Source: Acanthopleura granulata
Lineage: Eukaryota > Mollusca > Polyplacophora > Chitonida > Chitonidae
Length of the DNA stretch: 64,000 nucleotides
Reading direction: 5' to 3'
Assembly: GCA_016165875.1 (NCBI GenBank)
Contig: JABBOT010000005.1
Span: 21,350,520-21,414,519, forward strand
In this document: in pieces, positions 1 to 64,000 of the stretch
How positions within the stretch are numbered: the stretch's first letter is position 1
How the letters are laid out: every line of letters begins with the position of its first letter
Notes under the pieces: generated by a model
What the model was told of the DNA's origin: nothing
Seen by the model: only the letters and a program-made list of their open reading frames with translations
Database searches by the model: none
Made by a program: the position numbers and the translations under genes

Positions 1-825
1 AATCAAAGTGACAAAGGGAAATGGCACCAATGATAGAGCAGTCATACACAGCCGTTCAATCAAGTACGAGCAGATAATTGAGACTTTTATCAGGGCCGAT
101 GTTCCGAGTGACAGACCCATCAAGACACAGCCAGCGCCAACTTTTAACTAAATGTCTTATCGGCCCAAACATTTGTGGGGCCAGCTTGAAGAAAGAAAGG
201 TATTTTTAACCTAACCTTTCGTTAAAACTTTTATCAGCTGACAGTTCTTTGTCTGTGGGAGCATTGCTTCTCAGCCCTTGATCACGACCTGTGATCCGCT
301 GACACGAATTACCATTATAAACACAATGTCTTGGCCATGTGCTAAGCCAACTAGTCTTGGTTAGAATGTTTCCCCGGCCATCCTCCAATAAAAAGCTTTC
401 CTCACATTACCCGGCATTTCTAGACATTTCCAGCCTGATATCCTCTGACCCTGAGTACTTGAAGCTCAAGGACAATAGCCCTTTGGTCTACAGACAACAG
501 GTACACACGAAGGAGCGATCCCATGTAAACACCCAAGTTCCTTAGCAAAACCAAGACATTTCTGATCTCTTAAACATGATCCAAAAGCACATGTTTATTT
601 ACGAATCTTATTGAAAGTAAATATCATGTAGGCTAGATTTAAAAATACTGTTTATTTGACTCATCCATGACTAAATTATTCATCATTTGCCTGACTCTGA
701 ATATTCTATATATTTACCTTAGATAAGTGTTTTGAGGTTTAATTGGAAAATAGGATAATATCCTAATGCAAGGCTAACTATAGAGCATGTCTACACATCT
801 TCAGCTAAATATAAAGTACCTAAAC
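1..825. other. Gene-free left edge
   Basis: No gene is supported here. A 49-codon frame is open from base 2 to a TAA at 149-151 on the plus strand, but a run of that length is expected by chance and no splice acceptor is visible before the window edge. The first 350 bases are more complex and less AT-rich than the bases after 550, which are plain AT-rich spacer. Confidence 0.4.
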
Positions 826-827
826 AC

Positions 828-1077
828 TGATTTATTTCATGTTTTATGCCGTACTCAAGAATATTTCACTTATACGATGGCAGCCAGCATTATGGTGGGA
901 GGAAACTGGGCAGAGCCCGGGGGAAACCCACAACCATCCGCAGGTTGTTGGCAGACCTTCCCACCTACGCCCAGAGAGAAAGGCAGACTTGAACTCACAG
1001 TGACAGCATTGGTGGAAGGCTTCTGGGTCATTGTGCAGTGCTAGAGCGCTCATCGACTAAGCCACGGAGGTTCCCCT
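828..1077 (-). mobile_element. SINE family A, near full length
   Basis: A tRNA-derived SINE in reverse orientation. The 3' tail (TTTATTT and the ACTCAAGAATATTTCAC block) is at the left, and the tRNA-like head (complement of ...CCTCCGTGGCTTAG...) ends near 1,077. The central block with CAGCATTATGGTGGGAGGAAA and the CTTGAACTCACAG B-box complement are intact. It matches the other family A copies in this window over its whole length of about 250 bp. Confidence 0.85.
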
Positions 1078-1268
1078 TAAACACTGATTACATAGATCCT
1101 AATACATGACTAGGTGTCAAGGTCATGAATTTTGAAAATTACGACAATTAACAGCAAAGCATCAACAATGGAACAACTCCCTAATGTCAAAGTTAAATTT
1201 TGTAATTTATGTTAATTAATATTCACGCGCTCAAAGCTTCAACGGTGGAAGTCCCCACTTCTGTACTT

Positions 1269-1557
1269 GTATGTATATGTAGGTTTAACATTGTATTCAA
1301 CAATTTTACAATTATATGAAGACAAGGAGTCCTTGGAATATCGATAGGTGTTGCAAAGTGCTGCTGTCACTAGAGCATCATGCCGAAAACACCAGACATA
1401 ACACCCCACACAGTCACATTATACTGACGCCAGGCCAACCAGTTCTGTTTCCTTGCTCTAACGTCTCACAGCCGAGCGCCAAGCGAGGCCGAAACAAGTG
1501 CCATTTTTAAAGTCTTTGGTCAGGTCAAGACAGATGCTCTAACCACTTGGCCACCTA
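1269..1557 (-). mobile_element. SINE family B, full length
   Basis: A second SINE family in reverse orientation. The right end, read on the minus strand, gives GGTGGCCAAGTGGTTAGAGC, a good tRNA A-box, and is followed by the TTTAAAAATGGC block. The body has CACCAGACATAACACCCCAC and CTTGCTCTAACGTCTCA, shared with the copies at 19,845 and 44,189. The 3' end contains GACAAGGAGTCCTTGGA, which is partly palindromic. It may belong to one of the widespread invertebrate SINE superfamilies, which I cannot test here. Confidence 0.8.
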
Positions 1558-1560
1558 GAT

Positions 1561-4500
1561 GGTTTTCCCCCTCATGTCATTGTGCTTTACATGTATACAA
1601 AGCCTGAGCTCAATACATGCAGTACACTTTGAGACACCACCCTTGATGTTTACCTTAACATGGATTCCAATATAGACTAAACTGTGAACTTTGCACTGAT
1701 GGTAATAAATATGCCCATGCATACATGTACATGGACAGCATGTCCCCCTAATATAACTGAACTGTACTTTACATGTATGTGAAAAGTGAGCTCAGTACAT
1801 GCAGTAATTTTAAAGACTCTCCATTGGCACTGCTTTAACTCTTATTGGATGCTTGAAGTATGACAAAAGCCATCTTTGCACTTTGTGCACACAAGCTAAA
1901 AATTCAATGTTTTGGCATCAAAAGTTTATCCTTTAATTGCTACTAAAATGTATTTTTGGGAGGCGACTGAAATTTATGGCAAAATACGCAACATATTGAT
2001 GATATTAATTCTCAAAGACTGACTTCAACGGAATTTTGATAGCTTTTTTTACTACTTTTTTTTTCTTGAGCTGAAAGCTCAATCGACTTCACTGTGTGTT
2101 TCATTTATACATGTTTTTATGAACACCGTTAATCATTAATTTTCAAAGTATCAACTGGAATCAATCTATATTAGATTTACATGTGTGTACTTCAGTATAA
2201 CATGCAGACTCCCAGCTTATTCACAGTCAATTTTCTTTCTTTGTAATCAGTCAGTTTGCAAACCTGACATCTTGTCATAGTACATTTATTTCTTACATCA
2301 GAGTTCAACTGATCGGGGAAAAACGCGGGAAAAGAAATGTCTCACAAAAAGTTAAACGAGAGAATTGGATTTACGCAGGCCTATTCCAAAAAGCATAAAC
2401 TGTTATGTCACACAGCAAGTGTGTCGATTGCAATTCCGACATGTTACAATGGACCAATTGCTGACAATTTATCAATAATGTATTGGCAGTTTGCCGAACA
2501 AGTAACTTTCGTTAACATTATACTTAAGCTACAATCCATTTTGATGACAACAAATTTTTTAATAATATTTAATCTCTACTTAGCTAGATGAAGCCTGTTT
2601 CTGTGTATAAACTGATTGACCTTTCAGAACTAGATGTGAGTGCGTTGTCAAGATAGTAGCATCTTTGTGAGTGATAAATTTCATTTTATTTAAACACAAT
2701 TGGCACAATAAAATGTCATTGCAATGCTCTATTTGACGGGAAATAAATAGTACGTGTGATAGACAGAGCCATACTCAGTAACCTTTCGGTTTTAATACAA
2801 AATGTATTTATCAACTTGCAAAATAAGACAAAAGAAAACAAACCTACTTGCACCTAACCTTGGCTATCTGAGGTTTGTTCCTTTCTTCCTGCTGAGAATA
2901 ATTGGTCTCCACCAAAGTCTTCCTCTGGCAGTCAAGGAATGACTTAACCATTGGGGAATCAATTTCATGACTCTTTCTGTTTGTTGATTGATGTCCATAA
3001 AATGTTGAGAATTTACAAATTTGTTACGAGAGAAATGAAGGATTTCTTATTATGAGATGCTTTAGTATATACTGAACAGCTGATGGGGGCTAGGTAGGTG
3101 TTCATTCTTGAAACATGAAGTCGATAAGTGATCACATAATGACCACCATATAATTGTCTAAGATATAGAGCTCTGTATCATTTGGTATAAAGTTTTGGTT
3201 CAAATTAAATTAAACTTAGTTAAATTCAATCCCCTGTACTTCTGCGTCTTCCTAGCAGAGAAGCCAGGAAACAGCCACAGGCCCAAAACTTACAAAACAA
3301 ATGCCTTCAAACATATATCCCAAACCTCAAACACAGCTGAGTTGATAGGGCCTAGTTGTAAAATTAAACTTCCGTACAATTTTTTTAAAAATCTGGACCA
3401 GTGGATATCTTGTAGACAAGAAGTCATATATGCACATATGCAAATGTAAGTATATGACTGATAATCCTGTCAAACGATCCCTCATTCTTGATGGCACTGA
3501 CCTTATATATTATGCTATCTTTACATGGTGATATTAATACTTAACTTGGTCACTGATCTTGTCTCTCTGCTCTGCACCAGAATTTATGTAATATTATTTG
3601 CTTCATGTTTAATGCTAACACATATGTATAATTGAAGAATTTGTGACTTGTGAATCCAAATACTCTAAATGACCTAAAATTTCGTCCATGACAAAATTAC
3701 TCATACTTCCTCATTCTGAGAGTTCTACTAGTTATACAAAGGTGTTTTGAGGTTTGTTTGAAAGGCAGGATCATTATCCTGCTGGAAAAATGTGTGTTTC
3801 AGCTCCAAAAGTAGTATTTTATGGCATTTATTTGCCTCAAAAAATGTGCATTTTGGGGTGAACAAAATTTTAGGTCATTTAGAGTAAATCTTTCACCTGT
3901 GTGAATTTAACTGCCTGAAACATCCTCTCTAGAGAAAACGTAAACTGAGTGAAATCTCTTCCATATGTCCATCATTACACAGTAAAAATGTGGCCTTAAT
4001 TGCCGGTCACTTTGTTTGGCACTACAAGCTACATGTAGACAATATCGAATCATGGACAGGTCAATAGACCTCAGTATGCACAAGTACAGTTCACAAAAAG
4101 TACTACATTTTACAAACACTTAAGCAATCTTCAAGTTTGCTTGATTATGATTGATTCATCTGCCTTAAAAACTTATGACTTTTTTCACAAAGCCGCATTG
4201 ATTTATCAGAAAAAATTAAGCATTGCCACCAAAACTGTCATCTCAAAGCCTTTATGGGCTGAAACTGCATTTCTACGTCCTAAACTTGTGAAATACATGT
4301 ACAAACAAAGCTGGGAGATTGTTTAGTTCAGAGAATCATGTATGCAAATTAAGTTACATATCCAAGATTATTGGAAAAAAAGAAAGACACTGACAACGTC
4401 ATTGTGAGGCTGTCATGCACATACATGCATTTTTTTAATACATTAATTAAATTCAGGCTTCTGTGTTTTGTAGTTGTGTGGAATACTTTGTCTGTAAGGT

Positions 4501-5619
4501 TGATTTTGATCCAGGTTTACTGCATGTACATTCACAAACATCAAACTGTGTAAATTTACTCATCACGACAATAACAGAACATCTCATGCATTATTTCAAA
4601 TAAAATGCCAAATATGGTTAACATTGTTAACAGCACACACACTTGTATACTGCATGTGTCAATATGCATGAAAGAAATTTGGATGAACCCTAAAAAATCT
4701 TGTTGCATAAACCAATTTACCAGACACAAAAATAAGGCCTGATCCATCAATCAATTAGGTGTGCTTTCATCAGGCTGAGATTTCATTGTTGGTAACCCTC
4801 AACAGCGAAGTCTAATCGTATAAGCATTCACCAAGAAAAACACTGCTGCCCCACTACTCCTAAAGAGATTACTGATTTACTCTTTCACAAGACATGTGGG
4901 ATTACCGTAAGATTTGAAGATGGCACAAGTCAGCACAGGCTTTTTTTTAACTAAGATACTGACACCTGGGAATATCCAAAATTTCATATCCAAAATGCCA
5001 ACTCAATTCCACCTAAAATTAAATGAAAGAGGACAAAATGTAGGACTATGACAAAGAATTGAAAATTTGCAGAACTTCCTAACATTATGACCGGACGCTG
5101 GTCATAACATAATAATTACATCCATTTATATGACAGATATTTTCATTCTAAATTACATTTCCTTAGGTTCCTTTCAGAATCCTTGCACAATTACAATGTA
5201 AAAAGTTAATTATCATGAATAACAAAACATCAGAAACAAAACTGTATTAAGGTATAACAGTCACATAGTTAACATCTTAAAGGTGGGGCTGATGTAGATT
5301 TAGAAGACAGTATGTTGATGATTTCATGGTCTTAAGCAACCTTACGTCACGGGAAAATATATCCATCCACGCTGAAATTAAAGATCTCTACAAGCAATCC
5401 AGATACCTCTTACTGTGTCTTGGTACCAAAAAAAATTCAATGACCTCTTACTTCATCTTTATGTCTTCAACATAATTTTGTTGGTTTTCATCAGATGTAA
5501 TGGTTACATTTGAAATGTATTTGCATTTGAACACATCCTTTTCCTGTAGATGAAATTGTTATTACACAATTAAATGTCAGATCAGTTTTATTTCTTTCTA
5601 ATTTACTTCATTGGTCGTT
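1561..5619. other. AT-rich spacer, no gene seen
   Basis: About 4 kb of AT-rich sequence with short T and A runs. Open frames are 60-85 codons, within chance expectation, and none has convincing splice borders or protein-like composition. I see no repeat array or mobile element of note. Confidence 0.5.
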
Positions 5620-5639
5620 TCACAACATTTTCAAGAACG

Positions 5640-5815
5640 CTTTACCCATGTGAAAGAGGTCACCGTCAAAGGTGAAGGGCACTGGAGTTCTCATGCACAG
5701 ACCACCACTGACCTTTGCCAGGTCCAAGAATAACCCTATGACTTGAAGAAGCAGCTGGATCATGCAAAGAGCTAAAACTGAGAACTTGACCTCAATGGTC
5801 AAGGGATGGTCAGCT
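5640..5815. promoter_or_regulatory. Cluster of nuclear-receptor-like half sites
   Basis: Several AGGTCA-type half sites are packed in 175 bp: AGGTCACCGTCAAAGGTGAA near 5,656, TGACCTTTG near 5,709 and TGACCTCAATGGTCAAGG near 5,789. The last is an inverted pair with a 3-base spacer. The same bases are open on the minus strand (66 codons from an ATG at 5,820 to 5,620, with one hydrophobic stretch), so a small coding exon is an alternative reading. Both readings are weak. Confidence 0.2.
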
Positions 5816-6216
5816 CCCATGAACTAAATACTTAAGCTCACTGAAACAATAAGGAACCAACAACACTTATCGCGAATTTCACACAATTAATGTTATATAT
5901 ATAAAACTGAACTTCATTTCTTAATCAACTTGGGACTTGTACCATTTGCCATAATTAATCTTCAAGTGTGTGACAAATAAAATTGGAAATGGCATAATAC
6001 AAGACTGGCCTCTACTACAATTAGTTTCAAGCTGGCTAGAAGACACTCAGACCGACAACTGACACCTCCCTTGAAAAGATATCGCCATTGGTTTATCTTC
6101 ACTGTACAAGAAGACCGTCTGTAGAGAGATGGCACTACCGGCACTCAGGATGAGTTTTTATGTTTTTACACATACAAAGAGTGGAATGCGTATAAAATTG
6201 TTCTTCTTGATCACAG

Positions 6217-6387
6217 CATGAAGAAATTGCTCTCTATTACACCAGGCAGGGCTTACATCCCTCAAAGCCATGGGATAAAAGAGAAGCAAAGGAATCCCTT
6301 GCCAACCAGCGGAGACAAAGTGCAGCCAGCATCTTTCTGCGAGCGATCTCTATTGACCAGTGGACAAGAACCCTGGACTTCTTCTAA
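6217..6387 (+). CDS. Candidate terminal exon, unknown protein
   Basis: An open segment of 56 codons follows a good acceptor (pyrimidine-rich TTGTTCTTCTTGATCACAG at 6,198-6,216) and ends in TAA at 6,385-6,387. The peptide is hydrophilic and protein-like, with a basic/acidic helix-like stretch (KREAKESLANQRRQ) followed by SAASIFLRAISIDQWTRTLD. A second plus frame is also open here (6,218-6,454), which weakens the case. I do not recognise the family. No upstream exon was found, and the short length leaves chance as a real possibility. Confidence 0.3.
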   Translation, partial: HEEIALYYTRQGLHPSKPWDKREAKESLANQRRQSAASIFLRAISIDQWTRTLDFF

Positions 6388-7275
6388 GACTATGTCAGCA
6401 CAGGCCCGAAGGAATGCATTAAACATAGGACTCGGTGATAAAAGGGTGGTGTGAGCCTTGGTAAACCAGTCGGCTGGACAGAACAGTCATTGTCAGAGCC
6501 TCCCATCAGGGATCTATAAAACTTAAGGAAACTCTATAATCAGAATGAAGTGAGTTGTAAGGAGATTTTGCCCCTCTCTTCTGGTAATACCTCAATATAA
6601 GATGAAAACAGTTGCCAAGGAAACCGAACAGATTAGGCCTTAATTGGATAATTATTTCATTGGTGAGTGTTTGCAGACCCATCTACAGCCCTCCAAATGA
6701 GACCGCGCCATGCAGCACTGTGACCAAACCGTTGGCCCATCAGCGTCATAGCTCAAGTCAACACCCGCCACTCCCGTTCATGGCCCTGCCCAGGTGGGCT
6801 CGTCTGGACACACGATCATTCATAAAATTGTCATTTAACAGACTGAATGTGGTCGTCGAGTGGACACAATCACATATATACATATGTATACTTTGTACAC
6901 TGCAATTATACCAAGACTCAGTTCTTCCTGTTATCACAACTTCAAACTGAATATGTTCCAATAACAATACCCATGTGTAGGCTGGCATGGAACACGATGT
7001 GTGTATACACACAGTAATTGTGAACACTGCTTTGTGACATAATTGTAATTGGGAAACAGAAGACAGATTCCCAGTAAAGTGACAAATGATATATCTATAG
7101 CAATATGACTTCATGTCCTCTGAAAATACATGTATTTGTATTCGCCTGAGCTGCTTTGATGCAAATCCAATGAGACACTAATCACGTACTAATCACAGTC
7201 TCAACGCAGAAGACACTGCAGACATCTGGAGGGTTATAAAACTCACGTGTATTCCCATATGGTTATTCCAGTTAT
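6388..7275. other. No gene seen
   Basis: Mixed-composition spacer. The 6,670-6,800 part is richer in GC and open in several frames on both strands, with no splice borders I trust. It could be a conserved regulatory patch. Confidence 0.35.
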
Positions 7276-7280
7276 GTCTG

Positions 7281-7480
7281 TTCACAAATGTATCCTAGAT
7301 GTGATGGCTTAGTTGTCTTGTCAAGGTGTCTAATTATACATGTAGGCGTATCCCAGAGCGTCTTGCCAGGCTCTGTTGTAAGTGTATGTTCACAGACGTA
7401 TCCTAAATGTTACAGTTTTAGGAAGGTGTCTTGTCAGGTGATTATTATACAGTTATGTGCATATCCATGGACATAACCTA
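7281..7480. repeat. Two diverged ~108-bp direct copies
   Basis: The block beginning TTCACAAATGTATCCTAGATG at about 7,281 recurs as TTCACAGACGTATCCTAAATG at about 7,389. Both are followed by a GTCTTGTCAAGGTGTC-like piece, which also resembles the unit of the minisatellite that starts just downstream. This is probably an older outer part of the same repeat field. Confidence 0.55.
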
Positions 7481-7496
7481 AATACGACAAGTTACA

Positions 7497-7996
7497 TGTA
7501 GGTGTCTTGGACACTGTGACAGACAAGAAGTCTTGTGTGATGTATGGTCAACATGACAGACAATAAGTCTTGTCAAGTGTTTGGATAATACTAGACAAGT
7601 CTTGTCACGTGCCAGGGTAATATAATACATAACAAGTCTTTCAGATGTCTGTTCAATACAACAGACAAAAAGTCTTGTCAGATGTCTGTTCAATACAACA
7701 GACAAAAAGTCTTGTCATGTGTCTGGATGATGTGACAGACAACACGTCGTGCCAGGTGTCTGGATAATGTGACAGACAACAAGTCGTGCCAGGTGTCTGG
7801 ATAATGTGACTGACAACAAGTGATGCCAGGTGTCTGGATAATGTGACGGACAAGAAGTCTTGCCAGGTACCTGGATAATGTGACAGATAACAAGTCTTGC
7901 CAGGTGCTTGGATAATGTGATGGACAATAAGTCTTGCCAAGTGTCTGGAATCTTGTCACACAATAATGCGACACAACGTAAGTCTTGCCAGGTGTG
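7497..7996. repeat. 37-bp minisatellite
   Basis: About 12-13 tandem copies of a 37-base unit containing GTGACAGACAACAAGTC and CCAGGTGTCTGGATAAT. Copies from about 7,720 to 7,950 are regular; those from 7,497 to 7,720 are diverged and of uneven spacing. Minus-strand frames of 95-105 codons run through the array because the unit lacks stops there. They are repeat artefacts, not genes. Confidence 0.9.
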
Positions 7997-8224
7997 TGGA
8001 TAACCAATCACTGTGTTGTGTTAGGCATTTGTGCAATGTGACAAACATTCACTTATTTACCTTTATTCCACTGTCATTCAACACCATACTCAAGACCATT
8101 TTCAGTTATGCGATGGAAGTCAGATTTTTGGATGGAAGAAACTGTAATGCCCAGGACAAATAACAAAACTTTGTTGAGATAACAAAGAACTTTCCCATCT
8201 GTAATGTAGCAATATACACACCAC

Positions 8225-8430
8225 ACTAATGAGGAGACAACTTGCTTTCAACCAGCATTTGACTGCACCGAACAGCCTCGCAAGCGTCACTGACAGCTTA
8301 CCGTCACCAAGGCCACATGAACAGCGAAAGGAATATACAAATTCCCTGCAGTGCCCAAGGTTGGGTTCGAACTCCTACCTCGTTTATGACAGACAAGGAC
8401 GCTATCTAGATGATATGAAAGATTGAGACG
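8225..8430 (-). mobile_element. Possible tRNA-derived SINE, separate type
   Basis: On the minus strand, TAGATAGCGTCCTTGTCTG (A-box-like) is followed about 15 bases later by AGGAGTTCGAACCCAACC (B-box-like), as in a tRNA-derived Pol III promoter. The rest matches neither family A nor B. No second copy was found in the window, so the call is tentative. Confidence 0.3.
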
Positions 8431-9399
8431 TTGTTGTGTGAAAATGAATGCATAATCAAATGTCTTAAACAACATATAAATCTGCGAGAAAAACACTGTA
8501 AACTTAACTGATTAATCCCTAAACTATTTGATTTTCCAGCTGGCAAAGTGTACATGTACATCTGAGAACTTCACCTAAAGTTTAATACATAAAAATGCAC
8601 TTCCAGAATTACATAAATTTAGGGCCTGAAATGATACTTTTGAAGCTCTTAACTTAATTTTTCTAATAAGAAATGAATTAAACTTTAGAACTATACAATA
8701 TTAAGTAATAATATTTTTTTAGAAAAATAAATATTCGAAGAAATTTTTGCCAACAAACTTAAGAATTTAAGAATCTTCATCATTATGATGCAATTTTCTC
8801 GAAAGTTTTAAAAACCACCGTTGGCATGCTGGCTTCTAACATCAATATATGATTTTATAGCTTCACATCACCATAAATTTGACGTGTGAAAAACGTGCGA
8901 GGCTTTTGTTGTTTCGCTAAGGAACTAGAAAACTACGTGAGAAAAATCACAGCCACTGTTGAGACGGGAACAGATCTTTTACAACAACTACGTCCATTCT
9001 TCCTGAACCATGACCCAAACATGTCATTTTTCAATCAGAATATGACAGTTTTACAAAAGGAATATAAGGCTATTAATATCTTTGACAAAGAAGTCAAATA
9101 ATTGGAAAACTGGAACAATCAATACCCACTCAAGGCATACAGCTTTTATTAATAAATACTGTAAAAAAAAAAACTGATTTATATGCGAATTCGCCGTTAA
9201 AACTATATTGAAATGTGAGTTTTACACATAGCAATGATGTAGATAAGAAGAAATAAAAAAATTTTAAAAAATTTAAAAATCCAAAACAAACATAAAACAA
9301 CAAAACACTTATAATACAAGAAAATAATCAAGGGCTTTTTTCTGTGAATACATTAAGCACACAGCTGCTATTAATTTATCACAAAAAAGTCCGAATAAA
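8431..9399. other. AT-rich spacer, one weak open segment
   Basis: Very AT-rich. The 8,886-9,101 plus frame (71 codons from a TTG-type position, ending TAA) gives a fairly protein-like peptide but has no clear acceptor or partner exon, so I do not call it a gene. Confidence 0.4.
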
Positions 9400-9730
9400 A
9401 CTCTTTCAGCCTGAAGTTTAAGTTTCACAAATTTCACACCATCTGTGACCCTTTCCGTAATTTGGTGCTAGACAAAACCCCTGCGAGAGGCTGAAGTTTG
9501 GGGCCAGGGCAACTGTATGCTGGAGTGACCCTGTCTTATTGGAGTCTTATTATCACACCAGATTTACCTCCAGAATGCGGCAGATGTTACGTTAGAATTA
9601 TTTATCCCAAGATATTAATGCGGCATAAAGGGATGTATTGATTATTGTGAGCAAAAGTCTGACGCAGCAGTCTGGTTGTAATTAGTACGGTCCGCTTTGT
9701 TTCTACTGGAGTAGACTCTAAAACTTGTTT
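9400..9730. promoter_or_regulatory. Enhancer-like patch
   Basis: A block of balanced composition and high complexity in AT-rich surroundings. It carries homeodomain-like cores (TGATTATTG, GTAATTAG), a TTTATC GATA-like core and CACAAATTTCAC. This is a visual judgement only. It would need cross-species conservation to support it. Confidence 0.2.
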
Positions 9731-11119
9731 ACAGATGCTCCGTGGCAATAACTTGCTCTCAACACATGCCAACTGGGAGGTTTACCTTCATCATGGAGAG
9801 AAACTCATATGCAATGCAACTGTTTCACCATTCTGCCTATGCGAAAAGAAAGCACTTTCTCAGTTCTGCTGCATGCCTCAGGCAGAAAAAAAAGTGAAAA
9901 AGTAAAAAAAAATAAAAAGAAATGGAAGAAAGAAAAATCAAGGACAACATGACATGCTGAGGTTTTGTGGCATTCAATTTACTATTCACACTGTGCTTCC
10001 TGGAAAATGATTCCAATACCAAATATACATGTTAAATCATACATTTTCTCGCATTATATTCCGTCAGTACACTTTTTAATTTAATTGTCTATTACAGCTG
10101 CTTGTTGATATGACAAACCTGGCTCTTAAATTAATTTTGAAGCTTTATATTACACAAGATGGGAAAAAGGGAGACAAATCCATAGACAAATTCACAGAAA
10201 AAAAAATGTCAGAAATACAAGTCTGCCAGATCTGGTGTTTTTTTCTCACAAAATAGGTCACAATGCACTTTGTGTGATTAATAATATCGTTGTAATAGAG
10301 ACTGCATCAATATTTCAGCTCTGCATCAGTGCTGAGGTGGGAGAGAGAGCAGCCTGGCAGGTGTGAATGCGGTGTGACTCAATAACATTCTAACACAGCT
10401 ACATCTAATTCACTGACAAAGAAACATTGCACTCTGACAGGCAACACAGCACACACCAGAATTTGACAGCATAAATTCATTACCTGCAAATGCCTTGGTT
10501 TAACCTGATTACAGTGTCTTGTGTAGTGTTAGAATAGAACCGAGAAGTCTAAAAGTGTAGTGAAGTGATTTCTTCTTTTCTGTTTCAGTTCCATTTTATT
10601 AAAATCCATGAGCCCAAGACATCCAAAAAACAAAAACATATGCATCTGACTAATTAAACTGAATGAAGTCATAAAATAAAACACCAGTTTATAGAAAATA
10701 CTAAAAGAAAACTCGGGATTAACTGCCAGGAATGCCACAAAAACGTAGTGGTTGGGTAGCACAATGTACATGGTATCTACTATTACCAGCAGATTCCTGA
10801 CTGACACAAGCTTATGCATCATGGGTAAATAATTTATAAAACATACTTGTTCCTGTAACAGAGCCAATCAATCACTTCCCACACACACGCTGAGTTACGT
10901 CTAGTATATGTGTAGATGTACAACACAAGCCTGAGCTTGAATAAGTTTCTACCTAAACAACCATGTTCAAAAGTCATATCATTTTGATTTCTAAGTATTC
11001 AGTCCTATTCGACCATTCCATCAGTCTTCATGTTGCCTTGGTGACAATTAAGCTGTTGACAAGACTCCGTCTTATGGCTGCTTGCGATCAGTTTAACGTT
11101 CGTTTTAAGACTGCTTGTC
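9731..11119. other. No gene seen
   Basis: AT-rich spacer. A hydrophobic 112-codon minus frame at 10,529-10,867 lacks an ATG at its head and splice support, and is probably chance in AT-rich DNA. Confidence 0.4.
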
Positions 11120-11295
11120 TTCCACCAGTCTGGGGTGCACATCTGTAGGTCACACTAAGGAAAGTTTGACTGTAGCTTGCCAAAGGTTGTTGGTTTACCC
11201 CCAGGTGCAGTCCTTTTCTCTGCCCATAAACTGACCGCCACCTTATGAGCAAGAAACTTTTCAGTACTGCATTAGAGAACAATCGAATAAATGAA
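11120..11295 (+). mobile_element. Degraded SINE family C
   Basis: The block GGTTGTTGGTTTACCCCCAG ... CATAAACTGACCGCCACCTT ... CAGTACTGCATTA ... AATAAATGAATC resembles the 3' half of family A but has GGTTTACCCC in place of GGGTTTCCCC. The same variant occurs near 16,705, 32,349 (reverse) and 61,595 (reverse). The tRNA-like head is not recognisable. Confidence 0.5.
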
Positions 11296-14175
11296 TCACA
11301 CTCACATCCAGTTGTCTAGCTATTACAGTACCAGCTCAAAGTTCTCATCAGTGAACTCTGGCTTCGTTTGCCTTATCTGCCAAGACACACACTCGAGACG
11401 TATTCGACGGTTGACTTTCACCCCACCTACACTCCTAACACCAGAAAAACTGGCAATCGCAAAATAGGCTTTATTATGGAACAGTTCCAACTATGTTTGG
11501 TCCACAAGTGATAAAATCTGGCAATCATCCAAGCAATCCAAGAATATAATGGAAACATCCATGCACGTCATCTGCATATCTTTGGCAACAGTCAGGGAAA
11601 TTATTCAGGATTGATGTTCGAGCAATTGGCTGGCACAGGACCTTTGGCTGTGCCCAAGAAGTTTTTCCTGTGTCGGCATTAAAATGCCATGAGAGGAGAT
11701 ATTAGAGGAAAGCGTCTTGCTTCCTGGGACAGTACCTCTACATGATGTATGATAGGTTTCATTTCCCCTGTCAAAACAGCTCCCCCAATTGCTGTATCTA
11801 TTCAAGAGTACACAAATAAAGCTTTCATGGGAAATGCCATCAATCTTTGGGCCCAATATTAGTTCTACTGTGCACAGAGTCAATTCCACAGCAGCTCAGA
11901 GAGTGGCTGCTATGATTGATGAAATGATCTGTGGCAGCCTCTGGCAATATCTAAAGCTCACAGAATCTAAACCAAACTGTTACTGCTGTCTGGAAATTTC
12001 ATCTTTAGTACTTGCAGACAATAGCCAGTTCAACAAAAGGGTAGACAAAATGAGCAATCAGTGCTATAGACTGGAGATTGTATGCCTTTTCCACCTGAAA
12101 GCATATAACATCTTCAGGGGTTTGGCTTTCCTCTTTCTGGATGAACGCAAATCTACTCCAGTTAAGTAAGTCAACCCTATTAAGCATGAATTGTTATAAA
12201 TTGTACCTAGCAGCGTGTATACTTTGTCTGGATGAAGAACAATGTGTGACCACTCAAGCAAAAGGAACACTCAGTACAGCTATACTTTGATTCTCACTGC
12301 CAAATGGTTTTTGATAATTATTTTTAAGCAATCAGCCAACATGGTACACTGTATGTCAAGAGTGTGTACTCAATTTTGAGAATGAAAACAAATCATATCA
12401 CAATGATGTCTTTGATGATAAATATTTTATAGATTTCTTGTATCATGTTTGGACACATCTAAAAAGGCATGTGTATTTAAGGAAGAGTCTTCGTGACAAA
12501 TGTTTGAAATAATTTTGACTTTAGCTGTGTTCTTCAAAGCACAAATATCCTCCACAAACACACACAGTGTCCTGAATGCTTTTAACATGAAATCACTGAT
12601 CCTGAGTAACTGACATGACTGACACACATGCAATGGAAAAGTTTGTCTTGTCTATGGTGGATAGTTGGACACATCCACTGTATCATGACTCATCCAACAA
12701 TGTATATAACAAATGCCCTTTTTTTTCACACCTTATTTATACATAAGAGGTTTTTAGCAGCTGTATCAAAAGTATGATTATAAGATATCAGCAATGAAAA
12801 CAACTTGAACAGTGCCTGGACAGACTTTAAAGTGGCACTGTATGATTTGCTTAAACTGGATCAATGTCAGCTGCCCACCTTGACTGAGATCCAACATGCA
12901 CGTGGGAATACATGTGTATTTTACTTTCAAAATGTTATTAAGGCTTTTTTATTGCAAGCAAATACTTGATGGCTTCGTAGCAATGACAAAATACTCGTAC
13001 CAAATATCTTTTTTGGCTCTTTTAACAGTACATTTTCATTTTTTAAGCTGAATAAAGCTTAAAAGCATCAGATCATGATTAAGCTTCCTGAAAGCGGATG
13101 TAACTGATCTGTCTGCAATGTTTCATGAGTACACGTACCCAATTACATGGGAGTGGACAGGGATGGGTGCAGCAAGCATGTACATTTATTTGCTAGCACA
13201 CATCCCTGCACTGCCCAAACTATGCCCAACACACGCACACGTACATAAGAGAGGCTTTTAACACTGAATCCACCCATCCTATGCTGCTGGCAGGCATTAT
13301 GCACATCACATTCATGGTCAATCAGAAAAAAGTTACACATGATGATGCATGTTGGATGCTATCAACATTTTCAATTTATACATCAACTTTGCTATCGCTG
13401 TGTGAAATAAATTAATCCATATTAAATCACTACATCTGTATCAGAAAACGATAAATTCTGTCCGTAGATGATTTAAAATTGTTGCCAAGCAATGTTTCTT
13501 CAGATATGTACTTCACTGGGTACACTATCTGATTTCAAAACATATACATTTTTAACACACAAAAAAATGCAGAATGCTCAAGATAGAACATACATGTACA
13601 AAGTAAGCGAAGATTTTTCAACCACATTTATCTTCGAAAACAATCAGCTTCTGCCTTAAATTTGACAAAGTGATCAAGACAAGAACTACTGTGACAAATA
13701 AAAACAGGACTTGTTCTGGATTTATTGGGTCCATTTTTTTCATCTCTTTCCTGCTTTTTGCAAGGCACTTGAGCAAATCAAATATGATCAATTACTGGCA
13801 ATTTATTTTCTTTGATGAATAAGATACTACTTTCCACCTAAAAGATTGTTTCCATTAATAAGTTTATTAGAAAGCCATTCATTCAACGCAAATTAATATG
13901 TTTGTTGTATAGACAAGGCCAAAAAACAAATTTATTCCAGCAACATCTTTTGTCCACAAGCTGAAGCCATTCAGGCCATTGGTGACACTCTTTACCCTTT
14001 TGTGAAATTTCTCGGAAAATTGGATAAGTCTGAGAATGATGAAATTTGTTAGCTGCTTTCTGTACACAGAACCAGTTTTCCATACTTGAGACAAACAGCT
14101 TTCCCAACTTCATCCACAAGCAATATCACGTACTAACAGTTAGGGTTTTTTGGATTTTTTCCATGGCAAAGAGGT
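11296..14175. other. No gene seen
   Basis: Intergenic or intronic spacer. A 126-codon plus frame (11,789-12,169) and a 94-codon minus frame (11,605-11,889) overlap each other and have neither splice borders nor family-like motifs. Confidence 0.4.
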
Positions 14176-14179
14176 GCTC

Positions 14180-14480
14180 TTGCATGCAATGTTTCAGGCC
14201 TGTGACTTAAAGCGATGTAATTTGATTGCGCAAACTTCGGCATCATTATGTCACACATCAATACGGTATTAGCCTCTTGCACAGACTGATGGGTCTACAG
14301 TCCTCATTATATAGATTACTTTGCCTCAATAAGTTAATTATTCAAATATTCATCACATAAATTGCGTTAGTCATCAATGAATGATCCAAACAACCCTTAA
14401 CGATTGCAGTTGTTTACACTAGTTGGCTGCTGCATGCATATTCAATAGGTTCCTTGGCGGACTGGTACATGAGTTTTATC
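14180..14480. promoter_or_regulatory. Enhancer-like patch with AT-hook and homeodomain cores
   Basis: Contains TTTGATTGCGC, TTAATTATTCAAATATTCATC and GTCATCAATGAATGATCC, which hold POU/homeodomain and PBX-type cores, inside a 300-base block that is more complex than its flanks. It has no open frame of note. Inferred by eye only. Confidence 0.25.
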
Positions 14481-14947
14481 TCTTGTCTGTGCCGACCAGC
14501 TTAACGTTGGATGAGAGGTGCTGGACAGGGGATGTCTGTGAACTGCACATCACCAGAGGAAGCTTTTAGTCATACTGCTGTCCAGAGATGAAGAATGTGT
14601 CCCTTGTTTTATGTTCCCACAGGTCAGCTTATCATTAAGTAGCCAGCAGTGTGGTCCTCAGCAGACAAAAATATGAGCCAAGACACTTTTCGTTATTACA
14701 TACCCACCTCGGCCAGACTAATCTGATATTCAAAGCAGCCACACTCAGACAGACAAAATTGCTCAATGCTGACAAAGACCACTTTGCAACTGTATCAGTA
14801 AAATATATTTCCACAGTTTACTTATAACACATCAAACCACTGTACGGCTGTAATTAGTAGAGTGCCAACTTGTAACTCAGACAAAACCTCTTTTTTTTTA
14901 AAGATGTGTCAATAATAAATGTCAGCCAGATACAGTCTAAGACTGAT

Positions 14948-15060
14948 ATTTATTTATTTCACTGGTGTTTTATGTCATACTCATGAATATTTCACAAGAA
15001 TATATATATACGACAACGGCCAGCATTATGGTAGGGGTGGAAACCCACAAACATTCGCAG
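14948..15060 (-). mobile_element. SINE family A, truncated
   Basis: Reverse orientation: TATTTATTTCACTGGTGTTTTATG at the left, then a CAGCATTATGGTAGG block, ending just after CCCACAAACATTCGCAG. The tRNA-like head is missing. A short TATATATA insertion lies after AATATTTCACAAG. Confidence 0.7.
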
Positions 15061-16200
15061 ACTAATAGTTTGAGGGTTAACGATAGTTACAGAAAGTGTG
15101 GCAAACACATTTCACAGAGTGGGAATATTACATTCCCGAAGAAATCATCTTGAAATTCTAAATATGGTGGGTGTACCACTGGAAACAAAGATAACAGTGT
15201 AATTCATTTATAGTCACAGTTAAATTGTTGAATTCAGTTTGTTGTTGGCAACGAAGCACTTCTCAGTGTCAGGGGCAGAACACTGAACAACCACTTAATA
15301 TTTATTCAAAAAAAGCTACGAAGACCAAGGAAATGATACCAGCTGGCCACCTATTACCTAATACCAAATTTCTCTGTTGTAACAGGCATATGTAAATGTA
15401 GCCATATAGTGCATGGAATATCTTCAAAAGTGACACTGAGACAGTGCAAATGACAACCTGAAGTTATTTCTGTGGGCTAACTCTAGAGACACATGTACTT
15501 GAATCAAGAAAGAATAATTACCTACAGCCTAGAATACCAATCCCTATATACAACGAAAGTACCACATGCACAAGAAGTCAGGAACATAAAACTTCAACAG
15601 GCCAAAATAGCATTAAACCTGATCAATACACCATGGCCAGGACACTTTAATAAAAAAATACTTTTTTTTTCTAAAAACAGTCAACATTCAAAACACTGCA
15701 TCTGGCTGAAAAACCTTTAGGCAGGACCAATGGACCAGAAATGAGACAAAATCGAGAAAAATCACATTAGACCTTTCCACAGTGTGAATCAGGAACATGC
15801 TTGTGACCAATCATAATAAATACCATTGCAAGAATTTCTATCGCATGTCCCACACACTGATTATGAATATGCCTGAAATATCATGTTACAATTGCTTTCA
15901 CTGAGTGTGGAATGAAAAGTAGCATAATAAAGAGGCGTGGTGGGTCATCGGATGTGCTGGATCCATCAATGGCCATGACCTCTGTCAGTTACAATATAAA
16001 AGTGAAAATATAACGTTAAGCCATCTTTCATCAGCTGCATAGTATTGGACGAGGTCACATGGTGCAGAATCTGACTTCAATTTATTTTACAGTGTAGGCA
16101 ATGAACAATTGGTAGACATGGTCAAAAACAAGATGAAAAAACAAACAAACAAACAAATTCCAGGGCTATCCAAACTCCTAATACATGGATTGAAAGGACA
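15061..16200. other. No gene seen
   Basis: AT-rich spacer with an ACAAACAAACAAACAAA run near 16,140. The only open frames are short. Confidence 0.45.
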
Positions 16201-16360
16201 ATGTAACTATATATACACACCTTGGCTGGAACTGACCTCAATGTAACTATATATACACACCTTGGCTGGAACTGACCTCAATGTAACTACATATACACAC
16301 CTTAGCTGGAACTGACCTCAATGTAACTATATATACACACCTTGGCTGGAACTGACCTTA
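16201..16360. repeat. 40-bp tandem repeat, four copies
   Basis: Four head-to-tail 40-base copies (16,201; 16,241; 16,281; 16,321) of a unit beginning ATGTAACTATATATACACAC and containing CTTGGCTGGAACTGACCTCA. Copies differ by one to two bases, so the duplication is recent. On the minus strand each unit contains AAGGTGTGT, a possible donor-like string. Confidence 0.95.
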
Positions 16361-16704
16361 AACTCCAGTCTTAAATGATCAAAAGGGTTCTCCAGGAAAC
16401 ATGTGGACATTATAAACTTTTGATAAATCAACATAACTTATGGAATATAAGAACATCTTGGCAGAACCTCTAAGCTTCAGAGAGACCATCTGGTCATGTG
16501 CACAAAATAAAACCCAATTAAATATATGCAGACACAATATACATATACATCAAATAAAGGAGCCAGACAACATTCAGAGGCAAGATGTGTGACCAACTAT
16601 TAAAGAGGAAAACAAGCTGCTGGTTCGCTGTTATTGTTCAAGGGATTCAGGTGACTAACAGCAGATGATAGTGCCGGTGATGTTGTTAGCGCAGCCTTAC
16701 ATTC

Positions 16705-16880
16705 GTTGAAGACCAATGAAAGTCTTCCACCCATGTGGCATGCAAGTTACAAGTGGAAAGGTTATAAGCAGCTTACCAACAGTTTGTGGTTTTACCCCAG
16801 GCATTGGAGTTTCCTTTCACCATGTAACTGACCATCATGATATACATGTAAGTAAAAAATTCTTCAGCACTGGTATGTGA
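16705..16880 (+). mobile_element. Degraded SINE family C
   Basis: Contains CAACAGTTTGTGGTTTTACCCCAGGCATTGGAGTTTCC-like sequence split over 16,779-16,814, then CATGTAACTGACCATCATGATA and GTAAAAAATTCTTCAGCACTGG. These are the same ordered blocks as in the copy at 11,120. No clear tRNA head and no AATAAAT tail remain. Confidence 0.4.
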
Positions 16881-17126
16881 AACAAGAGTCAAGTAAACAA
16901 ATTAGGAAATATATAAATCAAAACAGTCTAAAACCTTCAAGGGCCTAGACATAATTCCAGCCAAACTACATGAAAATACAGGTCTGCTAAAACAGTCACC
17001 ATGACTAGATGAACACACTCCAGTTAAAAGCAATACAGCAAAGACACATTTACAGGCTCTTACATCCAAAACAAAATGAGTCAAAAATTGCTCGAATATT
17101 TTTGAGTATATGCATGTACCTCACAG

Positions 17127-17314
17127 GTAATTTGCCAGATTTCAACCCTAGTGTACAGGGAGACTTGTTATACACTGCCATCGAACGTCTTGAAACAACC
17201 ACGGGAAAATCAAACCATCCAAGACCACGGATGGCAGTTAGTCATGAAGTCAGAGAGCAGTTCAACACAGTTTATCAAAGATTAAAGGGAAGAAGAGGCG
17301 AAGGAAGAGACTGA
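17127..17314 (+). CDS. Candidate 3'-terminal exon, unknown protein
   Basis: An open segment following an acceptor (GTACCTCACAG, ending 17,126) and closed by TGA at 17,312-17,314. It starts by completing a codon (GT), so an upstream exon would end with one extra base. The 62-residue peptide looks real: it begins near NLPDFNPSVQGDLLYTAIER and ends in a basic stretch (QRLKGRRGEGRD). I do not recognise the family. Upstream exons were not found with confidence. A possible AATAAA lies at 17,958. It could be the last exon of a gene whose earlier exons lie to the left. Confidence 0.45.
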
Positions 17315-19189
17315 AGCTTTAGCCGTGGCATCAATCAAGGGCAAAACAGATCACTGCATTTTTTGTTATTTACCCTCGATCACACTGGTTAAGGTTTCAG
17401 CTAACTGCCTCTTGGGTGAAAGCTTGCACAGAACAGACAGCCAGACTGGTGTCAGTGTTAACACAAGCTATGAAGAGGCTGACCCAGGCTGAACCTTCCT
17501 TGCCAACCTCACCTCACCCCACCCAAAAAAAACCCTCCTCGCAACTGCTCTTGTAATTGCCAAGCTGTTTACTCTGAAACTTGAACACTGTAAATATGAT
17601 ATGGAATAATACTGGGGTGCTCAAGTGGTCACGGTAGTTAGGGTTTGCACGGGTCATCTGTCAATAATATTCACAAATACTACCAAAAAAATGAGGAACA
17701 CTAAATCTGAACATGCTGGCTACAGATTTATTTATGTGGCTTTAAACATCTAATCTCTACATATATATATATACATGTAGTCTCTAAAAAAGAGATAAAT
17801 AGACAGAGATCCAGCTGATAATGTATTTGATAGCGGGGGGTTCTTCACATCGATTTTTTAATTAATCTTTATGGCTTATAATTAACACCATTTCAGAAGT
17901 AATACAGAACTTTAAGCATTCAATGATACAATGATACTGAAAATATACTGGCTAAGTAATAAAGGAATTTCATTCCACTAAAGGTTTCAACATTAAGTAG
18001 AATTCTTCAATTTATAAAGATTGGTTGAATTTAACCGGCAAAAAAATTTAGAATTAAGTACTATAATCTTTGAAGTAAGAAACATGGATATGTTGTATCA
18101 CATCTGTGTTAATTAGGGGTTGACTGCAAACCCAAGGATGACATAATCAAAATGAAACTTATATGTATACATGTGTCCTTCTAGAAATTCTAACTTATTG
18201 CATGTACCAGTTCCACAAGCCCAGATTGTAACATTTTCAATTGCCAATGACGGACAGGACTGCACAGACCCTGTAGGCACCTGTCAGGGTAGGCATCTGC
18301 TGCGTCTTACATATATGCATGATCAATTGTTTAATGTATGTTATACTTCCATGTATAAAGACAATATCAATCACTAAATTACATCAAAGTCAGATTTATA
18401 ACAGGAATGAAACAGATTGTCGCCAAATATGTTGATGATTAAATTTATTTAATGAAGAATAAGGAATGTCATCTACACCATTTTTACAATTACCCAATAC
18501 CCAGAAACCCAAAATATTAAACCCCTAATTAAGTGGAAGCCTATACCCAGAGAGAGAGCTGGGCTATTTCCCAACATTGGTTGAGCTATTACTGCAGAGT
18601 TGCTTAATTTACCCAGTGATGACCCTTTGTCAGGTACACATACGTTCAAACACAAAACCAATGCTGATGACATATGCATAGTTTCCTTACATCCATGGTT
18701 CATAAATGTGGTACTCTACATGAAACCTCTGTCTACTTTATAAAGCACAGCGTCGTGTTTCATGTGTAATCACATGGACCAATAGACAATAGCCCTGGCA
18801 TTGCGTCCAAGGACTAACTGATCAGGATGTGACCTAAGCCATTTGGTTATTCCAGCATATAATGAAGCTGATATCTGTTGTGAAATGAGATGTCTTTGAT
18901 CAGTTTTGCCGTGTACTCCGATTATATGTCGGTACCTACGGCCTCTTCATGGCCATCAGATCAAATATTCATAAGGCTTATAGTGCGCAGTACATGTACA
19001 TGGCCGTACTATAAAGCATGTGTGTACATAGCATTAATACACTAATGCGTGCACATCAAGCTAACGGGGATTTCGCATTATTAAGTTCAATAGAGAATAA
19101 CAAGCACAGAAAACACTGCTGATAAGAAAACATAAACTCTGTACGGCTATAGTCACTAACTGTCAGGTGCAAACCATAAAACTGGTCAG
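17315..19189. other. No gene seen
   Basis: AT-rich spacer, with a small (TA)n run at about 17,759-17,773. Open frames are short and without splice borders. Confidence 0.45.
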
Positions 19190-19316
19190 GGGCCTCCGTA
19201 GCCAAGGGGGTTAGTGCTAGCTAATGAAATGACTCTGGAGCCTCTCTCCAATGCAAACGGTGTGAGTTCGAGCCTTGTTCATGCTGGCTTCCTCTCCAGT
19301 CGTACCCAGGAAGGTC
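19190..19316 (+). mobile_element. SINE family A, head only
   Basis: Forward orientation. GGGGCCTCCGTAGCCAAGGG is the tRNA-like start, followed by the GTGTGAGTTCGAGCC B-box and CATGCTGGCTTCCTCTCCAG. The copy breaks off after CCAGGAAGGTC, so the central and 3' blocks are absent. Confidence 0.75.
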
Positions 19317-19673
19317 CAAAATGGGGATGAATAAATCATAATCAAGAAAACAGTGTCTCTGGAAAAATGCTAAATTATAGGTGAAATACACTACCTTACA
19401 AATGAGGCAAATTAACTGACACCAAATGTGGCATTTTCCATTGTGCTTGCATGACATTTGTGCAAAAACCTACCTAATATCTGGTGTTAAAGATAAATAG
19501 TGTGCGTGCTAAATGCCAGGTATCACAGAAACTAAATGTGTCCAGCAATCTTTGTGTTGTACACTGCAATGAGGAATATATCGCACCTGAAGTGAGTCGA
19601 TCAATAAAGCATTGCATGTAATCATTTGTCCTCTATTGTTTGTACTATATGTCATGATTTTCATACAGTTGTA

Positions 19674-19844
19674 TTTATTTATTTATTAGATTGGTGTTTA
19701 TGCTGTACTCAAGAATATTTCACTTATACGATGCTGGCCAGCATTATGGTGGGAGGAAACCAGGCCGAGCCCAGCGGAAATCCCACGACCATCTGCAGGT
19801 TGCTGGCAGACCTTCCCATGCACAGCTGCAGAGGAAGCCAGTAG
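19674..19844 (-). mobile_element. SINE family A, head truncated
   Basis: Reverse orientation, from the TATTTATTTATTAGATTGGTG tail through the CAGCATTATGGTGGGAGGAAA block to GGAAGCCAGTAG. Where the tRNA-like head should continue, the sequence passes directly into a family B element at about 19,845. Confidence 0.8.
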
Positions 19845-20063
19845 AAATATCATGTTGAAGACCCTAGATCTGACACCCCTCCCTGTCACATTCTGCTGAA
19901 ACCGGGCCGACCAGTCCTGTTGCCTTGTTTTAACCCCTCACTGCTGAGCTGTAAGCAAGCAGCAACAAGTGCCATTTTTAAAGTTTTTGTTATGACCTGA
20001 TCAAGGACTGATCCCCGATCTCCAGACGCCAAGGCAGACATTCTTACCACTAGGCCACGAAGA
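19845..20063 (-). mobile_element. SINE family B fused to a family A body
   Basis: Reverse orientation, joined without spacer to the family A copy on its left. It shows GACACCCCTCCCTGTCACATT, CCTTGTTTTAACCCCTCAC and CCATTTTTAAAGTTTTTGTT. On the minus strand the tRNA-like head reads CTTCGTGGCCTAGTGGTAAG with a B-box-like GGGGATCAGTCC. Either one SINE inserted into the other, or this is a composite family. Confidence 0.75.
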
Positions 20064-22180
20064 CATTCTTACTCATATGTAATCAGTCAGGTGTAGACCA
20101 CAATGTTCATGTCGCCGGGTATCCTCAGAGAATGACGCATTTTTATACAGCTTGGAACTGACAAGTTTAGCAGTGAAATTTCCATATTGTAAGGCTGTTC
20201 AATTATATTCAGGTTTGCACCAGAGTGCTATATAAACCCCCTCAGCTGCAGAGGCCCTTCTTCAAAATTATCAAAATATTTCCTCTACATAGAAAATGAA
20301 TGTACATGTAAATGTTTATGTGCTTGAAGGTTAATTGTATTTTCTTTACCTTAACCATATCATTGGCCCCACACATGTAAAAGTAACAAAGAGGTTAAGC
20401 CACACTGGTATTGCATACAAATCTCATGGAGGAGCCATCATATTCATGTGGAGGGCCATATGCACAGTGTACAGTATATGTGTGCTCTACCATGCCACTT
20501 CATTATTTGACCAAGAAATTGAAATGATAAAATGGTTTTACTCAGAAGTAAAAGTGTCAGTCAATAAGACAATAAATCAAATGAGTGCGAATTCAGAAAG
20601 AGACCCGGTTTTCCTGCACAAAGCCAGCATATCGCTGTAAATGATGGAGCTTTGGCACCACAACCAATTTTAAAGTAAAGCCTTGGATCTGTCAGAAGCT
20701 CCACCAATATTGGGCGGTCACACAGCACGGCCAAGTTCTCTTGATGGCTGATGTGGTTTTCACGACTGGGGACTTTCATCCTTTCTTTAACTTTATTGAT
20801 AGTTTTAATAAGTTTAGGGTGGTCTCATCCGGGCTGAAAACCGGCAGCATGTAATATCATTGCCGAGGTAATTTCCCCACAGCTTAGTCTGTGTAAAGGA
20901 TGATCAGAAGGTTCAATCCTGGCCTGATTACCAGATGAGGGTGAGGATGTAAGGTCAGCACTGGACACAGGTGCCTGGTCGTGCACTGGACGCCGCCACT
21001 GATGGCCAGCCAGTTAAAAGCCCTAATACATCCCAGCCCATTCCAATACCAGATGGTGTCTGGGCCTCTTCCTTCCAAATCCTGGCCAAATAAGCTTGGG
21101 ATATTATGACAGGATTACATGGGAAGTGCTTGGCTTGGGAATCTCACTATCAGACAGGTACTGCCGATCATGAGGATCAACAGGCAAACTCGGCCCTGGT
21201 GGCAACCTTGATGAACGTGAGCACCACATGAATTTGGCTCTGTGACTCAGGGCATGAACACAGGTATAAAAGACTTTTTGACAGCCAGCGTACAAGTACG
21301 AACATGTTTCGGTTGTTTCATGGGATATCATTATCACCTTTTATTTTGTTTGCTTATGAAATCATTTCATGCAGCTTCTGCCTTCAAGGACAGACCAGGA
21401 TAAACTGAAATTACTGCCAAAGTGCATGTACCTGTTCAAGTTGAATCACGGGACCTCAATATATCTGAGTCACCTTTCTTTTGTTTACATTTTACAATAT
21501 ATTCATTCACTTATTTGCAATTTTCAGGAACGACCATGGAGGTTATGGATGTACAGGTCTACCATGGTTTAATTGACTGGAATGGTGCTTTAGGGCAAGG
21601 AGCTTCATGCATGATGGAATAAGAATAAACTTCCACCCTTCAAAAGGTTCTTGAAAAACTGACCTCCTAACTTAAGGCTACATCTATCCAGTGCTTGATT
21701 TGTGCCTGTCATCTTATTGTATTGTCACAGAAACTAAAGCAAATTTGGCAGAACAAGCCAGCAATGGATGCAGAATTACAACATAAAGAGTCTACTGCTT
21801 CCTTGATTGTAATTCTGTGTAAACGTGTAAACTGTAATATCTTATCAGTTTCAGACATTTAAGCCCTTGTCCAGTGATTTTATATACTATATTATATTCC
21901 ATTTAGCATTAGCCTGATAGGTCAGTGAAGTACATATATATGTGTTGGTACTATAAATACATTCACTGACATGATGAACTATTTCACACCAAATGAATGT
22001 AGCAACAAATGTACTCGAAAGATGAGACAAAATAAACTGTATCTTTTCAATTCTTACAGCACTGCTGCATTTATCAATTACTGTTATGACATCAAAGCAT
22101 TTCACTCCATTATTGAATAAGATCGGCTTAATTGGTTGGCATGAAAATAGAATTCTAGCTCCACTGTGTAGCGCTTTCTT
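20064..22180. other. No gene seen
   Basis: Spacer of mixed composition. Several open frames near 100 codons or less on both strands (for example 20,335-20,640) lack splice borders. I see no repeats. Confidence 0.4.
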
Positions 22181-23100
22181 TAGCCCACAGCCGATCTGAC
22201 AGTCTAGATGGCACTGTCTTATCCTAGCGTGGAATGCTTAAGGTGGAGAGAGAACCTTTCGGAAAGATCTAAACAGCAATTTTATGTGGTGGAAGAGCTA
22301 AAAGCTGGGGTTGATGCAGAAAAAATGCAGAAAATTACATTGGAAAATATTCCTTAGAGAGGCAGATAAAAGCATTTATGTCCATGGCAGAATTCAGCCA
22401 TTTCAACATTTATACGATTACCGCAAACTACCTCGCTAATAGGCACAGGTGTAAATTCAGCAACTGTGTTTTTCATCACCCAAGTCGATTTATGACTTAT
22501 GCTGAGCGCTCAACCTTCTACAACAGGAATGCGAACCCTCGAACTGTGAACTTGTGAACTGCAAGTATTTGATCTTTACATTTAACTGCTGGAGAATATG
22601 AAGACAGTAGAAAATATTACAGGAAGCATCCGTAATATGTTAAGGGGGGCAGAGGGATGCAAGATGGAAGAGAGAGGCAATACATGGAAATGGTCTCATC
22701 TGCCTTAGCAAGAATTTCCTATTAAAACGCTAAGGGAAGTACACCCTGTTTGAATAAAGCATTATTACCTGTAGAGATACTGACAGACAAGTAAGGTCTC
22801 CAGAGAGAGGGTGAACTGCGTCAAAAAATCCCTTATATAAGACCTGTCCAAGCTGGGATATGCGCAGTGTATGGAAGATGCCGGGTCCTAGGTCCCTACA
22901 GACACCTCTCCAGTCAACGTCATTTCCACAAACCAGTTTACCAGGAGCAACTGATTACAGACCCTTGCAACTAGCAGTGTTTAACTCATTAATCAGGGTT
23001 CCGTGCTGTCCCCAGTGTCCCTGATGCTGCCAGCATCGTCCTGGCTTATTCTGGCTCTCAACTAAACCCCACTTGATGCCCAGTTAAAAGACAATATGAA
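22181..23100. promoter_or_regulatory. Complex, possibly regulatory block
   Basis: This 900-base stretch has balanced composition and many motif-like strings (GGCAGATAAAAGC, CAACTGATTACAGACC, AACTCATTAATCAGGG) with no sustained open frame. It contrasts with the AT-rich flanks, which suggests conserved regulatory DNA. Visual inference only. Confidence 0.2.
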
Positions 23101-24197
23101 CACAAGTTATGGAAAGCAAACAGCTCCCAGCTCGCTTAACGGAAAATGAATTATATACTGCTTTTGGTGAAATTAGAGATGAAAAGACTGGCTTGATTGG
23201 TTTGCCATGAGTCACTAATAAAAAACAAGCCAGGTCTGGTTCAAGAATATTGATAATTCATAACAAAAACCCAGAACAACCATTACATGTTGAAGAAAAA
23301 AAAAACATTTGTAAATTTTGAGACAAAAATCCTCGAAATTCAAAGCATGTCCATTTACAACATTAAACTAAGCTGTGATGTGCAGAAGCATAACAAGCTC
23401 TATGATAAGCTAAACATCATGAGATGTTTTTTTTGTTTTTTTTTTAATTTTTTTCAGCACACAAATGGCTATACCTCAATGTCTGAATTGGCTTTAAGTC
23501 CTAAAAAAATCTAGGTTATTAAGCAGGAAGGTCTGGCAGTTCTGCTGTTATCTCTATGCAAGGAGGTCTTGCATGGAAAGAGGAGAGGGAAGGGTACAGA
23601 GGGAGAGGGATAAGACATGTTGAAGAGGACAAGCTATCCTAGTCTATCCCCTCCGGCAGACATGAGACTCAGTCAGGAGCGTCGCGGCTAGTCCAATACA
23701 GACAACAGATTGACCATTTCCCCCCAATTATGCAGATTGCACCAATAAAGCACATCAATAATAATCTCTGTGATTAAGTTATCAGACAAGTTACAGTCCA
23801 GAGGAATGTGTATCGTCTCAAAATGCCAGCGTGATCCATCTTGATTTAAAAATGAATACGGTGCAGTTAAAGGAAACAGACGGAGTTTAGAAAGAAAAAG
23901 AGCTGTCCTTGTCTCAATTAACAAGCCTTGAAATCCTAACAGAACGAAGCTGCCATTTGATGCCCCATGTTGTCGAGATGGATAGCAGGTTTTAATGTTG
24001 AGAAAATGGTCCTGCCGGCATAAAGCCTGCACGTGAAGTAGCGGAAATGCAAGGAGTTCCTCAAACCTGGGAATAGTATAAAAACGCTCGCCGAATTTCC
24101 TGACCTTAACTGTTATCCCCTAAACAAAAATGTTGGTGGCTTAGCTAAGAAGGTTGACTGAGCTGACTTAAATAAATGTTATCTACAACAAATAAAT
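23101..24197. other. Spacer with purine-rich tract
   Basis: Includes a GA-rich run (GGAAAGAGGAGAGGGAAGGG and following, about 23,574-23,612). A 114-codon minus frame at 23,688-24,032 lacks an ATG-led, spliced context and is not called. Confidence 0.4.
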
Positions 24198-24221
24198 GGG
24201 AGGGCATGGGGTGGGGTGGGG
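24198..24221 (+). other. G-quadruplex candidate
   Basis: Five G-tracts (GGG, GGG, GGGG, GGGG, GGGG) separated by 1-3 bases within 24 nt. This fits the usual four-tract, short-loop rule for G-quadruplex DNA. No gene is adjacent. Confidence 0.7.
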
Positions 24222-26239
24222 TTTTCTCTCAGACAGATAACGCAGTGGGAAGCCATGTTCTGGTATTGTGTCTACAAGACCATAGCCTACTGTTCCCGGA
24301 GGCCTGCATTTCATGAAGAAGCATGTAATCACCACAGCTGGCCTAATGAGCGTTAGAACAACGAAGCACTAATTTTGGTCAGGCTCATCCAGAGGAATAC
24401 TGAATCACGGGCGGTTCAAAGAAACATGCCATAGATCTCACTCCTTATCGCTAACATACCAATTTTCCATCTCATTGGACTCAAGAGACCCCCACCATCA
24501 TTTGACAGATCCAATCAAATTTCAGCATCTGATGACTACATTTCATCCCGCAGTGTCAGTGTCGGGTATTCTCGCTGTGACAGCGCTGTGAATACTTCTC
24601 CTGACCAATGAACCGTGGCATGTCTGTGTCACGAAACTCTCAAGAAAACACAGCAGTGCTCCATCACATTATGATACCCAGGGAAAGACTCGAGCCCCAA
24701 ATCTTCTCTCTAAATGTCACGGCCATTCACGGCAATGCAGAGAATCACATAGCAGTAATCAGGGGAGATCAAGAGTTTGTGCAGACCTGTAGGGCGAAAC
24801 CCATCAGTTCCCAACGACTATCAGCATCCAGAACTGAAATCAGCCAACCCTTAAATGGATAATGTAAATTATTTCCCACCACAACTTAGATAAACGGCCC
24901 ATACATTTGTCTCAGCCACTGATGATCCTGAAGATCGTAATATGCCTTAAGTATTTTATTCTCTGGGGAATATAGATTGGCAATTACACGGTCAGAATTT
25001 CCACCGAAGAAAGCAGCGTTCAAAGGCAGATAAACAAAGCTTGTTGCCCAACAAATGGCTCAGAATTTTATAACTACCCAAGGGATAAGACACCTGTGCA
25101 ACGTATTGAAGAGGTTAAAGACATAATTACAAACATTCAGATCGTCATTATCATCCCCCACCCCCACCAAAAGATCGCACTTGAACAGATCTCTCCGCCT
25201 AATTATACAATTCATTCATTCACATCGGCATTTCTGCACAGTTAAAGTTCTTATGTAGAGCCAATTGCTAAGTAAACCAATTGCTAACTTAAACGTAAGC
25301 TGAAGGCTAGGTTTTTAAAGAGCTGTTAAATAAAGGCAGACACTCAATGAGACGTTTAGGTTTGATTAAATTGCTCCAAAGACCGTAATATGAGCCGATT
25401 TTCGAGTGCAAAATCAAACATATATAATGATACTTAACTTAGTACGCTCTCATTCTAATAAATAGATATCTAGATCTGAGCTGAGTGAGAGTGCTTTTCA
25501 GATGGTTACGGTGCATGATTCAAAGAACATGTTTGCTTTTGGTGTAATGGAAAGTATGTAAACATTGATAACGAAAAATTATGAAATATTATGTATCTCT
25601 TTTTTTTTTTTTTTTCTGGCCACAACAAGTATCTTAGCGCAAAATTAAATGTGAGTACAACAAAAACTTGGTATCACCACCGATGCATTCCCAACCAAGA
25701 TAATCCATTAAACCTACAAATTTAATACAATTGTGGATAAAAAAAGCTTCAACGGAACACGGGTAATATTGTACCCTTGCTAAAACCATTATTGTACGAT
25801 CATTTCTTTGCCAGTTTACTTTTTTCAGCTTAATTGCTTTGTTGTGGTTGTTGGTTTTGGTTTTTTGACTGCATATTCAGTGATTTTTAGGTTATCAATG
25901 ATAGGGCCAATGAAAGAGCCATGTAAAGGTATATGCACAGTGTTCCCATGTGCAATTCCACTACATGTACTTACATGCAACAAAAGGATTTATTTTGCTG
26001 TCAACAATACAGTCAGAAAATCCACTTGGCAAATGAATTCATCATTCATCTTATAACTGATTCTCAACAGCACACAAACAAGACTACACAAACTGCAACT
26101 CGTTATCTCCTGTTTAACGATAACGTGAAATATTGCCGTTAGTATTTCCTTTTCTTCAGACACAATGCGCCCCAATTTCATCGTGGCCAAGCTGGCAACA
26201 CTCGCCGCATGTTACATAACAAACCTACAAACAGCAATA
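24222..26239. other. No gene seen
   Basis: Spacer, with a poly-T run at about 25,600-25,616. An 84-codon plus frame (24,608-24,862) starts at an ATG but has no family-like motifs or splice partner. Confidence 0.4.
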
Positions 26240-26372
26240 TTAATTTATTCATTCACTTCATTGGTGTTTTACATTGCATAGTCAATGTTAGTTCAGTGAC
26301 ATAGGATATATCACAAAGGCCGGGTTTGCAGTTGGAGGAAACCGAGCAGAGCCTCGGGGGAAACAACTACAC
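26240..26372 (-). mobile_element. SINE family A, degraded
   Basis: Reverse orientation: TTTATTCATTCACTTCATTGGTGTTTTACATTGC, then a badly diverged middle, then GGAGGAAACCGAGCAGAGCC and GGGGGAAACAAC. First of three family A fragments in a row, all pointing the same way. Confidence 0.6.
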
Positions 26373-26430
26373 CTCACAAAGATGACAAAAAATGACACAG
26401 ATGATGCATTCCAATGTAATATTGAATTTA

Positions 26431-26583
26431 CATTTATTTATTAACTAATTGGTGTTGATGTTGTACTCAAGAATATTTCACTGATACCACAGTGGCCCAT
26501 ATTATGGTTGGAGGAAACCGGGCAGAGTCCAGGGTGAAACCCACGACCATCCACAGGCTGCTGGCAGACCTTCCCATGTGCAG
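26431..26583 (-). mobile_element. SINE family A, head truncated
   Basis: Reverse orientation, from the TTTATTTATTAACTAATTGGTG tail to CTGGCAGACCTTCCCATG. The tRNA-like head is absent. It ends in AGTAATATT, which resembles the GCAATATT end of the next copy. Confidence 0.75.
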
Positions 26584-26600
26584 TAATATTTTTATAATTT

Positions 26601-26757
26601 TTTTGTTCATTTGATTGGTGTTCAACTTTGTACTCAAGAATATTTCACTCATACCACGCCAGCCAGTATTCTGGTGAAAGGAAAATGGGAAGAGCCTTAG
26701 AGGAAACCCAGGTCTATCCACAGGTTGCTGGCAGTCCTTCCCATGTACGGCAATATT
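26601..26757 (-). mobile_element. SINE family A, head truncated
   Basis: Reverse orientation, from TTGTTCATTTGATTGGTGTTC to GGCAGTCCTTCCCATGTACGG. Truncated at the same point as the preceding copy, and followed by GAAGGCCCTAGAT, which resembles the join of the composite element near 19,850. Confidence 0.75.
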
Positions 26758-28199
26758 GAATGAAGGCCCTAGATGTACAGTGCAATGGTATGAATGGTAT
26801 AGTGCAACGATGAAACATGGTAAATGATGTCTGTAGTGAGAAAAGTCTAAAGCGCAATCCTCAAGATTCGCATATCATAAGTTTCTTGAAGAGAAGACGC
26901 ATGCATATTTGTAGTTTTTCATCACATGACTCATTTTCTCAAATTACATGTTGGCCACAAAATTAGTAAGTGTTAAAATGATGTCGCATGCTGTTTGGCA
27001 GTCTTGCTTGGTCAGCTCATTCTATGTCAATTTATATACAGAGCACTAAGCTATTGCATTAATGTTGAACAACTGTGAGCAAAAAAATTATATGAGAGAG
27101 ATGGAGAGCAATAACAACGTTCAAATTTCAAGGGAACAATACTTTTGGATGTTCGAACCTTCCGGACGTTCAAAAACACAGCCATTAGCGCCTCCTGAGA
27201 ATGCTAAAATACATTTTAAAGGAAGTTATATGAAGTGTTTATGAGGCCATCATAACTATACACTACTCTAGTAACCAGGAGCAGGTTATCATTCCTGGTT
27301 TGTCACCTGCATAAATATCAACTTTGGGCACAAGGAAAGTTCTGGAATTATAAACATCTGTAGTTCAAAATTCGTACGTATCCATACAGCATTGATGTGC
27401 TTTGAATGCGTTTGTGAAAGGCCAGGTGTCTTCAGTGGGTACTGAGGCAGCACCATAAATTTATTTGTTAGTTTAATTACTGATTGTAAATAGCGATTTT
27501 TTTTTCCACATAAAAAAGGGCAGACAATTTTAAGGGTGGAGGAAAATCCGAGTGCCTGGGGTATACCATCAATATTTAGCAAGTTACTGATGTGTGACAT
27601 ACATAGGTGCACACTACTGGTGGACGAGAAGTGATCTTCGAAAGACAACGCACTGGCCAAATGTCGCCCAACATATACAATTACCAAGGCTCCACAAACA
27701 TTAGAGTGATTCAAAATTGGATGCATTGGAACCACTAAGTCAAACAGAGAAAACTTCCTGGAATGACCAAAATACTGTGTAAAAAGCCGATGAACTTCAA
27801 GTTAACAAGTAAATGCATATACCTCCACATTCTGTTGTGCATACTGCTAGCCTAACATGGTAAGCACTATTAAGAGAATATCAGTATAATGCTTGTTTTG
27901 AATGATTAGTTCCAAGTACACGAATAAATAAACAAATGAAACAAAACCAAGCAGAACAACAAACAAAAAAATCTTCAACCACGGTTAACACGATTTTATT
28001 TAAATTCAGGTTAAACTGGCACTCACTGTGCATTGTATGACCTCCATAAAAAGTGTCTGTCCTCCTTGAAGGCTGAAAATTTCAGTTTTTCACAGTAGTT
28101 CTGAGTTTGAGATCATTGTTTGTTTTTTCAAAGTCTGCCTTCCTGCATGTTTTCCAACCAGGAAATTATTAACTTAAGACTGGTGGATTATCAAAAAAG
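26758..28199. other. No gene called
   Basis: Holds the longest open frame of the window (148 codons, minus, 27,289-27,735). With this base composition about one such frame is expected by chance in 64 kb, and it has no recognisable motif. A minus-strand AATAAA (27,995-28,000) could serve the candidate exon at 28,200. Confidence 0.35.
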
Positions 28200-28506
28200 T
28201 CAGACACTTGGCTGCAGTCTCCTGCCCACTGCAGGCCAGATGAAGGACATGAAACTCTCTGAATTTCTAGCCACCTCTGCAAGGATTGGAATTTTCCCAT
28301 TTACAGATAAAAATCCTCCAGATGCCCAATACCCAGTATCCATGGTGATGTCATTGATCTTTTCCACCTCTTGAACTGAAGAGCTCTGCCGGACATTGCT
28401 AGCCTTGATTGGAAAGTCCTCATTTAAGGAGAAGTGTCCTTTTCGGCTGTAATCGTCAGTCGTCAGCAAATGTGACCAGTCGTCTCTGCAGCATGCCAGG
28501 GAAGAC
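28200..28506 (-). CDS. Candidate 3'-terminal exon, unknown protein
   Basis: Read on the minus strand, a 101-codon open segment begins after an acceptor-like CTCATTTATCCAG and ends in TGA at 28,200-28,202. One leading base (G at 28,506) would complete a codon from an earlier exon. The peptide has natural-looking composition with no low-complexity runs; pieces include DDWSHLLTTDDYSRKGHFSL and SSSVQEVEKINDITMDTGYW, and it ends in RRLQPSV. A minus-strand AATAAA lies about 200 bases downstream. I do not recognise the family, and the plus strand is also open here over 84 codons. Confidence 0.35.
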
Positions 28507-30824
28507 CTGGATAAATGAGACGGGGAGAACCAATAATGAACAAGTAAACTGCAAAGATCGTTAGAAACTGGGCCATGGGCACTGTATTTTGTCAGGCAAT
28601 GTACAAGATGGGTGAGAAATATTACTGATTACTGAAGTGTCTGAAAATCAGAACGGTCAACTTTATGACAACATGGAATTAGCCCCGCAGGGAACATCAA
28701 AGGGTAGATAACTGACTGAATAGCGTTTCACATCGTATTTGAGGTCATTTCAACCATAAAACAGCATTCCATGGTAACCCCTAAAATGCAAGAGAGACCT
28801 GGCTCCCACGTCACTGACATACATAAGCCAGGTTTTCATCAGTTCCCACTGCAACTAGAACACATCACTAGCCTGCACATCAACTGATTGACAGATTGAT
28901 TACAATGATTAACACCACACCCAAGAATTAATCCCTTAAACAACAGTGACCGGGAATTTTAGCCTGATAGTAAAAATAAAATAAGCTAATGGAATATACT
29001 TGGTACACTAAACAAAAAAGGAATACAAATACTCATGAGCTCAGGGAGATAACCTAGTTGACTGAAGACAAAAAGGCAACTCTGCCAGGAGCTCAATATG
29101 AACTAAATACAAGCAACTAATTAATGATCAGGATTTTGTGAGGACACACAAAAGCATCTTTTATTCAGTAAGCCAGCATGGGATCCACTATCAGCATCAT
29201 TTGATTTTAGACACATATACCTGTACAGCAGAGAACAAATGCTATTCGCTACCAACAAATCACCAGCTCATATTCGAATATATGTACATCTAACGCTACT
29301 GTTTCCAAACTGCAATTTATTTCATTACTTATCTAATTGCTGTTTAACACCCAACTGAAGGTTTTATGATGAATTGTGCAAAAAGGTGATGCATGGGAAA
29401 AAACAAAACACTCGCCACTGGTTATTAAATGGCAAAATTTCACGTATCAAACACTTCACGCACACTCACAGATTTTCAAGGCAAAGGTGAATTCAAAGTG
29501 TATGTACATGTATACCGTATGATATTGGTGGAAGGCAAGTTGCCTCCACCAAACTTTATACAAGACCATCTACAAACCCTAGCAGCACTTTAAACTGCCA
29601 AATGCCAGAAAGACCTTGAAAAGGAGGGGAGGTATGGGAATCTTGAGGGTACAAACACCACACTTTATACCATATGGGGACATTTTGTTATATATGTGGT
29701 TAACAACACTGCAAAGGTCAGCAGGAATATGGCTGAATAATGACAAACACACCAGTTTTTTTTCTTCTAAACAGAAAACAATTCTACCAAGTAAAGCAAT
29801 AATTTTCAGCAGGAAATGATGTATTTAATACCCGTACATGATGAATGTAAGGCGGTATCAGAAATTTAACAAAAACCACATGCAGCGCTGCTGTCCACAT
29901 GAAGCTACATGTACTTATTTAACAGTTTATGTAAGGCAGTAGCCAACGTAATCAGTTTATCATAAAGTATATTTTTAAATCTCCAATACAGAGCTTCATT
30001 CCTATTTTCAGCCCCAGATGGCCATTTATTGGGATTTATGAGAAGCTCTCTATATCGGATGTAACGGATCACATTTCTATTTCACAGAACTCCAGTTCAG
30101 GAATCAAATGGATCATGTTTGCAGGAAACCAGCAGCATTTTAATTGCTTACACGCTGATTAAATAGGTTTAAATTTTTTTTTCCCTTTTTTTTTTCTTCC
30201 AAATAATGATATAACGCAATCTCTGGGACTAGTTAACCATTAGTGCTATCCTGTAGATGTAATAACCAATTCATGTCCCTCAATGCCTTAACAAGGAATA
30301 TCCCCTCATTACCAACTCTAGTCAATTCCACTTGGATACCAATCAATACTCATCAACCAGCTATGCTACGATAGCCACTGAATAAAAGTGTACAACTGTT
30401 CACAGTTGGGTTTGTCACTTGACAACCCCATAGGTTAATGAATCTAAATGCTTTGCCATGTTACTTGTCAAAGAGATGAAATCTCACCCAGTGCTTTTTC
30501 CTTATTCTCTCTTAACGCAGTTCGCTATCGCATTCAATCAGAAGTCCAGTTTTCCGCACCCTGTTTTTATCCATGATATGTGTAATAATAAATCCATGAA
30601 TTTTGCAAACCTTCATAATCTTGGCATCACAATACATCTTATTTTAATCAATACACCTAATATGGGCGTATACACAAAACAATACGCACAATGTATATAC
30701 ATGTAGCAACAGCTTTTACTACATGTATATCCAGCTGATTACTACAAATCAGTTAAATCATTTGCATACACGTTACGGCTGCATTGGTTCACAGGTACAT
30801 GGAGTCATGTGAATAGGGCAAGTA
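28507..30824. other. No gene seen
   Basis: Spacer with short A/T runs (for example near 30,176-30,196). No array, SINE or sustained protein-like frame was found. Confidence 0.45.
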
Positions 30825-30952
30825 GATTTATTTCACCGGTGTCCTATGCCATGCTCAAGAATATTTCACTTATACGACAGCAGCCAGGAATTGTGGTAAG
30901 AGGAAACCAAGCAGCGTCTGGGGGAAACCCACGACCATTGGCAGGTGGCTAG
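30825..30952 (-). mobile_element. SINE family A, head truncated
   Basis: Reverse orientation, from GATTTATTTCACCGGTGTCC through GAATATTTCACTTATACGAC to CCCACGACCATTGGCAGG. The head half is missing. Confidence 0.7.
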
Positions 30953-31127
30953 AAGGATAAGTAGACGCTAAAACTGAAGCATTATAGATTGTATTTCCAG
31001 AATGGCGTCACTTTGATATACATGTAATTGTTTCAAGACATTACTGGTAGAATGTAAATGTAGATGTTATCCGCAATACATCATAAGTCCACACTGTTCT
31101 GACACAGAGAAATTCTTAAAAGATTAT

Positions 31128-31398
31128 GGGGCCTCTGTGGTTAGTACACTTGCACATTGTAAAGAATCAAGAGCCTGTCACCAATGCTGTCGCTTACAGT
31201 TCAAGTCCAGTTCTCTGGCTGGCTTCCTCTCCAGCAGAACATGAGAATTAAGGTCGTGGATGGTCTGCGGATGGTCGTGGGTTTCCCCAGGCTCTGCCCT
31301 GTTTCTTAACACCATAATGCTGGTCGTGGTCGGATAAATGGATAAATGAAATACTCTTGAGCATGGCGAAAAAACACCAATGAAACAAGTAAATAAAC
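31128..31398 (+). mobile_element. SINE family A, full length, diverged
   Basis: Forward orientation. GGGGCCTCTGTGGTTAGTAC head, ACAGTTCAAGTCCAG B-box, GGCTTCCTCTCCAGC, a duplicated GGTCGTGGATGGTCTGCGGA region, ACCATAATGCTGG, and a TGAAATACTCTTGAGCATGGC tail ending in AAGTAAATAAA. About 270 bp. Confidence 0.8.
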
Positions 31399-31879
31399 TG
31401 AGAGGCTGTAGTTCTTAACACTGATATGTTTACAAAACGCTCTGACTTGTGAAAAGTAAATATAGATGGTACCAACACCTTAAACGTAAGCATAAATATA
31501 GACATCATGTTCAAAAATCCACGTACCCTGGATGCTATTTTGATTTCTTGAAGATGCTAGAATTGAACAACAGTATATTTACAAAATGGTGTCACTATGA
31601 TCATTATACACCAACATGTAATTTTATCGAGACAGTCGCATCAAAGTTGCTCATCACCAGTGGAAGGAAATATGGACAATACTATAAATGTACCTAAAAA
31701 CTGAGTATGAAATATAGGTAGAACGTCTTGAAAACAGCAGTTAATGATAACAGTTACTGCTGACTGGTGTCATGGTACAACCAGGAAGGTCATACTGTAT
31801 TACAGGTACAGATACACAAACAGGTATGTTGCCAGGGCGCCATTCGGTTGGCTGCCCTGGCGGTGGCCGACTTTAAACC
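31399..31879. other. No gene seen
   Basis: Short spacer with three overlapping small open frames on the plus strand and no splice support. Confidence 0.4.
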
Positions 31880-32300
31880 ATTGGCTGCTGCAATCAGAAG
31901 TAACCATCTCCCCACACATTTTATCCCCTTGTCTGCATCATGTTAATATGATGGACTGATATTTTCCATACTGGCTGACGCGCTACTGAAGCCTTAGGTT
32001 TCTCCTCGGCCTGTCAAGGGAAAGACGTTTCCACATTAGGAGGCGATTTCAGAATTACCTGCAGTCATCCCAGCCTCACTTCAACATTGCGCGCATTCAA
32101 GTGGAAAAACGAATTTTAAAGCCATTTTCTTCCACCTCTTGTCAGATTGGTATTAAAATACACTCGTCATAAATAGGGCTAAGTGTCTATCAACCGGTTC
32201 TTCGGGCTTATCATCAATAAAGACGTCAAGCTTGCAGTAATATTACAAGAGATTTGTAACTTACAGCTTGTGTCATTTTCCACCAAAACCACCGATTCCT
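31880..32300. promoter_or_regulatory. Enhancer-like patch
   Basis: Balanced-composition block with ACTCGTCATAAATAGGG (Hox/Cdx-like TCATAAA), GCAGTAATATTACAAGAG, a GACGTC half-CRE at about 32,222 and CAGAATTACCTGCAG, and no sustained frame. Inferred by eye only. Confidence 0.25.
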
Positions 32301-32348
32301 ACCTAGAGGTTTGAAAGTTGATGTTATAGGAGATATGGAAATTCACTG

Positions 32349-32600
32349 ATTGATTGGTTCTTAATGCTGAGCTAAAGAAGTTTTCACTTGCATGACAGCT
32401 GTACAGTTTATTTCCACATAAATTGGAGGAAAGTCTAGTGCTCAGAGTAAACCACCAACCTTTGTTAGGTGCCTAACCTACCTAATGACTTAGCCACAGA
32501 TGGAACAGCGATATTCAAATTCGAACATGTGACCTCGTTTAACTGCCTGATCGTCACAGTGAGGCAGAGCTATCACCGTCTCAGCCCGTGAGGCCCCATA
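32349..32600 (-). mobile_element. SINE family C, diverged
   Basis: Reverse orientation. The right end, read on the minus strand, gives GGGGCCTCACGGGCTGAGACGG, a tRNA-like start. The middle has the GAGTAAACCACCAACCTTTG block, the complement of the GGTTTAC variant that marks family C. The left tail (TTGGTTCTTAATGCTGAGCT) is weakly similar to the family A 3' end. Confidence 0.5.
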
Positions 32601-33689
32601 TGGAAGCATTTACAACACAAACGTTCACTAAAGATGCAGGGAAAGAATGAAATGATGAGAGCATATCTTTTACTTATGCATAATTAGCAATGTAGGGTTT
32701 CACAGTTACGACAGGAAAATGACTTCCCTTTGTGGTAGAAGATTGCCGCTTTTTTTCAGCCTGTGAAGGAAGGGCATTACAAGGTCAATCCTAAACTTGA
32801 ACCAAGGTCAGTTCACAATAAAAAGCATTACGGTGACTACATTAATCATCTGAATTATATTCCCCAGTGCTGACGGGTGTTGCAATTTAAGTGCAAACGT
32901 ATCAGAAATACCTCTTACACAGACCTGAAGATGGAAGAATGTAACAAAAAACACTTGAATGCATACTGTCAAGATTCACTTAACGGGGTAAAGTACCTGT
33001 CCTAAATAAGAGTTCACCAAAAAAAAAAAATCGTCCCCAACCACCTCCCACCCCATCCTTATCCTTCAAAATTTAATCCAATCACAACAATAGTACTGAG
33101 AAAGTCTGTACCAAATTTGAATGTTCTTGATTACTTTTTCAGATTTATAGCTTCCAAAATTATATCACACAAAAACAGACTGACACACTTGCCTATGGAC
33201 AGGTGCAAATCAAGACAGCACCCTGGTAATTTTTCAGTCTTAAACCAAGAACTTCAGATATTTCAAGCACTAATACCTGAGCTACATCACATATACAACC
33301 TGGCTTACAACTTCATATTCGCAAGACTTGCTTTGAATTCTGATTACAACATTGGAATAATAACAATCCACTTTCTTACAAGCCAAGGAAATACCCATTT
33401 CTGTATGATTATTAATATCATTGTAAGTTACGCGCGGATATTGTGAACCAGCCAAGTGTGAGGATTTGTAAGTGTGAAAGGCTTGTCTCGAAAACAAATG
33501 TACACTGCCATGATTGGCTGTACTCCTTCCCCAGCTAGGCAAATCCTTTGGGTCCTAAGGAAAATAAATTTCATGCGATCTGTGGCCAATTTTCTTTTAA
33601 CTTAATGAATCTGCCCTAAAAAAAAAGCTAAGGTTATACAACTCCTTATCTCTGTCTAAAACTCAATCTTTTGTCTCCATTTCTTTTTT
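32601..33689. other. No gene seen
   Basis: AT-rich spacer with a poly-A run at about 33,019-33,030. A 109-codon AT-rich plus frame (33,117-33,446) has no coding character. Confidence 0.45.
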
Positions 33690-34070
33690 CTTTGTCGGTC
33701 GACTCTCAGACGTAGATCTTCAGAAGAAATGGAGGGCGGATTAGACCGAGCTGCTGTAATAATACTCCATTTTAGACAGTCCATATCAGTTAAAACCTCT
33801 GCATGCCATTTTCACCGCGACAAAATAAAGTGGTATTAATTGTGACCAGTGGTACAGGAGGAGCTGGGCCAGTATCAAGTCTGGGAGGATTGCTACAACA
33901 TTTGGATAGGAGATCGGCTTCGTCAATCACTTTGTGATTATCCACGGGGAGAAGGACACTTTTCCTGCAAATCTATACAAATTCCACGATTAATTCAGTA
34001 AATATCAAATTAGTTGCCCATTTATATTGATTACTCTGCCACCGGACGGCAATGTAATTATTCAAAAAAT
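33690..34070. promoter_or_regulatory. Enhancer-like patch with homeodomain sites
   Basis: High-complexity block rich in homeodomain-type cores: GTCAATCACTTTGTGATTATCC (an inverted pair), CACGATTAATTCAG, ATATTGATTACTC, GCAATGTAATTATTC, plus GGTATTAATTGTG. No sustained open frame. This is the most convincing cis-regulatory candidate of the left half, but it is judged by eye. Confidence 0.3.
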
Positions 34071-35559
34071 ACAGAAGGAAAAAAAAAAGAGCCCAAAAAA
34101 AAAAAAAAAGCAGCCCAAAAAATCTTGAGGGCCATGTAACCCTCTATTGATTCAAGTGTAAAGTGTAACAATGTATAAAGGTAAAAGGCTGCGGACAATC
34201 AGCGCTCTCTTGCAAGCCTGGTGGAGTAAACCCTGCATTACTGTACGCTAACTGTAGTTTCTTTCCAAATGGCTTTCCACGGTGATTCAATTAAGTCCCA
34301 AACTGTTACAGATGACTGTCCAGTAGGGTCAGAAGAGTTGTCCCTGACCAGCACAGATTGGATTGAGAGGTGTCCAGCAGTGAAACAAGTTTACATAGCT
34401 CACCCAGCATATATTGATTACAGGTCTGCTGTATTGGTGGGAGAGCGAATATCTCAGGTATCTATAAATGGGTGAAGTGTACCTATATGCTCATTCCAAA
34501 CAGGCCTATTGATCAGCATCTTCACCACCAATCTTCTCCAACCATTCACACTAATTTGGTAAAGTGAAATGGAATTAATTACCAAACCAAAGGGTCTTCT
34601 CGGAATACCAATAGGGGGATGAGGTTGCACCAGCAGAAGCAGCTCTGAGGGCGGCCTGGTCCATTTCATTCCCAGACTCAGACGTCAAATCTGCCACCAG
34701 ATTAAACGTGCCCAATCCAGATAAAGGAAAATGAGTGGTGAATATAGAAAAAACAAATCATCCTTCATTCTGCACAGAAATTTTGAAGGTTTTATAGCAA
34801 GGGGGGATCTAACACATCACTATGGCCAAAAATGAAACAAAGATAGAGTCGTGAAAAACGATTATTTTCACTGCACGGCTGGCCGTCTGAAGAGCTAATG
34901 CATTTCCTGGAAAGACCCTGAATGTGGCTTTTGGCTTTTATTTTTTTTTTTATCTGTGGGTGAAAAAGCTTGACGAATTGATAACTCATGAGGTTTAGAG
35001 TTGATAGATGGCCGTTCTTGCATCATCAGCTTTACTTAAGGCTCTAGAGTGAGTACAATGTATCAAAACTTCCATCAAAGCTACTTGTGAAATCCGAAAC
35101 TTTGGCAAGAAAATCACTGTGAAAGACTAGGGTACTCCCCAATGCTTCCAGCAACCCTCACCTTGCAACACGTCTAAGATATTTTTATTTATAACGAGAC
35201 CCAAAGGAAATTCTGTGGTATAGTCTGCACAGCTTAACAAGTTACTATTTTCCATAAATGCAAAATGCATGCAAATATTACTCAACCCTGCAAACAAGCA
35301 AGTGGCTTAATCAACTATATTTTTCAAAAGAAAAAAAAGGTTTTACTGTTATACTCCTTTGAAAATAGATGGAGAGGGACATGAGAGGGGAAAGAGATTA
35401 CGATGAACAGTTTTTTAGTTCTAGACAGAACAATGCTAAGATATCAATCAGTCTGAAAATAAGGAACTTGGGGGTGGAGCATATTCCGTCACCTTTCATT
35501 TGATCATACCAATAGAGGTACTGTGTTTATCTTTATAGAAACATCCTATCTTATTGAGC
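34071..35559. other. No gene seen
   Basis: Spacer starting with A-runs (34,080-34,110). A 68-codon plus ORF with ATG at 34,269 (ends 34,475) is hydrophilic but has no support beyond being open. Confidence 0.4.
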
Positions 35560-35900
35560 AAATGTTCCTACAACATGCTTACAATATGACAGTACACCAT
35601 ACATCAACATTAGACAGGCTGAATAGTCTAATTAGATTCTTTCTTAATAACACAGCTATCTAATTAGCTGAATTGTCCGTTGACAAGTTAAATAGAATTA
35701 TTGGTGAGAGCCTGACAAGTGTGTGCAGGATTCATGTCGGAGCATGTCTGGCGTTATGCCTCGCAACACCCCTCCATCCTGAATTAACACCACGCCTGAG
35801 CCACACCAGTTTTACCGTTAATTATTAAAGTGCATTTGTTATTAAGTGGTTTATGTTCCATAGACACTGAGTGTATATATTAGGAGAGTGAAGAGCTCAA
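35560..35900. promoter_or_regulatory. Enhancer-like patch with TAATTA cores
   Basis: Contains TAGTCTAATTAGATTC, CTATCTAATTAGCTG, ACCGTTAATTATTAAAG and TTGTTATTAAGTGG in 300 bases: several homeodomain cores (TAATTA/TAATTAG) of the spacing often seen in developmental enhancers. No open frame of note. Confidence 0.3.
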
Positions 35901-36716
35901 AATGCCTGCTGGTATTATCCCTCTTGCTGAGCCGGCGCACTGTGATCTCTATCAGCAACTCAGGCACACATACTCACTCCTTAACCACTTAAGTATTTAT
36001 TACCGGACACATGTAGCTGTCAAATCTGCCAATCACGTGTCGATGGGAGTCCTCTGTTGCCATTTCATAAATGCTCAGGGGTTTTACTAACCAATTTCTT
36101 TATAGAAGCTCAATTTGAACAAATCAGAAACCTCAACATTTTTTATCACCCATGTATCTCATTTATTTTATCAAAACTCAATACAAAATTTGTCTAAAAC
36201 TCAATTTTCCGATTACCACTAAAACCCCTGATGCTGTGCTTATGTTGAGAGGACAGAGACTCCTAAGCTCAGACTAATTACATACAGTCACCAGGTAGCA
36301 CAGGTGCTCTGTTTAAAATACGCTCCTGCAATGTTCGCATACGCAAAAACCAGACACCTGCCTGCAAATGGCTCCATTGTCAGATCAAAGTGACCTGTCC
36401 ATATCAGGTGGCTAACTCCAAATATGCCAGGTGAGTTTTTCTCCTACATGTTAACACCATAGTGTGTTCAAGAAACATGCTTACAACATGACGTGTTCTT
36501 TTGAAAAGCAATTGAAGTTTTCAATGGGAACACCAATGTTTTATTGCTGATTGTTCTTCTTTTGAGATACAACATTCTTCCAAAAAACAATAAAGGAAAC
36601 AATGGTTACTGTGGATAATTGTGCTCAAGTAACACAATTTTAATCAGAAGCTATTGGCAGCCAAGGAATTACACTTAAAATACAAATGTGTTTACATTTG
36701 TACACTACTACATACA
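35901..36716. other. No gene seen
   Basis: Mixed spacer. A 62-codon ATG frame at 35,902-36,090 lacks any other support. Confidence 0.4.
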
Positions 36717-36980
36717 TGGGGGAATCCGTGGCTGAGAGCGTTAGCGCGCCAACGTGGTGTTATGACCCCGTGCCTCTCACCATGGCGTGAGTTCAAGTCC
36801 AGCTCATGCTGGCTTCCTCTCTGGCTGTACGTGGGTAGGTCTGCCAGCAACCAGCGGTTGGTCATGGGTTTCCACCGGGGCTCTACCCAGTTTCCTCCCA
36901 CCATAATGCTGGACAACATCGTATAAGTGAAATATTCTTTAATGGCATAAAACACCAATCAAATAAATAAATAAATAAAC
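36717..36980 (+). mobile_element. SINE family A, full length
   Basis: Forward orientation. GGGGGAATCCGTGGCTGAGAGCG head, GTGAGTTCAAGTCCAGCTC B-box, GTCTGCCAGCAACCAGCGG, CCACCATAATGCTGG, GTATAAGTGAAATATTC and the tail CAAATAAATAAATAAATAAAC. About 264 bp. Confidence 0.9.
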
Positions 36981-37225
36981 ACTACACACATACAGCAGCT
37001 CAGTTATACACAACTCCCTCAGTAGTTCATCTTAACAAGCTTGACAACAATACTGGAACGTATTATATGTATATTGAAACATTGTAGTTAAAGTAAATTC
37101 ACTCCAAGGTTGTTATTCATATACAAATTATGTTATGCTACTCTTTAACCACTTGTTCAACTGCCACTTGCACCTAATATCATCATGAGAACATGGATTC
37201 TTTGGTCACAGACTGATAAATACAG

Positions 37226-37504
37226 GCGAGCAAAGGGAAGCGTAACGTAAAGTACACGGTGTGCTCTGTCAATGATGGTTCACCTGAAGAGGCCGCTGCC
37301 ATCCTCTTACACAGACAGCTTCAAGGACACGAGTACGTCTGTGTGCCCACCTCAGTGCACCCACTGGCATCTTGTGCCCTGACTGTGGAGGGAAGAACTG
37401 CCTCCGTCCCCAACATCTACCCACCCACATCCCCTGACGTCGTCTCAGAGCAAATCTCTTGTGTGAATGGGACATTTGGTGTAGGTGTAGCGGGAAACCT
37501 CTAA
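37226..37504 (+). CDS. Candidate exon in a GC-rich block, unknown protein
   Basis: After an acceptor-like GACTGATAAATACAG, an in-phase frame of 92 codons runs to TAA at 37,502. It starts ASKGKRNVKYTVCSVNDGSP and includes EEAAAILLHRQLQGHEYVCV. A different plus frame carries a further 53 protein-like codons from 37,491 to the TGA at 37,650 (for example TFWAAFQKNNATCKPLFKSA). That would fit a decayed gene with a frame change near 37,500, or two unrelated frames. The minus strand is also open for 111 codons. The block (37,226-37,850) is much richer in GC than its surroundings, which itself lowers stop density. I recognise no family. Confidence 0.25.
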   Translation, partial: ASKGKRNVKYTVCSVNDGSPEEAAAILLHRQLQGHEYVCVPTSVHPLASCALTVEGRTASVPNIYPPTSPDVVSEQISCVNGTFGVGVAGNL

Positions 37505-37910
37505 ACCGCTTAGCACTTTCTGGGCTGCCTTCCAGAAGAACAATGCCACATGCAAGCCTCTCTTCAAGAGTGCCACTCCACAAAGCCAGCGGCTTATGGT
37601 TCACCGGGACCCTCTTGAAAAGAGCATGTTTGCCCTGGTGCAGAGGTTGTGATAAATGGGGAGAGGCCCCTGCTCTGTCTCTCGCTCCCCACTTCTGGCC
37701 TGGGTAAAAGGAGGTAGGGTTGCTGCGGGGCTTTTGTTGGCCAGCCCCTCACTGCGGGGTCATTGTCTGTGTCAGACTTAAGGCCCGATTCTGTGGCCAG
37801 CTCAGACAATGGCATACACTATCGTTTGACTCCTTCCACAACTGTTATGGTTAAATGAGAAAGGCTGACAAGCAGGGGTCTAAAGGCCAACAACTGGCCA
37901 AGTGATTTTG
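37505..37910. other. Rest of the GC-rich block
   Basis: Continues the GC-rich island, with open frames on both strands (plus to 37,652; minus 37,594-37,815). No splice donor clearly closes the 37,226 candidate exon. Confidence 0.3.
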
Positions 37911-37972
37911 TTGGGGGAGGAGAAGATTGGGTTTTGGATGGAGAGGGGGAAGGGGAGAGAGGGGGGGAGGCT
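37911..37972 (+). other. Purine-rich G-quadruplex candidate
   Basis: An almost pure purine run with G-tracts GGGGG, GGG, GGGGG, GGGG and GGGGGGG in about 60 nt. The tightest four-tract portion is 37,945-37,970. It lies at the downstream edge of the GC-rich block. Confidence 0.6.
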
Positions 37973-38500
37973 AAGAATTATAAAATAGAAAAAAAAACTT
38001 TCATCAATAACGTAGGCTTTGTCAGAGGGCAAAATTAAGAGAACAAGCTAGCATTAATGGAGGTTATCTACAGCCCAGAATTACAGAGTAATATATAGAG
38101 TTTCAAACGCATAACTCACGCTCAGGCACTCATGGTTGTCAGAAGGGGGTTTTAAAGAACACCACTTTTATGTGGCTCTTAAGAGACTTCCCAACTTGAT
38201 ACAAAGACACTTCAGTTAGACAGCAGAACGGATTTGAACTTTCTTTTATGCAACTATTTGACCTTTGGAATACACTACTAGAAAACCTGATTATGTGAAG
38301 CTACTTTTTCCCTGTTCAATGGTTTCAGTTCACCATTTCTGCTTACTGCTTGGGGGTTAGTGTAAGACCACTTCAAAAGTTTAAGACTTTTAAATGAAAT
38401 CTCCAAATTGCCACAAGCAAGACATGAAACCATTAATTAGGCTAGTACAGAAATACTTGTTAATTTCCATTTCCACTGTTGATACTAAACCCAGGACAGG

Positions 38501-39031
38501 AAGAGAGATGAGAATTACTAACAAGTGCAGCTCACTTGCAGAACTGTAAAGATGTAAATGTATTTTGATAATTGATAAAGATGTAGAAAATGAAAAAGTT
38601 TCCTGTTTTTCCTTACATCTCTTCTTCAAACACACACACAAAAAAACAACCTTTGTAACTGTATATTGTTGTATGTCCGCATAAGTGTACATTACACTTT
38701 TGTTTCATAAGCTGAATTCTTCTGAGATGCCAGGAATCAATTTTAACAGTGGTTTGGGAGTTTAAGACGACTGAATTTTTCTGCGGGTAACCATAAATGC
38801 ATGTCTCATTTGGAGAGATCAGAACTACTAACAATGAAAGCTCACTTGCAGAACTTGATGTAAATGTATATTGATAAACGATGAAGAAACTGAGAAAATT
38901 TTCAATTTTTGCTTACATCTCTTTTCCACACCAGAAGGAAAACCCTGATTGTTTTAATTGTATATTGTTATATGCATGCAAACAAGTATATTACATTCAG
39001 TTTCGTAAGTTGAATTCTTTGGAGATACCAT
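38501..39031. repeat. Diverged ~300-bp tandem duplication
   Basis: Two direct copies. Copy 1 (about 38,501-38,733) has AGAATTACTAAC, GCTCACTTGCAGAAC, CTTACATCTCTTCTTC, TGTATATTGTTGTATG and GAATTCTTCTGAGATGCC. Copy 2 (about 38,811-39,031) has AGAACTACTAAC, GCTCACTTGCAGAAC, CTTACATCTCTTTTCC, TGTATATTGTTATATG and GAATTCTTTGGAGATACC in the same order. The offset is 297-310 bases, with moderate divergence. It resembles no SINE seen elsewhere in the window. Confidence 0.85.
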
Positions 39032-41229
39032 TACATGCATGATCTCTCCAGTCATGAAAACATGGTATTTTCAACTAGCCTATATGATGTATATTCAACT
39101 GTGGAAAACGGCCGCAACTGGAAACCTTTTCTCACGTCAAGATATCAATACAATAATCAGATGGGAAACATAACAACTAAGACAAAACATACTAATTAAT
39201 TATCATTTGTTATAGAGCTGTTCAGGTTGCCAGAGCTAAATTAACGCTGTGATGGGGAGGTGCATATAGCTTACAGATGTGCGAGGTGTTTAACAGTAAA
39301 GTTCACACAGCAAACATTCCTCTACAAACACAGCTATCCTGGTCAGACCTGTTCAGTCACTCGGAAATTCACCTAATCTGCTTTCACAGCTCGCAAAAAT
39401 AGAAACCATGACATGTTGAAAGGTTGCTCAGCAATGAGCATTCCTTTAGTTCTGTCTTTAGACAAAGACCAGGCCAAAAAAAACAAACAAAAGAAAGAAA
39501 AAATATCTGTATGAAGCATTATTCAATATTTATTTTATTTATTTCTTATTGTAGGCATGTCTGAAATAATCTTACTTATCACGCTGAGATGACAGGTGAT
39601 GCAGTCATGAGTCAGACTGGGCGAAGAAACATAACAGCTCCATTGAACCCAAAAAGTGGTTCAGCCATTAAAATACGAACATGATATTACTCAGTCTGGA
39701 GGCTTGACAGATATGCAACATGCTTTAGGTGTGTCACAGAGGCCATGGAATCTGAATGAGTTCCAATAATGAGCAAGGGGACATAACCTGAGCCGGTCTC
39801 CAACATTGGTCATCTCCACTGTGTAATGGTGTTTCATCATTACATCTGCAATGCTTGCACACTTACATGCATGTATACACACACTTTAACAGGCTAATAA
39901 CACACGCTTTTATCACAGAAATCGCAACGTGAGATGTAAACAAACAGAAACAGAACGGCATTGTTCTCGCTGCACCTTACACAGAGGCCGTATCTGAACG
40001 ACCCACTTAGCCTCCTGATTGCCCGCACAGGTAAAAACCTGGCAAGTGTGAAATTAACGAGGGCTACAATTACGTCAGGGCCAGCTCACAACATCTTCAC
40101 GTAATTACAGTTTTGCTGTGCACATGAGATGAACTCGATGCACGGGGGAAGGCTTTGTGCATTTGTTGTAATGCGGCTAATGGAAAAATCTTGTCCCGGA
40201 TTGCATTGATTATTGTTGAAGCCTGAATTCCACGAGTCTAGCCTGAACAGGTTTATCGGCTGGTGAACTGAAGTGTCTAGGCCTCTGGGCTGCCACTCAG
40301 CGCCCTGGTTTGAGACAGTGTTTTACTTAACACTTATAGCCGCTTCACGGCACAGCATGACGATACAGCGACGAGAGCAGTCCCCGTCAGCGGACCATCC
40401 GCCGATACTCTATTACCTGGCCAGACAAGTTTAAGTGGGTGGGAACCAAAAAGGATTCAAACTCTGATGAAGAAAAAAAAAAATAAAAAAATAAAAAAAT
40501 GGTGTGTGGGGGGGAAAAAAAATAACATAGACACGCCAATGAAATTTACAACTAGGAGCTGAAAGCTGCACTTAATTTATACCAGCAATTATTGAAATCA
40601 TGGCAGGCGTGGAGGAGAAATCAATAGCTAGAGATAACCACTACAGTGCACGCTGGACAGACAGCTAGGAATGTCGATAAACGATAAACCAGACGGCCAG
40701 CCAACTTCGTCTCAAGCTTCCCGAATGGGTACACCGTAAACAAAATTATCTAAAATATATCAGCTTGATAATAAGCCCGGACAGTACTAATATCCACACT
40801 ACATCACAATAACATTCAGTGAACAACCGATAACGCAAGCATATCAGGTAACAAAGTTATGAAGAAGATGATTTGTTGGTTTGGTGTTTAGCGACTGTCT
40901 GCCCGACTTCAGAGAGAATGATGGCTAAAAACTATCTTGGGGGATCATGAAGATTCCGCACAAATGCATGTACAGTTTGAACCATTAAAATGCATGGTTA
41001 GAGTATGCAGTGTCCTTAGCCCACAGACGCCAAAATAACATGTGTTCTTTTTTTTTTCAGCCAGATTATAAGGCTTGCATCAATTTGTAACTTATGTAAT
41101 ACCTCAGAGATACATTTTGCAAAACTTTCCTTATTTACTCATTATCTAACTGGAATAATCGTAACAGTTTATTTGGGTATCTCTTTCGTACTAAGTATAC
41201 TGCGTGCTCTATTGAGGCGCTTTTAATGA
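39032..41229. other. Spacer with an enhancer-like part
   Basis: No gene. The 39,930-40,430 part is complex and GC-balanced (CTTCACGTAATTACAGTTTTG, GTAATGCGGCTAATGG, GCATTGATTATTG), which may be regulatory. An A-rich run with a G-run sits at 40,470-40,530. Confidence 0.35.
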
Positions 41230-41249
41230 CGCTAACTTTGTTTCTGACA

Positions 41250-41610
41250 GAAAAACCTCTGAATTACAGAAATTCTCAATTCAGATAACATAATATACAG
41301 AAAACTATAGAACAACCACAAACCACAGGATAACCAAAAATTTATGAATATGAGAATTTACAGAAATCCCCAGAAGAACGGAAAACGTCAGGATAACAGC
41401 GTACACTGACAATCCCCAGATAACAGAAAACTTTGGCGTATCTGAAAACCTCGCGACATCATGAAAACATGGATAAGAGAATCTTCAGGAAACCTCAGGC
41501 AAGTTTCAGGTTAAAAGCAAACTTCAGGATAGTATAAAATCTTGGGATAACACAAAACCTTGGAGTAACAGAAAGCCTCGGCATAAAAGAAAAGCTCAGG
41601 ATCACCATGT
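41250..41610. repeat. Decayed short-unit minisatellite
   Basis: Roughly 17-20 degenerate repetitions of a unit like GGATAACAGAAAACCTC (period about 18-22), seen as CAGGATAACAGCG, CAGATAACAGAAAACTTTGG, GGGATAACACAAAACCTTGG, GGAGTAACAGAAAGCCTCGG and GGCATAAAAGAAAAGCTCAGG. The spacing is uneven, so the array is old. Confidence 0.75.
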
Positions 41611-44188
41611 CTATGGTTTTTAAACGCTGGGCAAATTTAGAGTCAAAGAATAAAATAACATAAAAACAGATGTAAAACCTCTGCCCCTAATCATCACCAC
41701 ACCATACACATATTTAAATCTGATAAAAAAAAAGACTACAGCTAAAAGAAAAGGTATGATGTTTCCCAAACAAGTATCTTTTCCAATGGATTACATTTAT
41801 TATGAGAATCAACATAAAGCTTATGGCCAGTTTTTAACAATTAAATTTCCACGCCCAAATTGCTTCACTATTACTTAAGCCTGCCCTTGAATTTCAATGT
41901 TTGTAATCAGAAATAATTAGATAATGAAACTGTATGCTTGCATGTCTACAAGATAGGCAAGTAAAATTTTGCAATTTTTTTGTTTGGTTAATTTCAGCTG
42001 GCCACAGAGCTCGGTATCAGGAAAGAGGGTTGGCAATTTTATTTCATTACAGTGAAAGGAAGAAAGAGAAGCCATTGCTGACCTTTTTTTCGCTGATGGA
42101 ATGTCAACACCGACCAAATTATAAAAGTACAACAATTTAAGAGAGCCTGAAGAAAAAAACATTTGCTAAGGGCAATAAAAAAAAAAATTCACAGACGTCT
42201 TGTCAAGAAGTTTTCAAGTCTTCCATTACATTATTCACAGAGCTGAAAATAGTCTTGATGTTTGAACCAGAACACCTGAGCATCTCGCAGGGCAAAGACC
42301 AACCTTAAACAACTCTGCCAACCAGACACTTATTGAGTGAGTGAATGAGTTGGTGAGTGAATGAGTCTGTGTGTAACTCACTGACTGAGATCTAGTCACA
42401 CTCCAGAAGCAGGTGTCGTGGACATTCGGCACCCCTGCCAAAAACAGAATGAGATAAAGTCGGTGAAGGGTCAGATTGGTTGGCTTGCTCTTGCTAGCTG
42501 TGACATAAATCAGGGTCACTGGTGTGAAAGCTAGCCGCGAAATCAGTGTGTAGGACTGGGCTTCACTCATTTCATTACCCAGCGGTGGCCTGACTCTCCA
42601 GTGTTCTCTGAAAGTATGTTCAACACCAGCCGCATGTAAATTGAAGCTCATTACTAACTAATTGGAGACTAGCCAGGAATTGATTTTCATGCCAGCAAGA
42701 CTGCGGTGTGGCTGAACGCCGTGAATCGCTATACATGTGCGAGTTGCTCGACTAGCTCCCACAAAACGACAGGTAGACAACTTAATTAGATTGTAAACAA
42801 ACAATGTACCTCTGTTCACAATCTGAAGAAAAGAAAAAGTCCACCTGATTCAGTTCAGAGGGGGGGAGGGGGGGATAAATCTATTGTTTGCCCAGATGTA
42901 CATGTACTTGCAACAATTTTTCTTTTGTCTCGCCTGGGTTTGTTTCCTAGCACTGATGCGGAAAACCGGTTGGACGTGTTTGCCGATCGCTAATGTTTTT
43001 ATCCTCGGAAAACCTGGACAAAGCCATTAAGGTAGAAAATTAGGTGTTGACCAACTAATGTCTACATTCCTAGCTGCCACTCCTCATGGAAAGATGGATG
43101 GCTTGAGGATAGGTACACCGACAGCACCAAACCTTTCCCTCTGGTAAAACATATGAAAATACTTCAGGATTTTCTTAAAAGAATAGGTTTGGTAAGAGGG
43201 TCATGAATCATGGTTTGTCACAGCGATAGGTGACATAACCTGGGTCTGGGGGTCATGTGTTAACCCCATCTACCTTCCTTCAACTCAGCTATCTCTGCTT
43301 GTATGCTCACCTAAGTGTTAGGTCCAAACAAGAAAACATGTGTTCAGAACACAGCCTATGGTGAAGCATGGGATGAAGTCAACAAATTCCTGGATTATGA
43401 ATACCCCGCTATTCTTGTATAACATGGAAGCAGTATCTAGTATAAAAATTCAGACACACTGATAAACGATATCTGGCAAATTAAGTCGACTGAAGAACAA
43501 CAGTAAACAAATTAGAACTCTAAACCACAGATGGACAATCACCATTATCACTGATTATTACCAATAAGGGGGAAAAAAACTCCAACTGCTGCGAGTATCA
43601 TATTCTACAATAACATGTACACATACCTGTGTACCTACTAGCATTTCATTTAACTGTGGCATAGCCTGAAGGCATAAAATACTTTTTAAAAAACTCCATG
43701 CACGTTGGGTAACCATTTTTTTTTTTGTAGAATGAGCATCTGCTGAAACTGCAGCACACATGCACGTACACATGTGCAAGCGTTATTTGGAGCCTATATA
43801 ACAATGATGCAACAACCCATATTTCTTTCTGAGTGGAGGAAAACAAAATCACTGTAATTCATGTCCCAAAAAAAAAAGGGTTAATTTACTGAATATAGTT
43901 GTATCAGTAAGATAGTGACAAGACATTCTCCTCAAGAATTACCAGTGGATAAACTGAAGTAACCAGAGTTAATCAATGGCAAACTTTTCTACCTGTCACA
44001 AGCCATCCTGGAGGACAGTGAGTGGTCATCAGTGAACTTAGTGTAACATTACACAAGGAGCAACGCCAACCAATCCAAAACACAAAAAGAACCCAGACCA
44101 ATGAAAGCAGAAGAACTGTGAAAATCACAATGTCTTGAACCTACATCTACATCTTGTCATTTTTAAACGCTTGCCTATCTCTAGAATG
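41611..44188. other. No gene called
   Basis: Includes a short GAGT-rich run (42,336-42,368), a double G7 run (42,860-42,874) and a 138-codon minus frame (42,235-42,651). That frame spans the GAGT run and lacks motif support, so I read it as chance. Confidence 0.4.
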
Positions 44189-44465
44189 TATGTATGTTTG
44201 GGGTTTAATAGTGAGCTTAACAAATTTTCAGTCATATGATGACAAGGAGTCCTTACAATGTATATATATATATAGAGTGCCTTCTTGTAGCAGGGCAAGT
44301 CCATGACAGGAACACCATGCCAAAGACACCAGACATGACACTCTTCTCAGTCAAATTATACTGACACTCTGCCAACAAGTTCTGTTTCCTTGCTCTAACC
44401 TCTCAGGGCTAAGCGCCAAGCGAAGCAGGAATAAGTACCAATTTTAAATATTATCCGAACAATGA
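44189..44465 (-). mobile_element. SINE family B, head truncated
   Basis: Reverse orientation. Shares GACAAGGAGTCCTTACAATG, GACACCAGACATGACACTC, CAGTCAAATTATACTGACAC and TTCCTTGCTCTAACCTCTCA with the copy at 1,269. It ends after ACCAATTTTAAATATTATCC, so the tRNA-like head is lost. Confidence 0.8.
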
Positions 44466-45517
44466 CTCTAACCCAGAATAGAAACATAAGATTTAACTGG
44501 TTTGTGGATTAGACTGTAAGAACCTGACAAAATCAAATAATTATGTACCTCCAAATGCAGCGGCTGAAACTTAGCATTGTGTTTGCACATGTTATCTTAC
44601 ATGTATAGCAGAGCAATTCTTCAACCATTTCACATGCCTGGAAGATGTCCATTCAAGCATATTCCAGGGCATTATTCTGTGTAGAATATTGGAGTAGTAA
44701 AATTATACTTTTTGTTAGGCCCTGAAAATGGGTAATCCAACAAATATAACGTATGCCTAGAAAATGTAAATTAAAAAGATGCATAAATCACACTGACAGA
44801 TGCTCTGTCATATATGACAAGGTTTAGGAAATAGGGTATTAACAGTGTGTTGTCTTCTAAGCATCTCAGACTAGCATACAAGGAAAAATACAACCCAAGG
44901 GAGGTAATGAAGTCAAGTGACAAGCTCGGCAAAATATTTCTACATAATTACCTCCCTTTGTTTTTTTTTTTGTGTGTGTGTTCTGGACCACATAATGCTA
45001 CTATGACATCACCATCTCTGCTAACTTGACAGTAAAATATTGATTCACCCTTTGTTAATGTTATGGCTTTTACGTAAAAAAGGGCATGGAATAAAAGTTT
45101 ACCCATTTCAGATGGTCACTCAAGTGCTACACGAAACTAGGCATCCTATATATTACTGAAAGTAATCAAGTAATGTGTATTTTTACTTTTGTAGTACAAA
45201 ACATAACACATAATGTTTCTATGGGCATTTTTTAAAAAAACAGCTGAGTTTCAGGCACAGCCAAAGCAGCAAGAGTTGGAGTCATGTATGCAATGCTATT
45301 GGTCATGGGCCAATCGCCGGCTAAGAGAACTGGACCCATTTCAAACTTCTCCAGTCATGTCTCTTGTAAACTTTTTCATGAAAGATCCCATCTAGGTTTA
45401 AGCACCAAAAACCAATGAGTTTTACCAGAAAAGTTAGCATAAACTGATTTATGAAGTCACATGAAAGTGAAACCAACACTTTAACTGTTTGACATTAAAA
45501 GAACAGCTGCCACTTAC
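44466..45517. other. Spacer; may hold the last MBD2/3 3' UTR exon
   Basis: AT-rich. The final visible MBD2/3 exon ends at 45,518 with a strong donor, so a further 3' UTR exon should lie at lower coordinates, in this stretch or beyond. I could not place it. Confidence 0.4.
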
Positions 45518-45629
45518 CAGGTTTTGAGAGTGTCTAAGCGAATCCTTTGATAGCGTCCTGCAGCCTCTTTCTGGCATCGGTCACGAGTCGCTCCTGTTGT
45601 CTCACATCATCCTCAGACACAACTGTTGC
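45518..45629 (-). CDS. MBD2/3: MBD2/3 last coding exon (coiled coil, stop, UTR start)
   Basis: Acceptor TGCCCTACAG. Encodes residues 223-253, ending KRLQDAIKGFA and TAG at 45,534-45,536. The DDVRQQERLVTDARKRLQDA stretch is the p66-binding coiled coil. The protein has no acidic tail. Sixteen bases after the stop there is a consensus donor (CCTG/GTAAGT at 45,517-45,512), so the 3' UTR is spliced. The stop is too close to that junction to be expected to trigger nonsense-mediated decay. Confidence 0.93.
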
Positions 45630-48600
45630 CTGTAGGGCACACGACATGGGCATTAGAAAATACCCTTTTGAAAGTATCTTTTCATATGTTCGTCTTTTTT
45701 TCACCACGTTAACTTGTTTATTTCATAGTGTTACACCTTAGAATGTGTTTTTAATATCCCAAATATCAGGACTGTCGCTGTATGATGTACAATAACTAAA
45801 ACTGTATTTTTACAAAATCTGTGTTCATTTCACAGCAAATACATGTACATAACAAGCAGATTCAGAGAACTTACATTCCATGCAAATATACAAAAAATTT
45901 AGCTGGTTGACAAACTTCAACCAAGACCACACAAAAATTCATCACAACTGGACAACATTTGGTGCAGTTACAGGATACAGCATAGAAACCAACTACTAAC
46001 AGGGAATCACCGAAGTCTTCAAATGTGTAAAACTTAAGCAGGGTATCGGCTATTTGATCAGAAAATATGATGCATTTGACGGGCAGATAGACCCAAAATA
46101 ATATCATTCACATTTTAAACAGTCAGACTTGTTTAGAGATGTATTATAATTTGACATTTGTCTTACCTGTATATGTGGTTGGTTTGCATCTATATGGACG
46201 CCTGGGTTTTTGTTGATTGAAGATTTAGAAGCACTCTGACCAGTGACGGGCTGATTGTTGATATGAAGGGCTGCTGAGATACTCTGTAAGACACTGTCAG
46301 GGGTCAACTCTGGTCCTATACCTGTACAACAACAACACAATAAGACTACATCTGTACATGTAAATGTATATGATCAGGTGGGTGTGACTCACTGACTCAT
46401 ACACCGAACACACATGTATAAGCACAGCTGAAGTGTAGACTCACCATGAATAGATCGAGAAGAACCAGTGAGAATTTAAATTCTCCTGTGTTATCACTGA
46501 CTCATACACCCAACACTCATATTTATTTATTTATTTATTTAACTGGTGTTTTACACTGTACTCAAGAATATTTGTATGACGGTGGCCAGCCTTATGGTCG
46601 GAGGAACCGGGCAGAGCCCAGGGGAAACCCACAAACAGGTTGCTGGCTGCACGGCCGGAGAGAAAGCCAGTACGAGCTGGACTTGAACTCACAGCAACCG
46701 CATTAAGGAGAGGTCTGGGGACATAACAGCATGCTGGCATGCTAACCTCCTCCGCCACGAACGCCAAACTGAAGTGCTGACTCACCATGAATGGATTCAG
46801 GAAGTTGCTGTGAGAGTAGAGATTCTCCTGTGTTATCACTGACTCATACACTCAACACTGACAGACATAAGCACAACTGAAGTGCTGACTCACCATGAAT
46901 GGATTTAGGAAGTTGCAGTGAGAGTAGAGATTCTCCTGTGTTATCACTGACTCATACACTCAACACCGACAGATATAAGCACAACTGAAGTGCTGACTCA
47001 CCATGAATGGATATAGGAAGTTGCTGTGAGAGTAGAGATTCTCCTGTGTTATCACTGACTCATACACTCAACACTGACAGACATAGGCACAACTGAAGTG
47101 CTGACTCACCATGAATGGATTTAGGAAGTTGCTGTGAGAGTAGAGATTCTCCTGTGTTATCACTGACTCATACACTCGACACTGACAGACATAAGCACAA
47201 CTGAAGTGCTGACTCACCATGAATGGATTTAGGAAGTTGCTGTGAGAGTAGAGATTCTCCTGTGTTATCACTGACTCATACACTCGACACTGACAGACAT
47301 AAGCACAACTGAAGTGCTGACTCACCATGAATGGATTTAGAAAGTTGCTGTGAGAGTAGAGATTCTCCTGTGTTATCACTGACTCATACACTCAACACTG
47401 ACAGATATAAGCACAACTGAATTGCTGACTCACCATGAATGGATACAGGAAGTTGCTGTGAGAGTAGAGATTCTCCTGTGTTATCACTGACTCATACACT
47501 CAACACTGACAGACATTTGCACAACTGAAGTGCTGACTCACCATGAATGGATTTAGGAAGTTGCAGTGAGAGTAGAGATTCTCCTGTGTTATCACTGACT
47601 CATACACTCAACACTGACAGACATTTGCACAACTGAAGTGCTGACTCACCATGAATGGATTTAGGAAGTTGCTGTGAGAGTAGAGATTCTCCTGTGTTAT
47701 CACTGACTCATACACTCAACACTGACAGACATTTGCACAACTGAAGTGCTGACTCACCATGAATGGATTTAGGAAGTTGCAGTGAGAGTAGAGATTCTCC
47801 TGTGTTATCGCTGGCCTTCAAACCTTGTAAACGCTTCTCCCAGAACAGCTGAAACATGCAAACAACCACACCTTTCTTTACCACAATTTATTTATTTGCA
47901 TTTTTCACCATACACTCACATGACAACAGGCATTAGCACAATGATTATCAACAACCCACTAATCATTGATTATGAATCTTTTTGTACACCAGGGGCCTTC
48001 GTGGTTCAGTTGGTTAGCATGTAAGCACGGCGTAATGACTCCAGATGCCTCCCAACAATACGGTCACTGTGCGTTCAAGTCCAGCTCATGCTGGCTTCCT
48101 CTCCAGCCGTACACTGGAAGGTCTGCCAGCAACCTGCGGATGGTCGTGGGTTTCCACCAGGCTCTGCCCGGTTTCCTCCTACGACATGGCCAGAGTTGTA
48201 TAAATGAATTTATTCTTAAGCACAGCGTAAAACCCCAATCAAATAAATAAATCTTGCACATCATGCCAGCTTTCTAACAGTCAGCATTATAACACCCGGC
48301 AGCATTTCTATGGATAACAACTTCTGCTTTATTAGATCACAATGTTTTGATGTACATTCTCACATCAAGGTGAAGCGAGTGTTTAATGTTATTCCTAACC
48401 ATAAAAGCAGAATATTACTCTGCTGAATAATTTTTCTTCTCGCAATTTGCCATAACAGGATACCGGCAGAAGTCTGAAGTGGGACATGTGACGTCGTTTT
48501 AGTGATGCCGAAGATTCTATGCAGCGTCAACAGCGCCACCTCATAGTGAAAAAAACTACACATGTAATAAATGAAAAATGTTTCCAGGCAACACGTTTGA

Positions 48601-51600
48601 CATTGCACAACAAAAGACTTATGACACAGAAGTCCTAATTCAGTGCAGCGATACCTGGCGGGAGATGAAAATCCGCCGGTATCCCATTATGAACCTAAGA
48701 AATATCATTAAAAGTGACAAATCTCCACAAAAAATATTCCAGAGGTTCTTCTTTTTGTCTACATAAGAAGCCCTCTTCCTTGATACATAGAGGCATTAAT
48801 TTCTCATTTTTATGTCTAGTAACTCCACACTTCATTGGTTGAATTATTTCAAGGTCAAGTTGGGAGAGCTTTTGACCTGGACACGTCCTCTTCCCACCTG
48901 TCTGGGTTGGTTCTCCTGTGAACCCTGTTTGAGGTCTGACTTTGTCTTGGACTCAGGACGAGTCCTCACCACAGTAACCGGCTGTTTGAAGATGGAAGCA
49001 GTCTGGCGTATCGGCAGGGCCAACGTCGTGTCATGACAAATCCCTACAAAAAGCACACACACACAGAGCATTGCCATCGGTTAGGACTTCGTTGATATTC
49101 AAGAATGATCAGGATGGAGGTTACATGCATGTAGCTTGGACGATAAAGGCAAAATAAACCATGAAATATGTCACTGCACCCAGAACAAATGGAGTGAAAA
49201 ACATGAATAAACCACATGCACAACCAAAGGGTTTTGAGGAGTATCTATATATGCAAGGTTTTAAAACAGCATAAAACTGTGTATATATATATATATATAT
49301 ATACATGGATGTGCATGCAAACTGACAGAAATGATCATGACGTTGAAAAAAAATACGATAAAAAAAGTATAACATGTTATATACACGTGTAGCTCCTAGC
49401 CAGGTACAGTGGTTCTTTCCAATTATTTTCCCCATCAAGACAGTTCCTACCAGTAATTCTATTTACATAATTATAATAAGCAAAATTGACGATTTCGAGC
49501 AAAATAGTTTTGCGTGTTATAGAAACATTCGTTGTCAATTTGTCACTGGCCGAAGGAAGGAATAAGCTGAATCAGTTTTTTTATGGGGACTGTTTTTATT
49601 CTTTATTATGTGTGACAATATTAGATAAACAGTCCAGTATTATTATTAAAGAGACAAGGAGGAGACAAACTAGCCTGAGTGTTTATCTAAACACACTGCG
49701 AAAAAGCGAAAACATTTTCAAACTGCACGAAACTAACAAAAATGCTGTTTTATTTTTTTATGTATGTCAACTGCATGCCTGTACTCTCGGTGCTTGCTGA
49801 TTTCTACCTGGAATGCAAGTGAGACAATCACAAAATACTAACACCTGTACATAAACTGAATCTAATGCACACAATGAAATTATATCTATTTACAATGCAT
49901 GTAGCGATACATATATATAGTGTGCAAACATGAAATTTTTGGTAAGAAATCTAGATTTGGTAATCATCTGTATGATTTCAAATATTCTCTGTTTACCCAG
50001 AAATTTCCTTTCAGTTGTGAAATTTTGCAAATCTTACACTGTAAAAAGGTTATAAAGTGACCTGCATTATGAGTTCTATGAACGCTACCACTTAACAGTA
50101 ACACGCATGTGACAGGAGATTACTGTGTATGACGTCATATTTCGACCCCATGAGTGTGTATTCAGAGGCAAGTTAATAACGTTACAAAATATTATTTTTG
50201 CTGGCAGAAGTCAGATTTTTCCACTGGGATATCATTCTACCTTCCAAACAAACCTCGAACACCTTTCTAAAACCAACAGAACTTTTGGAATCAGGAAAAA
50301 TGAGCAGCCGAGTTGTGCATGTTGCATGCTGTAAATTTAACTGGATATGCAGAGATCAATTTCTTGCGAAAAAATCTCTGGTACCGGTATAGTCTCTTTT
50401 AACATTAACAGAGATAAAGCCAAAATGAGGCAACACTTGTATAAAAGACAGAATAAATAGAGCACAAAATGCATAAAATAAATGCATACATCAATAAAGG
50501 TTAACAGAAAGTAAGATGCTGCCACCAAATTATATTATTATGTTATATTAAATTGTATTCCACAGAGGGTAGAGATGCCAGTTTCTCAATGAATGGATTC
50601 TTGTTATAATTTTATAATAAACATTTACCTGGGCTGCTCAGCATAAATACATCGTAGAAACATGCATCTCTTTCTTGGTTGTGTCAAAGTATCCAATTTT
50701 ACATTTGGACACATTTTTGACACAGTTAATACTCAATTCCACATATTTTTGAAACAATCTGACATAATCATACTACATCTACTAATAACCACACATGCTA
50801 ATATCGGACAACCAAGATGAACTTCCATGCAAGAATCCTTTCACTGCACATGCAAATTTGGCATCTTTTGCGCAAAAAGCTTCAGGTACAAGTATGGTCT
50901 TTAACCTATTGAGAGGTACAGGAAGGTCTTGAAATTTTTGATGCCAACACTTATGTTTTGTTTTTTTCCTTCACATAAGAAATTAATTAAACACCACTGA
51001 AAAAAAAAAACTAGGTGTTTCAAGGTCAGCGAATCGACAAGAAACAGGCAAAATGTCACTCAAGCAAAAAAGTTAAAATTCAGGTGATATACAGTTCTTG
51101 TAGTTTATTTACATCTGCAAGAAGAGTTTTCTCAAAATATCTCAGAATTTGTAACACAACATTATGGAAAACAGTTGAGACATCATAGCATATACCTGGA
51201 AGTGGGCTAGAGTTTACAAGGAAGACATGGTGGCTCCATAAAGTTTGTCTATCAGTTACACAGGTGGGGAGGAGCAGAGTGTTGAGGTGGTGGGGAGTGA
51301 AGGGAAAGGACAAGGGTGGGGGAATGAGGGGCAGATCAGGGGAGACTAGTCTAGCTAAAAACAGACAAAACACTGTCTTAGGATTCTTCCTCTGCTTGTC
51401 AGCTGGGGATTTATTTATCACCAGCTTCATCAATTAGATGATGAAAAGCTGTACATTGTAATCAACGAAGGCCTAATTTAACGCCAGAAGCCATTTGTGA
51501 TCTTAATTAAATTAATGTATTTGTATTTAGTAGCATCTTATCCGAAAATTTATATAATATAACATGCTCTGTTGACATACATGTAAAACTACATCTAGAG

Positions 51601-54600
51601 CAAATTACCAATAATTTCATGCAATTCTTCCTCAGGCAACTGCCACTACTAGTATGTTGTGCAGACTGCAGTGCACAAGGTTGATTAGATGGTAGAAATC
51701 CAATCCTATTAGATGTGATTTACTGTCAAAAGTTTTCATGATTTTCCCTTCATTTATTATTGGTTTACAGGGCAATTACTTACCCTATGCTTGGTCTACT
51801 GTTTGGCCTCTGAAACTGAACTTTAAACATGTCATAAAAGCCTTTAAATGATACTTTGAAGTTTGAAAGCCAACACTTAACATTTTTCTGATGGGAAATT
51901 ATTCAAATTTCACAAATAGTCTTTAATGACCATGTAAGGTGGATGCATTAATCAGAAGCAAGCAAAATGTGTCACTTGCCAAAAGCAGATTAAACTTCAG
52001 GTGTAATACAAAAGTAGTGGGTTGGTGAAAAATTCCATGAAACTGCAGGCGATTTATTGTACAGTGATTTACTATAAATCTAAATACATCGCAGGTATAA
52101 CTGTAACTGATAGCCAGTTTACATTCCAGTGTTTGCCTTTAGGGCTTGAGAAACGTTCCTGTACAGTGCTTGTGAAAGAAATTTTCAATCACTGCATTCA
52201 ATCACCAGAACCTGTTTCCTAAAATTATCAAGTTGTTCATATACTTATGTGCCGGGTAATTAGAAGATATTCGTTGACTGTCAAACAAAAAAAGGCAAAT
52301 GAAGCATAAAACAGATTGAATTCAGTATTAAAATGTGAATGTGATATTCAAACCAAAACTAACAGAAATCCATGAAATCTGTAAGAAGTGAAACAAAACA
52401 CTCAAAATTCAACTGAAGAAAGTGCTTTGGTAAACAAATTTACCTGAAACATTGGAGGTTTTTCTACCTAGAAACAAAGGTGAAACAGTCAGGGGAGAAA
52501 GCACTGGCAAGACTCCATGCTGAATTATTTCTATATTTTTCCTTGTTTTCTTCTCAAGTACAGTTTTTGGACAGTTATCCCTGACTTAAATATGAAATGT
52601 GCAGTGGTTGAAGTCAAACATGATCTGGCACTGTTCACATGTTACTCAGGGGGTATTTTAGCCACTCTTTCCATGTTAACCACAAGAAACATTGGAAAAT
52701 TGAGTTCATTGAGTTTAAATTTTACACTGAATTTTCATGAAATAAATTGATTTTTTGATACACTGGGGACAAAAAATAGTGAGCCCTGGTTACTTTGTGC
52801 ATTACAGTTTTGACGTTACAGTCTATAAACCAAGGTGAAAATACAAGGTATGGGAGGTAACTCGCACAGGACGCTAAGGCCAGGCATCCTTGATCTGGGA
52901 CATCTGTTCTACTGTTGGAAGTGTACAGCTGTGCCTATTTAATTTAACAAATGACTTGCAAACCACTGAACTGAAGTGATGAATACATTATTGCAATATA
53001 ACCAGCGACTTCTTTATGTAATAGTCCCAACCCTATCTTTTTTCCTCGCCAAAGTCATCAACATAAAAATACACCTTCCACAACAACAGTGACAAGTGAA
53101 ATTTATTTCTGCAAGCTAAGACTGCTTATGTAAGATGCTGTCAGTAAGTATTTGAACCTAAATGACTAAAAGGTTGAGAGTGTATATGCTTTAGTAAGGT
53201 GCTAATACTGATAAAAAGAAAAAAATGTTTTGATACACATATATGAATTTCAAAGATCAGGCCACAAGGGTAGGTTAGCTATTGTTAGCAAGCCTCTATA
53301 AAAACACTGTTCATTCACCAGAACTACACTACAAGCTGAAACCTGCAATGTGCACTGCATTCCCTGACAAATTTTGTCCGATTTGTGCACAACTGGCCGC
53401 ACTCCCAGCAGTATTAGTACACACATGACCCCCAAACACCTCTTCCACCATGCTCACCCCAAAAATGCAAACTGAGTCAAAAGACAAACCTCTGGCGTGA
53501 TCATAAACAGTTCCTCGGTGCCGCTTACTTTTACGCAGAGCGCTGTGAATCGTCTTTCCAGATCGGAAATCGAAGGCGCTCAAGTCCAACACGTCGCCCA
53601 GGTAACGCGACAGCTGGGGCTTGCTCCTGATCTTCTTGCCATCAGGACTAAGAAGGAAAAAAAGAGGAATGCAAAGCTAATTTCTGAATAGTGCAAGTAG
53701 CTTCCCTCCACCAGGTATGAATTGTACAAATTAGGCACCAATAACCATTAGGCGTATTTTAAGATCCATTTGAGTTGTCTTTACTTCATAGACTGCAGCG
53801 CCATTCTCAAATAAATGCTTTCCAAACATTACGATGTGCCATCAATCACATTAGCATAATCATGTTAATTATTACATAAAAACAGTTATAAGTAATATTT
53901 AAAATAATAAGTCACTTAATACCCAAACTGTTTCAATTCCAAGTCATTTCATACCACCGTTATTTCATACCTAAGATATTTATGCATGGTGTGCATGAAG
54001 TCCGGTTTCGAACAACAACTATTTGACTGTGACACTTACATGTACGAAAAGTTAAAATATCCACACTTAAAAATAAGCTGCATGAATAAATATGAGTTGT
54101 ATTATCTCATGTGATGAATTTGCTCAAGGTTGGCCCAAAAGACCGGAACAATAGACTGGACAGGCATAAAGACTGGACTTATGTGTGGGCCAGCCACACA
54201 AAAGTTATCGCAGCATATACACTGTTGCCTGGACATCAACCAAAGTAATAGTCAAAAAGAGCAAAGTCCAGGCTATACAGAAATATATGTTAAATGAAGA
54301 ATTGCTTTATTTTCAGGTCTTTTTCATGAGTAGGACGAACAAAGATCGCGAGAGATATTAATCCTCAAGAGCCACGGTTTCCCAGGTCAGCATTCGTGGT
54401 CGTGTTTTTCTTTCGTGCACTCCAAAGAGTAAGCCCGAAATTTCACTAAATTGTATACATATGGACGGCTTGAAATGTGCTCCACAGTTCGTAAAGAAAG
54501 ACATGAACGAAATTGCAGGAATTTGCCAGGAGTTTTCAGGACCAAATTACAACTTTCAAGGAAAGATTTTAAGTTGCTTTTATTTTTAGGAGTACCTAAT

Positions 54601-56846
54601 TTTTTTCATTACTGGTTTATATTCTTGTTTTATAATGATCCTTGACCCATCCCACCAATGTGGTTGCTATGAGTTCATGCTGGCAGACCTTCCCATGTAC
54701 TGCCAGACAGGAAGCCAGCATGAACTAGACTTGAGCTCACAGCAACCCCATTGTTGGGAGGCTTTGAGACATTGTGCTGCGATAGAGTGCTAACTGACTG
54801 AACCATGGAGGCCCCCCTATCTGCATCTGTATGCGTATTTAATACACTGACAGGTATTGCATAATCTGCATGCAAATCCTGTCAGTACATTAAATGCCCA
54901 TACAAATACTGACCATGTTGGACTAGCCAGCAACCTGCAGATGGTCATGCTTTTCCCCTGGCTCTTTACAGTTTCCTTTCACCACAATAACACCAGTCAA
55001 ATAAATTAATATATAAACATTCTTATTCCACAGGTTCTCTATCTTTAAATTTAATTATTTATAATCTTTATTTTCCATGAGAATATAACTTTTTTATTTA
55101 CATGTTTTCAGTTCTGAATTAATATGTTTGTCTTACTGGAGATGTTACATAAGGCTTCCTTCAAACTGGCTATACTTATCTGATAGAACAAAATAGTGAA
55201 GATTAAGTTACAGCATCTTAATTTGTTTCAAAACAGACTCGAACATATCTCCCTTTATACGCCATTCAAACAGTAATCTATCAATAGGTTTCTTGTCTTC
55301 CTTTTCTTCAGCTAAATAATCAAGAAAATTGTGTTCTTGATAAAATTCTTTATGAATCTACTGTAAAGTGGCACCACTTACTGACGAAGCATAAGAGAGG
55401 GGACAACAACCAGCTCTACAATGTCACTTTGACATAAACCAACTTTGTTTTATACCCTGTTTTGTTTTCAACTGGATAAGTTTAACACTGCAAACTTCCA
55501 CAGACACTGAACTAACAGTCAATCGCACAATTAATTAAGATTCAAGTTGTTTTGAGAGGCTCAACGAATTTAGTCCTTTGGTGATTCCAGAGAAAAAAAA
55601 AGAATGATGCACAGAACAGACATTTCAATCCATAGAAAATGAAAATTTTAAAGGACTTTCCTAGAGTTTTTATTTTTTTCCAGAACTTTCAAATACTTGA
55701 AAATCAAATTTTGTTCTTCCAGGAACTTCAAGGTGTTTCCAGGACAGTGTGAATGCTATGCTCTTTTTACATCTGTTACCACATTAATTTAGTAGTTTCT
55801 GTACTACGGTCACTTATGTGCAGCTGACCCCTCTCCAGTTCAGTCTTTATTCTCGTGTGGTCTGTCATTCCAGTCCTTAGGCCGCAGTGACGACAAGGTT
55901 AGACACTTCACTAAATCAGTTCAAACATGTGACCGTGGCGATATATAACAATTTCATAGTTTGGGGCCAAATCAACATTCAATGAAGAAACTTCCAAACG
56001 AAGTTGGATTTTTCCCAGACAGGTGTGCAACTAAAAAAAAAACAGATGAAAAAAAACAAAAAACAAAAAGAATCCACAGCACACCTCTAGGTCTTGTGAC
56101 TTCTACCCTTTTCCTGATAAATTTGCAGGTTAGCTCTTTACTTTCATACAGCAATTTCCAGAAGTAAACACAAAAACCTTTAAAAAGTAGCTGGCCTATA
56201 AGTCAGATATGAAAGATATGAGATAAGAGTGCGCATGGCCAGGATTCCTTAGCTGGTAGATAAACAAAACCCTTCTTGCTCTGATAAAGCACCGTAAACC
56301 TAGGCAGTCACACACAATTCATCCCAGATTGTTAATTTTACGAGAGTCTGTGTTACATTTGAGGCATAGGCTCTACATGGTTCTTCAAGCGAAAAATGTT
56401 GGGAACAAAATAGAGAGAGAAAAATCATGGCTAAGCTGAATATTCGGCTGCCGCATGGATGGCAAGGGCTTATGTTTATCCGCCATGAGCCGCCTTCTGC
56501 TCACATACAGTTATGCACAACCTCACTACCTGGCTTGGTTCACAGATTATGATTCAACAAAATTTCTGAATTTCATTGTTTCAGGCACCTCTCAGATGGG
56601 TGTGCTGGAAATTTTGAGCACTTTACTATGGGTTTAATGTATATTTTTAATGTGCCATCCATAAGCGTTACTGAAACAACAACAACAATGCACGCAGGGT
56701 GACAGGCTGCTTTCATCGTGGCACACAAACCTGAAATAATACACGTCCGTTTTTCCAGCAGAGAGACCAGATTTTCTTACAACTTCTTCGCGCTTCCATC
56801 CTGAGGGCAACCCTACGCAATCACTACGGCGCTTTTCGGACATCAT
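45534..56846 (-). CDS. MBD2/3: Methyl-CpG-binding domain protein 2/3 (NuRD subunit)
   Basis: Six exons join in phase on the minus strand: 56846-56731, 53647-53490, 49043-48898, 47848-47758, 46321-46167, 45629-45534, giving 253 residues. Human MBD3 has 291, mostly extra acidic tail. Order: MBD (residues ~8-75, with GWKREEVVRKSGLSAGKTDV and SKPQLSRYLG), the conserved LDLSAFDFRSGK, the PIRQTASIFKQPV linker, QLFWEKRLQGL, the PVTGQ...NKNPGV segment, and a C-terminal coiled coil (DDVRQQERLVTDARKRLQDA). In vertebrates these parts bind methylated CpG, recruit the histone deacetylase core and pair with GATAD2/p66. Intron positions look like those of vertebrate MBD2/MBD3. It acts in the nucleus as a repressive chromatin reader. 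One MBD2/3 gene is usual for invertebrates. Introns 3 and 4 carry SINEs, and intron 4 a striking tandem array. Confidence 0.96.
46167..46321 (-). CDS. MBD2/3: MBD2/3 coding exon 5
   Basis: Acceptor TTGTTGTTGTACAG/GT completes the Gly codon. It encodes residues 171-222: IGPELTPDSVLQSISAALHI, PVTGQ, NKNPGV and DANQPHIQ, matching the vertebrate VGPG...LLSAIASALH...PITGQ...EKNPGVW...TQPL landmarks. Donor CAG/GTAAGA. Length is 155 nt. Confidence 0.95.
46445..47757 (-). repeat. 108-bp tandem array of exon-4 end plus intron start
   Basis: Ten extra copies of the exon-4/intron-4 boundary, in the gene's own orientation. The exon-like 42-nt parts lie at 46445-46485 (decayed, 41 nt), 46786-46827, 46894-46935, 47002-47043, 47110-47151, 47218-47259, 47326-47367, 47434-47475, 47542-47583 and 47650-47691; the real exon end is 47758-47799. 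Spacing is exactly 108. Each 42-nt part is preceded by GATAACACAG and followed by GTGAGT, and would insert 14 residues (GESLLSQQLPKSIH or close) in frame. Most copies have CAG (Gln) where exon 4 has CTG (Leu); two copies keep CTG. The acceptor side lacks a good pyrimidine tract, so use as exons is unproven. Confidence 0.97.
46518..46770 (-). mobile_element. SINE family A inserted in the array
   Basis: Reverse orientation. The TTTATTTATTTATTTATTTAACTGGTG tail is at the left, and the head ends near CCTCCGCCACGAACGCC, here diverged. It separates the decayed outer array copy from the nine intact ones, so it inserted after the array formed. Confidence 0.9.
47758..47848 (-). CDS. MBD2/3: MBD2/3 coding exon 4 (source of the tandem array)
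   Basis: Acceptor GCATGTTTCAG. It encodes residues 141-171: LFWEKRLQGLKASDNTGESL, then LSLQLPKSIHG. The donor is CATG/GTGAGT, phase 1. The last 42 bases of this exon, its donor and the next ~66 bases are repeated head-to-tail downstream in the intron. In human MBD2/3 the matching segment belongs to the disordered region that contacts the deacetylase core. Confidence 0.95.
47990..48252 (+). mobile_element. SINE family A, full length, in MBD2/3 intron 3
   Basis: Forward orientation, thus antisense to MBD2/3. Head GGGGCCTTCGTGGTTCAGTTGG, B-box GCGTTCAAGTCCAGC, CTGCCAGCAACCTGCGGATG, CGGTTTCCTCC, and a GCGTAAAACCCCAATCAAAT tail ending AAATAAATC. Confidence 0.9.
48898..49043 (-). CDS. MBD2/3: MBD2/3 coding exon 3
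   Basis: Acceptor TTTTTGTAG/GG. It encodes residues 92-140 with the conserved LALPIRQTASIFKQPVTVVR and ends ENQPRQ at CAG/GTGGGA, a weaker donor than the others. The match to the vertebrate ALPVRQTASIFKQPV and DQPRQ landmarks is close. Length is 146 nt. Confidence 0.95.
53490..53647 (-). CDS. MBD2/3: MBD2/3 coding exon 2 (MBD C-half)
   Basis: Acceptor TTTTTTTCCTTCTTAG, with a strong pyrimidine tract. It encodes residues 39-92, from the second half of the MBD (SPDGKKIRSKPQLSRYLGDV) through LDLSAFDFRSGK to TVYDHAR, and ends one base into a Gly codon at AGAG/GTTTGT. Length is 158 nt. Confidence 0.95.
54655..54818 (-). mobile_element. SINE family A, head half, rearranged
   Basis: Reverse orientation, in MBD2/3 intron 1: CTGGCAGACCTTCCCATG through GAAGCCAGCATGAAC and CTCACAGCAACCCCATTG to the head complement ACCATGGAGGCCCCCC. 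The first ~30 bases (GGTTGCTATGAGTTCATGCTGG) read like a forward-oriented head piece fused at GCTGGCAG. Confidence 0.65.
54926..55018 (+). mobile_element. SINE family A, tail half
   Basis: Forward orientation: GCCAGCAACCTGCAGATGGTC, CCTGGCTCTTTACAGTTTCC, CACCACAATAACACCAGTCAAATAAATTAA. The GTATAAGTGAAATATTC block is deleted. It lies 108 bases from an oppositely oriented head half. Confidence 0.65.
56731..56846 (-). CDS. MBD2/3: MBD2/3 coding exon 1 (start, MBD N-half)
   Basis: Starts at ATGATG (56,846 or 56,843; A at -3 in both) because no in-frame ATG lies upstream. It encodes residues 1-38 and ends ...DVYYF plus AG at the donor AG/GTTTGT (phase 2). Lys32 and Tyr36 match the positions where mammalian MBD3 has His30 and Phe34, the changes that cost mammalian MBD3 its methyl-CpG binding. 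This protein keeps the MBD2-like pair and so probably binds methylated CpG. Confidence 0.95.
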
Positions 56847-56970
56847 TTTCGCTAACTGTAACAATGTCTTTCTTCCACCTCAATATGGGATGTTCAGAAA
56901 GCGAATCGGGGCTCCCAGCGGCAAGTTTATGATTGGGCCCCTGTCACTGTCTGGGCCCTTCAGCTAACAG

Positions 56971-56978
56971 TGACGTCA
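56971..56978. promoter_or_regulatory. Consensus CRE upstream of MBD2/3
   Basis: A perfect TGACGTCA palindrome about 125 bases upstream of the MBD2/3 start codon, where a CREB/ATF site of a promoter would sit. The transcription start is not visible from sequence alone. Confidence 0.45.
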
Positions 56979-57103
56979 ACACACTCTATCTATTCTCGGC
57001 CACATATGCGTATATAAACTTAACTCCACCAGATGTAGCTTTCTGTTTTTACCAACAAGCTGTGTTTTAGACTCAAACAGGCCATGCTTGGCGACTCCCC
57101 TGC

Positions 57104-57104
57104 T

Positions 57105-57146
<42 letters not shown>

Positions 57147-57235
57147 ATGTGTGTGTGTGTGTGTGTGGGTGTGTGTGTGTGTGTGGGTGTGTGGGTGGGT
57201 GTGGGTGTGGGTGTGGGTGTGTGTGTGTGTGTGGA

Positions 57236-57267
<32 letters not shown>

Positions 57268-57276
57268 TGTGTGTGG

Positions 57277-57330
<54 letters not shown>
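57104..57330 (+). repeat. (GT)n microsatellite
   Basis: About 225 bases of GT repeats with scattered GGGT and GGAT interruptions, about 260 bases upstream of the MBD2/3 start codon. Open frames through it on both strands are artefacts of the repeat. Alternating purine-pyrimidine DNA of this length can adopt Z-DNA. Confidence 0.98.
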
Positions 57331-57332
<2 letters not shown>

Positions 57333-57399
57333 CCATGTACGTGTGCTTGTAAAAGCCAGTATAGAGACTGTTTACACTGCTTGTAAACTGTTAATTGTA

Positions 57400-57680
57400 A
57401 GCAAGTAACATAATTGCTACCGCTGTTGTACATTGTTCGTACAGGTAAAACTTGTAAGGGCCTTGTCATGCACTGAAATCTATATCTTCTGTCTTTAGGT
57501 AATACCTGTGGGGATCCAGTCAGTAACTGCTGTACGTTTTCCATGTAGGTAATACCTGTAAGGGACCAGACAGTGACCGCTGTGTATTGAACCTATAGCT
57601 AATACCTGTAGGGGCGCAGTACATTGTCCGTACAGGGAATACCAGTCACTGATTGGGGCCCCTACAAGTTTCACCTATAC
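57400..57680. repeat. Degenerate ~50-bp repeat with internal palindromes
   Basis: Four to five loose copies built around AGGTAATACCTGTAGGGG and CAGTCAGTGACCGCTGT: near 57,440, 57,497, 57,547, 57,598 and 57,634. The last copy is partly inverted: GGGGCCCCTACAAGTTTCACCTATACAAC is the complement of the first (GTACAGGTAAAACTTGTAAGGG). The AGGTAATACCT core is itself palindromic. Confidence 0.75.
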
Positions 57681-59020
57681 AACAACTGAAAAGAAAACAC
57701 TAACATATGCACAGAAAAGCTACAAGAGCCACAGACCGGGTCCTGGTTAAATTAATATATCCCTCACTAAATGCTCCAGTGACCTCAGTATTTGGTGCCA
57801 ACAGATGTATAACACATAGTGGGTTGTCAAGATGGGATGTACATTCAGCAGGCAGATTACATGCTGACAGTGGTGTGAAGAAATACTTTTAAGTTAGTGA
57901 AGTGTTCATTTGTCCATTTTGCAGTGAAAAGTGGGGTAAAAATGTATGTATTAATGGTATGTGTTAGTTTTATATATATATATATACATGTTTATTTCCG
58001 TTCACTTTGTTCCGAAACTATGGCTAAGAAAAACTGACTCTAGCCCAAAGGGCCCAGAGAGTGACAGAGGCCCAATCCCGGATCTGCCACTGGAGCCTCG
58101 TTTGGAGAAAGCCGTCTGCCGGAAGTTTTGAAGGAAATCAATGGATTAATGAGTAAACAGTCTCAAAACATAGTTCTACAGTCTGTTAGAATAATTACCT
58201 CTAAATCGTTCATTTGATTTCAGAACAATCAGCTTTTTTTGCTGAAAAATCAATTGTCTTATTTAAGAAAATCACGTTGCGACAGTTTAAAATTGAAGTT
58301 ATGCATGTTGTATGATGTTTATGGGCACATACAAAACCATAACCGAACCAGACAACCCAGTGAAGTAAAATTTGCGGAATCGGACGCCTTGAGATAGCGC
58401 ATTAGGTGGACCTCTAACTCTGGATCCACTACTAAAAACAGGCCTATAGTCCTACATCAGACCCAGAATGATACAAAAAATTACTCTATCAACTAGAAAT
58501 CTGAACCCGATTTAAGCTGTAGCGATAGGTCAAATGGAGCATTTCACTCGTCAGTAAGAAATGTTAGAATATATTGAGAGTGATAAAAATAAATTCATAC
58601 AAAATAACTGATTTGTATTTAAAAAATTGCCACACACTCTCCCCCTCCCCCAAGTGGCTTCGGAGGAGATCTAATATGCATATTCAGGAGATTACATGCC
58701 GGTTCGGATATCGGTTTTCAGCCGTATGTGCATATATGAAATGACAGGTAGCGTACGTAGTCATCCAGTTAGCTGCTCATTCGAGATACGGACAATACAA
58801 TATACAATGATGTCATGAAACATTTTTTGGCCCAAAAAAAATAAAATAAAATAAAAAATAGTAAAAAAAAATAAACCTGCGATTTAATACACTTACCGTG
58901 AGAACGTGATTTTTAATGGAAAACAAGCGTGAGACTCACGATATATACCTGAGAGTAAGTGATGACAGGTATAGGTTTATGCTGTGGTAATACCCCTATG
59001 GTTATAAAGACAGATATGTT
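57681..59020. other. No gene seen
   Basis: Spacer upstream of MBD2/3, with a (TA)n run at 57,972-57,985 and an A-rich run at 58,833-58,874. A 94-codon minus frame (58,913-59,197) beginning at an ATG crosses the 15-bp repeat below and is not supported otherwise. Confidence 0.4.
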
Positions 59021-59054
59021 GGTGGCGCTGGGGGTGGTGGCGCTGGGGGTGGGG
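59021..59054 (+). repeat. Two 15-bp copies, G-rich
   Basis: GGTGGCGCTGGGGGT occurs twice in tandem (59,021-59,035; 59,036-59,050) and runs into GGGG. The G-tracts could fold as a quadruplex. Confidence 0.8.
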
Positions 59055-59230
59055 ATGGAGATGGAGACAACTTTAAGACCCGTCCGTAATAAGTACACCA
59101 GGACAGAATACAGGCTATCGCCTACAGACCTGTAGATATGTATAGGAACAACACAGCACGACTCACCAGGATTCATGGCTAGGGCACATATACGCACATT
59201 TAGTTTCTATTTAATTAATTAAATTAGACT

Positions 59231-59303
59231 GAGTATTTATTTATTTACTTGATTGGTGTTTTGCGCCGTTCTAAAGAACATTTGACTCTTACCACGGCGG
59301 CGT
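59231..59303 (-). mobile_element. SINE family A, tail fragment
   Basis: Reverse orientation: TATTTATTTATTTACTTGATTGGTG, then GCCGTTCTAAAGAACATTTG and a CACGGCGGCG remnant. Only the 3' ~75 bases survive. Confidence 0.65.
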
Positions 59304-60554
59304 ATATATCACTGATGTCACAGAAGATCATTTATTTTTCCAAATAAAAGTAATTTAAACAATAGTGATTTAATTCAGTATTGATTACTTGGTGTTTACT
59401 CAAGTCAAGTCAGTGGCTTAAATGTGACGGCGATTTGCAGTCGGACGAATGGAAAACAAGGATGGAACATACACCGTACGTAGTGCTCCCTCAACGTAGC
59501 TTTTTACAACGCCTGTATATGTACAGTAAACATTATCGGGGACTACTATTATATTAGCCTCAGTCATTACATGCATGTAATAAACATATATAATCGTCGT
59601 TGACAAATTACTTAAATACTTTGATTTATTGTTTCTAAACAGCGTTGAATGGAATTTTATTTGTAAATTCTAAGGTGGGGCTTATAAAGCACGTAAATAT
59701 TATATATTGTTGGTTGTCGATTACGTGATTTGTTATTACCACGATATGTGGTTGTGGACAAAATACTGGGTAAGTGCAGTACGCACATAACGGTTACAGA
59801 ATGAAATATACACCAAGGTAATATCCTACGTATTCTGAGAATAAATTTAATAGTAAGACAAGGAAAAAAAGTTAGGTGTGGTGTCGAGAGGGCCAAGAAA
59901 GTTCAATTTAACTTTGAAATAATGGTAATGGATTTGATTATCTTCAAGAAAAGTGTTTTAAGTGAAATTATTGGTACCGCTAACACATTTCTTTTCCCCT
60001 TTTCAGTGCTGTGTGAACATGATGACAATGCTTACGTGTACGTGTTATGTCGTTAGTCATATATTTAATAATTTTTACACAAGTTTTATGTGAAAGTATA
60101 AATATCTCCACGTATTTGAATATCGTGGGTAACGAAAGAAAGACTGAATTTGTGTCCATTGAAGATTTCTCTCTCAGGCCTTCAGTTTTTAGTACTTAAG
60201 TTTACACTGGGACTTTTATGTACATGTATATAATAGTCACAGGTTCACAATATTTGCAGTTTGACGCAACTTTGAAAATCCATTTTCGACTGGTTTCTTG
60301 ATTCGCAATTTGTAAGCAATAATATTACTACGCCTGAATAAGTAGTCCCACTTCCGGTTGTCTGCTCATCTACCCCGGGAAATTTTCTGGAGAGGAGTAC
60401 TTGTATGTAATAATGTTGTTCGTCCATTGAGCGAAATAGTTTTGAAATACAATTGTCCCGTCTAAGAATGGAACACCTGTTTTTAATTTAGGCATTGTCA
60501 GTTGTGTGCAGTTGAGGTTGTCTGGACCAACTTTTCACCAAGCCGTCACTGCTT
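59304..60554. other. Spacer; one ETS-like site
   Basis: AT-rich, no gene seen. ACTTCCGG at 60,350-60,357 is a good ETS/GABP-type site of the kind found in housekeeping promoters. Confidence 0.4.
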
Positions 60555-61170
60555 CAGATACTTTGCACGTAGGCGATAACGACTTTCTATATTGGACTGG
60601 TGCCGGTATAGATGCTGGCTCTTCCCCCTAAATCTCCATGAACCCGCCGGTCATGTCCATCATTTTCCTCCCTGCGTATGATAAATCCAGTGTGCAGATA
60701 TTCCTCGACATACCTGCTCGGCCCAGCGTGGAGCCCAGGTCGTGACTTGCCCCTAGAGCAGTTTGTTAATCCAAAAGCCTTGGCAAGGTGCTAAATTTTG
60801 ATGTATCTCGTCGTAGAGTTTATTCATTCTGAGATCACAACTCGGTATATGATTGGTTCAGCAGAGTTACATCATATGCGACAGAGTTGCGCAAAGGGGC
60901 AATAACGAACTCAGTAAAATGTCCACAGCAAGAAAGACTACAAATTTAGTGATGAGGCGAGACTTTAAGATTACCGAACTACCCGAGGGACAAGTTACGG
61001 CCTGAACTTCCGGCAGAACCAAGTAAATATGTTCAGGAATGCCTGCACACCGGACTTACCACATGTTATGAAACTGATTAACTGGGCCAGCTGGCTCACA
61101 GTGATTTCGGGGGTAGAGTCAGCATCTATAACAGCACCAGTCCAATATAAAAGTCGTTACAGACGCACAG
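60555..61170. repeat. ~610-bp imperfect palindrome
   Basis: Two inverted arms of about 300 bases meet near 60,862 with a loop of only about 17 bases. Matched pieces (left arm versus complement of right arm) include TATATTGGACTGGTGC, TATAGATGCTGGCTCT/TATAGATGCTGACTCT, CCAGTGTGCAGATATTCCT/CCGGTGTGCAGGCATTCCT, CAGGTCGTGACTTG/CAGGCCGTAACTTG, GCTAAATTTTG/ACTAAATTTG and CAACTCGGTATATGAT/CAACTCTGTCGCATATGAT. The arms are diverged (perhaps 65-75% alike by eye). It fits an old foldback or MITE-type element. An ACTTCCGG ETS-like site lies in the right arm at 61,006-61,013. Confidence 0.85.
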
Positions 61171-61478
61171 TATCTACATTGCATCAAGCTGTACCTTAGT
61201 ATGGCAGTTCTAGGCAGAGTGCTCCAACTAGTATAAAAAACAACCCTTTCCCAAACGCAGTCCATCAAATATTTCAAACTTCCACACGAATACCATCTAT
61301 GAAGAAATTCTATCAGCTTATGTGTTGGACGTTGGGTAGCTGTTAACTGGCTCACCATCATCGTTTTGCAACACAAAAGTTAAAATTTTGCCACAGTCGC
61401 CTCAGTGTTACAATGTAAATGTCATAAATTTTAGATACTAGCCAAACTGGTGTTCTTATTGCAAGAGCAGTATCCGTG

Positions 61479-61560
61479 ATGGAGAGTGAGGGAGGAATCT
61501 TCAGTGGTTTGACTGCCTGGTTTTCTACAAGTGTTAGGAAGAAGAGGCGTAAGATCTGGA
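61479..61560 (+). CDS. Exon 1 of the unrecognised gene
   Basis: ATG with G at +4 (GTGATGGAG) and G at -3. An earlier noncoding exon is possible because GCAAGAGCAG ends just before at 61,470. The exon ends at a consensus GTGAGT donor. 82 nt. Confidence 0.65.
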
Positions 61561-62872
61561 GTGAGTATTTAGCTGGCCAGGTCACAGCATTCATATTTAT
61601 TTGGTTATTTATTTTATTCTGGCCTTATGCCATTCAGATACTCAAAAATATTTCACTTATACATTGGCGATCAGTTTTATGGGTGGGGAAAGAGTAGTGC
61701 CTGGCATAAACCACCAAACTGTGGGAATTTACTGACGAACTTTCCCATGTGAATCACAGCTATGCTCATCATGTAGGATATTAGATTCCATAACTGAAAG
61801 GCCAGATCCCCTCGTGCAGTGCTTTCCACACTCTTTTCATTCCCATTGTCATGGCAACATGTCGTGTAAGAGGGATGTATTATCATGCAGGCCTTTACTT
61901 TCAAGAGGAATCTGGGAATCAGATTCTGGTCATGACTGCCGTAAACAAAATATATGTAAATACACTTGGATTCTCATAGAAATGTCAAATTCAAAGTCAT
62001 TGCTTTATTATAATACAAAAAAAATGCACGGTTTCAGATCATTAAAGTTATGAACATGGAATCCCCAAAATCTGTTATATGCTCTCAGATCTTTACTTGT
62101 GTCAGATTCCTGTGATACTCGACTTGGGCAAGACTCCACTGGGGGGCCTCCATGGTTCAGTCGGTTAGCGCGCTATAGCAGCACAATGACCCGAAGCCTC
62201 CCACCAATGCGGTCACTGTGAGTTCAAGTCCAGCTCATGCTGGCTTCCTGTCCAGCCATACACGGGAAGGTCTGCCAGCAACCTGCGGATGGCCGTGGGT
62301 TTCCACTGGGATCTGCCCGGTTTCCTCCCACCATAATGCTGGCCGCCGTTGTATAAGTGAAATATTCTTGAGTACAGCGTAAAACACCAATCAAATAAAT
62401 AAATAAGATTCAGCTGGATTCTGGCAAACATAATGTACAAGAATCCATTTAGATTCTGGTAAAAAATGAAGGAAATAAATCCCTGTCATGCTCCTCTGGC
62501 CAGGGTGTGTAATGGGTTCTGCATGAAGACCACAAGGCCTTAGCACAGCTGTCAGTCATTGGGCTAGACCTGACTGACATCCCTACATTTTGACCAGGCT
62601 AAGTTGCTGTGGTTTCATGTTCTTCATCAATAAATCTCATTGGTATGACATTGGGAAAACTGTTACACCCTCCAGCCAAAACTAATTATATCGTCATTCT
62701 TGCATTCTTTCAGTGTAAGTAAACTCATTCTTCATGCTTCAGTTTTTCTTGTGTTGATATAACGTAATCTTAATCTGGTTTATATTTCAGAGCAAGAGGG
62801 AGGGGAGGTAACTCCTTTTGAGAAAGCTGAATTCTTTTTCAGTGAAAATGCTGAGGCTGAGGATACTGTAAA
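61479..62872 (+). CDS. 5' part of an unrecognised protein-coding gene
   Basis: Two exons fit together in phase: 61479-61560 (ATG start, ends KIW plus one base at TGGA/GTGAGT) and 62791-62872 (acceptor TTATATTTCAG, ends at AA/GTAAGT, phase 2). The 54-codon joined N-terminus starts MESEGGIFSGLTAWFSTSVR, continues with a very basic stretch (RKKRRKIWK) and then an acidic one (PFEKAEFFFSENAEAEDTVK). Both donors match the consensus, and the frame stays open across the junction. I do not recognise the family. The N-terminus has no signal peptide, and the amphipathic start followed by a basic patch could contact membranes. The rest lies beyond the last donor. It is divergent from MBD2/3. A diverged SINE lies in the intron. 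Confidence 0.7.
61595..61770 (-). mobile_element. SINE family C, diverged
   Basis: Reverse orientation, in the intron of the plus-strand gene: TATTTATTTGGTTATTTATTTTATTCTGG, then ACTCAAAAATATTTCACTTATACATTGG, then GGCATAAACCACCAAACTGTGG, the family C marker, and AACTTTCCCATGTGAATCACAG. The head is missing. Confidence 0.55.
62142..62405 (+). mobile_element. SINE family A, full length, best preserved
   Basis: Forward orientation. GGGGGCCTCCATGGTTCAGTCGG head and GTTAGCGCGCTA form the A-box region; B-box GTGAGTTCAAGTCCAGC; then CATGCTGGCTTCCTGTCCAGC, GGTCTGCCAGCAACCTGCGG, CCGGTTTCCTCCCACCATAA, GTATAAGTGAAATATTCTTG and an AAATAAATAAATAAG tail. Good reference copy for the family. It sits in the intron before exon 2 of the plus-strand gene. 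Confidence 0.93.
62791..62872 (+). CDS. Exon 2 of the unrecognised gene
   Basis: Acceptor GGTTTATATTTCAG and donor AA/GTAAGT. The only frame open throughout is the one that continues exon 1, and it gives QEGGEVTPFEKAEFFFSENA followed by EAEDTV. 82 nt. Confidence 0.68.
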
Positions 62873-63803
62873 GTAAGTGCTACTTCTGGTAAGGTTTGTA
62901 GCCTAACTTCCTCTATTTGTGGGTGATTTTGAATGTTGCTCAGTAACATGGGATAATCCAAATGTAGGCATAGTTGAATCCTAGGGGCTGATTCAGAGAA
63001 AAGACAGTTTTGACTTGCCAAAGGTTTGAGGTCTAGTTTCATAAAAGCGTTTATATTTGGATCATATGTGTAGGAGGTAAAACACTGAACTATGGACTTA
63101 TGTCACCTGTAACCCTGACTGCTTTTGCATTTGAGTGGAGCATTTTTGAGTATGGGCTTTGAACTTCACTCATGAAAGAAATAAATAAAATTTTTTGTAT
63201 TAAAAGTGTCATACTAAGACAAATCATAAATTATGGGTATCGGAATGGAGGTGCGACATGTTAATAAGGATACTTAGTATTTACATTTGTCCACCTAAAA
63301 TCATTTGTTTCCCATAATTCCATATTATTAGTATATGGGCACAGTTACGGAGTAAAAGGATGTGAAACTATATGGTGTCAGTAACTGAGATATTGGGCTC
63401 AATGTCAGGGTTACTGAGCCCATATAGTTTCCTGTCCTTTCACTCAGTGACCATGTAAAGAATTTATACTGCAGAAGACCCTCACAACTAGATAAAAATT
63501 TGTTCATTGAAAAACAAAAGAACAGTAATTTCCTGTCGCGTTGAGGAGCTTTGAATTACCAAGCAGTGATCTGGAAATTTTGACGTCAAAATTTTACTGT
63601 ACCACATCAACTACCCTTCATGACATTGTGTCGGTGGTGTCACTGTTGTGTCACATTGAAACTGTTATGTCATGGCGTTCACCCTGCTGTTGACACTAAT
63701 AGCATCTGCTGCAGGATTCAGAAATATATGTCTCCCATGTGATCATTCCTGTCCAGTAGAAAACAGGGTCACTTTGTCTGGTGCAGGATAAACTACGTTC
63801 TTT
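62873..63803. other. Intron sequence, no further exon found
   Basis: Presumed intron 2 of the plus-strand gene. An acceptor-like TGCTGCAG at about 63,714 is followed by a frame that stops within nine codons, so I do not call an exon. Confidence 0.4.
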
Positions 63804-64000
63804 GATTTATTAATTTATTTGATTGGTGTTTTACGCTGTACTCAAGAATATTTCACTTATACGACAACGGCCAGCATTGTCCCGGGGGAAACCCATGACC
63901 ATCCACAGGTTGCTGGCAGACCTTCCCACTTGCGGCCGGAGAGGAAGCCAGCATGAACTTGAACTCACAGCGACCACATTGGGGAGGTTTCGGGTCATAT
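63804..64000 (-). mobile_element. SINE family A, cut by the window end
   Basis: Reverse orientation: TTTATTAATTTATTTGATTGGTG tail, GTACTCAAGAATATTTCACT, a ~25-base deletion after GCCAGCATTG, CCATGACCATCCACAGGTTG, GAGAGGAAGCCAGCATGAAC and CTTGAACTCACAGCGACC. The head lies beyond the window. Confidence 0.88.

What the first reader, a model, noticed from the sequence alone, without database searches (positions are those of the whole stretch)
46445..47799. Tandem array of duplicated exon ends and donors inside a NuRD gene
The last 42 bases of MBD2/3 exon 4, its GTGAGT donor and ~66 intron bases are repeated in exact 108-bp steps: nine near-intact copies and one decayed copy. Every intact copy keeps GTGAGT and a 42-nt segment that begins after an AG and preserves phase 1, so inclusion would add 14 residues per copy to the region that in vertebrate MBD2 contacts the deacetylase core. 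Using a downstream donor without removing the preceding unit would instead read GESALQLCKCLSVLSV and stop. The array could therefore tune isoforms, act as a bank of decoy donors, or be neutral. I know of no described MBD2/3 gene with such an array. The weak pyrimidine tract before each AG argues against efficient exon use.
Basis: partly seen in the sequence, partly recalled or inferred. Interest (0 to 1): 0.9.

Follow-up and report, generated by a model that had tools for sequence, protein, structure and literature searches.

The report
Minisatellite repeating an exon's splice-donor end
In a mollusc's MBD2/3 gene the end of one exon and the splice signal after it are repeated head-to-tail nine more times in the next intron, a kind of repeat already described in amphioxus, and it is most likely neutral and ignored by normal splicing.

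Summary
The array is real: ten 108-bp units (47813 to about 46767, minus strand), made of the true end of MBD2/3 exon 4 plus nine intronic copies, followed by a SINE and one decayed copy. All keep GTGAGT. The gene encodes an intact 253-aa MBD2/3 protein closest to the chiton Liolophura sinensis, 96% identical. The kind is known: 'mirage' minisatellites duplicating exon/intron boundaries in amphioxus genes, reported not to disturb splicing. The unit probably arose at a CAGYGA microhomology. Exon-like and intron-like parts vary equally (4/42 vs 6/66 columns) and all 11 codon differences are nonsynonymous. None of 126 aligned homologs carries the repeat. A better one was missed: CTG-to-CAG in 7 of 9 intronic copies makes an acceptor-like site (rank 14 of 672) that would give frameshifting 22-nt 'poison' microexons. 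No RNA was available to test use. Verdict: most likely neutral; a new member of a known kind, and the only one outside amphioxus that my searches turned up.

The parts
45534..56846 (-). MBD2/3 gene, coding exons 56846-56731, 53647-53490, 49043-48898, 47848-47758, 46321-46167, 45629-45534
   Evidence: Six GT/AG-bounded exons join to an open 253-aa frame; Pfam MBD, MBDa, MBD_C; 96% identical to L. sinensis isoform X2
46767..47813 (-). 108-bp minisatellite, ten units; unit 1 is the true exon 4 end (56 nt) plus 52 nt of intron
47758..47813 (-). Coding part of unit 1: last 56 nt of exon 4
46786..47691 (-). Nine intact intronic exon-end copies (copies 2-10; each 42-nt segment after ACACAG, then GTGAGT)
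46786..47671 (-). Seven predicted 22-nt microexons behind CTCACAG in copies 2, 4, 5, 6, 7, 8, 10 (47671-47650, 47455-47434, 47347-47326, 47239-47218, 47131-47110, 47023-47002, 46807-46786); copies 3 and 9 have CTG and lack the site
   Evidence: Acceptor-like score 8.1, rank 14 of 672 AGs; all seven would frameshift to a stop. Use in RNA untested
46529..46765 (-). SINE-like element with tRNA-like head and A-rich tail, cutting off copy 10
   Evidence: 187 of 233 aligned bases identical to an oppositely oriented element in intron 3; the name SINE rests on its look, no repeat library was searched
46382..46500 (-). Decayed outer copy: exon-like part one base short, GTGAGT kept at 46444
47808..47813 (-). 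CAGCGA in exon 4, presumed duplication breakpoint; partner CAGTGA at the unit junctions (47705-47700 for units 1/2) and at 46394-46389 after the decayed copy

Best explanation
A 108-bp stretch covering the end of MBD2/3 exon 4, its splice donor and the start of intron 4 is repeated ten times as a minisatellite of the 'mirage' kind, which probably arose by slippage at a CAGYGA microhomology and is likely neutral because splicing is predicted to keep using the first donor. Shown by the sequence: the units and their exact spacing, the kept donors, the matching junction hexamers, the decayed outer copy, and identity of copies 1 and 3 over all 108 bases, so that the coding end of exon 4 is itself a unit of the repeat. 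Inferred: slippage as origin; unequal exchange as the cause of the mixed variant pattern; selection on the protein keeping CTG (Leu) in the exon while 7 of 9 intronic copies carry CAG; the exon 4 donor winning because it is nearest to the exon 4 acceptor; all other units leaving with the intron. Occasional mis-splicing would mostly give frameshifted mRNA, not a longer protein.
For: Junctions: exon CAGCGA^TAACACAG, unit junction CAGTGA^TAACACAG, after the last copy CAGTGA^GTCACACC. Variable columns 4/42 exon-like vs 6/66 intron-like, Fisher p = 1.0; 11 of 11 codon differences nonsynonymous (5 distinct kinds); copies 1 and 3 identical, copy 2 mixing the CAG exon part with the intron variant of copies 1 and 3. 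Outer copy decayed, inner copies alike, as reported for amphioxus mirages. Amphioxus mirages reported not to disturb regular splicing (passages and section read). None of 126 aligned homologs, including two isoforms of the nearest species, carries the unit at the exon 4/5 junction.
Against: Seven intronic copies carry an acceptor-like site scoring above three of the five real acceptors, and above exon 4's own (8.1 vs 5.0), directly before an equally strong donor, so they are not obviously inert. GTGAGT is intact even in the decayed copy. With 5 kinds of codon change the lack of synonymous ones is too few to measure selection. No RNA, no second haplotype and no related genome could be examined; L. 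sinensis isoform X1 was not seen.
Confidence: 0.8

Rival explanations
1. Poison-exon bank: in seven copies CTG-to-CAG made a usable acceptor, so 22-nt microexons enter some transcripts, shift the frame and lower MBD2/3 output, with copy number setting the dose.
For: TCTCTACTCTCACAG scores 8.1, 13 of 672 AGs higher, with TAAC 25 nt upstream and a 10.0 donor 22 nt downstream. All seven would shift the frame: five stop inside the microexon, copies 4 and 8 stop at nt 23 of the 155-nt exon 5. The exon copy itself lacks the site (CTG).
Against: A 22-nt exon is short for recognition; two AGs lie between the TAAC and the site; two of nine copies lack it; the matrix uses recalled approximate frequencies; no constraint visible. 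Amphioxus mirages with splice signals are reported as silent.
Confidence: 0.09
2. Cassette bank: 42-nt copies are included and add 14 residues each to MBD2/3.
For: Phase is kept and the segment is open; two molluscan homologs have 4 and 10 extra residues at this junction (P0025, P0118), unrelated to the unit in sequence and possibly gene-model errors.
Against: ACACAG acceptor scores 1.4, 194 of 672 AGs higher, below all five real acceptors; Q in seven copies where 125 of 127 rows have L/M/F/I/V; no listed protein carries the unit.
Confidence: 0.03
3. Decoy donors: the ten downstream GTGAGT sites bind U1 without being spliced and slow or regulate removal of intron 4.
For: Eleven donors of equal score (10.0); only 2 of 808 GTs in the gene score higher.
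Against: Donor retention follows from recent copying; amphioxus mirages show no effect on regular splicing.
Confidence: 0.05
4. Assembly artefact: the array is collapsed, expanded or invented by assembly.
For: No reads or second haplotype were available.
Against: Units differ by up to 7 bases and only copies 1 and 3 match completely; a SINE and a decayed copy mark the far end.
Confidence: 0.03

Closest known systems
Amphioxus 'mirages' in globin genes BflGb6 and BflGb9 and in Adh3 (PMC3087553, section 16 read)
   Same: [quoted passage not shown] many units keep splice signals; inner units alike, boundary unit excluded from homogenisation; BflGb9 duplicates a 3' exon boundary as here.
   Different: Mollusc, not cephalochordate; different gene; ten exact 108-bp units against 6 and 3 of 150-160 bp in BflGb6; haplotype variation and RT-PCR not available here.
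Amphioxus PGBD5 60- and 108-bp repeats and troponin C mirage (PMC3902484, one passage)
   Same: Repeats overlapping splice sites, one of them also 108 bp (three imperfect copies), judged not to disturb splicing.
   Different: Fewer, imperfect copies; unrelated gene; the shared 108 bp is taken as coincidence.
Intron gain by tandem duplication of AG/GT-bearing exon sequence (Rogers's idea and later work, as cited in PMC3087553)
   Same: Internal duplication supplies ready splice signals that could become new exons or introns.
   Different: Here the duplicated piece spans an existing donor; no new intron or exon is shown to be used.

Membership tests
'Mirage' boundary minisatellite | Tandem repeat units span an exon/intron boundary | tested here: met
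   Unit 1 is 56 nt of exon 4 and 52 nt of intron 4
'Mirage' boundary minisatellite | Many units keep splice signals | tested here: met
   GTGAGT in 10 of 10 units and in the decayed copy
'Mirage' boundary minisatellite | Inner units evolve in concert, boundary unit excluded | tested here: met
   Full units differ by 0-7 bases, outer copy 99/118 identical to copy 9; but unit 1, the other boundary, is not excluded: it equals copy 3
'Mirage' boundary minisatellite | Unit number differs between haplotypes | not testable with these tools
   One haplotype; own-genome search did not complete (ten calls)
'Mirage' boundary minisatellite | Regular splicing undisturbed | not testable with these tools
   No RNA data
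Tandemly duplicated cassette exons | Each copy has its own credible acceptor and an open, conserved frame | tested here: not met
   In-frame acceptor scores 1.4; the 8.1 site is out of frame; all 11 codon differences nonsynonymous
Poison exon | Inclusion shifts frame or brings a stop | tested here: met
   7 of 7 CAG copies by conceptual splicing
Poison exon | Inclusion occurs in RNA and lowers product | not testable with these tools
   No RNA data
MBD2/3 | MBD, MBDa and MBD_C domains in order | tested here: met
   All three above Pfam cut-offs

The most novel reading that the evidence does not exclude
The array is a self-expanding poison-exon bank: a minisatellite that carries the gene's own exon end has armed seven of nine intronic copies with a strong frameshifting acceptor and tunes MBD2/3 dosage through its copy number, while exchange between exon and copies can send the CAG variant back into exon 4, where the same acceptor would cut 69 nt (23 codons) in frame.
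Probability: 0.08. Interest if true: 0.8.

Novelty: new member of a known kind. Interest (0 to 1): 0.4.

Why it matters
If confirmed, exon/intron-boundary minisatellites are not a peculiarity of amphioxus but can arise elsewhere in animals, here in a conserved chromatin gene of a mollusc. The locus is a natural test of how the spliceosome chooses one donor among eleven of equal predicted strength. It also shows a coding exon end that is part of its own minisatellite, with acceptor-like sites appearing in the copies, which is the step proposed for intron gain from mirages (PMC3087553).

Tried and rejected
Repeat-bearing proteins: a 379-aa conceptual product with nine units was searched. The best hit stayed L. 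sinensis X2, with 524 bits against 544 for the plain protein, covering 45% of the query. Only the best 120 of 827 hits are listed, so this does not exclude weaker ones. RNA fold: one unit is less stable than its shuffles (197 of 200 fold at least as well); the 1019-nt fold had no shuffle control. No structural role is claimed. Other minisatellites in the window (16199-16358, 7500-7949): a six-frame Pfam scan was not accepted because of stops; open frames of 50 aa or more showed me no clear gene on reading, and nothing is claimed. Inverted SINE pair as a driver of circular RNA: noted only.

Limits. The splice matrices use approximate metazoan frequencies recalled from general knowledge; the gene's own five acceptors and five donors are the only yardstick, and two real donors score low (4.9 and 3.8). 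The alignment holds 126 listed hits and the window protein; about 1,150 of the 1,272 hits were not listed or examined. Searches for such arrays in print: (no hit), open-licence full texts only; apart from PMC3087553 and PMC3902484 I saw listings only. MBD2 in molluscs: listing only. The first description of mirages (Adh locus, PMC117041) is not held; what is said of it comes from PMC3087553 and PMC3902484.

Full report
What is there. The finding lies in intron 4 of a minus-strand MBD2/3 gene. Six GT/AG-bounded exons join to an uninterrupted 253-aa protein with MBD, MBDa and MBD_C domains. Its best match is MBD2-like isoform X2 of the chiton Liolophura sinensis, 96% identical over its full length. 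The window's species is not given; from this one gene it is probably a related chiton. In L. sinensis the exon 4 end encodes the same residues, SDNTGESLLSLQLPKSIHG.

The array. TRF reports 46767-47813, period 108, 9.7 copies, 96% matches, no indels, score 1940; the best score in 20 Markov-simulated windows was 74. Unit 1 is the real boundary: the last 56 nt of exon 4 and 52 nt of intron that begin with GTGAGT. Nine intronic copies follow in exact steps, all with ATG|GTGAGT. Copy 10 is cut off after about 61 bases by a SINE-like element (46765-46529). Beyond it lies one decayed copy, 99 of 118 aligned bases identical to copy 9, one base short in its exon-like part, GTGAGT kept.

How it arose. 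Exon 4 reads CAGCGA^TAACACAG at 47813, the unit junction reads CAGTGA^TAACACAG, and after the decayed copy the intron reads CAGTGA^GTCACACC. That is what a duplication between CAGCGA in the exon and CAGTGA in the intron would leave; the mechanism is inferred. The AG before each 42-nt segment is exon 4 sequence (ACACAG), so its presence in every copy needs no splicing explanation.

How it evolves. Ten columns vary: 4 of 42 exon-like (ten copies) and 6 of 66 intron-like (copies 1-9), Fisher p = 1.0. All 11 codon differences from the exon copy are nonsynonymous: L to Q in seven copies, and K to V, K to I, K to E and P to S once each. Copies 1 and 3 are identical over 108 bases while copy 2 between them differs by one, and copy 2 joins a CAG exon part to the intron variant of copies 1 and 3. 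I read this as exchange that runs across the donor and includes the coding exon. At the L-to-Q position 125 of 127 aligned rows have L, M, F, I or V, one T, one A, none Q; the decayed copy also has CTG. CTG is therefore taken as ancestral.

Splice potential. With a generic matrix (recalled approximate frequencies) the five real acceptors score 5.0 to 10.2. The ACACAG sites of the intronic copies score 1.4; 194 of the gene's 672 AGs score higher. In seven of nine intronic copies CAG makes TCTCTACTCTCACAG, score 8.1; 13 of 672 score higher; it exceeds the real acceptors of exons 3, 4 and 5 and not those of exons 2 and 6. TAAC lies 25 nt before it. Between the site and GTGAGT are 22 nt. Inclusion would shift the frame: five of the seven stop inside the microexon (HATS* or HATF*), copies 4 and 8 at nt 23 of the 155-nt exon 5. 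Extension of exon 4 to the second donor also stops. In the three copies examined (2, 3, 6), 9-10 AGs precede the donor and three give open in-frame segments, so an open segment is unremarkable. All eleven donors score 10.0; 2 of 808 GTs in the gene score higher.

Protein evidence. No protein with the unit was seen: the 379-aa query's best hit is L. sinensis X2, at 45% query coverage, and in the alignment extra residues at the exon 4/5 junction occur in 2 of 126 homologs (P0025, 4 aa; P0118, 10 aa), unlike the unit. L. sinensis X2 and X3 differ by the 13 residues between two donors of exon 2. L. sinensis X1 was not seen. The insertion point, after residue 170, is inside MBD_C (157-249). Human Arg286/Leu287, needed together for binding the deacetylase core (PMC4381075, passages), align to R146/L147, outside the unit. 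MBD2 is described as wrapping the MTA1 dimer interface (PMC7736783, passages), so an insertion there could matter if it were made.

What is known. Tandem repeats spanning exon/intron boundaries are called 'mirages' in amphioxus: Adh3, globins BflGb6 and BflGb9 (PMC3087553, section 16), troponin C and PGBD5 (PMC3902484, one passage). Those texts say that many units keep AG/GT signals, that BflGb6 haplotypes have 6 and 3 units, that inner units evolve in concert while boundary units do not, and that regular splicing seems undisturbed. The present array meets the features that one sequence can test, except that its exon-side boundary unit is not excluded from homogenisation (copy 1 equals copy 3). 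I found no report outside amphioxus (open-licence texts, mostly listings), so the mollusc occurrence may be new.

Verdict. What lifts it above the ordinary is the size of the array, its place in a conserved chromatin gene of a mollusc, a coding exon end that is part of its own minisatellite, and acceptor-like sites arising in the copies. A regulatory role stays possible and unsupported until RNA is examined.

Noticed in passing
53490-53528: Exon 2 has two donors 39 nt apart (GTAAGC at 53528, score 7.6; GTTTGT after 53490, score 3.8). L. sinensis isoforms X2 and X3 differ by exactly these 13 residues, and 26 of 126 aligned homologs lack them, so this looks like an old alternative donor of MBD2/3.
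   Followed up: partly
46529-46765 and 47994-48252: Two SINE-like elements in opposite orientation (187 of 233 aligned bases identical) flank exon 4 and the array; such a pair could pair in RNA and favour exon 4 skipping or circular RNA.
   Followed up: partly
16199-16358: A 40-bp unit repeated four times (96% matches); on the minus strand each unit reads AAG|GTGTGT, donor-like, but no gene was recognised there.
   Followed up: partly
7500-7949: A 37-bp minisatellite of about 12 copies, 78% matches.
   Followed up: no
57107-57330: A 224-bp GT dinucleotide repeat just upstream of MBD2/3 exon 1.
   Followed up: no
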